In this document: positions 1 through 53,016 of the stretch, in pieces
Layout of the letters: every line of letters begins with the position of its first letter
How positions within the stretch are numbered: the stretch's first letter is position 1
DNA from: an uncultured SAR86 cluster bacterium
GTDB taxonomy: Bacteria; Pseudomonadota; Gammaproteobacteria; Magnimaribacterales; D2472
Direction: 5' to 3'
DNA length: 53,016 nt
NCBI GenBank assembly: GCA_902515155.1
Contig: CABXTT010000005.1
Location: 1 to 53,016, forward strand
The notes under the pieces: generated by a model
What the model was told of the DNA's origin: nothing
The model's input: only the letters and a program-made list of their open reading frames with translations
Database searches by the model: none
Made by a program: the position numbers and the translations under genes

Positions 1-256
1 TAACATCTGAGATCTCTTCTAACTTTTCTTCATTTAATTCGTTTAAGTCGCACTTAATAATCATTGGATTAGTTTTATACTTTTTAACAATTTCATCGTA
101 AATATTGTCAAGAGCTTGCTCGTCTCGACCATGAAGAATAACATCAGCACCGTATTTACTTAGACCTAAAGATAACTCTCTTCCAATGCCTTTTGAAGAA
201 CCTGTCACTAGAATATTCTTATCAGCTAAAAACTTATCTTTAAAGTTGAAATCCAT
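1..256 (-). CDS. SDR-family oxidoreductase, N-terminal part (YciK-like), runs off the window edge
   Basis: Reverse complement from ATG at 256 reads MDFNFKDKFLADKNILVTGSSKGIGRELSLGLSKYGADVILHGRDEQ...; TGxxxGIG Rossmann motif; adjacent to gph-ubiG as in other gammaproteobacteria. Confidence 0.8.
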   Translation of the reverse strand, partial: MDFNFKDKFLADKNILVTGSSKGIGRELSLGLSKYGADVILHGRDEQALDNIYDEIVKKYKTNPMIIKCDLNELNEEKLEEISDV

Positions 257-258
257 AA

Positions 259-918
259 TTAGTTTATTAATTTAATAATTTCTTTAGGCTCTTTTATCAA
301 TATTGTTTCACCATAATCATCCTTTGAGTCAAGTGAATAGCCATACAAACAGCCTATGGTTTTTGAGCCTGCATTTATTCCAGCTTGTATATCTTTTTGA
401 TGATCTCCAATATACACACAGTTTTCTGATTTAATGTTAAGTTTTGAACATGCCAACAATATACCTTCAGGATCAGGCTTGGCATTTTGAATATGATCGG
501 GACATACAAGAATTTTAGAGTGATTTAAAACCTCAAAATTTTTCACTACTGGCTCAGCATATTTATAAGGTTTGTTAGTAACAATGCCAAAAGGAATATT
601 AATATTATTAAGATGCAAAATTACTTCATTGATTCCGTCAAATAGCTTAGATTCATTTACTAAATTTTTTTTATATTCAGTTAGGAGCTCATTTCTATAT
701 TTTTTAAAATTAGGATGATCATTAGTAATTTCAAAACCTAGTTCAATAAGTTTTGCAGAGCCATCTGAAACATAAGATCTGATTAAATTATCATTAATGG
801 CTTCTTTGCCATTTGAAATTAAAATATTATTAAGTGAAAGAACAAAATCTGGAGCTGTATCTACTAAAGTACCATCTAAATCAAATAATACTAATTCTAT
901 ACTATGGTTTTGTTGCAT
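259..918 (-). CDS. gph: HAD-family phosphoglycolate phosphatase-like protein
   Basis: LVLFDLDGTLVDTAPD, IVTNKP, KPDPEGI, VYIGDHQKDIQAGINAG HAD motifs; next to ubiG. Confidence 0.85.
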   Translation of the reverse strand: MQQNHSIELVLFDLDGTLVDTAPDFVLSLNNILISNGKEAINDNLIRSYVSDGSAKLIELGFEITNDHPNFKKYRNELLTEYKKNLVNESKLFDGINEVILHLNNINIPFGIVTNKPYKYAEPVVKNFEVLNHSKILVCPDHIQNAKPDPEGILLACSKLNIKSENCVYIGDHQKDIQAGINAGSKTIGCLYGYSLDSKDDYGETILIKEPKEIIKLIN

Positions 919-1594
919 ACATCATATAGTTAACGCCAAGATCGTTATTTAAATTGGCTTTATGAGTAAGAGGATTGTAGAACATTCCCTTAGATTCAAT
1001 TAACTGAGCATCGCCACTTCTTATGAAAGAAGCAAGATCAGAAGGCTTTATAAATTTATCAAATTCATGAGTACCTTTAGGCAATATATTAAAAATATAC
1101 TCAGCTCCTACAATTGCTGTTATCCATGATCTAGGATTTTTGTTAATAGTTGATAAAAAAAGTTTTCCACCTGGACGAAGAAGATCGATACAAGTTTTTA
1201 CAAGCAACTTAGGATCTGGCACATGCTCAAGAACTTCTAGACAAGCAACAACATCATATCTATCCTGTGAATTTTGTATAAGATCTTCAGCGGTGCTTTC
1301 AATATAAGTTATAGATTTTGAATTTTTTTCGGCATGTAATTTAGCAATTTTTATTCCTGGTCCTGCTGCGTCTATGCCAGTTACAACTGCACCTTCGTCA
1401 TCAAGGGCCTCCGAAAGTATTCCGCCACCACAACCAACGTCGAGAACCTTTTTATTTGATAAATCAATTTTACTTGCAATATAGTTAGCTCTTAGAGGAT
1501 TAATTATATGTAAAGGTTTAAAATCTCCTGACTTATCCCACCACTTCTCTGCAAGCTCTGAAAATTTTTGAACCTCTTGTTGATCGATATTCAT
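902..1594 (-). CDS. ubiG: Ubiquinone biosynthesis O-methyltransferase (3-demethylubiquinone)
   Basis: KWWDKSGDFKPLHIINPLRANYI, VLDVGCGGGILSEAL, THEFDKFIKPSDL typical of UbiG. Confidence 0.93.
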   Translation of the reverse strand: MNIDQQEVQKFSELAEKWWDKSGDFKPLHIINPLRANYIASKIDLSNKKVLDVGCGGGILSEALDDEGAVVTGIDAAGPGIKIAKLHAEKNSKSITYIESTAEDLIQNSQDRYDVVACLEVLEHVPDPKLLVKTCIDLLRPGGKLFLSTINKNPRSWITAIVGAEYIFNILPKGTHEFDKFIKPSDLASFIRSGDAQLIESKGMFYNPLTHKANLNNDLGVNYMMYATKP

Positions 1595-1706
1595 ATCAAT
1601 ATTTTACCTTTATTAAAATTATTTAGACACAGCTTAATTTATTAATATTTGTAGCAAAACTACACTTCATGACAGGTTATATCGCGGTTCTTGTAACCTT
1701 TATAAA

Positions 1707-1735
1707 TTGAATTGACTTTCAATATCCTTTAAGAT
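1707..1735 (+). promoter_or_regulatory. Candidate sigma70 promoter for pnt operon (TTGAAT-N17-TAAGAT)
   Basis: Hexamers read in the divergent ubiG/pntA intergenic region; not tested. Confidence 0.3.
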
Positions 1736-1769
1736 TTACTTCACTACAAACAAATACCCAAAAATTATT

Positions 1770-2888
1770 TTGATAATATCAGCACTTAAATCTAATGATG
1801 CATCTGATCATAGGTCTCCAATACACATAGACACTATTTCGGCACTTATTGAACTTGATTCTAAAATTTTATTTGAAGAAGGCATAGGCGAAGGTATATA
1901 TACATCAGACAAAGAATTTTTAGACAAAGGCTTAAAAGTAGCATCTCGAGATGAATGTATTTCCAGCTCTGATCTTGTTATAACTAATCAGCCATTGAAT
2001 GAAAATGAAGTAAGCTCAATGAAATCAAACTCAACAATTTTAGGTATAGTTAATCCTTTTGCTAATCAAGAACTTATAAACTTATGTGCAGCCAAAAAAA
2101 TTAACTTAGTTAGTATGGAATTTATTCCAAGAATAACTCGAGCACAAAAAATGGATGTTTTGAGCTCTCAAGCTAATCTCGCAGGTTATGCAGCTGTTAT
2201 TGAATCAGCTAAGTATTTATCAACAGCTTTGCCAATGATGATGACCGCAGCGGGAACACTAAAGCCTGCTAGAGTTTTTGTAATAGGGGTTGGAGTTGCA
2301 GGATTACAGGCAATTGCTACAGCAAAAAGATTAGGAGCTAGAGTTGAAGCTTTCGATACTAGAGATGTTGTGGAGGAACAAGTTAATTCACTAGGCGCTA
2401 AATTTGTAAAAATAGATTTAGGTGAAACTGGTGAAACTGATCAAGGGTATGCAAAGGAATTATCGCAAGAACAAATCAAAAAACAGAAGGATTTACAATC
2501 ACAGGTTTGTGCAAGATCAGATATTGTAATAACAACTGCACAACTTTTTGGAAGACCAGCTCCTCAGCTTATAGATAAAAATACAATCGACAAAATGAAG
2601 CCAGGAAGTGTCATTTTTGATATGGCAGTTGAGTCTGGAGGAAATGTAGAAGGTTCCAAGGTTGATGAAGTTGTTGAAATCAATGGAGTAAAAATAATCG
2701 GTGTTTCTAATTTAGCATCAAGAGTCGCTAATCATGCCTCACTCGCATTGTCTAATAATTTTAATCATTGGATATGTGATTTTTTTGATACTGAAGGCAA
2801 CAATATAAATTTTGATTTTGAAGATGAGATTATAAATAGTAGCGTTATTGTTCATGCAGGAAAAATAATAAATGAGAGGTTTCAATAA
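1770..2888 (+). CDS. pntA: NAD(P) transhydrogenase subunit alpha part 1 (TTG start)
   Basis: RSPIHIDTISALIELDSKILFEEGIGEG, VFVIGVGVAGLQAIATAKRLGARVEAFDTR; followed by two further pnt subunits. Confidence 0.92.
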   Translation: MIISALKSNDASDHRSPIHIDTISALIELDSKILFEEGIGEGIYTSDKEFLDKGLKVASRDECISSSDLVITNQPLNENEVSSMKSNSTILGIVNPFANQELINLCAAKKINLVSMEFIPRITRAQKMDVLSSQANLAGYAAVIESAKYLSTALPMMMTAAGTLKPARVFVIGVGVAGLQAIATAKRLGARVEAFDTRDVVEEQVNSLGAKFVKIDLGETGETDQGYAKELSQEQIKKQKDLQSQVCARSDIVITTAQLFGRPAPQLIDKNTIDKMKPGSVIFDMAVESGGNVEGSKVDEVVEINGVKIIGVSNLASRVANHASLALSNNFNHWICDFFDTEGNNINFDFEDEIINSSVIVHAGKIINERFQ

Positions 2889-3160
2889 TGGAAACATATG
2901 TTTTATTGGGTTTTGTTCTGATTTTATCTATATACCTAGGTCTTGAACTAATAGCTAAAGTTCCAAGTACACTTCACACACCTCTAATGTCAGGTGCAAA
3001 TGCTATTTCAGGAATTGCATTGGTAGGAGCTTTAATTCTATCTACTGATTCTAATCTTCAAACTGCAATTGCTTTTTTGGCAGTTACTTTTGCATCTATA
3101 AATGTTTTTGGTGGATATCTTGTTACTAATAGAATGTTAAAAATGTTTAAGAAGAAGTAA
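2888..3160 (+). CDS. pntAB: NAD(P) transhydrogenase subunit alpha part 2 (membrane)
   Basis: PSTLHTPLMSGANAISGIALVGAL signature; between pntA and pntB. Confidence 0.92.
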   Translation: METYVLLGFVLILSIYLGLELIAKVPSTLHTPLMSGANAISGIALVGALILSTDSNLQTAIAFLAVTFASINVFGGYLVTNRMLKMFKKK

Positions 3161-3162
3161 TT

Positions 3163-4542
3163 ATGGAATTTATGACTGAAATATCTTCAATACAAAATAT
3201 TATTTATATTATTTCATCGATTTTATTTATCACAGGAATTAAAATGCTTGGTAAAGAAGATACTGCTGTAAAAGGTAATTTTCTGTCAGCCTTGGCAATG
3301 TTTATTGCTGTAAGCGTCACCCTCATAGATGTTATTAACCCTATGGTTTTGTTATCTGGCATTGCCGTTGGAGCTGTTATAGGCTCTGCAATAGCTCTGC
3401 GTGTAAAAATGACTTCGATACCAGAAATGGTTGCATTATTTAATGGTTTTGGAGGAGCAGCTACTTTCTTAATTGCATGGTCAGAGTTCAATTCAATACC
3501 CGATTCCCTTTTTCAGCATATTTTAATAATGATAACAATATACATTGGTGGAGTTACCTTTACTGGAAGTTTAATAGCTTATGGAAAACTTTCTGAGAAG
3601 ATTTCTATAGCAAAAACTTCAATAATTACAAAAGTATTCACAACCTTATTTTATGCATCTTTGGTTTTTTTAATTTTTGCAATAATACAACCTGTCACAC
3701 CATCAGTAGAATTTAATTTCTTTACTATTTTATTAGCTTTAACCCTTCTTGGAGGGATTGGTTTTGTTCTTCCAATAGGCGGTGGTGACATGCCTGTCGT
3801 GATTTCCCTATTAAACTCATTCTCAGGAATTGCTGCTGCTTTTGCAGGACTACTGTTATTAAATAACGTTTTAATTGTTGCAGGCTCTCTTGTTGGAGCC
3901 AGTGGTTTAATACTTACTATTATTATGGCAAAGGCCATGAATAGGTCTATTAATAATATTTTATTTGTTGGTTACGCTAGTTCGTCATCTAGCACTTCAT
4001 CTGAAGAGCAAGGTGAGGTTAGTCCTATAAGCGTTTCTGATGCATATTTGATTCTTGAGAGTGCTAGTTCTGTTTTAATCATCCCTGGTTATGGAATGGC
4101 TGTAGCTCAAGCGCAACATGTTGTAAGAGAGCTAGGTGAGTTACTTGAGGAAAATGGAACAGAGGTCAAATATGGTATTCATCCTGTGGCTGGAAGAATG
4201 CCAGGACATATGAATGTCTTATTGGCTGAAGCTAATGTCCCATATGATGTATTAGCTGAACCTGATGATGTAAACCCAACAATGGATGTGGTAGATGTAG
4301 CAGTTGTAATAGGTGCAAATGATGTTGTTAACCCATCTGCAACTGAAGAGCCTGGTAGTCCTATTTACGGCATGCCTATTATTGAAGTACATAATGCAAA
4401 AACAGTATTTGTTTTAAAAAGATCAATGTCATCTGGTTTTGCTGGCGTTCAAAATCCACTATTTTTCAAACAAAACACAAGAATGTTATTTGGAGATGCA
4501 AAAGAGTCTATTGGCGGCTTAGTTTCCGAATTTAAGGAATAA
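3163..4542 (+). CDS. pntB: NAD(P) transhydrogenase subunit beta
   Basis: IGGGDMPVVISLLNSFSGIAAAFAG; VIIPGYGMAVAQAQHVVRELGELLEENG; GRMPGHMNVLLAEANVPYD. Confidence 0.95.
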   Translation: MEFMTEISSIQNIIYIISSILFITGIKMLGKEDTAVKGNFLSALAMFIAVSVTLIDVINPMVLLSGIAVGAVIGSAIALRVKMTSIPEMVALFNGFGGAATFLIAWSEFNSIPDSLFQHILIMITIYIGGVTFTGSLIAYGKLSEKISIAKTSIITKVFTTLFYASLVFLIFAIIQPVTPSVEFNFFTILLALTLLGGIGFVLPIGGGDMPVVISLLNSFSGIAAAFAGLLLLNNVLIVAGSLVGASGLILTIIMAKAMNRSINNILFVGYASSSSSTSSEEQGEVSPISVSDAYLILESASSVLIIPGYGMAVAQAQHVVRELGELLEENGTEVKYGIHPVAGRMPGHMNVLLAEANVPYDVLAEPDDVNPTMDVVDVAVVIGANDVVNPSATEEPGSPIYGMPIIEVHNAKTVFVLKRSMSSGFAGVQNPLFFKQNTRMLFGDAKESIGGLVSEFKE

Positions 4543-4610
4543 TTCTCTTATAAAATATGTTAAAATTACCTTAAATTTAAGGACGCATTTTTATCCAAAA
4601 AACATAGCAT

Positions 4611-7154
4611 ATGAGTGATTTTGCAAAAGAAATACTTTCAGTAAATATTGAAGATGAGCTCAAGCAGTCTTATCTTAGTTATGCATTGAGCGTTATCCAT
4701 GGAAGAGCCCTTCCTGACATTAGAGATGGACTAAAACCAGTTCATAGAAGAATTTTATATGCAATGTATGACCTAAAAAATTCTTATAACAAGCCTTATA
4801 AAAAATCTGCAAGAGTGGTTGGTGATGTAATTGGTAAATATCATCCTCATGGCGATAGTGCCGTATATGATGCCATGGTAAGAATGGCTCAAGATTTCTC
4901 AATGAGGTACCCAATTGTAGAGGGACAAGGTAATTTTGGATCTATTGATGGCGATCCACCTGCTGCAATGAGATATACAGAAGTAAGAATGGCAAAGATT
5001 ACCGATCAGATGTATGGAGATATTGAAAAGGACACCGTTTCATATTCTCCAAATTATGATGGAAGTGAATTTATTCCTGATGTTTTGCCTACAAAAATTC
5101 CGAATCTTTTAGTTAATGGGTCTTCAGGAATTGCTGTTGGAATGGCTACAAATATTCCTCCTCACAATCTTACTGAAGTTTTGAACGCCAGTATCAATTT
5201 AATAAATAATCCTAAAATTTCTATTGATGATTTAATAAAAGATATTTCTGGTCCTGACTTTCCAACTGGTGGAACCATTGACGGTAAGGCTGGTATATAT
5301 GAGGCATATAAAACTGGAAGAGGAATTATTCATACAAGATCAAACACATCCATAGAAGAAGATGAGAAATCAGGAAAACAGTCTCTAATAGTTAACGAAA
5401 TTCCTTATATGGTGAATAAGGCAAGAATGCTTGAAAAAATAGCTGAACTAGTAAAAGAAAAGAAAATTGAAGGCATTACTGAAATAAGAGATGAGTCTGA
5501 CAAGGATGGCCTAAGGGTTGTAATCGAAGTAAGAAAAGGAGACTCAGTAGAAGTTCTTGAAAATAATCTATTCGCACAAACTCAGCTTGAGCAATCTTTT
5601 GGAATAAACTTTACAGTTTTAGTTGACGGTCAGCCAAAGGAAGTCAATTTAAAAGAAATGCTAGAGGCTTTTGTTAAACATAGAAAAGATATTATTACTA
5701 AGAGAACTAAATATGATCTAAAAAAAGCAAAAGAAAGAGGTCATATAGTTGAAGGTTTAATGGTTGCAATTGCAAATATAGATGAAGTGATAACCATAAT
5801 AAAGAAATCTAAAGATCCAAAGATTGCCGCTGAAGCTTTATGCAAAAAATCATGGAAAGCAGGTCCTGTAGAAGCAATTCTTAAGAAAGTTGGAAATGAT
5901 GCATGTAAACCAAAAGGCTTAAGTAAGGAACTTGGCATAAAGGGCAAGAAATACAAACTGTCATCCGATCAAGCTAAGGCAATTTTAGAATTAAGATTAG
6001 GACGATTGACTGGATTAGAACAGGACAACCTCAGTAATGAATTTGCAGATATAGTTTCAAAAATTATTGATTTACAAAAGATACTTGATGACAAAGAAAC
6101 TTTAAAAAATTTAATGATTGATGAATTAGATGAAGTTAAGAAAAATTTTGGAGACGAGAGAAGAACTCTAATCAATGATACAAGAAGGGGTATAACCAAC
6201 GAAGATCTTATCCCAGAAGAGATGCGAGTCCTCACAGTCTCAAGAAGCGGTTATGCAAAAACTCAACCCCTGGATGAATATAGAGAACAAAGAAGAGGTG
6301 GCCAAGGAAAAGCTGCAGCTGCTGTCAAAGAAGAGGACTTAATACAGAATTTGTATGTTCTTAGTAGCCATATGCAGATTCTTTGTTTTACAACTAAGGG
6401 TAAGGTTTTTTGGTTAAAAGTTTATGAAATCCCTGTAGCATCAAGAACGTCTAAAGGAAGGCCGCTAGTAAATATGCTTAACCTTGATGACGATGAGTCT
6501 GTAAGTGATATTTTACCGGTTAGTGAATTTTCAGAAAATGAATACATATTTATGGCTACAAAAAAGGGGACTACTAAAAAAACTAACCTAAGTTTATTCT
6601 CTAAAAAATATAAATCTGGTATTAAAGCAATTAATTTAGATGAAGATGATAAGTTAATTGGTACTGCTATTACTTCAGGTGAAGAAGAAATACTTTTGGC
6701 TTCTTCAGCCGGAAAACTTATTAGATTTAATGAGTCGCATGTAAGGCCTATGGGAAGAACTGCCAGAGGGGTTCGAGGAATAAGATTAAAAAAAGATGAA
6801 AAATTAATATCTCTTATGGTTGGCGATCCATCTAAGACAATACTTTGTGTCTCTGAAAATGGATTTGGTAAAAAAACTAAGTTAGATGATTTTCCATCTC
6901 ATAATAGAGGTGGCCAAGGTGTTATTTCAATGAAAACAAGTGATAGAAATGGCTCAATGGTATCAGCTGCATTAGTTGAAGATGAAGACGGTATTATGCT
7001 TATAAGTGACAAAGGAACGATGATTAGAACATCTGTTTCACAAGTTCCGACTTTAAGCAGAAATACTCAAGGTGTTAAAATAATTTCTCCGAAAGATGGG
7101 GAAAAACTTATAGAGTGCGTCACTATACCTAACGAAGAAGATCAAGAGGATTAA
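4611..7154 (+). CDS. gyrA: DNA gyrase subunit A
   Basis: [90 protein letters not shown]-terminal GyrA box-like QRRGGQGK. Confidence 0.97.
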
Positions 7155-7156
7155 GA

Positions 7157-8233
7157 ATGCGTAAATGGAATTTCTGTGCTGGACCTGCAGTAATTTCTGA
7201 AGATGTTCTTCAAGAAGTTAAATCTGAACTACTAGAATTTAATAATGCTGGGGCTTCTATTATGGAAATAAGTCACAGATCAAAGATATATTCTTCTGTC
7301 GCTGAGGAAGCAAAAAATGATTTTATAGAAATTTTAAATATTCCAGATAATTATGACGTTTTATTTCTTCAAGGTGGAGCCACTCATCAGTTTTCGATGG
7401 TTCCATACAATTTTGGAAATACTTCTAAAGAAGCTGATTATATTTTATCTGGAACCTGGTCAAAAAAAGCTATAGCAGAGGCTTCTAAAATTATTAAGGT
7501 AAATACAATCGCCTCATCTGAAGGCAAGAATTTTACTTACGCACCTGATTCAAATGATTGGAATATATCTCAAAATGCCTCTTATGTACATTACTGTCCT
7601 AATGAAACGATTCAAGGAGTTGCATATCATCAAATACCTAATATAAATAAACCTCTAATTGCAGATGCATCCTCAGTAATATTAAGTGAACCTTTGGATG
7701 TAAACAAATTTTCATTAATTTATGCAGGCGCTCAAAAAAATATAGGACCAGCTGGTTTAACAATAGTGATTATTGATAGAGATTTTATGGAATATGGAAA
7801 TCAAGATATTCCAAACATTTTAAAATATTCTGAACACTCATCATCAGACTCTATGTTAAATACTCCACCAACATTTGCATGGTATATGGCAGGAAAGGTA
7901 TTTAAATGGATTAAAAAATCTGGTGGGTTAGGTCATTTTAAAGCTCAAAATCATAAAAAAGCATCAAAGTTATACGAATTTATAGATAACTCATCTTTTT
8001 ATTCAAATAATGTTGATATTGATAACAGGTCCATAATGAATGTTCCTTTTTTATTAGCAGATGATAATTTAGATAAAATTTTCTTAACTGAAGCAGAAGA
8101 TAATGAATTACTCAACTTAAAGGGTCATAGATCAGTTGGAGGAATGAGAGCAAGCATATATAATGCAATGCCTTTAGAGGGGGTTAATCAGCTTATAGAC
8201 TTTATGAAAGTCTTTGAAGCTAAATATGGCTAA
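7157..8233 (+). CDS. serC: Phosphoserine aminotransferase
   Basis: NFCAGPAVISEDVLQEVKSELLEFNNAGASIMEISHRSK; LQGGATHQFSMVPYN; GAQKNIGPAG; position after gyrA. Confidence 0.95.
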   Translation: MRKWNFCAGPAVISEDVLQEVKSELLEFNNAGASIMEISHRSKIYSSVAEEAKNDFIEILNIPDNYDVLFLQGGATHQFSMVPYNFGNTSKEADYILSGTWSKKAIAEASKIIKVNTIASSEGKNFTYAPDSNDWNISQNASYVHYCPNETIQGVAYHQIPNINKPLIADASSVILSEPLDVNKFSLIYAGAQKNIGPAGLTIVIIDRDFMEYGNQDIPNILKYSEHSSSDSMLNTPPTFAWYMAGKVFKWIKKSGGLGHFKAQNHKKASKLYEFIDNSSFYSNNVDIDNRSIMNVPFLLADDNLDKIFLTEAEDNELLNLKGHRSVGGMRASIYNAMPLEGVNQLIDFMKVFEAKYG

Positions 8234-8238
8234 TTGAA

Positions 8239-9327
8239 ATGACAAAAGAAAATTTAAAAAATTTAAGGTCAAAAATTGATAAAATTGACAAGGACCTTTT
8301 AACACTTATTCAAAAAAGAGCCTCTCTTGCAGTTGATATTGGCAAGATCAAGTCTAAAATTAGTCCAAACTCATCATTTTATAAGCCAGATAGAGAAGCA
8401 AATATAATCAGAAATATTTTAAAGGCTAACGAGAATGGCGCTTTATCAAATTTAAAAGTTCGCAGTATTTATAAAGAATTAATTTCAGGGTGTCTCTCCC
8501 TTGAAGAGGCATTAAAAATATCTTATTTAGGTCCTGAAGGTACTCACTCTGAGGCAGCTGTGCATAATCATTTCGGTTCTTTAGTATCAAGAATCCCGTC
8601 ATCAACCATTGACGATGTTTTCTATCAGGTTATTAAAGGAGAATCAGATATAGGCGTTGTTCCTGTTGAAAACTCATCAGAAGGGGTAATAAACACTACT
8701 TTGAATTGCTTAGCAGATAACGAAAATATATCCATTATCGGTGAAATATACTTAAATATTGATCATCAATTAGCATCAGGAAACAAATTTGAAATTAAAG
8801 ACGCCTTTGCAATAGCTTCACATCCTCAAGCTTTAGGGCAATGTAGTAAATGGATTGAAAAAAATATTGGTTCAATTAAAAGGCTTGAAATGCCAAGTTC
8901 TGCTGTAGCTGCAAAATATGCAAAAGAAAACAAAAATATCCTATGTATTGTTAATTCATTAGCAATTGATAAATATAAACTCAAAATACAAAAAAACAAT
9001 ATTCAAGATTATTCTGATAATAAAACTAGATTCTTGGTTATTGGTAAAAATGATATTGGCTCTACTGGAGAAGATAAAACATCTTTTCTAATACAAACAG
9101 TAAATAATCCAGGAGCACTAATAAATATTTTAAAGCCTTTTGAAAAAAGGAAAATTAATTTAAGCAAAATTGAAACACGCCCATCTAGAGGCAATATTAA
9201 TTCCCATGATTTTTTTATTGACTGCGAAGGACATCAAAAGGACAAAAAATTAAAATTAGCAATCAAAGAAGTTAAAGATACAGGATCTTTTGTTCGTATC
9301 CTCGGGTCCTATCCACAACATGTATGA
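8239..9327 (+). CDS. pheA: Bifunctional chorismate mutase / prephenate dehydratase (P-protein)
   Basis: LRSKIDKIDKDLLTLIQKRASLAVDIGKIK chorismate mutase; SYLGPEGTHSEAAV and VPVENSSEGVINTTLN prephenate dehydratase; ACT-like C-terminus. Confidence 0.95.
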   Translation: MTKENLKNLRSKIDKIDKDLLTLIQKRASLAVDIGKIKSKISPNSSFYKPDREANIIRNILKANENGALSNLKVRSIYKELISGCLSLEEALKISYLGPEGTHSEAAVHNHFGSLVSRIPSSTIDDVFYQVIKGESDIGVVPVENSSEGVINTTLNCLADNENISIIGEIYLNIDHQLASGNKFEIKDAFAIASHPQALGQCSKWIEKNIGSIKRLEMPSSAVAAKYAKENKNILCIVNSLAIDKYKLKIQKNNIQDYSDNKTRFLVIGKNDIGSTGEDKTSFLIQTVNNPGALINILKPFEKRKINLSKIETRPSRGNINSHDFFIDCEGHQKDKKLKLAIKEVKDTGSFVRILGSYPQHV

Positions 9328-10421
9328 ACAAAATTCTAGATTATTTAAATAAAGGAATTTCAGATCTACATCCCTACGAGCCTGGAAGATCAATTGATGA
9401 TGTTATTGCCGAATATAAACCAGAAAAAGTTGTAAAACTTGCAAGCAACGAAAATCCTTTGGGCGCATCTCCAAAAGCAATCAAAGCACTAGAAGCTGCT
9501 AGCGATAGCCTTCATCTATATCCTGACGGAGACTCTAAAAATTTGAAACTATTAATTGCGAAACATGAATCTGTAGATATTGATAATATTATTATAGGTA
9601 ATGGTTCTAACGAAGTTTTGGAATTAGCAGCTAGAGCTTTTTTAAATAAAGACTCTAGTGCGGTCATGTCAAAACATGCTTTTGCAGTTTATAAAATCGT
9701 TACTCAATCAAATGGCTCAAAAATCATAGAAGTACCGACAACTGATTGGAAACATTCTCTAAACGATTTTAGTAATTATTTTGAGGACTCAACTAGAATT
9801 TGTTTTATAGCTAATCCTAATAACCCAACTGGCACTTACAACTCTCATGATGAGGTTGAAACTTTAATGCTAAAAATACCATCTTCGGTTTTAGTTATTT
9901 TAGATTTAGCATACTTTGAATATGTTGAAGAAGATGATTATGTTGATACAAACCGACTTCTATCAAAATTTCCAAACCTGTTAATTACAAAATCTTTTTC
10001 AAAGATTCAAGGTTTGGCTAGTCTGAGAATTGGATACGGTTTTGCAGATAAGAGTTTAATTCAAGCACTAAATAAAATAAGACAACCTTTTAACTCTAAC
10101 TCACTTGCACAAGAAGCAGCATGCTATGCGATTCAAGATAACGAGCATATAGATAAAAGTGTAAAACTTAACGCAGAGCAGCGATCATATCTAATGAAAA
10201 AACTTACTCATATGGGTATGGATTGCATACCTTCCCATGGAAACTTTATTTCTTTTAAAGGACCCTTTAATTCTGAAAAATTATTTATTGATTTAATGAA
10301 GCAAGGCGTAATCGTTAGACCAGTAGCACTATATGATATGCCAGAATACATAAGAGTTACTGTTGGTACTGAGGATGAGAATAAATATTTTCTTCAAAAA
10401 CTTAGCGAGGTCTTGTCATGA
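9324..10421 (+). CDS. hisC: Histidinol-phosphate aminotransferase
   Basis: KLASNENPLGASPKAIKAL; NPNNPTGTY; TKSFSKIQGLASLRIGYGFA. Confidence 0.92.
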   Translation: MNKILDYLNKGISDLHPYEPGRSIDDVIAEYKPEKVVKLASNENPLGASPKAIKALEAASDSLHLYPDGDSKNLKLLIAKHESVDIDNIIIGNGSNEVLELAARAFLNKDSSAVMSKHAFAVYKIVTQSNGSKIIEVPTTDWKHSLNDFSNYFEDSTRICFIANPNNPTGTYNSHDEVETLMLKIPSSVLVILDLAYFEYVEEDDYVDTNRLLSKFPNLLITKSFSKIQGLASLRIGYGFADKSLIQALNKIRQPFNSNSLAQEAACYAIQDNEHIDKSVKLNAEQRSYLMKKLTHMGMDCIPSHGNFISFKGPFNSEKLFIDLMKQGVIVRPVALYDMPEYIRVTVGTEDENKYFLQKLSEVLS

Positions 10422-11290
10422 GTAATTCAGTAAATGAAATATTGATAATAGGTCTTGGATTAATAGGCGCATCAATAGCTAAAGCATCTAAAGAAAAAGG
10501 AATAATAGTTCATGGGTACGATATTAAAAAATCTGTTATTAAAACAGCAATCGAAGATAATGTTATTGATCAAAGCATTGATTCAATTGAGGAACTTAAT
10601 AATAAAAGCCTAATAGATAAAATAGACTTAGTGATAATTTCGGTTTCTCCAAAAACTACACAAGAAATAATTAATAAGATTCCAAATTTGTTGAATACTG
10701 AGATAACAATAACTGACACATCAAGTGTAAAAGGTCATTTACAAATTACTTCGATATCTAATCTTATTTTATCTCACCCAATTGCAGGTTCAGATAAGTC
10801 TGGAATAGCTAGCTTAGATCAAAATTTATTTGAAAATAAAAAGACGATTATATGCAATCCTAATAACGTTGAGGATGTTCATCTAAAAAAACTAACAGAT
10901 TTTTGGAAATATGCTATGCAAATGAGAGTTTCTGAAATGTCTGTAAAAGAACATGACTTATTATTTGCTATGACAAGTCATTTGCCGCATTTAATATCTT
11001 ATGCATTGATAGATTCAATAAGATTATCTTCAAAAGATATTAAGGACAATGCAGGAGGAGGGTTAAAAGAATTTATAAGACTTAGTGGTTCGAATGCCGA
11101 AATGTGGAGAGATATCTTTGAACTTAATGATAAAAATATTATTAAATCGCTTGCAGGTTTTCAATTGTCAATAAATAACTTGCTTGAATTAATTGCAAAG
11201 ACAAAAGAAATACCAGATGTTTTTTCTCATTCAGACCTTTTAGAAAAAGAACTTGATGAAATTAAAAAATATAAAGAAGATAACCTTTGA
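10418..11290 (+). CDS. tyrA: Prephenate dehydrogenase
   Basis: ILIIGLGLIGASIAKASKEKGI; SHPIAGSDKSGI; TSHLPHLISYAL; in pheA-hisC-tyrA-aroA order. Confidence 0.9.
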   Translation: MSNSVNEILIIGLGLIGASIAKASKEKGIIVHGYDIKKSVIKTAIEDNVIDQSIDSIEELNNKSLIDKIDLVIISVSPKTTQEIINKIPNLLNTEITITDTSSVKGHLQITSISNLILSHPIAGSDKSGIASLDQNLFENKKTIICNPNNVEDVHLKKLTDFWKYAMQMRVSEMSVKEHDLLFAMTSHLPHLISYALIDSIRLSSKDIKDNAGGGLKEFIRLSGSNAEMWRDIFELNDKNIIKSLAGFQLSINNLLELIAKTKEIPDVFSHSDLLEKELDEIKKYKEDNL

Positions 11291-12597
11291 ATTTATTTGC
11301 TCTTAATACTCCCTCAATAACCGGCGAAGTTTTATGTCCTGGTGACAAATCAATATCACAAAGAGCTGTCATTATTGGATCCTTGATTAATCAAGATATG
11401 ACAATTGTAGGATTCTTAAATGGAGAAGATCCTATTTCAACGATAAATGCTTTAAATGCAATTGGGTCATCAATAGAAATTAATAATACTAGTGTAACTA
11501 TCAAACAGAGAGAAACAGCTTTTATTTCACCTAAAGAAGATGTTGATCTGGGAAACTCTGGTACAGGCATGCGGCTTATGATGGGCTTAATAAGCAGTCT
11601 AGGAATTAATGTCAGGCTTGTTGGTGACAAATCATTATCAAAAAGACCAATGTTAAGAGTATCAGAGCCACTGAATTCAATGGGTGCAAATATATTATGT
11701 AGAGATGGAATGCCTCCAGTGCAAATAACTAAAGGCAATATTAAAAATAATTTTTCGTATGATATGCCAATTGCAAGTGCGCAGGTAAAATCTTCAATCA
11801 TTATTGCCGCGCTAGCAGCTAATGAGAGCGTTACAGTAAAAGAAAAATATCAAACTAGAAACCATACAGAAAAAATGATTGATTATTTTGGAGGGTCAAT
11901 AAAATCAGAAATTATAGATCAAGAAAATGTTATCTATTTAAGTCCATCAAAACTTGATATAACAAAACCCTATAAAGTTGTTGGTGATTTTTCTTCTGCG
12001 GCTTTTTTAATTGTTGCCGGCCTCATTGCGAAGGAATCAAATATAATTGTTAAAAATGTTGGCATTAATCCAACTCGATCAGGCCTTATTGATATCCTCA
12101 AATCAATGGGTGGTGAAATTTCAATTAGAAACCAAGAAATAATATGCAACGAAGAGGTTGCTGATATTCATGTTCAATCCTCAGCTTTGAAAGGAATAAA
12201 TATCAAAGGAAGCATTATTCCAAATATAATTGATGAGATACCTGTTCTTAGCATTGCAGCTGCATTCGCTGATGGCCAGACGACTATTTCAGAAGCATCA
12301 GAGTTAAGAGTAAAAGAGTCTGATCGTCTTTCTGCAATTTCCTATGGATTAAATAGTATTGGTAAAAGTCATGAATTATTTGAAGATGGTATCAAGATTA
12401 ATGGCTCAAAAGATGATATCTCTGGCATTCCCGAGATTGATTCATTTGGTGATCATAGAATAGCAATGAGTTTTTTAGTAGCGAGCTTGAGATCTTCAGA
12501 GGGTATACATGTTAGAGATTGCGCAAACATTTTTACATCATTTCCAGGTTTTATTGATGTAATGCAAAGCCTTGGAGTATCAATTAATGAAACTTAA
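11287..12597 (+). CDS. aroA: 3-phosphoshikimate 1-carboxyvinyltransferase (TTG start overlapping tyrA stop)
   Basis: GDKSISQRAVIIGSL; DLGNSGTGMRLMMGLIS; SKRPMLRVSEPLNSMGA; RVKESDRLSAIS; DHRIAMSF. Confidence 0.95.
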   Translation: MNLFALNTPSITGEVLCPGDKSISQRAVIIGSLINQDMTIVGFLNGEDPISTINALNAIGSSIEINNTSVTIKQRETAFISPKEDVDLGNSGTGMRLMMGLISSLGINVRLVGDKSLSKRPMLRVSEPLNSMGANILCRDGMPPVQITKGNIKNNFSYDMPIASAQVKSSIIIAALAANESVTVKEKYQTRNHTEKMIDYFGGSIKSEIIDQENVIYLSPSKLDITKPYKVVGDFSSAAFLIVAGLIAKESNIIVKNVGINPTRSGLIDILKSMGGEISIRNQEIICNEEVADIHVQSSALKGINIKGSIIPNIIDEIPVLSIAAAFADGQTTISEASELRVKESDRLSAISYGLNSIGKSHELFEDGIKINGSKDDISGIPEIDSFGDHRIAMSFLVASLRSSEGIHVRDCANIFTSFPGFIDVMQSLGVSINET

Positions 12598-13240
12598 TGT
12601 AGTCACCATTGATGGTCCTTCTGCATCAGGCAAAGGCTCATTGGCAAGAAACTTAGCTGAATATCTTCATTTTAGTATTTTAGATAGCGGTCTCTTATAT
12701 AGAGTGTATGCATATTTTCATAATTTAAATTTAGGCACAGAAGAAATTCCGTTATTAATTCAAAAAGATATCTCTTTTAAATTTAATCACAAAGATGTCA
12801 TTGTTTTAAATGATCAGGAAGACATAACTTCAGAACTAAGATCTGAAAAAATGGCAAAAAAAGCTTCAGAGTTAAGCTCTTTGCCAACTACAAGAGAAAA
12901 TCTTTTATCAATACAAAGAAACTTTTACCAGAACAAAGGTTTGGTTGCAGATGGAAGAGATATGGGAACAGTTGTTTTTCCAGAAGCTAAATTAAAAATA
13001 TTCTTAACTGCTTCAGTTGAAATAAGAGCAGAAAGAAGATATTTAGAGTTGCAGAATCGTGGACAAGAAGTTAATATGCTCGCTCTGATTGAAGACATAA
13101 AACAGAGAGATTTGAAAGATAGCACTAGAACATTATCACCATTAATCCCTGCAGAAGATTCAGTAGTCGTTGACTCATCTGATATGTCTATTGAAGAAGT
13201 ACTGAGTTTTACTAAAAAACTCACAAAAGGAATTAAATAA
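12587..13240 (+). CDS. cmk: Cytidylate kinase (ATG 12587 preferred over track TTG at 12572)
   Basis: MKLNVVTIDGPSASGKGSLARNLAEYL; VADGRDMGTVVFPEAKLKIFLTAS. Confidence 0.94.
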   Translation: MKLNVVTIDGPSASGKGSLARNLAEYLHFSILDSGLLYRVYAYFHNLNLGTEEIPLLIQKDISFKFNHKDVIVLNDQEDITSELRSEKMAKKASELSSLPTTRENLLSIQRNFYQNKGLVADGRDMGTVVFPEAKLKIFLTASVEIRAERRYLELQNRGQEVNMLALIEDIKQRDLKDSTRTLSPLIPAEDSVVVDSSDMSIEEVLSFTKKLTKGIK

Positions 13241-14548
13241 ATGACAGAATCATTTGCTGCTTTACTAGACGAGAGTCTTAGCACACTAGATATGCAACCT
13301 GGATCAATAGTATCTGGTGTTGTATTAGATGTTGATAACGACTGGGTAACGGTCCATGTAGGGTTAAAATCAGAAGGAGTTGTCTCTCTTGATGAATTCA
13401 GAAATAATGAAGGAGAAGTAAGCATTGCTGTTGGCGATGAGGTAGAAGTTGCCCTAGAAGCTGTTGAAGACGGTTATGGGGAAACAAGAATCTCTCGAGA
13501 AAAAGCTAGAAAGATATCAACTTGGAAAATGCTAGAAGACGCACTTGAGTCTGGAGAATTCGTAACAGGCAAAATTCATAACAGAGTCAAAGGTGGATTT
13601 GCTGTAGAAGTAGAAGTTGTTAAAGCATTCCTTCCCGGATCATTAGTTGATGTAAGACCCTTAAAGGAAGCTCCCGATATTGAACATACAGTTCAAGAGT
13701 TTAAAGTTATTAAACTTGATTACAAAAGAAATAATGTTGTGCTTTCTAGAAAAGCTGTTCTCGAGAAAAATAATTCAGCTGTAAAAGTGGAATTATTAAA
13801 GAATCTCGAAGAAGGTCAGATAGTTAAAGGAATTGTAAAAAATATTACAGACTATGGCGCTTTCGTAGACCTCGGTGGTTTGGATGGCTTACTACATATT
13901 ACTGATATATCTTGGTCTCGAGTTTCAAATCCTGCAGAATTTTTAAGTCTAGGTGATGAGATTGATGTAAAAATCCTTAGTTTTGATAAAGAAAAACTCA
14001 GAGTTTCACTTGGCCTTAAACAAATTCAAAACGATCCTTGGGAAAATGTAGAAAATAATTATGCTGTTGGTGGAGTATACGAGGCATCTGTTTCAAATAT
14101 TACTGATTATGGTTGTTTTGCTCAATTGGAAGAGGGTATTGAAGGCCTTATTCATTTATCTGAGTTGGATTGGACATCAAAAAATATTCATCCATCTAAA
14201 GTAGTTGAAATGGAACAAAAGATTAAGGTTATGATTTTAGAAATTGATCATGATAAAAGAAGAATATCTTTAGGCTTAAAACAAACTAAAGCAAATCCAT
14301 GGAGTGAGTTTTCTAACAAATACGGTATTGGAGACAAAGTAGATGGCCAAATTAAATCCATTACGGATTTTGGTATCTTTGTTGGTCTTGAAGGAGATAT
14401 AGATGGATTAATTCACCTTTCAGACATATCTGAAGACGATGATCCAAAAGAAGCTTTAGAAAAATACAAAAAAGGCGATAAATTAGATTGCATTGTTTTT
14501 GCTGTAGATGCAGATAGAGAAAGAATTTCATTAAAGTTGAGTGAGTAG
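13241..14548 (+). CDS. rpsA: 30S ribosomal protein S1, five S1 domains
   Basis: MTESFAALLDESL...GSIVSGVV; GGFAVEVEVVKAFLPGSLVDVRP; GIVKNITDYGAFVDLGGLDGLLHITDISW; ends at ADRERISLKLSE*. Confidence 0.95.
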   Translation: MTESFAALLDESLSTLDMQPGSIVSGVVLDVDNDWVTVHVGLKSEGVVSLDEFRNNEGEVSIAVGDEVEVALEAVEDGYGETRISREKARKISTWKMLEDALESGEFVTGKIHNRVKGGFAVEVEVVKAFLPGSLVDVRPLKEAPDIEHTVQEFKVIKLDYKRNNVVLSRKAVLEKNNSAVKVELLKNLEEGQIVKGIVKNITDYGAFVDLGGLDGLLHITDISWSRVSNPAEFLSLGDEIDVKILSFDKEKLRVSLGLKQIQNDPWENVENNYAVGGVYEASVSNITDYGCFAQLEEGIEGLIHLSELDWTSKNIHPSKVVEMEQKIKVMILEIDHDKRRISLGLKQTKANPWSEFSNKYGIGDKVDGQIKSITDFGIFVGLEGDIDGLIHLSDISEDDDPKEALEKYKKGDKLDCIVFAVDADRERISLKLSE

Positions 14549-14834
14549 TAAAAAACAACCAACTTTTAATCGCTCAGATATTGAATTAGCCTTAACTAAA
14601 GAGTTTCCTAACCTTAATAAATCACAAATATCATCTGCGATAGATTCTATATTAGAATCAATTGTTGATGCAATTGCACTTGACGATAAGGTTGAAATAA
14701 GAGGATTCGGCACTTTTTCAAAAAAGTATATAAGACCAAGAAAATTTATTAATCCGAGAACAAAAGAAGTCTCTTATCTTGGAGAAACAGCTACCATGCA
14801 TTTCAAACCATCTAAATCATTGATTGAGAAGTAA
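14541..14834 (+). CDS. ihfB: Integration host factor subunit beta (GTG start)
   Basis: HU/IHF fold: IELALTKEFPNLNKSQISSAIDSILESI..KVEIRGFGTFSKKYIRPRKFINPRTKE; position after rpsA. Confidence 0.9.
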   Translation: MSSKKQPTFNRSDIELALTKEFPNLNKSQISSAIDSILESIVDAIALDDKVEIRGFGTFSKKYIRPRKFINPRTKEVSYLGETATMHFKPSKSLIEK

Positions 14835-14858
14835 CTTTTAGTTTAAGATTCTACAATT

Positions 14859-15530
14859 ATGTCTAAAACCATTATCACAGCAGTTGATGAGACCGACTTA
14901 GGCTCTTTTAAAAAAGTCATTGATTCCTTAGATTCAGATCTTTGTATGTTAAAAATTGGTAGTGTATCTTTTAATGCTTTTGGCCATGAGGCTGTTTTTT
15001 ATGCATCAAAGAAAGGTTTTGATATTTTTTTAGATTTGAAACTTCATGACATTCCAAATACAGTTAAAAAATCTATAGAAGGTCTGAAGTCTTTACCTAT
15101 CAACATGATTACTATCCATGCTTCGGGTGGTTCAAAGATGATGCAATCAGCCATGGACGCAGTAAAAGGGTCAAAAATAAAGATTTTTGGTGTTACTGCT
15201 TTAACAAGCTTGTCAGATGATGATATCAATCAAATTTATCAAAGGGATGCATCTTCTCAAGTCAATACTATGTTGGATTTAGCTGAGGAATCTGGAATAG
15301 ATGGAGTTGTTTGTTCACCTCATGAGCTTAATTTAGTATCAAAAAGAGATGGACTTCTGTCAATTACCCCTGGTATTAGATTAGTTAACACTGAAGATGA
15401 TCAAAGTAGGGTTATGACGCCCAAGCAAGCAATAGAATTAGGAGCTGACTATTTAGTAATAGGAAGACCAATAACTGCTTCAGATGATATATCTGCATCT
15501 TTAAAAGAAATATATAAGAGCATTCAGTGA
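14859..15530 (+). CDS. pyrF: Orotidine 5'-phosphate decarboxylase
   Basis: FLDLKLHDIPNTVKKSIEGL; ITIHASGGSKMM; TPGIRL; GADYLVIGRPIT. Confidence 0.94.
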   Translation: MSKTIITAVDETDLGSFKKVIDSLDSDLCMLKIGSVSFNAFGHEAVFYASKKGFDIFLDLKLHDIPNTVKKSIEGLKSLPINMITIHASGGSKMMQSAMDAVKGSKIKIFGVTALTSLSDDDINQIYQRDASSQVNTMLDLAEESGIDGVVCSPHELNLVSKRDGLLSITPGIRLVNTEDDQSRVMTPKQAIELGADYLVIGRPITASDDISASLKEIYKSIQ

Positions 15531-16816
15531 TGCAAAAAAACTTAACTGATTATATCTTTAAAAATGATGTTCTTAATTATGAGTCTCATTTAAATGGGTT
15601 TACAGACTCTATATTCCAAAGTTTTGACTCTAAATCAAAAGAACTTAATCTTGAATCAAAAATAGATGACTTGTTAACTGGGAAGATAGTTAATTTTTCA
15701 GAGAATCAAGCAGCATGGCACCCAAAATACAGAAGGAAATTTGATTCGATAATTCCAACGAAAGAAAACAAATCTAAATACAAAAATGTTGTTACTTTGG
15801 GTATTGGTGGTTCATTTGAAGGACCTAAATTGCTTATTGAAAGCTTGAATAATGATAATTCTGAGATTAATCATATTTTTATTACTGGTTCAGACTTAAA
15901 TGAATTTAAAGAAAAACTTAGCAATATAAATCCTGATGAAACTATTTTCATTGTTTCATCTAAGTCATTCACCACTGATGAAACTCTTGAAACTTTAAAA
16001 GAATCTATTAAATGGTCAGGCAACATGGAAAAATTCATAGCCATTACTGCAAATAAAGAAGAAGCAGCCAAATATAATATTAAAGAGATTATTGAATTTG
16101 ATAAAGAAATTGGTGGAAGATATTCAATATGGTCAGATATACATTTACCAGCTTTATACTGCCCCAAATTAAATTTTGATGCTAGAAAATTTTTGAAAGG
16201 CGGGCATCAAGCTGATCTAGATATTCAAAATAATAATGATTACTTAAACTTTCTTAAGACCTTATCTTTTAGTGACATTTGGTTTAATAATTTTGATGGT
16301 AAAAATACAAGAGCAGTTTTATCTTATAGCTGGAAACTAAGATCTTTCGCTAATTATGCACAGCAACTTGAAATGGAATCTCTTGGAAAACATCCTAATC
16401 AAAATTCTGAATATAAAAATACAGGCCAAATTATATTTGGTGGCTATGGACCTACTGCACAGCATTCTTATTTTCAATTAATGCATCAAGGAACGCAAAA
16501 TATTTGTGCAGACATCATTGCCTCAAAAGAGGAAACCAAAAGCTTAGCATATGCTCAAGCAATTACTCAGGCAAAACTTTTATCCTTTGGAGCTAAGAAT
16601 TTATTGAAAGAAGAAGAGAAGATTAATGGCAATATCCCTACCAATTTATTTTTACTGAACACAATAGATTCATTCACCTTGGGTTATCTTATCGCGACTT
16701 GGGAACATAGAACTTTTGTTTCGTCAGTTATGCTAGAAATTAACCCCTTTGATCAATTTGGAGTAAGCGCAGGTAAAATATTTACTAAAAAATATCTCGA
16801 AGACAATGGCGGTTAA
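15530..16816 (+). CDS. pgi: Glucose-6-phosphate isomerase (short form; ATG at 15530)
   Basis: VVTLGIGGSFEGPKLLIESL; FIVSSKSFTTDETL; GGRYSIWSDIHLPAL; MESLGKHPN; FQLMHQGTQNICADIIA; FDQFGVSAGK. Confidence 0.9.
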   Translation: MQKNLTDYIFKNDVLNYESHLNGFTDSIFQSFDSKSKELNLESKIDDLLTGKIVNFSENQAAWHPKYRRKFDSIIPTKENKSKYKNVVTLGIGGSFEGPKLLIESLNNDNSEINHIFITGSDLNEFKEKLSNINPDETIFIVSSKSFTTDETLETLKESIKWSGNMEKFIAITANKEEAAKYNIKEIIEFDKEIGGRYSIWSDIHLPALYCPKLNFDARKFLKGGHQADLDIQNNNDYLNFLKTLSFSDIWFNNFDGKNTRAVLSYSWKLRSFANYAQQLEMESLGKHPNQNSEYKNTGQIIFGGYGPTAQHSYFQLMHQGTQNICADIIASKEETKSLAYAQAITQAKLLSFGAKNLLKEEEKINGNIPTNLFLLNTIDSFTLGYLIATWEHRTFVSSVMLEINPFDQFGVSAGKIFTKKYLEDNGG

Positions 16817-18587
16817 TTTAAAAAAAGTTCCTAATACTCCAGGGGTTTATAAGTTTTTTAGCAAACAAGAAATAATCTATATTGGTAAAGCTAAAGATCT
16901 AAAAAAAAGGGTTTCCAGCTACTTTGGTAATTCATTTAAAGATAGAAAAACATCCCAAATCAAATTCCTTACAGATAATATAGAAACTTTTTCAACAAAA
17001 AATGAAGTAGAGGCCCTTTTGTTAGAACAAATGCTTATTAAAGAGAACAAGCCAAAGTTTAATATTTTGCTAAGAGATGATAAGACATACCCATATATAT
17101 ATTTTTCACTAGATCATAAATATCCAGGCATTTATTCTAAGAGAACAAAACAAGCAGTGGATTCTAAATTCTTTGGTCCTTTTGTTAGTTCAGAAGCAGT
17201 CAAAAAATCTATCAAAGAAATTCAAAAGATTTTTCAGGTAAGAAATTGCAGTGATACAACTTTTGCAAATAGAACAAGGCCTTGTATAGAGTTTCAAATG
17301 AAGCGATGTTCTGCACCTTGCGTTCAAAAAATTAATAAAGTCGACTATTATGAAGATATAACGAGTGCAAAATCATACTTATCTTCATCAGACTCTCAAA
17401 CCATAAATCGTCTGACTTCAGATATAGAAAAAGCTGTTACAAAATTAGATTTTGAAAAAGCTGCAGATATAAGAGATAGATTAAAAAGATTAAATTTATT
17501 AAGAGAAGAACAATCGGTAGTAACACTTGCTAGAGATGTTGATATTTTTTCCATTCATGCAGAAGATAATTATCTTGGTATATGTATTATTGTTGTAAGA
17601 AAAGGAAAAATAAGAGGAACCAAAACACATCTTATTAAACAAGCCCACTATGATTCACTAGAGGAGGTTTATCAAAGCGTAATATTAAATTTTTATGATA
17701 ATCAATCTGACATTCCTAACAAAATAATGTGTACCGATGCTCTTAAAACCAAAGATCTTTTAACTAAAGTAATAAAGAAAAAGTTTAGTAAAAAAGTGAA
17801 ATTCACTCATACAGCAGCTCAATCAATAAGACCTATTTATAACCTGTGTAAAATGAACGCAAAACAAGTTATGCAAAATCATATAAGTAAAGAAGATAAA
17901 TACACTTTTGCTTTTAATGAGCTTAAAGGTGTTTTGGGGTTAAACAAGGATATCAAAAAAATAGAAGCTTATGATGTAAGTCATATTTCAGGAGACCATG
18001 CAGTTGCATCTTGTGTAGTATTCTCAAATTTTGGAGCACAAAAAAAAGACTATAGACTCTTTAATATACCAAAGACCTTATCTGGAAATGATGTAGGCTC
18101 ACTTCAGCATGTTCTTGAGCGAAGAATAAAATATTTTGAAAATCCCAAGATAAAACCAGATGTTATTCTGATTGATGGCGGGAGAAATCAACTTAATTTT
18201 ACTCAGTCAGTTATAGATAGTTCTAAATATGATGATATGAAAGTGATATCTATCGTGAAAGGTTTTAACAGAGTTCGCGCGACAGAAACAATTTTATCTA
18301 ATGATGGAATCATAGAGTTAGAAAAGTATTCAAAGGCTTATCTATTACTACAAGAAATGAGAGATGAGTCTCATAGATTTGCCATAAATGCTCAAAGAAA
18401 GAAAAAAAGAGGAAATATAAAGAAATCAAAATTAGATCAAATTAATGGAGTAGGTGATGTTCTGAAAAAAAGATTAATTCTAAAATATAAAAATATACAA
18501 AATATAAAGGAAGCAAATATTGAGGATCTAATGACTGTTAACGGCATTAATGCCAAAATAGCAATGTCACTTAAAGAAAAATTATAA
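16806..18587 (+). CDS. uvrC: Excinuclease ABC subunit C
   Basis: NTPGVYKFFSKQEIIYIGKAKDLKKRVSSYF; DVSHISGDHAVASCVVF; DVILIDGGRNQL; C-terminal HhH. Confidence 0.96.
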   Translation: MAVNLKKVPNTPGVYKFFSKQEIIYIGKAKDLKKRVSSYFGNSFKDRKTSQIKFLTDNIETFSTKNEVEALLLEQMLIKENKPKFNILLRDDKTYPYIYFSLDHKYPGIYSKRTKQAVDSKFFGPFVSSEAVKKSIKEIQKIFQVRNCSDTTFANRTRPCIEFQMKRCSAPCVQKINKVDYYEDITSAKSYLSSSDSQTINRLTSDIEKAVTKLDFEKAADIRDRLKRLNLLREEQSVVTLARDVDIFSIHAEDNYLGICIIVVRKGKIRGTKTHLIKQAHYDSLEEVYQSVILNFYDNQSDIPNKIMCTDALKTKDLLTKVIKKKFSKKVKFTHTAAQSIRPIYNLCKMNAKQVMQNHISKEDKYTFAFNELKGVLGLNKDIKKIEAYDVSHISGDHAVASCVVFSNFGAQKKDYRLFNIPKTLSGNDVGSLQHVLERRIKYFENPKIKPDVILIDGGRNQLNFTQSVIDSSKYDDMKVISIVKGFNRVRATETILSNDGIIELEKYSKAYLLLQEMRDESHRFAINAQRKKKRGNIKKSKLDQINGVGDVLKKRLILKYKNIQNIKEANIEDLMTVNGINAKIAMSLKEKL

Positions 18588-18591
18588 AATT

Positions 18592-19131
18592 ATGGCAAAT
18601 TTCATTAATCTACTCACATTTTCAAGAATATTTCTTGCAGCTGTAATATTTCTCTTACTTATGTCATCAGATAGCTACGCAATGGCACTCATTTTATTTT
18701 TTGTAGCTGGTATTACTGATTACTTTGATGGATATCTTGCTAGAAAACATAATGCAGTTTCTAAGTTGGGTGAGATTTTAGATCCTATTGCTGACAAAAT
18801 TTTAATTCTTTTTTTATTGTTTGCCTTAGCAATCAATTTATCAAGTTACTCGATAGGCTTTATTGGAGCATTAATTATCACCAGAGAAATTTGGGTAGGT
18901 GCTCTTAGGGACATGAATGCTAGAGATGGTAGAAGTGATGCAACTAAAGTAACCTTTCTTGCAAAAATAAAAACTACAATTCAGCTATTTACGATCTCTA
19001 TTTATCTTTTAGGTCTAGCAATCAACAATATGTTGATAATAGTTATGGGAGATATTTTTTTATTTATTTCATTATTTATAACTTTATATACTGGCTTTCT
19101 TTATACGCTAAGTTCTTTTAAACCTAGATAA
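18592..19131 (+). CDS. pgsA: CDP-diacylglycerol--glycerol-3-phosphate 3-phosphatidyltransferase
   Basis: CDP-alcohol phosphotransferase motif DYFDGYLARKHNAVSKLGEILDPIADK; follows uvrC. Confidence 0.94.
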   Translation: MANFINLLTFSRIFLAAVIFLLLMSSDSYAMALILFFVAGITDYFDGYLARKHNAVSKLGEILDPIADKILILFLLFALAINLSSYSIGFIGALIITREIWVGALRDMNARDGRSDATKVTFLAKIKTTIQLFTISIYLLGLAINNMLIIVMGDIFLFISLFITLYTGFLYTLSSFKPR

Positions 19132-19141
19132 CTTATTAAAA

Positions 19142-19912
19142 ATGAAAATAGTAATTGTTAGCGGTGGTTTTGATCCAATTCATTCTGGTCATATTGAGTA
19201 TTTTAAATCTGCAAAAGAATATGGAGATAAGCTTTTAGTTGCATTAAATAGCGATAATTGGCTTGAAAAGAAAAAAGGAAAGTTTTTTATGTCTTTTAAA
19301 GAAAGAAAGGCAATAGTTAATTCTATTCGATATGTAGATAAAGTTATTGATTTTGAAGATGATAAAAAGGGATCTTGTATAAATGCTTTAGAAAAAATAA
19401 AAGAACAATATCCTAATGATGAATTAATTTTTGCAAATGGTGGTGATAGAAACAATAAAAATATTCCTGAAATGTCAGTATCAGGTATTAGTTTTGTTTT
19501 TTCTGTAGGAGGAGACAACAAAATTAATTCATCATCATTGATTTTAAGTAAATGGCAGAATTACTTTGAAGAAAGACAATGGGGTGCTTTTTTTAATTTA
19601 TTCCAAACTCAAAACATAAAAGTAAAAGAGCTTATTGTAAGTCCGGGAAAGGCTATGAGCTTCCAAAGACATTTTAAAAGAAATGAAATATGGCTAATCA
19701 GTGAAGGTTCATGCGAGGTTTCATATGCAAATAAAAATTCAATTAAATCAGTTAGTAAAATAATATTAAATCAATTTGATCACTATATAGTTCCAATTGA
19801 GAATTGGCATCAAATTAGCAACCCATTCAAGAAAAAAGTTCATATAATCGAAATTCAATATGGTGAAGAGTGTATTGAGGAAGATATTGAAAGGATCAAT
19901 AATCTATCTTAA
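19142..19912 (+). CDS. Fusion of cytidylyltransferase-like domain with C-terminal cupin (mannose-6-P isomerase type II-like)
   Basis: N-term MKIVIVSGGFDPIHSGHIEYFKSAKEYGDKLLVALNSDNW (HxGH nucleotidyltransferase); C-term VKELIVSPGKAMSFQRHFKRNEIWLISEGSCEV...DHYIVPIENWHQISNPFKKKVHIIEIQYGEECIEEDIERI resembles the ManC/MPI-II cupin. Confidence 0.85.
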   Translation: MKIVIVSGGFDPIHSGHIEYFKSAKEYGDKLLVALNSDNWLEKKKGKFFMSFKERKAIVNSIRYVDKVIDFEDDKKGSCINALEKIKEQYPNDELIFANGGDRNNKNIPEMSVSGISFVFSVGGDNKINSSSLILSKWQNYFEERQWGAFFNLFQTQNIKVKELIVSPGKAMSFQRHFKRNEIWLISEGSCEVSYANKNSIKSVSKIILNQFDHYIVPIENWHQISNPFKKKVHIIEIQYGEECIEEDIERINNLS

Positions 19913-19917
19913 ATCTT

Positions 19918-19945
19918 TTTACTTTCCTTGATAGATGTATACAAT
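19918..19945 (+). promoter_or_regulatory. Candidate promoter for tRNA-Cys (TTTACT-N16-TACAAT)
   Basis: Hexamers upstream of tRNA at 19962; visual match only. Confidence 0.35.
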
Positions 19946-19961
19946 ACGAGGAGTTTTATTT

Positions 19962-20035
19962 GGCTGGATGGCAGAGTGGTTATGCAGCGGCCTGCAAAGC
20001 CGTTTACGCCGGTTCGATTCCGGCTTCAGCCTCCA
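19962..20035 (+). tRNA. tRNA-Cys (anticodon GCA), CCA encoded
   Basis: GGCTGGA acceptor pairs with TTCAGCC; anticodon loop CTGCAAA; T arm GCCGGTTCGATTCCGGC; terminal CCA. Confidence 0.96.
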
Positions 20036-20156
20036 TGCCCTTAATATTAATTGTTAAAAAAAAATAAATTAACTAACAAAAATCTAAGAGCAAAGTATAA
20101 TGTTCATATTGAATTAAAGAATAATAATAAATTTTAAAGGAGATTATTAGATCTTA

Positions 20157-20243
20157 GCCCGGGTGGTGGAATTGGTAGACACAAGGGACTTAAAATCCCT
20201 CGCTAGAAATAGCGTGCCGGTTCAAGTCCGGCTCCGGGTACCA
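20157..20243 (+). tRNA. tRNA-Leu (anticodon TAA), class II with long variable arm, CCA encoded
   Basis: GCCCGGGTGGTGGAATTGGTAGACACAAGGGACTTAAAATCCCTCGCTAGAAATAGCGTGCCGGTTCAAGTCCGGCTCCGGGTACCA, closely resembles E. coli leuZ. Confidence 0.97.
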
Positions 20244-20288
20244 TTTTATAGGTACTAATTTATTTCCATATGAGAGGTATAAAGGTTT

Positions 20289-21212
20289 ATGGATATAAAT
20301 AACAAAAATGATGGTATTGATCTTTTAGAAATCTTTAGTGTTATTTGGAGCTTTAAATTTACTATAGCTTCAGTAATATCTGTATTCTCAATAGTAGCAA
20401 TTTTGTATTCAATTTCTTTAACAAATGTTTATACATCATCTGCATTACTTCAAGTTAATGATTCTGATGAAAAAAATAGTCTATCTTCACTAAATTCACA
20501 ATTTGGTGGCATTGCCTCAATCGCAGGCGTTTCACTGCCATCTGGAGCTTCAAAAAAGTCTGATTATGCTATTGAAACAATCAAATCGAGAGATTTTTTA
20601 AAACACTTGCTAGAGTTTGAAGGAATCACTGAAAATCTATTCGCTGCAAAATCATTTGATAGAACATCAAAAAAAATACTTCATGATGCTGATTTATTTG
20701 ATTCAAATTCAGGTAAATGGATAAGAGAAGCCCCTATTGGAAGAAATAAGGAACCTTCTTATTTAGAGATATATCCAGTTTATAGTGAGTTATTAAACAT
20801 TAGCATTGATAGTGAAACTAATTTTATAAGTATATCGTTCACTCATCTATCTCCTTTTTTTGCTGAAGAATTTTTAAATTTAGTTATTAAAGAATTAAAT
20901 ACGGTCTCAAAACTCAGAGACTTAGAAGAATCTACTCTGGCTTTGGGTTTTCTTCAAAATCAACTGGCTAAGGTTCAACAAACAGATATTCGTAAATCAC
21001 TCAATACCTTAATCGAGACACAATTAAAGACTAAAATGTTTGCTAATATCCGGAAAGATTATTTAGTTTCATCTATTGACTCATCTTTTGTACCCGAGAC
21101 AAAATCATATCCAAGTCGATTAATTATTTGTTTGTTAGGAGCCTTTTTAGGAATGATTGTTTCCATTCTATATGTTCTTTTAAGACATTACACATTCCAA
21201 AAGTCTTTATAA
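20289..21212 (+). CDS. wzz: Wzz/chain-length-determinant family protein
   Basis: N-terminal [34 protein letters not shown] and C-terminal TM ([24 protein letters not shown]); first gene of polysaccharide cluster. Confidence 0.85.
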
Positions 21213-21223
21213 TTACAGATAAT

Positions 21224-22528
21224 ATGAATAAGATTTCAAAGCTAAATTTACTTTTAGAGTCTGAAGAAATAAAAATATGTATTATAGGACTTGGTTATGT
21301 TGGTCTTCCTCTAGCAGTAGAATTTGGTAAAAAATATGAAACGATTGGTTTTGATATCAATATATCCAGACTTAATGATTTGAAAAAAGGTATAGACTCT
21401 ACTTTAGAGTTGAATACTGATCAGATATTGAGTTCTAGCAAACTTTCATTTACAAATAATAAGGAAGAAATTATTTCTTCTGATATTTATATTGTTACAG
21501 TTCCAACTCCTATCAATAAAGATAAAAAACCTAATTTAACCCCTTTAATAATGGCAAGTGAAGTGATTGGTAGTGTTATTGAAGAAGGAAATATAGTTAT
21601 TTACGAGTCAACAGTTTACCCAGGAGCAACCGAAGAGGACTGCATTCCCATAATTGAAAAGTTTTCAAATCTATCTTTTAACAAAGATTTTTTTGCAGGA
21701 TATAGTCCAGAAAGAATTAATCCTGGTGATAAGGAGCATACACTTACCAATATACTGAAAGTTACATCTGGTTCTACAAAAGAAGTTGCTCATTTAGTTG
21801 ATAAGCTATACAAATCAATTATTACTGCTGGAACTTTCATGGCTTCTTCTATTAAAGTAGCTGAGGCTGCAAAGGTTATAGAAAATACCCAAAGAGATGT
21901 AAATATAGGATTAATCAACGAACTCTCGCGCATTTTTAATATTTTAGAAATTGATACCGAAGAGGTGCTGAAAGCAGCAGGAACAAAATGGAATTTTCTA
22001 AATTTTAGACCAGGCCTGGTTGGAGGACATTGCATAGGAGTAGATCCATACTACCTTACTCATAAATCTGAATCTTTAGGATTCAATCCAGAAATGATTC
22101 TTGCAGGAAGAAGAATTAATGATTCAATGGGCCATAATGTTGCTAACCATCTTATAAAAAAAATGCTCTCCAGAGAAATAAAAATAAAATATTCAAAAGT
22201 TTTAGTTATGGGCTTTGCTTTCAAAGAAAATTGTCCAGATGTTAGAAATACAAAAGTAATTGATGTTATTAACGAACTTAATTCACACGATGTAGATGTT
22301 GACTGTTTTGATCCATGGGTCGATTATGAAGAGGCATTAAATGAATACAATATAAATCTTATAAGTAATATTAAAGAGGCATCATATGATGCAATTATTA
22401 TTGCTGTAGCACATGACCAATTTAAAGATTTAGGATCTAAAGTTATTAGATCCTATACTAGAAAAAAAGGAATTATATTTGATTTGAAATACATTTTTCC
22501 TGCCTCCGACACAGATCTTCGTATTTAA
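21224..22528 (+). CDS. tviB: Nucleotide sugar dehydrogenase, TviB/WbpO-like UDP-HexNAc 6-dehydrogenase (start ATG 21224; track start is upstream)
   Basis: [75 protein letters not shown]. Confidence 0.88.
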
Positions 22529-22544
22529 ATTATAATTTTAAGAT

Positions 22545-23567
22545 ATGCAATTCAACAAAATCAAGAAAGAATTAAAGTCATCTCAACATACGTGGTTAAT
22601 AACTGGAGTAGCTGGCTTCATCGGCTCAAATTTGCTAGAGGAATTACTTCAACTTGATCAGATCATAATTGGCGTAGATAATTTTTCAACTGGTCGTGAA
22701 GACAATTTAAAAGAAGTTGAGAGTATTGTATCTTCTGATCAGTGGAGGAATTTCAAATTTTATCAAGGAGACATTACAAACTTTAATGATTGTAATGAAG
22801 TATGCAAAAATGTAGATTATGTTCTTCATCAAGCAGCGCTTGGTTCTGTGCCGAGATCTATAAAAGATCCAATAGCCACAAATGCTTCTAATATTTCAGG
22901 TTTCCTTAATATACTTCAAGCTGCAAAAAATAATAATGTAAAAAGCTTTACATATGCTGCAAGCAGCTCTACTTATGGAGATCACATGGACCTACCTAAA
23001 ATTGAAGAAAATATAGGAAGACCATTATCACCCTATGCATTAACGAAATATGTTAACGAGTTGTATTCAGAGGTTTTTGCTAGAGCATATGGCTTTAAGT
23101 CTATTGGGTTAAGGTATTTCAACGTTTATGGGAAACGACAAGATCCTAATGGTGCATATGCTGCAGTGATTCCTAAATGGACAACTTCTATGATAAAAAA
23201 CAAAGATGTATATATAAATGGTGATGGGGAGACAAGTCGCGATTTTTGTTTTGTTGAAAACGCTGTTCAGGCTAACATACTTGCAGCTTTAGCTAAAGAA
23301 AGTGCTAAGAATAATGTATACAATATTGCTGTTGGTGATAGAACTTCATTAATAGAGCTATATAAGCTTATCAAAGAATCTTTATCCTTAAATAAAGTAG
23401 ATGTAAAAAATAAACCAATTTTCAGAGATTTTCGCGATGGAGATGTAAAGCACTCTCAAGCAAGTATTGAAAAGGCAAAAAACAATTTAGGATATGAACC
23501 TAAGTTTAATATTGCTGAAGGTATTGCTAAGGCTATGCCATGGTATATCAAAGCAAGTAAGCTATAA
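22545..23567 (+). CDS. tviC: UDP-GlcNAc/GlcNAcA C4-epimerase, TviC/WbpP-like
   Basis: [67 protein letters not shown]; adjacent to tviB-like gene. Confidence 0.85.
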
Positions 23568-23568
23568 A

Positions 23569-24639
23569 ATGGGTATGAAAATATTAGTAACAGGTGGAGC
23601 TGGTTTTATCGGATCAGCGCTGATTAGATATATTATCAAAAATACTGAAGATAGCGTTATTAATGTTGACAAACTCACTTATGCAGGAAATCTCAAAAAT
23701 CTAGAATCAATTTCTTCATCAAAAAGATATAATTTTGAAAAGATTGATATTTGTAATCAAAAAATGCTTGCGGAAGCCTTTTTTAAATTTAAACCTGATG
23801 CAGTCATGCACCTTGCAGCAGAAAGTCACGTAGATAGATCTATTACTGGACCAGATAATTTTATATCAACAAACATTGTTGGAACATATAATCTCTTGGA
23901 AGTGTCGAGAATGTATTATAAAGATATCAAAAATTTAGCAAAAAAAAATCAATTTAAATTTCATCACATAAGTACTGACGAGGTTTACGGTGATCTTTCA
24001 ATATCAGACCCGCCTTTTGATGAGAATAGTCCATATAAGCCTAGCTCACCATATTCAGCATCAAAAGCAAGCTCTGATCATCTTGTAAGATCCTGGTATA
24101 GAACTTTTGGATTGCCAATAATAGTATCAAACTGTAGTAATAATTATGGACCATTTCATTATCCTGAAAAATTAATTCCTCAAACAATTCTTAACGCAGT
24201 TATGGGTAAAGATATTCCGATTTATGGAGATGGTTCTCAAATAAGAGATTGGTTATTTGTTGATGATCATGCTGAGGCTTTATTTATTCTTGTTAAAAAA
24301 GGTGTTGTAGGTGATACCTACAACATAGGTGCTAACAATGAAATAAAAAATATTGATGTTGTAAAAACTATTTGTAAAAAATTAGATAACATTTATCCAA
24401 TTAGCATTAATCCTAATCTTAAAAATAAAAAATTAAAGATTAATTCATATGAAAAATTGATAAAATTTGTAAAGGATAGGCCTGGTCATGATCTAAGATA
24501 TGCACTTGATTCCTCCAAGCTAAAAAAAGAATTTCACTGGAAGCCCAAAAGAAGCTTTGATGAGCAAATTGATAAGACTATAAAATGGTATTTAGATAAT
24601 TTGGAATGGGCTGCCAGTAACAGCGATAACCATTTATGA
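23569..24639 (+). CDS. rfbB: dTDP-glucose 4,6-dehydratase (start ATG 23569 or 23575)
   Basis: [81 protein letters not shown]-like motif; [17 protein letters not shown]. Confidence 0.93.
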
Positions 24640-26423
24640 AATCACAACTAACTTTAATCATAAAGGTCATATTGCACCTTTCAAAAAAACTAAAAATTCA
24701 ATACTCTTTGCTAGTTTTTTTTATGATTTTAAGTTCAATTGCAGATGTAATTAGTATCGGTGCAGTATTACCATTTTTAGCTGCAATAACTTCACCTGAT
24801 ATTATCTTTGACAATGATTTTGCTAAAGAATTTTTTCAATATTTTGGTTATACAAAAGCTGATGAGCTTATTGCTCCATTAACAATATTTTTTATTTTTG
24901 CTGTTGCTCTTTCTGGTTTATTTAGAGTCCTTCAATTCGTTCTTAATGCAAGAATTTCTCATATCTCAGGTGCATATATTGGTGTGAAAGTATTTAAAAA
25001 AGCTCTTGCACAAGATTATATAGATCATAAGTTAGGAAGAAGTAATGAAATAAAAACTATTATTGCCACAAAAATTGAAGAATTAATTATCAGAACTTTA
25101 CAACCCTTACTTCAAATAACCACCTCAATAATGTTGGTAATATTTATTATATCTTTTCTTATGGTGCTGAATCCTAAACTAATCACAATTACCTCAATCT
25201 CTTTGGTTTCAGTATATTTAATAATTTCGGGTATTTGTTACAAGCTACTTGAAAGAGATAGTAATAATATTGCTTCTAAAAGAATTTCTATTTTAAAAAT
25301 TGCAAGCGAAGGCTTTTCAAATATAAAAAATGTCATCATAGATAAGCTATATAAGAAATATGAAGATGAATATGAGAAAGCTGAATATAGTCTAAGAGAA
25401 TCACAAATAAGCATTCTAGTTCTTGCAAATATTCCAAGATATTTTATTGAGGCATTTAGTATCATAGCTATCGCAGCAATCGCATTTTTTTATAGTTCAA
25501 ATAGCTCATCTTTTATAGTGATTGCTACACTGGGGACTCTTGCCATGGCTGGCCAAAGGTTATTGCCTGCATTTCAACAAATATATGGAAGTTGGGCAAC
25601 CATAGTTGGGAATTCAGCTGCAGTTAATGATATTTTGAAGTTATTAGAGCTCAAGGATAAAAAAGTTTTTGAAAAAAAAGATTTTATTTTTGAAAGTGAG
25701 ATAATACTCAACGATATTACTTTTAATTATCCCGGATCTGAGATTGATACATTAAGTAACATTGAAATTAAAATTCCAAAAAATTCTTTTATAGGTATTG
25801 TTGGAACAACTGGTAGCGGAAAAACTACACTTCTAGATTTAATTTTAGGTTTATTAGTTTCAAATAAAGGAAAATTATCTTTTGATGGACTAAATATTGA
25901 TGAAGAAGAAAAATTACAAGCATATCAATCAATTATCTCACATGTACCTCAAGAGGTTTTTTTACAAGATTGCTCAATTCAAGAGAACATCACCCAAAAC
26001 TCTAACATGGAGGCTTTCGATGAAGAATTATTAATTAATGCTGCTAAGGATGCGTTAATTTTTGATTATATCCAAGAACAACCAGAAAAATTTATGGCTT
26101 TTGTTGGAGAAAATGGCTCAAATCTTTCTGGTGGACAAAAACAAAGAATAGGAATTGCTAGAGCGCTCTATAAAAAAGCAAATATTATTGTTCTCGATGA
26201 GGCCACTAGCGCACTCGATAATTTTACTGAAAGGAAAATAATTAATAATATCCTCCAAGATCCAAGTAGAACTGTAATAATGGTTTCGCATAGCACTGAA
26301 TCAATAAAGGAATGCGACACAATTTATGAAATTGAAAATGGAAAGATAAAAAACTTTGGAAGCTTTAAAGACCTGCTAGAAACAAGTAAATCTTTTAGAG
26401 AGCTTGCAGCCTCAGATAATTAA
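24636..26423 (+). CDS. ABC transporter, fused permease/ATPase, PglK/MsbA-like lipid-linked glycan flippase
   Basis: N-terminal multi-TM; Walker [20 protein letters not shown]; signature [16 protein letters not shown]; Walker [13 protein letters not shown]. Confidence 0.88.
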
Positions 26424-26424
26424 C

Positions 26425-27642
26425 ATGAGCAATAAAATGCATACTGATATTTGTATAATAGGAGCTGGTATGGTTGGTCTATCTCTGGCCAATCAAATTA
26501 CTGAAAGATTTCCAAATTTGTCTATAACGATCGTTGAAAAAGAAAATAAAATTGGAAAACATACATCAGGAAGAAATAGCGGAGTTCTTCATGCAGGTAT
26601 TTATTATGAACCAGGAAGTATCAAAGCAAAAGTTTGTGTTGAAGGAGCTCAGCGATTAAAAAACTGGTGTAAAGAAAATAACATTTCAATTTTAGACTGC
26701 GGAAAAGTAATAACGCCTCAAAAGGTTGAATTAGATAATCAAATTGACGAACTTTATAAAAGAGGAATTTCAAATGGCGCTAAAGTAGAAATAATAGATG
26801 AAAATCAATTTAATTCTATAGTGCCTGATGGCTTTACAAGCACTGGAAGAGCGCTATGGAGTCCCTCAACCTCTGTTGTAAATCCAAAAGAAGTAATAAA
26901 TAGACTTAAAGATATTTTGAGCAAAAAAGGTGTCAAGTTTATTTTCTTTGAGAATGACTGGGCTAAAAGTACAAACAATAAACAAATTAATTTATCTAAT
27001 AAAGCTCAACTTAATTATGATTTTTTATTCAATTGTGCAGGACTTCAATCAGATATAGTTGCAAAAAGATTTGGAGTTGGAAAAGACTTTACTATGCTCC
27101 CATTTAAAGGAAGCTATTGGGAATTAAAAGAAAATTCACCCCTAAATGTTTCTACAAACCTTTATCCTGTTCCTGATCTAGAATTTCCTTTTCTAGGTGT
27201 TCATGCTACACCAGGTTTTGGCGGAAAGATTTATTTAGGACCAACAGCAACTCCAGCTTTTGGAAGAGAAAATTATGATGGATTAAAGAATCTTGATATA
27301 AATACATCATTATCGTTTGCAATTCATATGACTAATCAGTTTTTTATTAGTAAAACAATGAGAAACTATATATTAAATCAGGCTTTTGAATGGTTGCCTC
27401 ATAAGTTTATTGATGCTGCTAGATTAATTTTACCTAAGATTAAACTCGAGCATATTAAAAAAAGTCCTAAAGTTGGCATAAGACCTCAATTGTATGACCT
27501 TAGAAATAAAACTCTAGTCCAAGATTTTTTAATTATTGAAACAGAAGGCTCATCTCATATCATAAATGCTATTTCCCCAGCATTCACAGCAAGTTTTGCC
27601 TTTGCCGATAGAATAATAGATAATTGCACCTACTTTAAATAA
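26425..27642 (+). CDS. lhgO: L-2-hydroxyglutarate oxidase family FAD enzyme
   Basis: ICIIGAGMVGLSLANQI; HTSGRNSGVLHAGIYYEPGSIKAKVCVEGAQRLKNWC; LYPVPDLEFPFLGVHATPGFGGKIYLGPTATPAF; GIRPQLYD...LVQDFLIIETEGSSHIINAISPAFTASFA. Confidence 0.85.
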   Translation: MSNKMHTDICIIGAGMVGLSLANQITERFPNLSITIVEKENKIGKHTSGRNSGVLHAGIYYEPGSIKAKVCVEGAQRLKNWCKENNISILDCGKVITPQKVELDNQIDELYKRGISNGAKVEIIDENQFNSIVPDGFTSTGRALWSPSTSVVNPKEVINRLKDILSKKGVKFIFFENDWAKSTNNKQINLSNKAQLNYDFLFNCAGLQSDIVAKRFGVGKDFTMLPFKGSYWELKENSPLNVSTNLYPVPDLEFPFLGVHATPGFGGKIYLGPTATPAFGRENYDGLKNLDINTSLSFAIHMTNQFFISKTMRNYILNQAFEWLPHKFIDAARLILPKIKLEHIKKSPKVGIRPQLYDLRNKTLVQDFLIIETEGSSHIINAISPAFTASFAFADRIIDNCTYFK

Positions 27643-27671
27643 GCTTACTTTAAAAACATACAGGTTATCAA

Positions 27672-28535
27672 ATGAAAGGGATTGTTGTCGCAGGCGGGCT
27701 CGGAAGTAGACTTTATCCAGTAACCGCCGTATTCTCAAAACATCTTCTACCTATTTATGATAAACCTATGATTTATTATCCATTGTCAGTTTTGATGCTG
27801 GCTAATATAAGAGAAATCCTTATCATTTGTACTCAAAATGATTTACCGCTTTATAAAAACCTACTAGGTGATGGTTCTAGATTTGGAATATCTTTAACTT
27901 ATATGGTTCAAGAAAAACCAGCTGGAATTCCACAAGCACTTATTATTGGTGAAAAATTTATTGGAAAAGATACAGTTTGTATGATTCTTGGCGATAATAT
28001 TTTTTATGGACATGACTTTTCAACTTATTTACAAGATGCAAGTCAACTTAAAGATGGGGCGCTTACTTTTGGTTATCAGGTAAAGGACCCATCAAGATTT
28101 GGAGTAATAAATTTTGATAATCAAGGTAATGTAATTGAAATTGAAGAAAAACCATCAAAACCAAAGTCTAATATTGCAGTAACTGGACTTTATTTTTATG
28201 ACAATGATTGCGTTAATATCTCTAAAACACTTAAGCCATCAAAGAGAGGCGAGCTCGAGATTACAGATCTAAATAAAACTTATTTGAGGGAGAATAAATT
28301 AGATTGCAAAATTTTAGGTAGAGGATTTTCATGGTTAGATACAGGAACTCATGAATCTCTCTTACTGGCAAGTCAATTTGTTCAAATAATTGAGGAAAGG
28401 ACTGGTACAAAGATAGCATGTCTTGAAGAGATAGCGCTCAACAATAAATGGATATCAATGAGTGAAATTAGAAGAAATAATAAAGATTTTGTAAGTGGAA
28501 ATTATTATAATTATCTTAAGGAGCTTACCAAATGA
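27672..28535 (+). CDS. rfbA: Glucose-1-phosphate thymidylyltransferase
   Basis: MKGIVVAGGLGSRLYPVTAVFSKHLLPIYDKPMIYYPLSVLMLA; ILGDNIFYGHDF; SWLDTGTHESLLLASQFV. Confidence 0.95.
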   Translation: MKGIVVAGGLGSRLYPVTAVFSKHLLPIYDKPMIYYPLSVLMLANIREILIICTQNDLPLYKNLLGDGSRFGISLTYMVQEKPAGIPQALIIGEKFIGKDTVCMILGDNIFYGHDFSTYLQDASQLKDGALTFGYQVKDPSRFGVINFDNQGNVIEIEEKPSKPKSNIAVTGLYFYDNDCVNISKTLKPSKRGELEITDLNKTYLRENKLDCKILGRGFSWLDTGTHESLLLASQFVQIIEERTGTKIACLEEIALNNKWISMSEIRRNNKDFVSGNYYNYLKELTK

Positions 28536-29770
28536 AAATAGATCAAATGAAAATAAAAGAGTGTCGAGCATGTAATAATCCAATTGAAGAGTTTATGACT
28601 TTTGGTCAAATGCCCATTGCTAATGATTTCATGAAAGAAAAAAAAGACAATGAATATTTCTTTGAAATGGCGCCAGCCTTTTGTAATAAATGTTTTACCT
28701 TTCAATTAGTAGAACAACCTGAGGCAGATATGATGTTTCATGAAGATTATGCATTTTTCTCACGACAGTCTAAATTTATGCAGATTCATTTTAAAGAATA
28801 TGCTAACTGGGTTTTGAGTAATTACTCTCAGGGAGATAATGATTTTATTGTTGAGCTTGGAAGTAATGATGGAATTATGCTTGAAAACTTTGCAAATAAA
28901 GGAATAAAACACTTGGGTGTTGAACCATCACAAAATGTTGCCATGGTTGCACAAGAGCATGGTGTAAATACTGAAGTTAGCTTTTTCGGGTACCAAACTT
29001 CCAAGCAAATAATTGAAAATTATGGAAATGCTAGCGCAATCCTAGCAGCTAATGTAATGTGCCATATACCTGATTTAAATGATATCGCTAAAGGTGCTTA
29101 TAATTTGTTAAATGAAAAAGGTGTTCTAATTTTTGAGGATCCATATCTTGGTGACATGCTTGAAAAAGTTTCTTATGATCAAATTTATGACGAGCATGTA
29201 TATATATTCTCTGCAATATCTGTACAAAATATTTTTGGTAGCCATGGATTTGAACTAATAAACTTGATGCCACAAACAACTCATGGAGGATCTATGAGGT
29301 ATGTCTTTGCAAAAAAAGGACAAAGAGATATTCAGCCAATCGTTAATGAAATTATTGAAAATGAAATTTCAAATGGTTTTGATAAAGAGTCTACATATAT
29401 AAAATTCAAAGAAAATTGCGAGCTTTCTAAAAAAAGATTCAGAGATATATTAATCAAGGCCAAAGATAGCAATAAAACTGTTGCTGGATATGGAGCTACA
29501 TCGAAAAGTACAACAATATTAAATTATTGCAATGTTGGGCCAGAATTAATTGATTTTATATCTGATACAACTCCAATAAAACAAAATACATTGACCCCAG
29601 GCAAACATATTCCAGTTTTATCATATGAATATTTTAAAGAGAATATACCTGATGTAATAATTTTATTTGCTTGGAATCACGCTAATGAAATTATTCAGAA
29701 AGAGAAAGATGAAATTGATAAAAATGTAGAATGGATAACACATCTTCCTTTTTTTGAGCTTAAATTGTGA
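28532..29770 (+). CDS. Zinc-binding SAM-dependent sugar C-methyltransferase (TylCIII/NovU-like)
   Basis: CRACNNPIEEFMTFGQMPIANDFM zinc-binding N-terminus; CNKC; VELGSNDGIMLENFANKGIKHLGVEPSQNVA; YDEHVYIFSAISVQNIFGSHGFEL; VAGYGATSKSTTILNYC. Confidence 0.88.
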   Translation: MKIDQMKIKECRACNNPIEEFMTFGQMPIANDFMKEKKDNEYFFEMAPAFCNKCFTFQLVEQPEADMMFHEDYAFFSRQSKFMQIHFKEYANWVLSNYSQGDNDFIVELGSNDGIMLENFANKGIKHLGVEPSQNVAMVAQEHGVNTEVSFFGYQTSKQIIENYGNASAILAANVMCHIPDLNDIAKGAYNLLNEKGVLIFEDPYLGDMLEKVSYDQIYDEHVYIFSAISVQNIFGSHGFELINLMPQTTHGGSMRYVFAKKGQRDIQPIVNEIIENEISNGFDKESTYIKFKENCELSKKRFRDILIKAKDSNKTVAGYGATSKSTTILNYCNVGPELIDFISDTTPIKQNTLTPGKHIPVLSYEYFKENIPDVIILFAWNHANEIIQKEKDEIDKNVEWITHLPFFELKL

Positions 29771-30858
29771 TAATTTGTGCTAATCCAAAAGCTCAATATC
29801 TCTCTTACAAAGAAGAGATAGATTCTTCCATAGACAAAGTTTTAAATGGCTCCCAATACATTCTTGGAGAAGAAGTTGAATTATTTGAAGAATCTTTTGC
29901 AAATTATATAGGTGTTAATTCGGCTATAGGTGTTGCAAACGGAACAGACGCTATTGAAATTTCTCTCAAAGCAATGGGTATTGGTAACGGTGATAAAGTG
30001 ATTTCAGTATCGCATTCTGCAGTTGCAACAATAGCAGGAATTGAATCAACTGGCGCATCTGCAATAGTTGTTGATTTGGAGCCTGATTTTTTTACTTTAG
30101 ATAATGAATTACTTGAATCAGCTTATACTAATGATGTTAAAGCTGTAGTGGCTGTTCATATATATGGTCAATCCTCAGATATTTATAAAATAAAAGAATT
30201 TTGCAAATCAAAAGGAATTTATCTTATTGAAGATGTTGCACAAGCTCATGGAGCTTTAAACAATAATAAAAGACTTGGAAGTATTGGTGACGTAGGAACC
30301 TTTAGCTGTTATCCAACTAAAAATCTTGGCGCAATTGGAGATGGTGGAATAATAACTACAGATGATGAAAATCTACATAAAAAAATGAAAATGCTTAGGG
30401 AGTATGGATGGACTGAGAGAGTAAGCCAAATCAAAGGAAGAAATTCAAGGCTTGATGAGCTTCAAGCTTCGATCTTAAATGTAAAATTAAGATATCTTGA
30501 TAGAGACAATCAAAAGAGAAAGAATATAGCTGATATATATGATCAACTAAGTTTTGACGATTTTATAACACCGGCTAAAAGATCTGACTGCGATCATGTT
30601 TATCATCTATATGTTTGCAAGACTTCTAAGAGAGATGAGCTTATGAATTATTTAAATGAAAGAGACATTTTTCCAGGTATACATTATCCAGTTCCTATTC
30701 ATCTTCAACCTGCTTATAAAGACAATATAGCTATAGGTTCTGATATGCATGTTACAGAATCAATAGCTAATAACATCATTTCATTGCCAATGTACCCTGA
30801 ACTATCACTTGATGATGCAGAAAAAGTTTACAATGCAATTAAAAATTTTTTTAAATAA
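29767..30858 (+). CDS. DegT/DnrJ/EryC1 family sugar aminotransferase (GTG start)
   Basis: IGVANGTDAIEISLKAMGIGNGDKVISVSHSAVATIAGI; IEDVAQAHGA; FSCYPTKNLGAIGDGGII; GRNSRLDELQASILNVKL. Confidence 0.93.
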   Translation: MIICANPKAQYLSYKEEIDSSIDKVLNGSQYILGEEVELFEESFANYIGVNSAIGVANGTDAIEISLKAMGIGNGDKVISVSHSAVATIAGIESTGASAIVVDLEPDFFTLDNELLESAYTNDVKAVVAVHIYGQSSDIYKIKEFCKSKGIYLIEDVAQAHGALNNNKRLGSIGDVGTFSCYPTKNLGAIGDGGIITTDDENLHKKMKMLREYGWTERVSQIKGRNSRLDELQASILNVKLRYLDRDNQKRKNIADIYDQLSFDDFITPAKRSDCDHVYHLYVCKTSKRDELMNYLNERDIFPGIHYPVPIHLQPAYKDNIAIGSDMHVTESIANNIISLPMYPELSLDDAEKVYNAIKNFFK

Positions 30859-30860
30859 TA

Positions 30861-31415
30861 ATGCAAGTCGTAGATAATTTTCTTGATAAAGTTTTTATCT
30901 ATAATCTCAAAAAATTTGAGGATGATAGAGGTTTTTTTATTGAAAAATATCATAAGCAAAGGTATTCAGAATTTGGTATAGATTCAACATTTGTTCAAGA
31001 CAGTCAATCAAGATCAATTAAAAATGTTTTAAGAGGGCTACATTTCACAATAAATAATCCACAGGCACAGATGATGACTGTTTCTAGGGGTAAAGTATTT
31101 GATGTAGTTGTAGATGTAAGACCTAAGTCTAAAACTTTCGGCAATTATAAAAGTTTCATTTTATCTGATGAAGGACCACAACAGATTTTTATGCCTCATG
31201 GTTTTGCGCATGGGTTTTGCGTTTTGTCAGAATATGCAGATTTGATTTATAAAGCTACAAAACTTTATGATCCTAATGATGAATTTGGTATTAAATGGAA
31301 TGATCCTGACATAAATATAAATTGGCCAATAGATAAACCAATTATATCTGACAGAGATTTAGAGCATCCCTCATTAGAGGAATATAAAATTTTTGCAGAG
31401 AAAAATGAAACTTAA
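30861..31415 (+). CDS. rfbC: dTDP-4-dehydrorhamnose 3,5-epimerase family protein
   Basis: DDRGFFIEKYHKQRYSEFGIDSTFVQDSQSRSIKNVLRGLHF; VFDVVVDVRPKSKTFG; FMPHGFAHGFCVLSE. Confidence 0.92.
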   Translation: MQVVDNFLDKVFIYNLKKFEDDRGFFIEKYHKQRYSEFGIDSTFVQDSQSRSIKNVLRGLHFTINNPQAQMMTVSRGKVFDVVVDVRPKSKTFGNYKSFILSDEGPQQIFMPHGFAHGFCVLSEYADLIYKATKLYDPNDEFGIKWNDPDININWPIDKPIISDRDLEHPSLEEYKIFAEKNET

Positions 31416-31809
31416 TTTTATAAATGACGTAATACATATCCCCTTACAAAGAATTACAGATGATAGGGGTTTAATGACAGTAGTCTCTAAAAAAGATGTG
31501 CCTATTAAAATCGTAAGAGTTTTTACCATTTCTGCTAAAAATGCTGAAAGAGGTTTTCATGCTCATAAAAAATGTAATCAATTTATAGTATGCGTTGAAG
31601 GTTCTTTAAAACTAATAGTAGATGACACTCATTCAAAAAAAGAAATTAAATTAGATACATCAAGTGATGGAGTTCTTATCCCAAACGGCATTTGGTCATA
31701 TCAAACTTATTTAAATTCACAAACTTTAATTAATGTTTATTGCGACAGAGCTTATGAAGAGGACGACTACATAAGAAATTATGATGACTACAAAAAATAT
31801 AGATTATGA
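31405..31809 (+). CDS. fdtA: FdtA/QdtA-like dTDP-4-keto sugar ketoisomerase (WxcM-like cupin)
   Basis: DDRGLMTVVSKKDVPIKIVRVFTISAKNAERGFHAHKKCNQFIVCVEGSLKLIVDD; IPNGIWSYQTYL; start ATG 31405 preferred. Confidence 0.85.
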   Translation: MKLNFINDVIHIPLQRITDDRGLMTVVSKKDVPIKIVRVFTISAKNAERGFHAHKKCNQFIVCVEGSLKLIVDDTHSKKEIKLDTSSDGVLIPNGIWSYQTYLNSQTLINVYCDRAYEEDDYIRNYDDYKKYRL

Positions 31810-31818
31810 GAAGTCTTT

Positions 31819-31846
31819 TTGATTGAGAATTATCTTGTTGTAAAAT
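31819..31846 (+). promoter_or_regulatory. Candidate internal promoter (TTGATT-N16-TAAAAT) upstream of epimerase gene
   Basis: 61-nt intergenic gap within otherwise tightly packed genes; hexamer match by eye. Confidence 0.3.
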
Positions 31847-31870
31847 AAACACCAAAATACATTTATACAT

Positions 31871-32797
31871 ATGAAAATATTAATTACAGGAGCGCTTGGT
31901 CATATTGGATCTTCTCTAATAAGAGAACTCCCTTATATGCTTAAAAATATAGATAACGTCACTCTTTTAGATAACTTATCAAGCCAACGTTACCCATCTT
32001 TATTTAATTTACCAAATCATAAATATACATTTATTCAAGATGACATAAGAAATACTGATATGGATAAAATTTTAGTTGATATCGATTATGTTATTCATCT
32101 GGCTGCAATCACAGATGCAGCTGGCAGTTTTAGTAATGCTGAAGAGGTAGAACGTAACAATTATGAATGTACAAAAGTTATAGCAAATGCGTGTTTAAAA
32201 CACAATGTTAAGTTAATTACATTATCTTCAACCAGTGTTTACGGAACACAGGATGAAGTTGTTAGTGAAGATTGCTCATTAGATGACTTAAATCCTCAAA
32301 GTCCATATGCGAAAACAAAATTGCTTGAAGAAGAGCTGGTTATTGAGATGTGCAATAGAGGACTAAATGCAGTTATTTGCAGATTTGGAACTATATTTGG
32401 TGACTCTATTGGGATGAGATTTCATACGGCCGTAAATAAATTTTGTTGGCAAGCTATTCATCGAATACCACTTACAGTATGGTCGTCAGCATATGAACAA
32501 AAAAGACCATACCTTGATCTTAAAGATGCTACCAATTCTTTCAAACACCTGATTGAAAAAGATTTATTTGATGGTGAGATTTATAATGTTTTAACTGATA
32601 ACTTTACTGTAAAAAATGTGATAGATGAGATTGAAAAAAATATTCCAGATTTAAAAATTGAATATGTTGATAATAAAATTATGAATCAATTGTCATATGA
32701 TGTTTCAAATAATAAGTTTATCAATACCGGATTTCAATTTAAAGGCAGTTTGCAAAAGAGTATTAAAGAAACAATAGAACTTTTTACATACAGATAA
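31871..32797 (+). CDS. NAD-dependent epimerase/dehydratase (SDR)
   Basis: MKILITGALGHIGSSLIRELPYML; VIHLAAITDAAGS; SSTSVYG; SPYAKTKLLEE. Confidence 0.88.
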   Translation: MKILITGALGHIGSSLIRELPYMLKNIDNVTLLDNLSSQRYPSLFNLPNHKYTFIQDDIRNTDMDKILVDIDYVIHLAAITDAAGSFSNAEEVERNNYECTKVIANACLKHNVKLITLSSTSVYGTQDEVVSEDCSLDDLNPQSPYAKTKLLEEELVIEMCNRGLNAVICRFGTIFGDSIGMRFHTAVNKFCWQAIHRIPLTVWSSAYEQKRPYLDLKDATNSFKHLIEKDLFDGEIYNVLTDNFTVKNVIDEIEKNIPDLKIEYVDNKIMNQLSYDVSNNKFINTGFQFKGSLQKSIKETIELFTYR

Positions 32798-33877
32798 ATG
32801 CATAAGCTTTCAATTTTATTGTGCCTAAAAGGCAGAAAAAAATTTACCAAAAGATGGCTTGATTGGATGGTTGAAGAAAAATGTCCATTTCAAATTGTTA
32901 TTGCTGATGGTGATGCAGATAAATCTTATACAAAAAATCTGATTAATGATCAAAGGTACAAAGACCTTGAGATTGTATATCAAGAACATCCAGAAGACAC
33001 TGACATTCAAGCCTTTGTAAAAAAGTTTAATAATTCTCTTAACTCAATTGATGCAGAGTATGTTATCTGCGCAGATAATGATGACTTTATAATAGTAGAA
33101 AATTTACAGAAAGCACTAAACTATTTTATTGATAATTCAAAAGCAATTGATACATTGGCATTAAGTCATTATAGATTTTCTATAAATAATGACTCTAATG
33201 ACATTAATGACAAGATTTATAACAAAAATGGAACAATAACCTTTCAAGAATTAAAGCCTTTTGATTATTCCTCTTTTTCGAAGTTAAGCACTTTTAAAAG
33301 ACTTAAAAAATCTATTAAAGAGTTTCCAAGTGACTATTTTTTTTATTCTATTCATAAAACAATTAACTTTAAAAAAAATATTAATGTTACATGCACATAT
33401 CCGATTGAGTATATGTTTTTTTGGGAAAGGCACCTTACCTATTCAATAGGTATAATCGGAAATATCTACTCTGATTCTTCATTGACGCCTTTTGTAGCGA
33501 GACAAGAGGGGACTAGCGTCTCAGCATCGGCACTTGTTCAAAAAGAAAAACTCATAAATATTAGATTTACGAATCGTTGGAAGAATCAATATCCAAATTT
33601 CGTAAGAGGAGTTTATAGTATTTATAGTGAATCAAAGAGCACTAGTTATAAAGATTTTTATTTAAACTTTAATTCTTATTATCATTATGATATTTGCAAA
33701 AGATTGATTTATGGATTAATTGGAACAATTACATCCAAATCTCCTTATTTATATAATTTTTTATCCAATATTCTTATGAAAATATCAAATAAATCTAGAC
33801 AAGACTTAAATGATCCTAATATTAAAGAGGAAAATATCCATATTAAAAGATTAATTAATTTTTTAGAAAGATCTTGA
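32798..33877 (+). CDS. Glycosyltransferase-like protein (GT2/TIGR00180-type)
   Basis: MHKLSILLCLKGRKKFTKRWLDWMVEEKCPFQIVIADGDADK; YVICADNDDFI (DxD-type). Confidence 0.7.
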   Translation: MHKLSILLCLKGRKKFTKRWLDWMVEEKCPFQIVIADGDADKSYTKNLINDQRYKDLEIVYQEHPEDTDIQAFVKKFNNSLNSIDAEYVICADNDDFIIVENLQKALNYFIDNSKAIDTLALSHYRFSINNDSNDINDKIYNKNGTITFQELKPFDYSSFSKLSTFKRLKKSIKEFPSDYFFYSIHKTINFKKNINVTCTYPIEYMFFWERHLTYSIGIIGNIYSDSSLTPFVARQEGTSVSASALVQKEKLINIRFTNRWKNQYPNFVRGVYSIYSESKSTSYKDFYLNFNSYYHYDICKRLIYGLIGTITSKSPYLYNFLSNILMKISNKSRQDLNDPNIKEENIHIKRLINFLERS

Positions 33878-33913
33878 TCCTGATATGTTAGAATTCTAGA
33901 AAAGATTAGCAAG

Positions 33914-34621
33914 ATGCTGGATATAACAAATAAAAAATTAGTTTTTGAATATGATACAGATCAATTTGATTTTGTATCAATGTTTTCAAATGTACTTAAT
34001 CTTAAAGAAGCATCTATTGATAATTTGCATGAAAATATTGACAGCTCTTTTCTTCCTAAATCCGAAATATCCGTTGATAATGATCAAAGTCAAGATATAT
34101 ATTCAATACTATACAAAATTGATAAAGGCTATAATCTATCTGAAAGTCATATAAATAATAGAGGAAAGTTTCTTACTAAATTTGACGATTTTGTAACATT
34201 TCTTGCCAAAACAGTATTTAAAGAAAATTTAGTTTATCAAAATAGACCTACATTGAGAGTGGCTTTTCCAGGTAATAAAGCTGTTGGAGATTGGCATAGA
34301 GACAGGGAGTATAATCATCCTTTAGAAGAAATAAATATATGGGTTCCCATAACAAAAGCTAACAATACAAACACAATATGGATTGAAAGTGAATTTGACA
34401 AGGAAGACTACGCACCTATGAATATTGATTTTGGAGAGCTTTTAATATTTGACTCAGGACTAAAGCATGGGAACGTATTGAATCAAGAATCCAAAACAAG
34501 AATAAGTTTTGATTTTAGAGTAATACCTGCATCAGTATATAAGGAACCAGATTCATCATCTAGTTATTCTCAAGGTATTGAATTCAAGGTAGGCGATTAT
34601 TACTCAAAGACTTCTTTATAA
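33914..34621 (+). CDS. 2-oxoglutarate/Fe(II) dioxygenase-like protein (StrG/phytanoyl-CoA dioxygenase-like)
   Basis: VGDWHRDREYNHPLEEINIWVPIT (HxD) ... FGELLIFDSGLKHGNVLNQESKTRISFDFRVIP (distal H and R). Confidence 0.7.
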   Translation: MLDITNKKLVFEYDTDQFDFVSMFSNVLNLKEASIDNLHENIDSSFLPKSEISVDNDQSQDIYSILYKIDKGYNLSESHINNRGKFLTKFDDFVTFLAKTVFKENLVYQNRPTLRVAFPGNKAVGDWHRDREYNHPLEEINIWVPITKANNTNTIWIESEFDKEDYAPMNIDFGELLIFDSGLKHGNVLNQESKTRISFDFRVIPASVYKEPDSSSSYSQGIEFKVGDYYSKTSL

Positions 34622-34624
34622 AAT

Positions 34625-35593
34625 ATGACCGATTCTGGTAACTTATGGGAATTAAATAAGTCTATTGAGGTAGATTCTTCAAAGCTACAATTCAATATTG
34701 ACACCTTTCGTTCAATTGGGGGTTTTAATGCCAAACTGGCATCTTGGGATCCAAAAGAATATTCATCAAGATATTACAAATCACTTCTTTATGAATTTTC
34801 AAAAGATGTTGATAAAAAAATACGTAAAAGCGAATATTTCGATGGAGACAAGAATTTAAAGGGCAGAGGATTGAATTTCTTTTTAAATAAAATTCAAAAC
34901 AGAGATCTTGGCTCTCCAACTTGTATTCAGTTCATAGATAATCATGTTGATATAGATTATATTTTGAGTTGCGATGAGTTAAATTTTATTTTTCCAGAAC
35001 TTCAAAAGTCTAAGGTGATTTTAGAAATAGGCGCCGGCTTCGGAAGGTTGCCTCATTCAATATTAGAAAACTTTGATGAAGTAGAAAAATACTACATAGT
35101 TGATTTAGACTGGATGTTAGAATTATCATCAAAATTTCTTAAGCATGTTTTGTCAAAAGAAGATTTCTACAAAATTCAATTTGTAGAATCTTCAAATTAT
35201 AAAAATTTATTATTTGATGCATTGAATGCAAATAGTCATGAAATCGATCTTTCGATAAATATTGATTCTTTTCAAGAGATGCCAACAAAAGTCGCATTAG
35301 ATTATTTAGATTTTATAGGAAATAATTCTGAAAAATTTTACTCAAAAAATGCAATTTGTAAATATCATCCCTCTGTTGTAGATTTGCAATTAAAGGATGA
35401 TTCTCAATATAAGTCAGCCTTAGAGATGGGGTTATGTAAAGACTCAATAGATATTTATAATTCAAAAGAGTTAAAAAAACAACAAAGCAAATACTTACAA
35501 CAATATTGCCCAAAAGACTTTAAACTCAAAAAAGATGAACAGTGTTTTGGTCAGTTTTTGTATTATCAATCTGCTCTCTTTGAAAAAATATAA
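34625..35593 (+). CDS. Putative sugar O-methyltransferase (NanM-like)
   Basis: VILEIGAGFGRLPHSILENFDEVEKYYIVDLDWML SAM motif; INIDSFQEMPTKVALDYLDFI typical of putative sugar O-methyltransferases. Confidence 0.7.
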   Translation: MTDSGNLWELNKSIEVDSSKLQFNIDTFRSIGGFNAKLASWDPKEYSSRYYKSLLYEFSKDVDKKIRKSEYFDGDKNLKGRGLNFFLNKIQNRDLGSPTCIQFIDNHVDIDYILSCDELNFIFPELQKSKVILEIGAGFGRLPHSILENFDEVEKYYIVDLDWMLELSSKFLKHVLSKEDFYKIQFVESSNYKNLLFDALNANSHEIDLSINIDSFQEMPTKVALDYLDFIGNNSEKFYSKNAICKYHPSVVDLQLKDDSQYKSALEMGLCKDSIDIYNSKELKKQQSKYLQQYCPKDFKLKKDEQCFGQFLYYQSALFEKI

Positions 35594-35606
35594 AGATATA
35601 TAGTCA

Positions 35607-36542
35607 ATGATAACTGATGATTCTAAAGTATTAATTCTTGGCTCATCAGGTCAAATAGGACAAGAATTACTCTGCCAGTTAAAAAAATTTAACTGTAGAA
35701 TTACTTGTGTAAACAGATCATTAAAATCAAAATCAAATAATAATTATTTTGACATACAATTAGATATAAGTGATAAGTGCAATAAAAAACTAGAAGAAGT
35801 CATTAGAGATAATGATTATATATTTCATTTAGCTGGAGATACTTCAGTAATGGCAGATCCTGATAAAGAAATTGATTATTTAGAAAAATGGATATCTCCC
35901 TTACATAATATCCTCAATTTAATAACTAACACAAATAAGGTTTTAATTTTTGCAAGTTCAGTAAGTGTTTATGGAGTAAATCCACAATTTCCAGTTAATG
36001 AGCATACTGTTGAAGATCCGTTAACCTCTTACGATACAGCAAAAACTTGCTGCGATAATTTAATTCGCTATTACAGAAATTACCATGACGTAAATTGCAC
36101 ATCACTGAGATTTTCAAATGTTTATGGCCCTGAAACCTCAGTTGGAAATGACTCAAGGAGAGTAATTAACAAAATATTAAATCTTATCCATAAAAATAAG
36201 GAGATAAGTATCGTGTCAGACGGAGAATATAAAAGAAACTACATACATGTTTATGATGCAGCATCAATGCTTATTCAAGGTGCAGACAATATTTCGAAAA
36301 CATCTCCTGTTTTGATTGCATGCTCAAAAGAAAATTACTCTTTTAAAGAAATAATAATTTGCCTAGCTAAAAACTATGAAAATGTTTTCAACAAAAAAAT
36401 AGAGATCAAGCTTGGTCTTGAAAAAAAATTTATAACGGATACTAGAAGTTTTGATGGTCAACCATCAAAAATATTTCAAGTTGGATTTAAGTATAAATAT
36501 ACTCTAGATGAAGGCTTTAAAGAGTTAGTAAAATCAATTTGA
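35607..36542 (+). CDS. NAD-dependent epimerase/dehydratase (SDR)
   Basis: VLILGSSGQIGQELLCQLKKF; YIFHLAGDTSVMADP; SSVSVYG; RFSNVYGPETSVGNDSRRVI. Confidence 0.85.
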   Translation: MITDDSKVLILGSSGQIGQELLCQLKKFNCRITCVNRSLKSKSNNNYFDIQLDISDKCNKKLEEVIRDNDYIFHLAGDTSVMADPDKEIDYLEKWISPLHNILNLITNTNKVLIFASSVSVYGVNPQFPVNEHTVEDPLTSYDTAKTCCDNLIRYYRNYHDVNCTSLRFSNVYGPETSVGNDSRRVINKILNLIHKNKEISIVSDGEYKRNYIHVYDAASMLIQGADNISKTSPVLIACSKENYSFKEIIICLAKNYENVFNKKIEIKLGLEKKFITDTRSFDGQPSKIFQVGFKYKYTLDEGFKELVKSI

Positions 36543-36547
36543 AAATT

Positions 36548-37673
36548 ATGCAGAATATAAACCCAATATATATTAACTTAAAGCTATTTCTATTTCCCCT
36601 AGCTTTTTTGCCATTTTTGTGGGATTACTACATTTTTGGAATAAAGATATTTGATACTTTCGTTTTTTTTTTTAGCAATATTTTGTTTAATCTTTTTAAG
36701 AATTAATGATTTAAAAAAAGATTTATCTAGAGTATATATTTTCCTTTTGTTTTTCGTTTTTTTTACTATTGTCGGCTTAATAAATTATGGAGATATAAAG
36801 GGATTCGTAGGGCTATCTCTCGGAATTATATACTTTTATCTTACTACACTATTTTTTAAAAAAGATGATGTTGATAAATACAGTTTTTACATTCTTGTAA
36901 TACTGTTAATGACATTTACTTTACAATTTCTTTCTACATTAATTTTTGGTGAGCCAATCAATTATCATGCTTTTATTGGTGAATCGCCGAGGCTTCAGAA
37001 TGCTGTGGGTTACAGAACTGCAGGATTATTTTTAGAACCTACAAGTTATTGTGCAATGATGTTTATGATCATTTCACTAAGATTTTTATTAAACTCTTAT
37101 TCAAAATACGAATTGATTGGAATATTATCAATTCCTTTTTCTTTTTCGTTATATGGAATATTTTTATTCTTTGTACTTTCAGGTTTTTGGTTTTTAAAAA
37201 TGTTAAAGATGAGACCTATTTTATACATTTCTATTTTTTTTCTAACCTCATTGATATTTGCATTATTTTTTTGGCAATTAATATTAGATGAGGGATCTCA
37301 ATTATTTAAGATAGTAAACAGATTAAGCACAATTTCAAATGATGCTTCAACATTGTCAAGATTTTCACTACAAAATGATTTATCATTTTTTTCATTAATG
37401 TTTGGTAGCGGCTTGTCTACTGAGGGGGGCGGCAGATATGGCAATTATGGACTTGGATATCTAATATCAGGAATTGGAATTATTGGATTAATTATGTTGG
37501 TATTTATGTCAATCAATCTTTATAGAAAGAGAATATTTTTTGTTTTTTCAATACTATTTGTAATTTTATTGAGCAGTTATTATTGGACTTTTTTAGTTTT
37601 TTGGATGTGGCTATCTTGGATATATATAGTACTGCGGCCTTCTAGAGATGAAACAAGACACAAATTTGTTTGA
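36548..37673 (+). pseudogene. wzy: O-antigen polymerase (Wzy)-like multi-TM protein, reading frame broken at an 11-T run (36663-36673)
   Basis: Frame from ATG 36548 gives MQNINPIYINLKLFLFPLAFLPFLWDYYIFGIKIFDTFVFFFSNILFNLFKN*; the polymerase continues in the +1 frame (track ORF 36651-37673). Removing one T joins them as ...IFDTFVFFLAIFCLIFLRINDLKKDL... Confidence 0.75.
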
Positions 37674-37690
37674 ATTTAAAATATTAAGTC

Positions 37691-38641
37691 TTACTTTTCA
37701 AGACAGACTGTTCTTGTTCCCTTCCAATTTGAGATTAAATCAATAGCATCATCATTAGATACATCTTTATATAAGCCTCTAGATACTGTCCATTCTTCGA
37801 TAATTTTAAAAGGTGTGTAACCATATTTTTTAAAAACTGAGCCATTAGGATTTAATTCATCATCACTTGATATATATTTTGGCTTATAACCACCAGCAAA
37901 GAGCTTGGATAAAGTTTCTTTCATAGCTTCAATATCATCATATTTATGCGTTTCAAATATAATAGTCCTCGGCGCTAAAGATGGATGTGAATCAAGTAAT
38001 TTATTAAGCGATTTAAATATTTCATGTTCGTGACCTTCAACATCCATTCTGACAAAATCTATACCATTAATTTCTTGTACATATTCAGCAAAATCAATAA
38101 GCTCAACTTCTACTTCTTCAATGTCTTTGTTAGCTTCTAAGTCCACTAAATTAAAGCTATTTAAATTCGTTTTTTTATGTAGTCCAAATTTTGCGGTTCC
38201 ATTTTTACTTGAGATTGCACATTGTTTAAATTGAACTCTATTTGAAAGATTATTTAATTCAAGGTTTTTTGATAGCACTTTTATGTTTCTTGGATCTGGC
38301 TCAACGGCATATATTTTTGCAGTATTATTGAGTTTTTGTGCTTCCATAAGTATGTAGTAACCTATATTGGCACCAAGATCCAGAATTGTATCACTTGGCT
38401 GCACTTCATTATCTACCATCCACTTATGTTCAAGCTCTCTACTCCCAATGACAAAAAGAACTCTGGCAAGACCATCATCGTCTAAAGGTAAGTACATTTT
38501 ATAATCGTAAACTTTTCTTAGTATTTCCCCACTTGAGAAAAGTTGTAATGCCCAGAAATGTATTTGCCTATATAAAATTATAAAAGTATTAAACTTATAA
38601 AATTGGAATACAGATAATAATTTTTTAATTGGATTAATCAT
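37691..38641 (-). CDS. FkbM family methyltransferase
   Basis: DTILDLGANIGYYILMEAQKLNNTAKIYAVEPDPRNIKVLSKNLELNN; IDFVRMDVEGHEHEIFKSL. Confidence 0.9.
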   Translation of the reverse strand: MINPIKKLLSVFQFYKFNTFIILYRQIHFWALQLFSSGEILRKVYDYKMYLPLDDDGLARVLFVIGSRELEHKWMVDNEVQPSDTILDLGANIGYYILMEAQKLNNTAKIYAVEPDPRNIKVLSKNLELNNLSNRVQFKQCAISSKNGTAKFGLHKKTNLNSFNLVDLEANKDIEEVEVELIDFAEYVQEINGIDFVRMDVEGHEHEIFKSLNKLLDSHPSLAPRTIIFETHKYDDIEAMKETLSKLFAGGYKPKYISSDDELNPNGSVFKKYGYTPFKIIEEWTVSRGLYKDVSNDDAIDLISNWKGTRTVCLEK

Positions 38642-38773
38642 TTGAACCTATAAATTTTTTGTTATTATACATTATTAAAAACTTATCCAAGTTATAATTC
38701 ATACTAATAGATTTGAAATTGAAAATAAAATACAAAAAGTATTAATAATTCGTATTAAATGGAACATTAATTG

Positions 38774-39571
38774 ATGATAACTTTTTCAATAATAACACCA
38801 ACGTATAATAGGAAAAATATAATTTCAGATTCTATTGATAGCTCTTTGATATTTAGCAAACATCAGAATATGAACGAAATAATTATTGTTGATGATGCTT
38901 CAAAAGATAATACTCATCAGTATATTAAAGATTCTTATAAAGAGGAGCTTGATCGAGGACAAATAGCATATAAAAAATTGGAAACAAATCGTGGAGTCAC
39001 TTATGCAAAAAATTCTGGTGCAGAATCTGCCCAAAATGAGTGGTTGATATTTTTAGATTCAGATGATCAATTGCTCTTTGATGCCAATATAACAATTATT
39101 AATGCAATTAAGCAATTTAAAGATGCTGATATTTTATTTTTTAGATGTATTGATAATGAGATGAATTTAGTTGGAGAAAATATCACGAAATCTTTTAAAT
39201 TAAATTTAAACAATTATATTAAAAATGGTACTTTTGGAGAGTGCTTGCCGGTAATAAAAAGAACAAAGTTTTTGCAATATAAATATGACTCTGATTTAAG
39301 GGGATTCGAAGGCCTCACTTATTTGAGAATGCTAAAAGAAGACATGAATCTTTACATAATTAAAGAAGCTGCAAGAAAGTATGATGATCGAGGTATTGAT
39401 AGATTATCAACTAGAGCAGGCATATTTAAAAGATCTGTTATGATTTTGGAAGGATATAAAAGATATAAATATGAAGTTTACAATATTATAAAAAGCCCAC
39501 TAAAAATGTATTTAAACTTAAAAATATTTCAGTATTATTTGTTATCTCTTTTAAGTAGGCTTATTAAATGA
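38774..39571 (+). CDS. Glycosyltransferase family 2
   Basis: ITFSIITPTYNRKNIISDSIDSSL; IIIVDDASKDNTHQYI; NRGVTYAKNSGAESAQNEWLIFLDSDDQ. Confidence 0.92.
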   Translation: MITFSIITPTYNRKNIISDSIDSSLIFSKHQNMNEIIIVDDASKDNTHQYIKDSYKEELDRGQIAYKKLETNRGVTYAKNSGAESAQNEWLIFLDSDDQLLFDANITIINAIKQFKDADILFFRCIDNEMNLVGENITKSFKLNLNNYIKNGTFGECLPVIKRTKFLQYKYDSDLRGFEGLTYLRMLKEDMNLYIIKEAARKYDDRGIDRLSTRAGIFKRSVMILEGYKRYKYEVYNIIKSPLKMYLNLKIFQYYLLSLLSRLIK

Positions 39572-39732
39572 AAATAATTCTTCTGATAAAAACTTTTAAG
39601 GAAACAATACATCTTAAATTAAGAATTTGTAAAAAAGTGATTGCAATACTAAAAGCCTTTAATCATAAAAATGAAAATTACAGACAGCAAACTAATATAG
39701 ACTTAAATAATAAAGAGTTAGCTCTAAAATGA
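39568..39732 (+). CDS. Small 54-aa basic ORF, unknown function
   Basis: ATGAAAATAATT... encodes MKIILLIKTFKETIHLKLRICKKVIAILKAFNHKNENYRQQTNIDLNNKELALK*; 4-nt ATGA overlaps with both neighbours (39568 and 39729); absent from the ORF track. Confidence 0.55.
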   Translation: MKIILLIKTFKETIHLKLRICKKVIAILKAFNHKNENYRQQTNIDLNNKELALK

Positions 39733-40844
39733 AAAAAATAGTTCATATCATATTGTCTCTTGAGCTTGGAGGCGCAGAGCGAATGTTAGAAAGATTAATA
39801 AAAGAATCTTCAAAAGATAATTCTATTCAGCAGTCAATTATTACTCTTAAAAATGAGGGTAGTATAGGTCGGCAGCTGAAAATTGATGGCTTTGATATAA
39901 CCTCTATGGGTATGACATATAAAATAAGTTCACTTTTTATATTATTTAAACTAATTAAAATCCTAAGAAAAAAGAAACCAGACGCTGTTTATACATGGAT
40001 GTACCACTCTGATTTAATTGGTGGCTTAGCAGCATATCTGGCTGAAATAAAAAATATAATTTGGGGCATAAGAAATTCTAAAATTCCTCAAAAGTTTTTA
40101 TCATCAACATCTTTTGTAATAAAAATATGTGCACTTTTATCTTCTTACATACCTACAAGGATTATTTGCTGCGCTGAAGCAGCTAAATTAACTCATATTG
40201 AGTTGGGATATTGCCCTGAAAAGATTATTGTTATAACTAATGGCTATGATCTTAAATCTTTTAATCCCAGTTATAAATTGAGAAGCAGTGTATGTAAAAA
40301 TCTTGGATTGTTAGAAAATGATTTAGTTGTTGGAACTGTAGGAAGATTCGATCCCCTTAAAGATTTTAACAATTTTATTCAAGCCGCAAATCTAGTTCTA
40401 AAAGATCACAAGAATGTAAAGTTTATGATGATTGGAAAGGGATTGGATAGAAAGAATGACGAGCTCAATTCATGGATACATAACACCGAATATCCAAATA
40501 ATTTTATCTTACTTGGTGAGAGAAATCCTCATGATTTCTTTACCGCAATGGATTTATTTTGTTTATCATCAAAATCAGAAGGTTTTCCAAATGTAGTAGC
40601 AGAAGCTATGGCTATGCAAATTCCTTGTGTTGTTACCGATGTTGGTGATGCTGGTAGAATTGTAGAAGAGTCTGGAATAGTTGTTGAGCCTAAGAATTCA
40701 AATTCTCTTTATGAAGGTTTAGTTTTAATGCTGAACAAAAATAAAAGCGACCGTGACATTTTAGGTTGTAAGGCAAGGAATCTGATAGAGAACAAATATG
40801 ATATAAAAGTAATAAAGCAAAAATTTATAGATTTAATTAATTGA
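39729..40844 (+). CDS. Glycosyltransferase family 4 (GT1/GT4 fold)
   Basis: MKKIVHIILSLELGGAERMLERLIKES; VVGTVGRFDPLKDFNNFIQAANLVL; SKSEGFPNVVAEAMAMQIPCVVTDVGDAGRIV. Confidence 0.93.
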   Translation: MKKIVHIILSLELGGAERMLERLIKESSKDNSIQQSIITLKNEGSIGRQLKIDGFDITSMGMTYKISSLFILFKLIKILRKKKPDAVYTWMYHSDLIGGLAAYLAEIKNIIWGIRNSKIPQKFLSSTSFVIKICALLSSYIPTRIICCAEAAKLTHIELGYCPEKIIVITNGYDLKSFNPSYKLRSSVCKNLGLLENDLVVGTVGRFDPLKDFNNFIQAANLVLKDHKNVKFMMIGKGLDRKNDELNSWIHNTEYPNNFILLGERNPHDFFTAMDLFCLSSKSEGFPNVVAEAMAMQIPCVVTDVGDAGRIVEESGIVVEPKNSNSLYEGLVLMLNKNKSDRDILGCKARNLIENKYDIKVIKQKFIDLIN

Positions 40845-40864
40845 ATTACAGGGATAATGAGAAA

Positions 40865-41704
40865 ATGAGTAGCAACAAGGATCAAAAAACAGTTGATGGA
40901 TTTGGCGATGAATGGGAACGCTTTGATCAGAGTCAACTTAGCAAAGATGAGCATCAAGACTTGTTTAATCGATATTTTTCAATTTTTCCATGGGAGAAAT
41001 TACCCGAAAACTCCTCAGGGTTTGATATGGGTTGTGGAAGTGGTCGTTGGGCTAAAATGCTGGCTCCAAAAGTTGGTACATTGCATTGCATTGATCCTAG
41101 CTCGGCATTAGAAGTAGCAAAACGTAATTTATCTAGTGAACCTAATTGTATTTTTCATCATAAGGGAGTAAGTGACCAGATTTTACCTGCCGGCAGTCAA
41201 GATTTTGGTATTTCTTTGGGAGTTCTTCATCACATTCCAAATACATTAGAAGGCATTAAGGCTTGCACTTTAATGCTGAAGCCAGGAGCACCATTTTTAT
41301 TATATCTTTACTATGCATTTGATAATCGTCCTTTATGGTTTCAGTTAATTTGGAGGATAAGTAATATTATTAGAATGATTGTAAGTGCATTACCACATAA
41401 ATTAAGATATATAATAAGCCAAATATTAGCTATTTTAATATATTGGCCTTTTGCAAAACTAGCCTTAGTTTTTGAAAAAATTGGAGCATCTAAAACATTT
41501 GTTGAAAATTTCCCACTCAGCACATACCGTAATCTTAGTTTTTATACAATGAGAACGGACGCGTTAGATCGTTTTGGAACCCGTCTCGAAAAACGTTTCA
41601 CCAGGTCCCAGATTAAAGATATGATGAAGAATTCAGGTCTTAAAGACATAAAATTTTCTGAAAATTCAAATTATTGGATTGCTGTAGGTTTTAAGGAATC
41701 ATAA
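40865..41704 (+). CDS. Class I SAM-dependent methyltransferase (ATG 40865 preferred over track TTG 40841)
   Basis: VDGFGDEWERFDQSQLSKDEHQDLFNRYF; FDMGCGSGRWAKMLAPKVGTLHCIDPS; ISLGVLHHIPNT. Confidence 0.88.
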   Translation: MSSNKDQKTVDGFGDEWERFDQSQLSKDEHQDLFNRYFSIFPWEKLPENSSGFDMGCGSGRWAKMLAPKVGTLHCIDPSSALEVAKRNLSSEPNCIFHHKGVSDQILPAGSQDFGISLGVLHHIPNTLEGIKACTLMLKPGAPFLLYLYYAFDNRPLWFQLIWRISNIIRMIVSALPHKLRYIISQILAILIYWPFAKLALVFEKIGASKTFVENFPLSTYRNLSFYTMRTDALDRFGTRLEKRFTRSQIKDMMKNSGLKDIKFSENSNYWIAVGFKES

Positions 41705-41707
41705 TAA

Positions 41708-43669
41708 ATGTGTGGTTTAGTAGGGTTCCTTGGTGGTGACTTTTCAAATAAAAAATTAAGCACTAATATACTTCAAGAAATGTCAGACAAGATTATAAGT
41801 AGGGGTCCAGACAGCTCTGGTATATGGATAGATGAAACAAGTAAAATTGGCTTAGCACATAGGCGATTGGCTGTTCTCGATTTATCACCGGCAGGACATC
41901 AGCCAATGATATCAAGTTCCAAAAGATACACCATGGTATATAACGGAGAAATTTATAATAGTTTAGAAATTAAGAATGAACTAATTAATGCTGAGCCTGC
42001 AATAACCTGGAGTGGTCATTCTGATACTGAGATATTACTTGCAGGTTTTGATACTTGGGGAATAAAAGAAACAATTTATCGTATTACAGGTATGTTTGCT
42101 ATATCAGTATGGGATAATGAATTAAAGCAATTAACCTTAATAAGAGATAGGCTTGGCGAAAAGCCCTTATATTATGGCTGGCAAGGATCGGAGTCTAATA
42201 AAGCTTTTTTATTTGGATCTGAATTAAAGTCTTTAAAAAAACATCCACAATTTAGTAATGAGATTGATCGTGGATCATTATCTCTATACATGAGATATTG
42301 CTATGTACCTGCACCTCACTCAATTTATAAGGGAATTAAAAAGCTTGAACCTGGAACTATCTTAACTGTTTCTTTAAATAACAAATATACACAAGAAAGG
42401 TATTGGGATGCTCGTAAAGTAGTAAAAAACGGTTTTGAATGCCAATTTGAGCAGCCTATTGGTGAGGTAACAAAAAATTTAGAGGTTGAGCTTAAGAATA
42501 CTATTTCTCAACAAATGATGGCAGATGTCCCCTTGGGTGCCTTTCTTTCTGGTGGAATTGATTCTTCAGCAGTAGTTGCTCTAATGCAGAGCCAATCTTC
42601 CAATCCCATAAAAACCTTTACAATTGGCTTCAAAGAAGCTGGATATAACGAAGCAGAGTATGCTAAGTTGGTAGCTGAACATTTAGGAACAGAACATACC
42701 GAATTGTATGTTTCTTCTCAGGATGCATTAGATGTAATACCTAAACTACCAAACTTATACTGTGAACCCTTTGCAGATTCCTCGCAAATACCAACATATT
42801 TAGTTGCTGCTCTTGCACGCGAGCATGTAACAGTAAGTCTTTCTGGTGATGGCGGAGATGAGCTATTTTGTGGTTACAATAGATATTTATTTGCTAACAA
42901 ACTTTGGAACGGTTTAAAAATAACTCCAGCGTCTTTGAGAGGATTTGTTGGTAGAAGTGTTCAAAGTTTTCCTGATGCTTTCTGGGCTAAGGGATTCAAA
43001 TTTTTGAATAAAATCACTCCCGAGAAATTTAATGGGGTTAGATGGGGAGATAAGTTACAAAAGGGTGCCGGTGTTGTTGGATCTAAAGATTTAATTAGCC
43101 TGTATCAAGGCGTTGTATCAAATTGGCAAAATCCGTCATCTGTTGTTATTGGAGAGGGAGAACATAAAAGTATTTTTTCAACAGATATTGAAATTCTCTC
43201 AAGCTTAGATGATGTAGAAAAAATGATGGCTATTGATATGATTTCTTATTTGCCAGACGATATTTTGGTTAAAGTCGATAGAGCAGCAATGGGCGTGTCT
43301 TTAGAGACCAGAGTACCATTTCTAGATCACCACATAATCGAATTCACATCTAAAATTCCTTTATCAATGAAGTTAAATAACGGGGTGGGAAAGGCAATAT
43401 TAAGAGATATTCTATACAAATACGTTCCAAGAGAACTAATTGAGAGACCTAAAATGGGATTTGGAATCCCTGTAAGTGATTGGCTAAAAGGCCCACTTAA
43501 GGATTGGGCAGAAGAACTACTTAGTGAGTCTCGATTAGAATCTCAAGGTTTTTTTTATCCGGCAATAGTAAGGAAAATGTGGTCAGAACATATATTAGGT
43601 AATCGAAACTGGCAGTCTCAGTTATGGGTAATATTAATGTTTCAAGCATGGCTTGAGGATAATGCTTAA
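41708..43669 (+). CDS. asnB: Asparagine synthetase (glutamine-hydrolysing) family amidotransferase, likely sugar-acid amidation
   Basis: MCGLVGFLGG; SRGPDSSGIW; MVYNGEIYN; PLGAFLSGGIDSSAVVALM; SGDGGDELFCGYNRY. Confidence 0.93.
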   Translation: MCGLVGFLGGDFSNKKLSTNILQEMSDKIISRGPDSSGIWIDETSKIGLAHRRLAVLDLSPAGHQPMISSSKRYTMVYNGEIYNSLEIKNELINAEPAITWSGHSDTEILLAGFDTWGIKETIYRITGMFAISVWDNELKQLTLIRDRLGEKPLYYGWQGSESNKAFLFGSELKSLKKHPQFSNEIDRGSLSLYMRYCYVPAPHSIYKGIKKLEPGTILTVSLNNKYTQERYWDARKVVKNGFECQFEQPIGEVTKNLEVELKNTISQQMMADVPLGAFLSGGIDSSAVVALMQSQSSNPIKTFTIGFKEAGYNEAEYAKLVAEHLGTEHTELYVSSQDALDVIPKLPNLYCEPFADSSQIPTYLVAALAREHVTVSLSGDGGDELFCGYNRYLFANKLWNGLKITPASLRGFVGRSVQSFPDAFWAKGFKFLNKITPEKFNGVRWGDKLQKGAGVVGSKDLISLYQGVVSNWQNPSSVVIGEGEHKSIFSTDIEILSSLDDVEKMMAIDMISYLPDDILVKVDRAAMGVSLETRVPFLDHHIIEFTSKIPLSMKLNNGVGKAILRDILYKYVPRELIERPKMGFGIPVSDWLKGPLKDWAEELLSESRLESQGFFYPAIVRKMWSEHILGNRNWQSQLWVILMFQAWLEDNA

Positions 43670-43723
43670 ATCAGTAAAGAAAAATTAGCCCTATTTTTGG
43701 TTATATTGAACTATAAATAAATT

Positions 43724-44845
43724 ATGAAGATTCTTTTTATTGCAAGCACACCTGAATCAATAATACCTTTTCGGGGTAAATTATTACGAACACTTGTCAG
43801 TCTTGGCGTTAAAGTTAGTGTATGTGCGCCATTCACCAATCAACATCACAGTATTGTAAGGGAGCTAAGCGATTCATATAAGGTTCAGACTTATACTATA
43901 GCTCTTGGTAAAGCTGGTATTAATGTTATATCAGATTTTCGCTATCTGATTATGCTCATCAATGTAATTAAACTAATTAAGCCTAATGCAATATTTTGTT
44001 ATACGATGAAACCTGTAATATATGGGTCAATTGCTGGATGGATTTCAAGAGTATCAAATACTTATTCTATGATTACTGGTTTAGGCTTCCTATTTATTGA
44101 TACGGATAGTTTTTTTAAAAAGAAAATTCAATTTATTGGAAAAGCAATTTTATCATTCAGCCTCACAAAAAATAAAAAAATATTTTTTCAAAATGTTGAT
44201 GATCAAAAATTATTTTTTGAACAGAAAATTATAGGTAAATCGCAATCAACTCATGTAGTTAATGGTTCTGGTGTGGACATTGAATTTTATAATCAAAGAC
44301 CGCTCCCTTCAGAGCCAATTTTTTTATTAATTGCAAGAATGATTGTAAATAAAGGTATTTATGAGTACGTCGAAGCTATTAGACAAGTTAAAAAAAAATT
44401 TCCTTTAGTTAAATTTTCTATTGTGGGAGGGCTTGAAGAGAATATTGATGGAATAGATGAGGTAGTTATTCAGTCATGGGTTTCAGAAGGTCTTTTTGAA
44501 TATAGGGGTGTTGTTTCAGACGTAAGACTTGAAATTGAAAAATGTAGTATTTATGTTCTTCCTTCATATCGTGAAGGCACGCCAAGATCAGTTTTAGAGG
44601 CTATGTCGATGGCTCGACCAATAATTACAAGTGATGTTCCAGGGTGCAGAGAGACAGTTTTAAATGGCATTACAGGGATTTTGGTAAAGCCAAGAAACAG
44701 CAGCGATTTGGCTGACGCAATGCAAGTGCTAATTCAGGATCAAAATCTTAGAGAGTCAATGGGCCAAAAATCTCGTGAATATGCTGTTAAGAAATATAGT
44801 GATGACTTAGTAGTTGCTGATATAATATCTCAATTAGATATTTAA
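43724..44845 (+). CDS. Glycosyltransferase family 4
   Basis: MKILFIASTPESIIPFRGKLLRTL; CYTMKPVIYGSIAG; PSYREGTPRSVLEAMSMARPIITSDVPGCRETV. Confidence 0.92.
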   Translation: MKILFIASTPESIIPFRGKLLRTLVSLGVKVSVCAPFTNQHHSIVRELSDSYKVQTYTIALGKAGINVISDFRYLIMLINVIKLIKPNAIFCYTMKPVIYGSIAGWISRVSNTYSMITGLGFLFIDTDSFFKKKIQFIGKAILSFSLTKNKKIFFQNVDDQKLFFEQKIIGKSQSTHVVNGSGVDIEFYNQRPLPSEPIFLLIARMIVNKGIYEYVEAIRQVKKKFPLVKFSIVGGLEENIDGIDEVVIQSWVSEGLFEYRGVVSDVRLEIEKCSIYVLPSYREGTPRSVLEAMSMARPIITSDVPGCRETVLNGITGILVKPRNSSDLADAMQVLIQDQNLRESMGQKSREYAVKKYSDDLVVADIISQLDI

Positions 44846-44889
44846 TATCTCATTTTATAAATGCAATCAGTAGCCAAGGAAAAAATAGG

Positions 44890-46404
44890 ATGTCAAAAAT
44901 TAAATCTATTTCGACAGTTACAGGCCATATTTATGATGTTCCTGATAACAATGATGAAGATAGATTAATTAGTTTTGTTAATTCTAATAACAATAAGAAA
45001 ATAGTAGCTATTCAAGGTCTTGGTTTTGTTGGAACTGCAATGTCATTGGTTGTTGCTAACAGTGACAAAAATGAATATGCAGTTCTGGGTGTCGATCAAG
45101 CTAACAAAGAATCCTACTGGAAAATAGCAGAAATAAATTCAGGAATCTGTCCAATTGTCTCATCTGATCCTCTTCTATATGAATTTTTTGAAAGTACTAG
45201 GCAAAAAGAAAATTTTTATGCGACCCATGACCCTAAGGCCTTTTCTTATGCAGATGTCATAATAGTAGATATCAATTTAGATGTAACTAAAATTAAAGAT
45301 AATTCAGGAAATCTTGATTCATTTGATGTCCCTATGACTGGATTTAAAAAGGCTATTGAGCTAATTGGTCAAGAATGCAAAAAAGATGTGTTAATTTTGA
45401 TTGAAACTACTGTTCCTCCAGGAACATGTCAGAAAGTAGTTTATCCAATAATAGTTGAGAATCTAAGATCTCGTGGACTTGAAACAGATAAATTTAAATT
45501 AGGACATTCATATGAAAGAGTTATGCCTGGACCAAACTATATGAACAGCATAAAAAATTTTTATAGGGTATATTCCGGCATTAATAATAAAAGCGCTAAT
45601 TCTGTAGAAAAGTTTCTTAAGACAGTTATTTCTACTGATGAGTATCCTTTAACGCGTCTTAAAACTACAGAATCCACAGAGATGGCAAAAGTTCTAGAAA
45701 ATTCATATAGAGCAATGAATATATCATTTGCTATAGAATGGTCAAGATTTGCTGAAAGTTCTGGTGTAGACCTTTATGAAGTAGTGGATGCTATAAGACT
45801 GAGACCTACTCATGCCAATTTAATGTACCCTGGAATTGGAGTAGGTGGATACTGCCTTACTAAAGATCCGTTGATGGCAAGTTGGGCGAGTGAGAAATTT
45901 TTTGGTCTTAAATCGGGATTACAATCCTCAGTAAAGGCTGTTGAAAATAATGACAAAATGCCTTCATATTGCTTTAATTTTGTTAATAATATTATACAAA
46001 ATTTTGATAAAAAATTGACTAGAATTGGATTGTTGGGTGTTGCTTACGGCCCAGGTATTGGTGATACAAGATTTAGCCCGGTTGAAGATTTTTATAATCG
46101 TATTTCTATGCAATTTGAAGACATCAAGTGCCAAGATCCTTACGTCTCTCTTTGGCCTGAATTAAATCTAAAAATAGAAACGTCACTAGAATCTTTTCTT
46201 AATAGAATATTTGATGTTCTTATTGTGACCACCGGACATAGAGACTACCTTAAGAACAACTCTATTTATGAATTAATTTCAAAAGTTGATCAAGAAATGA
46301 TAATTATTGATACTGTTGGTTTATTGGATTTAAAAAAACTACCCAAACATTATTCCCAAAATAAAAATTTCTATGTTTTGGGTGTTGGGCATAAAAAGGA
46401 CTAA
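44890..46404 (+). CDS. UDP-glucose/GDP-mannose dehydrogenase family protein (divergent)
   Basis: VAIQGLGFVGTAMSLVVANSD; ETTVPPGTCQKVVYP; VGGYCLTKDPLMASWA (catalytic Cys). Confidence 0.85.
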   Translation: MSKIKSISTVTGHIYDVPDNNDEDRLISFVNSNNNKKIVAIQGLGFVGTAMSLVVANSDKNEYAVLGVDQANKESYWKIAEINSGICPIVSSDPLLYEFFESTRQKENFYATHDPKAFSYADVIIVDINLDVTKIKDNSGNLDSFDVPMTGFKKAIELIGQECKKDVLILIETTVPPGTCQKVVYPIIVENLRSRGLETDKFKLGHSYERVMPGPNYMNSIKNFYRVYSGINNKSANSVEKFLKTVISTDEYPLTRLKTTESTEMAKVLENSYRAMNISFAIEWSRFAESSGVDLYEVVDAIRLRPTHANLMYPGIGVGGYCLTKDPLMASWASEKFFGLKSGLQSSVKAVENNDKMPSYCFNFVNNIIQNFDKKLTRIGLLGVAYGPGIGDTRFSPVEDFYNRISMQFEDIKCQDPYVSLWPELNLKIETSLESFLNRIFDVLIVTTGHRDYLKNNSIYELISKVDQEMIIIDTVGLLDLKKLPKHYSQNKNFYVLGVGHKKD

Positions 46405-46407
46405 GTT

Positions 46408-47433
46408 ATGAAAAAAGCTTTAATAATTGGTGGCGGTGGTTTTATTGGCTCAAATATTGCAAAGTTTTTGCTAGAAAATAGGGAATATAATGTTGATGTA
46501 ATAGATAATTTTTCACGAAGTGCCTCTGGGAAGACTCCATTACTAGAGAGATATAAAAATTCTGAAAGATTGAAAATACTTAATGCAGATTTAACAAATC
46601 TAGACAGCTTTGATCAACTAGATTTTGATTATGATTATGTTTTTATGCTAGCAGCATTAGTGGGAGTTGATAAGGTTAATGCTATCCCGCACGAAGTAAT
46701 TCGTATTAATTCGATGCTTTTACTTAATACTCTTGAATGGTTAAAAACTGTCTCATGCAAGAGAGTTGTATTTAGCTCCACAAGTGAAACATATGCTGGA
46801 ACTATTGAAGCTTTTGATTATGAGGTTCCAACAAAAGAGACAGTGCCTTTAACAATTGAAGATGTTAGTCACCCAAGATTTACTTATGCTATTACAAAGA
46901 TGCTTGGTGAGTCAGGTTTCATAAATTATGCCAGGCAAGGTTATTTTGATGCTGTTGTTGTTAGATACCATAACGTATATGGTCCCAATATGGGCTTCCG
47001 TCATGTAATACCTCATCTAGTGGAACGCTTTCAAAATAATGAGTCACCATTTTTAATATATGGACATGATCAAACAAGAGCATTTAACTATATTGATGAT
47101 GCTGTTCTTGGCACAGTCTTAGCAGTTGAAAGAGGAATAAATAAAGAGATTTATCATATTGGTGATAGCGATGAGATTTCAATTGAAGCTCTTACTCGTT
47201 TTGTTGGTAAATTAATGAATTATGATGGTGATTATGAATTTGCTCCAACCTTCCCAGGCTCTGTTTCAAGAAGATGCCCAGACATAACTAAAGCAAAAAA
47301 TGATCTTAATTATTTACCCTCAGTTAAATGGCGGGAAGGCCTTGCATCAACTATTAACTGGTATCAAGATTATTTAAAAGGAGCAGAAACTTCTCAAGAA
47401 TCTTTTTATGATCAATATGGAATAAGTAAATGA
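46408..47433 (+). CDS. NAD-dependent epimerase/dehydratase
   Basis: KALIIGGGGFIGSNIAKFLLENREYNVDVIDNFSRS; SSTSETYAGT; YAITKMLGES; RYHNVYGPNMGFRHVIPHL. Confidence 0.9.
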   Translation: MKKALIIGGGGFIGSNIAKFLLENREYNVDVIDNFSRSASGKTPLLERYKNSERLKILNADLTNLDSFDQLDFDYDYVFMLAALVGVDKVNAIPHEVIRINSMLLLNTLEWLKTVSCKRVVFSSTSETYAGTIEAFDYEVPTKETVPLTIEDVSHPRFTYAITKMLGESGFINYARQGYFDAVVVRYHNVYGPNMGFRHVIPHLVERFQNNESPFLIYGHDQTRAFNYIDDAVLGTVLAVERGINKEIYHIGDSDEISIEALTRFVGKLMNYDGDYEFAPTFPGSVSRRCPDITKAKNDLNYLPSVKWREGLASTINWYQDYLKGAETSQESFYDQYGISK

Positions 47434-48569
47434 TACCTTTGAGCTTACCTAACATTGCAGGTAAAGAATGGGAATATGTAAAACAGTGTCTTGATTCAGG
47501 CTGGATCTCCTCAGCAGGTAGTTTTGTTGATAGGTTTGAGGTCGAATTTGCAAAATATTTGGAAGTTGAAGGTGCTATTTCCGTTGTCAATGGCACATCA
47601 GCTTTACATATCGCTCTTCAGTTACTTGGAGTAGAAAAAAATGATCTAGTCATTATGCCTAATGTCACTTTTGTGGCATCAGCAAATGCCATTTCATATA
47701 TAGGTGCATCTCCTCTGCTAATCGATATCGATCAACATTCATGGCAAATGGATTTAGATCTCCTAGAAAGCTTCTTATTAACTGACTGTAAATTAGACAG
47801 CTCAAACACATTAGTGCATATGAAAACGAGCCGTAAAATTAGCGCTCTTATGATCGTGCATGTTCAAGGCAATATCTGTGACATGGATAGGTTATTGGCA
47901 ATTTGTAATGAGTACAAACTGCCAGTTTTGGAAGATGCTGCCGAAGCTCTTGGGACTAAATACAAGGGACAAAATGCTGGGACACTTGGCGATATTGGCT
48001 GCTTTAGTTTTAACGGAAACAAGATCATGAGTACAGGTGGTGGTGGCATGATTGTTTCTCAAAATTCTGAGCACATTAAACGAGCGAAACACCTTACTAC
48101 AACGGCTAAAAGGGATTCGTTAACGTACTTTCATGATGAGGTTGGCTACAACTATCGGTTGGTAAATGTGTTAGCAGCCCTTGGAGTAGCACAGTTGGAA
48201 CAACTAGATAGTTTCTTAGATTCTAAAATAGATACAGCTAGATTTTACAGAGATAATTTAAAGGGCATTGGAGATATTGGATTCCAGCTAGTCCAAGATG
48301 GAGTAGAGTCAAACGAATGGTTATTCACAATCACCACATCCTCAATGCAGGATTTATTAGACTATTTGAACGCTAATGGAGTCATGAGTCGACCATTTTG
48401 GATTCCCATGAATCAACTTCCAATGTATAGCGATAATATCTATGTAAATAAAAGTGATATTAGTGCCCGTATTCATAGCACTGCTTTGTCGATTCCTTGC
48501 TCTACTAATATTCTGCAGAGCGATTTAGAAAAAGTGATATCCACCATAAAAAGTTTTTACGAAAGGTGA
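47430..48569 (+). CDS. DegT/DnrJ/EryC1 aminotransferase (LegC-like)
   Basis: MIPLSLPNIAGKEWEYVKQCLDSGWISSAGSFVDRFE; VVNGTSALHIALQLLGV; LEDAAEALGTKYKGQNAGTLGDIGCFSFNGNKIMSTGGGGMI. Confidence 0.93.
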   Translation: MIPLSLPNIAGKEWEYVKQCLDSGWISSAGSFVDRFEVEFAKYLEVEGAISVVNGTSALHIALQLLGVEKNDLVIMPNVTFVASANAISYIGASPLLIDIDQHSWQMDLDLLESFLLTDCKLDSSNTLVHMKTSRKISALMIVHVQGNICDMDRLLAICNEYKLPVLEDAAEALGTKYKGQNAGTLGDIGCFSFNGNKIMSTGGGGMIVSQNSEHIKRAKHLTTTAKRDSLTYFHDEVGYNYRLVNVLAALGVAQLEQLDSFLDSKIDTARFYRDNLKGIGDIGFQLVQDGVESNEWLFTITTSSMQDLLDYLNANGVMSRPFWIPMNQLPMYSDNIYVNKSDISARIHSTALSIPCSTNILQSDLEKVISTIKSFYER

Positions 48570-48575
48570 TGATGA

Positions 48576-49241
48576 ATGCAAAGGTTATTTGATGTTATTT
48601 TTTCTGGAGTTGCTTTAATAGCACTGTTGCCTATTTTTGTTCCGCTTACTTTTTTATTAAGGCTTACAGGAGAGGGAGAGATTTTTTTTCTGCAAGATCG
48701 TATTGGGCGGCAAGGTAAATATTTTAAGCTATATAAGTTCGCTACCATGATGAAAAATAGTCCCAATATTGGAACAGGTACGGTCACACTGCACAATGAT
48801 CCTCGTATTTTGCCTTTGGGTGGCTTTCTTCGTTCAACAAAAATCAATGAACTCCCACAGCTCATTAATATATTTAAGGGTGATATGAGTGTTATTGGTC
48901 CCAGACCGCAAACACAGCGCTGTTTTGATGCTTTTCCGACGCAATCTCAAAAAGAAATAATACAAGTACGTCCAGGTCTGTCTGGTATAGGATCAATTGT
49001 CTTCAGAAATGAAGAGGAAATGATGCATGTTAATAACGATCCTGATAAGTTCTATGATGAAACTGTAATGCCTTACAAAGGAACTCTTGAAGTCTGGTAT
49101 GTGTTACATCAAAATCTATGGTCTTATTTCTGTCTTATCGGTTTAACAGCTTGGGTTGTATTGTTTCCCAGATCTAATTTAGTTTGGAGACTTTTTAAGG
49201 ATCTACCTAAGCCTCCGGAAGATCTAGATCCTTGGATATGA
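48576..49241 (+). CDS. Initiating sugar-1-phosphate transferase (PglC/WcaJ-type bacterial sugar transferase)
   Basis: MQRLFDVIFSGVALIALLPIFVPLTFLLRLTGEGEIFFLQDRIGRQGKYFKLYKFATM; STKINELPQLINIFKGDMSVIGPRPQ; VRPGLSGIGSI. Confidence 0.93.
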   Translation: MQRLFDVIFSGVALIALLPIFVPLTFLLRLTGEGEIFFLQDRIGRQGKYFKLYKFATMMKNSPNIGTGTVTLHNDPRILPLGGFLRSTKINELPQLINIFKGDMSVIGPRPQTQRCFDAFPTQSQKEIIQVRPGLSGIGSIVFRNEEEMMHVNNDPDKFYDETVMPYKGTLEVWYVLHQNLWSYFCLIGLTAWVVLFPRSNLVWRLFKDLPKPPEDLDPWI

Positions 49242-49831
49242 TGAGTAAAATGTATTGTCATGCTGTTTATCAAAAGGTAGCTCAATTGCATTGTGAGCAA
49301 ATCGACCAAGGCTTTTTAGCAACATTGGGACCTTCTTTTCTTACACTGCTATACGAGGCTATCGACAAAGATAAATCTAGCGTATTGATAGCAAAAGAAG
49401 TTGATGGGAAAGTTATTGGATTTGTATGTGGAACTGTAAGTTTGCATTCAATTTATAAGCAATTACTATATCGCCCCTTTTCTTTATTTATAGCACTTAC
49501 GAGCTGTTTTTTTTCTATATCGAAATTATCGAAAATTTTCGAAATATTTTTTATAGGCAAAAACAATCCTATTCTTAAAGGATTACCTCGGCACGAGTTG
49601 CTCACTATTGTTGTACATCCATCGCATCAAGGGCAGGGACACGCTGAGGATTTATTTAGTTGTCTTTGCAATCACTTTAATGATGCTAATATAATGAATT
49701 TTAAAATCGTTGTAGGGCTTGATCTTGCAAGAGCCCATGCATTTTATATCAAAATGGGATGCAAGGTAGCAGGGGAAATGCAAGTTCATAAAGGCATGCA
49801 TTCTCTAGTTTATGTTAAGCAATGTAGCTAA
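49238..49831 (+). CDS. GNAT-family N-acetyltransferase
   Basis: GNAT motif A: LLTIVVHPSHQGQGHAEDLFSCLCNHF; VVGLDLARAHAFYIKMGCKVAGE; ATG 49238 overlaps the upstream stop by 4 nt. Confidence 0.85.
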   Translation: MMSKMYCHAVYQKVAQLHCEQIDQGFLATLGPSFLTLLYEAIDKDKSSVLIAKEVDGKVIGFVCGTVSLHSIYKQLLYRPFSLFIALTSCFFSISKLSKIFEIFFIGKNNPILKGLPRHELLTIVVHPSHQGQGHAEDLFSCLCNHFNDANIMNFKIVVGLDLARAHAFYIKMGCKVAGEMQVHKGMHSLVYVKQCS

Positions 49832-50226
49832 CGTTACATTCAAGTTATCCACCAACCTTTATTGCAAATTGATGAGGTCTTGATTGATAGGTAATAACTT
49901 TTCTATCCTAAATTAGTCTTTTTTAAAGAAGTTGAATTTGATAGTATGCTTGCGTTCACCCTATTACAGGTTTCTTCATGTTTATATGCTTATCCAAAGC
50001 TGATTTGCTATGAGTAAAAGCTGTTTAATCAGAATCACAATAAAAGTTTGATCAAAAAATATTATAACTAACCTAACGTCTTTGACTTGTGAAAATTACC
50101 CTTATCAATTTTTTAAAAAAACAATTAGATCTAAGAAGTTGCATTGTGGAGTTTTTTTTATTTTTAAGTTTAGTTTTTAAAGTTCTTGATTGCCAAGAAG
50201 ATGTATATAATTAAGAATTTAAAATA

Positions 50227-50823
50227 ATGATACAATTTAATAACTTAAATCAAGAAGCACCTTATGTGCTTTTTAAAAAGAAATATGATGACGCCTTAAA
50301 TTTAGGCCAAATAAGTATTGAGGCCATTTCTATTTCTTCCTATAACAAAGAGATAAGCGAGGTTGACTCTAGATACGTAAATCTTAAATTTATTACAAAT
50401 GATGAGTTTATTTTTTTTAGTAATTACAACTCTCCAAAAGCATCTTCATTTAATTCCTTTAATCAAATAGCTGCATTAGTATATTGGCCTGTTATTAATG
50501 TGCAGATTAGAATAAAGGCTAAAATAAAAAAAACTTCAAACGAATACAATCAAAAATATTTCTTTGATAGATCGGAAGAAAAAAATGCGTTAGCAATTTC
50601 ATCTAATCAATCAAAGCCAATAAATTCTTATAGCGAAGTTAAAGCAAATTATAATAAATCTTTAAAAAATGATGATTTAAAAAAATGTCCAGAATTTTGG
50701 GGAGGCTACTCATTTGTGCCTTACTATTTTGAATTCTGGGAAGGACATGAGTCAAGAATAAATAAAAGAGAGATTTTTGATAAAATCGATGGTGTCTGGA
50801 AACAGTCTTTTCTTCAGCCATAA
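50227..50823 (+). CDS. pdxH: Pyridoxamine 5'-phosphate oxidase-like protein (divergent)
   Basis: FFSNYNSPKASSFNSFNQIAALVYWPVINVQIRIKAKIKK; NQSKPINSYSEV; PEFWGGYSFVPYYFEFWEGHESRINKR resembles the PdxH C-terminus. Confidence 0.75.
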   Translation: MIQFNNLNQEAPYVLFKKKYDDALNLGQISIEAISISSYNKEISEVDSRYVNLKFITNDEFIFFSNYNSPKASSFNSFNQIAALVYWPVINVQIRIKAKIKKTSNEYNQKYFFDRSEEKNALAISSNQSKPINSYSEVKANYNKSLKNDDLKKCPEFWGGYSFVPYYFEFWEGHESRINKREIFDKIDGVWKQSFLQP

Positions 50824-50959
50824 ATATTGCCAAATATAATTTTTAGTATAAAATTCACAACTTGAATGAAAGTCAATCACTTAAAATTTTACATAACAAA
50901 TTTCTTGTTAATTCTTTAATGTTATACATTTTATCTTTTTCCAGTTCATAGGTATTATC

Positions 50960-51490
50960 ATAGCTTCCTCAAAAAAAAATATTACTCCAATTAACGAAGA
51001 AATAAGAGCTGATGAAGTTATGCTCATTGGCGCTAACGGAGAAAAAATGGGACTCTTACCATTTAGTGAAGCTCTCGAATCAGCTAGAACAGCAACATTA
51101 GATTTAGTACAAGTTTCTCCTTCTGATTCTAAACCAGTTGTTTGTAAGCTATTAGATTATGGCAAGCACCTTTTTACCAAGAAAAAAAGTATTTCTTCAT
51201 CCAGGGTAAAAGTTAAAAGAAATACTACAAAAGAAATAAAATTCAGACCTTCTACAGATGTTGGTGACTATAATATTAAATTAAAAAAGGTTAAAAGCTT
51301 TATTCTTGACGGAGATAAGACTAAAATTAGCGTCCGATTTAGAGGAAGGGAAATATTAAACAGTGATATGGGTCTTGATTTACTAAATAGATTGAGAGAC
51401 GAACTGGAAGATATAGCTCAGGTAGACCAAGAGCCTTCCCTTGAAGGCAGGCAATTGCTAATGGTCCTTTCTCCTTTGAAGAAGAAGTAA
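50960..51490 (+). CDS. infC: Translation initiation factor IF-3, non-canonical start (ATA 50960, or ATC 50957 / ATT 50954)
   Basis: Frame upstream of the track ATG reads [39 protein letters not shown]; no ATG/GTG/TTG between the in-frame TAA at 50909 and 51020; AGG at 50950-50952. Confidence 0.85.
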
Positions 51491-51515
51491 ATATAAATTT
51501 TATAAGAATAATAAT

Positions 51516-51710
51516 ATGGGATACAAGTTAAAAACACATTCTGGAGCTGCTAAGCGATTTAAGAAGACAGGTACTTCTGTTAAGAGCAAAAGTGCAAACA
51601 GAAATCATATTCTTACTAAACAGTCCACTAAGAGAAAAAGACATAATAGAGGTCTTAATAAGCTAACAGGCGTTGTGCTTAAGATGGCTTCAAAATTAAT
51701 AAGAAGATAA
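51516..51710 (+). CDS. rpmI: 50S ribosomal protein L35
   Basis: [45 protein letters not shown]. Confidence 0.95.
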
Positions 51711-51713
51711 ATC

Positions 51714-52061
51714 ATGCCAAGAACTACCAAATCAGTAACTGCAAGAGCAAAACATAAGAAAGTACTTAGTGCTACTAAAGGTCATTATGGGGCTAGAAGC
51801 AGATTATTTAGAACTGCCAAGCAGTCTAATATAAAGTCTTTACAATATGCTTTTAGAGATAGAAAAAATAAGAAAAGAGCCTTTAGAGCACTTTGGATAT
51901 CAAGGATTAATGCTGGAGCCAGAGAATTAGGAGTTTCATATTCTGTTCTAATCAATTCTTTGATGAAAAAAGATATTGTTTTAGATAGAAAAATTCTTTC
52001 TGATATAGCTATTACTGATAGTGCAACTTTTGAGAAAATTGTAAAAACAGCTACCAGCTAG
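51714..52061 (+). CDS. rplT: 50S ribosomal protein L20
   Basis: [61 protein letters not shown]. Confidence 0.96.
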
Positions 52062-52074
52062 TTATACTGGTTTG

Positions 52075-52800
52075 ATGCCAGATCATAACGACATTTCACC
52101 CCCTGAGTTAATCAAAGACAGAGGCTCCCTTCACCCAATAAATCACATGAAAGACTCCATAATGGAGTTGTTAACTTCTCTAGGGTTTGAGATTGTTGAT
52201 GGGCCTGAAATTGAAACGGAAGAATTTAATTTCGATATGCTTAATATAAAAAAATCTCATCCTGCAAGACAGATGCATGATACTTTTTATATTGAAAATA
52301 AATCAAATCTTTTAAGGACTCATACATCACCAGTTCAAATTAGGGGCATGATTGAAAAAAAACCACCACTAGCATTTATTTCTGGTGGCAAGGTTTATAG
52401 AAAGGATGATGATGCTACTCATTTACCAATGTTTCATCAGGTTGAGGGCATATATGTTGATGAAAATGTAAGCTTTGCTCAACTTAAGGATTTAATTTAT
52501 AAAATTATTTATTCACTATTTGGTGAGGATGTAGAGTTAAGATTTAGGCCCTCATACTTTCCATTTACTGAACCGTCAGCTGAGGTTGATATTTTATCAA
52601 AAGAGGGAAAATGGATTGAGGTTCTTGGATGTGGGATAGTAAATCCAATTGTTTTGGATAATTGTAATATTAATTCTAACAAATATAGTGGATTAGCTTT
52701 TGGGCTTGGTATAGAAAGAATAGCTATGCTTAAGCACGGAGTAACAGACATAAGAGAATTTTATAAATCTAACTTAGACTTTTTGAATCAATTTAAATGA
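52075..52800 (+). CDS. pheS: Phenylalanine--tRNA ligase alpha subunit, lacking the N-terminal coiled-coil domain
   Basis: GSLHPINHMKDSIMELLTSLGFEIVDGPEIETEEFNFDMLNIKKSHPARQMHDTFYI; LLRTHTSPVQIRGM; PMFHQVEGIYVD; RFRPSYFPFTEPSAEVDI; GLAFGLGIERIAML. Confidence 0.94.
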   Translation: MPDHNDISPPELIKDRGSLHPINHMKDSIMELLTSLGFEIVDGPEIETEEFNFDMLNIKKSHPARQMHDTFYIENKSNLLRTHTSPVQIRGMIEKKPPLAFISGGKVYRKDDDATHLPMFHQVEGIYVDENVSFAQLKDLIYKIIYSLFGEDVELRFRPSYFPFTEPSAEVDILSKEGKWIEVLGCGIVNPIVLDNCNINSNKYSGLAFGLGIERIAMLKHGVTDIREFYKSNLDFLNQFK

Positions 52801-53016
52801 AAATAGCATACAAACATTTACTTCGACATCTTGAAGAAAAACCAAGCATTGAGCAGTTATCTAATAGCCTTTTTCAACTTGGTCATGAACATGAAATTGA
52901 GGATAGTATTTTTGATATGGAGTTCACTCCAAATAGAGGAGATTGCTTATCAATTAATGGCTTGCTGAGAGATTTAGCAGTTTTCTATAAAGTTAACTTA
53001 AATCAAGAAATATATA
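52797..53016 (+). CDS. pheT: Phenylalanine--tRNA ligase beta subunit, N-terminal part (truncated by window end)
   Basis: ATGA overlap with pheS stop; MKIAYKHLLRHLEEKPSIEQLSNSLFQLGHEHEIEDSIFDMEFTPNRGDCLSINGLLRDLAVFYKVNLNQEIY; (E/D)xxxTPNRxDCLxxxGxxRDLA motif. Confidence 0.85.
   Translation, partial: MKIAYKHLLRHLEEKPSIEQLSNSLFQLGHEHEIEDSIFDMEFTPNRGDCLSINGLLRDLAVFYKVNLNQEIY

What the first reader, a model, noticed from the sequence alone, without database searches (positions are those of the whole stretch)
19142..19912. Cytidylyltransferase-cupin fusion gene located where E. coli carries glyW
One ORF joins an HxGH nucleotidyltransferase (GGFDPIHSGHIEYF, RfaE2/TagD-like) to a cupin resembling the C-terminal domain of ManC/type II phosphomannose isomerase. 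The combination suggests a two-step activity (sugar or polyol phosphate isomerisation/binding plus nucleotide activation), feeding the glycan island that follows. It sits between pgsA and the tRNA-Cys/tRNA-Leu pair, a position taken by glyW in E. coli pgsA-glyW-cysT-leuZ.
Basis: partly seen in the sequence, partly recalled or inferred. Interest (0 to 1): 0.6.

Follow-up and report, generated by a model that had tools for sequence, protein, structure and literature searches.

The report
Two-domain sugar-activating enzyme of SAR86
A marine bacterium carries a single gene that joins a sugar-phosphate isomerase-like domain to an unrelated nucleotide-attaching domain; gene-presence patterns suggest it stands in for the standard enzyme that makes GDP-mannose, which would be an unreported way of making a common building block of cell-surface sugars.

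Summary
The ORF is real: 19142-19912(+), 256 aa, an HxGH nucleotidyltransferase (NT, Pfam CTP_transf_like) plus a cupin matching the C-terminal domain of ManC/type II phosphomannose isomerase. The window is from a SAR86 genome. The fusion was intact in 71 of 121 SAR86-order genomes, and also in one Pelagibacteraceae genome and in marine T4-like phage contigs. It was not found elsewhere in a class-wide and a phylum-wide sample.

Its position is incidental. The gene sits at eight or more unrelated chromosomal spots, so "feeding the glycan island that follows" is not shown. tRNA-Gly is missing at pgsA with or without it.

Co-occurrence points to a function. No genome with the fusion carries ManC (0/71; ManC in 12/50 others). 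Seventeen fusion-bearing, ManC-less genomes carry GDP-mannose 4,6-dehydratase, which needs GDP-mannose. In one near-complete genome every NTP-transferase gene I could detect is assigned elsewhere, ManC and ManA are undetected, and the mutase is present. The missing steps are isomerisation and guanylylation, the fusion's two domain types. Heptose and CDP-glycerol substrates fit poorly.

Best reading: a non-orthologous ManC analogue making GDP-mannose (about 0.4). Counter-evidence: four genomes lost the cupin but kept the NT, and an HxGH guanylyltransferase would be unusual. No activity is shown.

The parts
19142..19912 (+). fusion gene, 256 aa: HxGH nucleotidyltransferase + PMI-type cupin
   Evidence: 80 distinct full-length homologues
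19142..19561 (+). NT domain, residues 1-140 (Pfam stretch 6-102; motifs GGFDPxHSGH, NSDxWLxxKKG, FANGGDR, KxNSSS)
   Evidence: Pfam PF01467; motif residues largely invariant in 80 fusions; fold match to TagD 2b7l, TMt 0.83, 30% identity
19562..19909 (+). cupin domain, residues 141-256 (Q175, H177, E182, H223 at cupin metal-ligand positions; R180; IEIQYGxxxxEEDIER)
   Evidence: Pfam PF01050; Q/H/E/H and R180 invariant in 80/80; aligned to PDB 7zvm; fold match to 7zvm, TMt 0.89, 1.6 A; 28% identity to a SAR86 ManC cupin
18592..19131 (+). pgsA, upstream neighbour (context only)
   Evidence: identified by position and conserved order with uvrC and tRNA-Cys, as in E. coli
19962..20035 (+). tRNA-Cys(GCA), downstream neighbour (context only)
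20157..20243 (+). tRNA-Leu(UAA) (context only)
4543..4610 (.). pntB/gyrA junction without the fusion; in other SAR86 genomes the fusion, or its NT alone, lies at this junction
   Evidence: pntB 3163-4542 and gyrA 4611-7154; occupied in L008, L009, L012, L013, L081, L082, L095, L096, L098, L100, L101, L106, L134

Best explanation
A bifunctional nucleotide-sugar enzyme that works like ManC but is built from a different nucleotidyltransferase. The cupin interconverts a ketose phosphate and an aldose phosphate (most likely fructose-6-P and mannose-6-P). A separate phosphomannomutase makes mannose-1-P, and the HxGH domain joins it to a nucleotide (most likely giving GDP-mannose). The architecture, the conservation and the gene-presence pattern are shown; both activities, the substrate and the nucleotide are inferred.
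For: Architecture and conserved active-site positions in both domains. Fold matches: cupin to a phosphomannose isomerase (7zvm, TMt 0.89), NT to TagD (TMt 0.83). ManC is absent from all 71 genomes with the fusion and present in 12 of the 50 without it (Fisher p 1e-5, not corrected for ancestry). Four genera hold both fusion species and a ManC species, never both in one genome (genus-stratified p 0.0095). Seventeen genomes have GMD (GDP-mannose 4,6-dehydratase) and the fusion but no ManC; 5 have GMD and ManC; 1 (G094) has GMD and neither. In G074 (97% complete, one contig, every base read) the NTP-transferase-type genes found are RmlA, GalU, MurU (next to AmgK), GlmU, IspD and a KdsB-like gene; E. 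coli manA has no hit, E. coli cpsB hits only the fusion, and a PgmG-type mutase and GMD (527 bits, cut-off 415) are present. G023 has adjacent GMD and GDP-fucose synthase, a PgmG-type mutase, the fusion and no ManC.
Against: No biochemistry. Four genomes keep the NT without the cupin (three at pntB-gyrA, one at metK-ahcY), so the cupin is dispensable there; the NT-only copies are under purifying selection and those genomes have no listed GMD or ManC. Most fusion genomes (54 of 71) have no GMD. To my knowledge characterised HxGH enzymes of this group use CTP or ATP, so GTP use would be unusual. The genomes are mostly incomplete, and ManA was searched for only in G074 and 800 kb of G023.
Confidence: 0.4

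Rival explanations
1. It activates a different sugar or polyol phosphate (with CTP, ATP or another NTP) for a surface glycan or lipid; the cupin is an isomerase for that sugar. The exclusion with ManC reflects lineage history or alternative surface chemistries.
For: By profile score the NT lies nearest RfaE2 (66 bits) and TagD (64 bits) and, in the PDB, ethanolamine-phosphate and glycerol-3-phosphate cytidylyltransferases. Most fusion genomes lack GMD. The NT is kept without the cupin in some genomes. Some copies lie in glycan clusters beside galU, UDP-glucose dehydrogenase or NeuB-like genes.
Against: Scores are far below the RfaE2 (181.5) and TagD (165.4) cut-offs. PF04464 CDP-glycerol transferases: 0 of 45 genomes. 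It leaves the GDP-mannose supply of the 17 GMD+fusion genomes unexplained.
Confidence: 0.35
2. A heptose enzyme: the cupin replaces GmhA (sedoheptulose-7-P to D-glycero-D-manno-heptose-7-P) and the NT is an HldE-type heptose-1-P nucleotidyltransferase.
For: The NT is RfaE2-like and shares its GGD region; the heptose step is chemically a one-carbon-longer analogue of the PMI reaction (general knowledge).
Against: HldE-type heptose kinase passes its cut-off in only 3 of 28 fusion genomes tested, and those 3 have it beside the fusion; all 6 tested genomes of SAR86 family f2, which lack the fusion, have HldE. GmhA-like genes, all below cut-off, occur in 8 of 28.
Confidence: 0.1
3. The NT is the only catalytic part; the cupin is a sugar-binding, regulatory or stabilising domain without isomerase activity.
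For: The cupin was lost at two sites while the NT stayed under purifying selection (pN 0.05-0.11 against pS 0.40-0.74). Standalone NTs occur in cyanophages and in another marine bacterial family.
Against: The four putative metal-ligand positions and R180 are invariant in 80/80 fusions, and the cupin shows low pN relative to pS in the pairs tested, which a pure linker domain would not need.
Confidence: 0.15

Closest known systems
ManC/AlgA/CpsB, bifunctional mannose-1-P guanylyltransferase/phosphomannose isomerase (TIGR01479)
   Same: C-terminal PMI-type cupin, order NT then cupin, proposed steps 1 and 3 of GDP-mannose synthesis; found in the SAR86 genomes that lack the fusion
   Different: N-terminal domain is an unrelated HxGH fold instead of the GT-A-like pyrophosphorylase; about half the length (256 against 465-479 aa)
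RfaE2 / HldE C-terminal domain (TIGR02199)
   Same: HxGH nucleotidyltransferase, similar layout including the GGD region
   Different: 66 bits against a cut-off of 181.5; no kinase domain; C-terminal STT-type motif reads NSSS; fused to a cupin
TagD, glycerol-3-phosphate cytidylyltransferase (TIGR01518; PDB 1coz, 2b7l)
   Same: best fold match of the NT (TMt 0.83, 30% identity)
   Different: 63.5 bits against a cut-off of 165.4; no CDP-glycerol polymerase family in the genomes tested
Standalone cupin phosphomannose isomerase (PDB 7zvm, 7zvy, Thermococcus)
   Same: cupin fold, TMt 0.83-0.89; ligand positions align
   Different: first ligand position is Gln instead of His; fused to an NT; about 12-13% identity
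PHROG 7878 phage nucleotidyltransferase
   Same: same NT family (E 2e-32 for the window protein)
   Different: the PHROG model covers the NT only; no cupin

Membership tests
CTP_transf_like superfamily (PF01467) | profile score above the curated cut-off | tested here: met
   54.4 bits against 21
CTP_transf_like superfamily (PF01467) | HxGH motif | tested here: met
   H14, G16 and H17 invariant in 80/80 fusions
MannoseP_isomer cupin (PF01050) | profile score above the curated cut-off | tested here: met
   64.1 bits against 23.6
MannoseP_isomer cupin (PF01050) | conserved metal-ligand positions Q/H/E/H | tested here: met
   Q175, H177, E182, H223 in 80/80; alignment to 7zvm; same residues in a SAR86 ManC. 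That they bind metal is inferred.
ManC / GMP-PMI (TIGR01479) | N-terminal GT-A-like pyrophosphorylase domain | tested here: not met
   only profile positions 361-463 of 467 match the window protein
ManC / GMP-PMI (TIGR01479) | mannose-1-P guanylyltransferase and PMI activity | not testable with these tools
   needs purified protein
RfaE2 / HldE adenylyltransferase (TIGR02199) | score above the equivalog cut-off | tested here: not met
   66.3 bits against 181.5
RfaE2 / HldE adenylyltransferase (TIGR02199) | heptose kinase available in the same genome | tested here: not met
   TIGR02198 over cut-off in 3 of 28 fusion genomes; none in G000, which is 75% complete
TagD (TIGR01518) | score above the equivalog cut-off | tested here: not met
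   63.5 bits against 165.4
TagD (TIGR01518) | CDP-glycerol glycerophosphotransferase (PF04464) in the genome | tested here: not met
   0 of 45 SAR86 genomes

The most novel reading that the evidence does not exclude
The fusion is a second, independently built GDP-mannose enzyme: an HxGH-fold mannose-1-phosphate guanylyltransferase joined to a PMI cupin that replaces ManC one-for-one in SAR86, with relatives in a Pelagibacteraceae genome and marine T4-like phages.
Probability: 0.35. Interest if true: 0.7.

Novelty: new variant of a known kind. Interest (0 to 1): 0.5.

Why it matters
SAR86 is an abundant surface-ocean lineage that the 2013 genome announcement in the library (PMC3569297) describes as resisting cultivation. 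Seventeen of its sampled genomes contain GDP-mannose-using genes without the standard enzyme that makes GDP-mannose. If the fusion fills that gap, it is a non-orthologous replacement of ManC and would correct phage and bacterial annotations that now read 'heptose 7-phosphate kinase/adenylyltransferase'. The cupin-less natural variants give a ready comparison of what the second domain does. If it activates another sugar, the same assays would reveal it.

Tried and rejected
Rejected: that the cupin's metal site is broken because the HxH of some cupins reads HxK. The ligand positions implied by the cupin motif and by alignment to 7zvm are 175, 177, 182 and 223, and position 179 is not a ligand (it is Arg in a genuine ManC, L055). 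Rejected: that the gene belongs to the glycan island downstream (variable position). Rejected: that it displaced glyW. Weakened: heptose and CDP-glycerol roles. Considered and not pursued: phosphonate activation (one PDB hit, 5x3d). Literature searches for the domain pair or for SAR86 cytidylyltransferases found no paper on it; the library lacks most subscription journals. Plasmid records hold only ManC-type partial matches.

Full report
WHAT IS THERE. The ORF 19142..19912 (+) encodes 256 aa. Residues 6-102 match Pfam CTP_transf_like and residues 145-253 match MannoseP_isomer, both well above cut-off. Against equivalog models, the NT scores 66 bits for RfaE2 (cut-off 181.5) and 64 for TagD (cut-off 165.4), so it belongs to neither; the cupin matches positions 361-463 of the 467-position ManC model, and the ManC pyrophosphorylase domain is absent. 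AlphaFold2 gives mean pLDDT 90.5. By fold, the NT resembles TagD (2b7l, TMt 0.83, 30% identity) and the cupin resembles Thermococcus phosphomannose isomerase (7zvm, TMt 0.89, 1.6 A). The top-ranked overall Foldseek hit, CapF, aligns with rmsd 17-19 A and is not a meaningful whole-protein match.

ACTIVE-SITE POSITIONS. In 80 distinct fusion sequences the NT motifs (G8, G9, F10, D11, P12, H14, G16, H17; N36; K45; R55; N99-G-G-D-R103; K127; S130-S132) are invariant. So are cupin residues S173, Q175, H177, R180, E182, G189, H223, N227 and E237. The cupin consensus G(x)5HxH(x)4E(x)6G puts the metal ligands at 175, 177, 182 and 223. The profile alignment to 7zvm agrees, and ManC of a SAR86 relative has the same residues. 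Gln, His, Glu and His are, from general knowledge, also the zinc ligands of type I phosphomannose isomerase. Metal binding itself was not tested.

DISTRIBUTION. The contig that holds the window is from a SAR86 genome (G000, 75% complete; relatives are named SAR86). Of 121 SAR86-order genomes, 71 carry the fusion (intact or truncated by a contig end or a split reading), 4 carry the NT alone, and 2 carry copies with many stops. Outside the order the fusion was found in one Pelagibacteraceae genome (L026, 44%) and in marine viral contigs (44-48%). A class-wide sample of 369 genomes and a phylum-wide sample of 299 gave no further fusion at the thresholds used; a sample can miss rare carriers. Another marine family with 0.7-1.2 Mb genomes has a standalone NT and, in some genomes, a standalone cupin elsewhere. 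Cyanophage S-SSM7 has an NT-only gene between gp43 and uvsX, and the viral contigs with the fusion carry RecA/UvsX-like and gp32-like genes beside it.

POSITION IS INCIDENTAL. The gene lies between pgsA and tRNA-Cys (window and others), pntB and gyrA, pyrF or pgi and uvrC, metK and ahcY, beside a MATE gene, beside galU, UDP-glucose dehydrogenase or EPS transferase genes, between two other conserved genes, and between tRNA-Leu and a UDP-sugar dehydrogenase gene. The window itself shows pntB (3163-4542) and gyrA (4611-7154) with nothing between. A tree of the NT needs at least 26 changes of position label for 12 labels, although many of its forks are unresolved. The fusion therefore cannot be assigned to the island downstream by position. 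tRNA-Gly is absent from the pgsA-tRNA-Cys interval also where the fusion is elsewhere (L004-L006, L011); the near-complete genome G074 has tRNA-Gly(GCC) and (TCC) at other places. For G000 itself this was not testable.

NATURAL CUPIN LOSS. At pntB-gyrA three genomes (L081, L082, L134) and at metK-ahcY one genome (L083) have an NT of 145-154 aa followed directly by the next gene. The three form one clade and the fourth lies apart, so the cupin was lost at least twice, or the reverse if the root lies elsewhere. The NT-only copies show pN 0.05-0.11 against pS 0.40-0.74, i.e. purifying selection. The NT is thus useful alone in some backgrounds.

WHICH SUBSTRATE. Heptose: TIGR02198 (HldE kinase) passes its cut-off in 3 of 28 fusion genomes tested and in all 6 tested genomes of family f2, which lack the fusion; GmhA-like genes (all below cut-off) are in 8 of 28. 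CDP-glycerol: PF04464 in 0 of 45. Mannose: full-length ManC is in 12 genomes, none with the fusion. The unstratified Fisher p is 1e-5, and 0.003 without the listed f2 genomes. Shared ancestry inflates these values; stratified by the four genera that contain both states, the probability of no overlap is 0.0095. GDP-mannose 4,6-dehydratase occurs in 23 genomes: 17 with the fusion and no ManC, 5 with ManC, 1 (G094, 82% complete) with neither.

READING ONE GENOME THROUGH. G074 is one contig of 1,194,046 bases, 97% complete, with the fusion and GMD. Its NTP-transferase-type genes, found by motif, seeds and a small HMM, are RmlA, GalU, MurU (with AmgK beside it), GlmU, IspD and a KdsB-like gene. E. 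coli manA finds nothing, E. coli cpsB finds only the fusion's cupin, and a PgmG-type phosphoglucomutase/phosphomannomutase is present. The same seeds find ManC readily in ManC-bearing genomes. So in G074 the steps without a gene are fructose-6-P to mannose-6-P and mannose-1-P to GDP-mannose, matching the fusion's two domain types. RmlA and GalU assignments rest on sequence similarity, and substrate promiscuity of one of them is not excluded. In G023 (no ManC in the whole-genome search) GMD and GDP-fucose synthase are adjacent and a PgmG-type mutase is present; 800 of 1326 kb was read, with no ManA found there and one weak NTP-transferase-like ORF left unassigned.

CONCLUSION. Shown: architecture, conservation, distribution, variable position, cupin loss, ManC exclusion, GMD co-occurrence. 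Inferred: isomerase activity, nucleotidyl transfer, mannose as substrate, GTP as donor. The best-supported reading is a non-orthologous analogue of ManC. Against it stand the cupin-less variants, the many fusion genomes without GMD, and the rarity (to my knowledge) of GTP use in HxGH enzymes. Confidence 0.4.

Noticed in passing
L030-L037, L040 (viral contigs): Marine T4-like phage contigs carry the fusion beside uvsX-like and gp32-like genes; a GT8-type glycosyltransferase gene follows in L033 and its relatives. A possible phage-borne sugar-activation gene.
   Followed up: partly
L029:3983-4447 (Synechococcus phage S-SSM7): Standalone NT between gp43 and uvsX, annotated as heptose 7-phosphate kinase/adenylyltransferase although it has no kinase domain length (154 aa).
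   Followed up: partly
G003, G007, L028: Copies of the fusion with several in-frame stops or frame breaks, apparently decaying.
   Followed up: no
L071-L075 and L077-L080 (family of G261): A second marine family with standalone NT and, in some genomes, a separate standalone cupin; ManC-type genes occur in other members, none of which has the NT (too few genomes for a test).
   Followed up: partly
window 3163-4542 / 4611-7154: pntB directly followed by gyrA: the unoccupied form of a site that holds the fusion in other SAR86 genomes.
   Followed up: yes
window 20289-49241: Long glycan biosynthesis island starting after tRNA-Leu with a Wzz/Wzc-like chain-length gene and TviB-type dehydrogenase (611 bits, cut-off 592) and ending near an EPS sugar transferase gene; no GMD was found in G000 (75% complete).
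   Followed up: partly
L004-L006 (e.g. L005:4517-4891): A small ectoine-synthase-like cupin gene lies directly upstream of the fusion at the pyrF-uvrC position.
   Followed up: no
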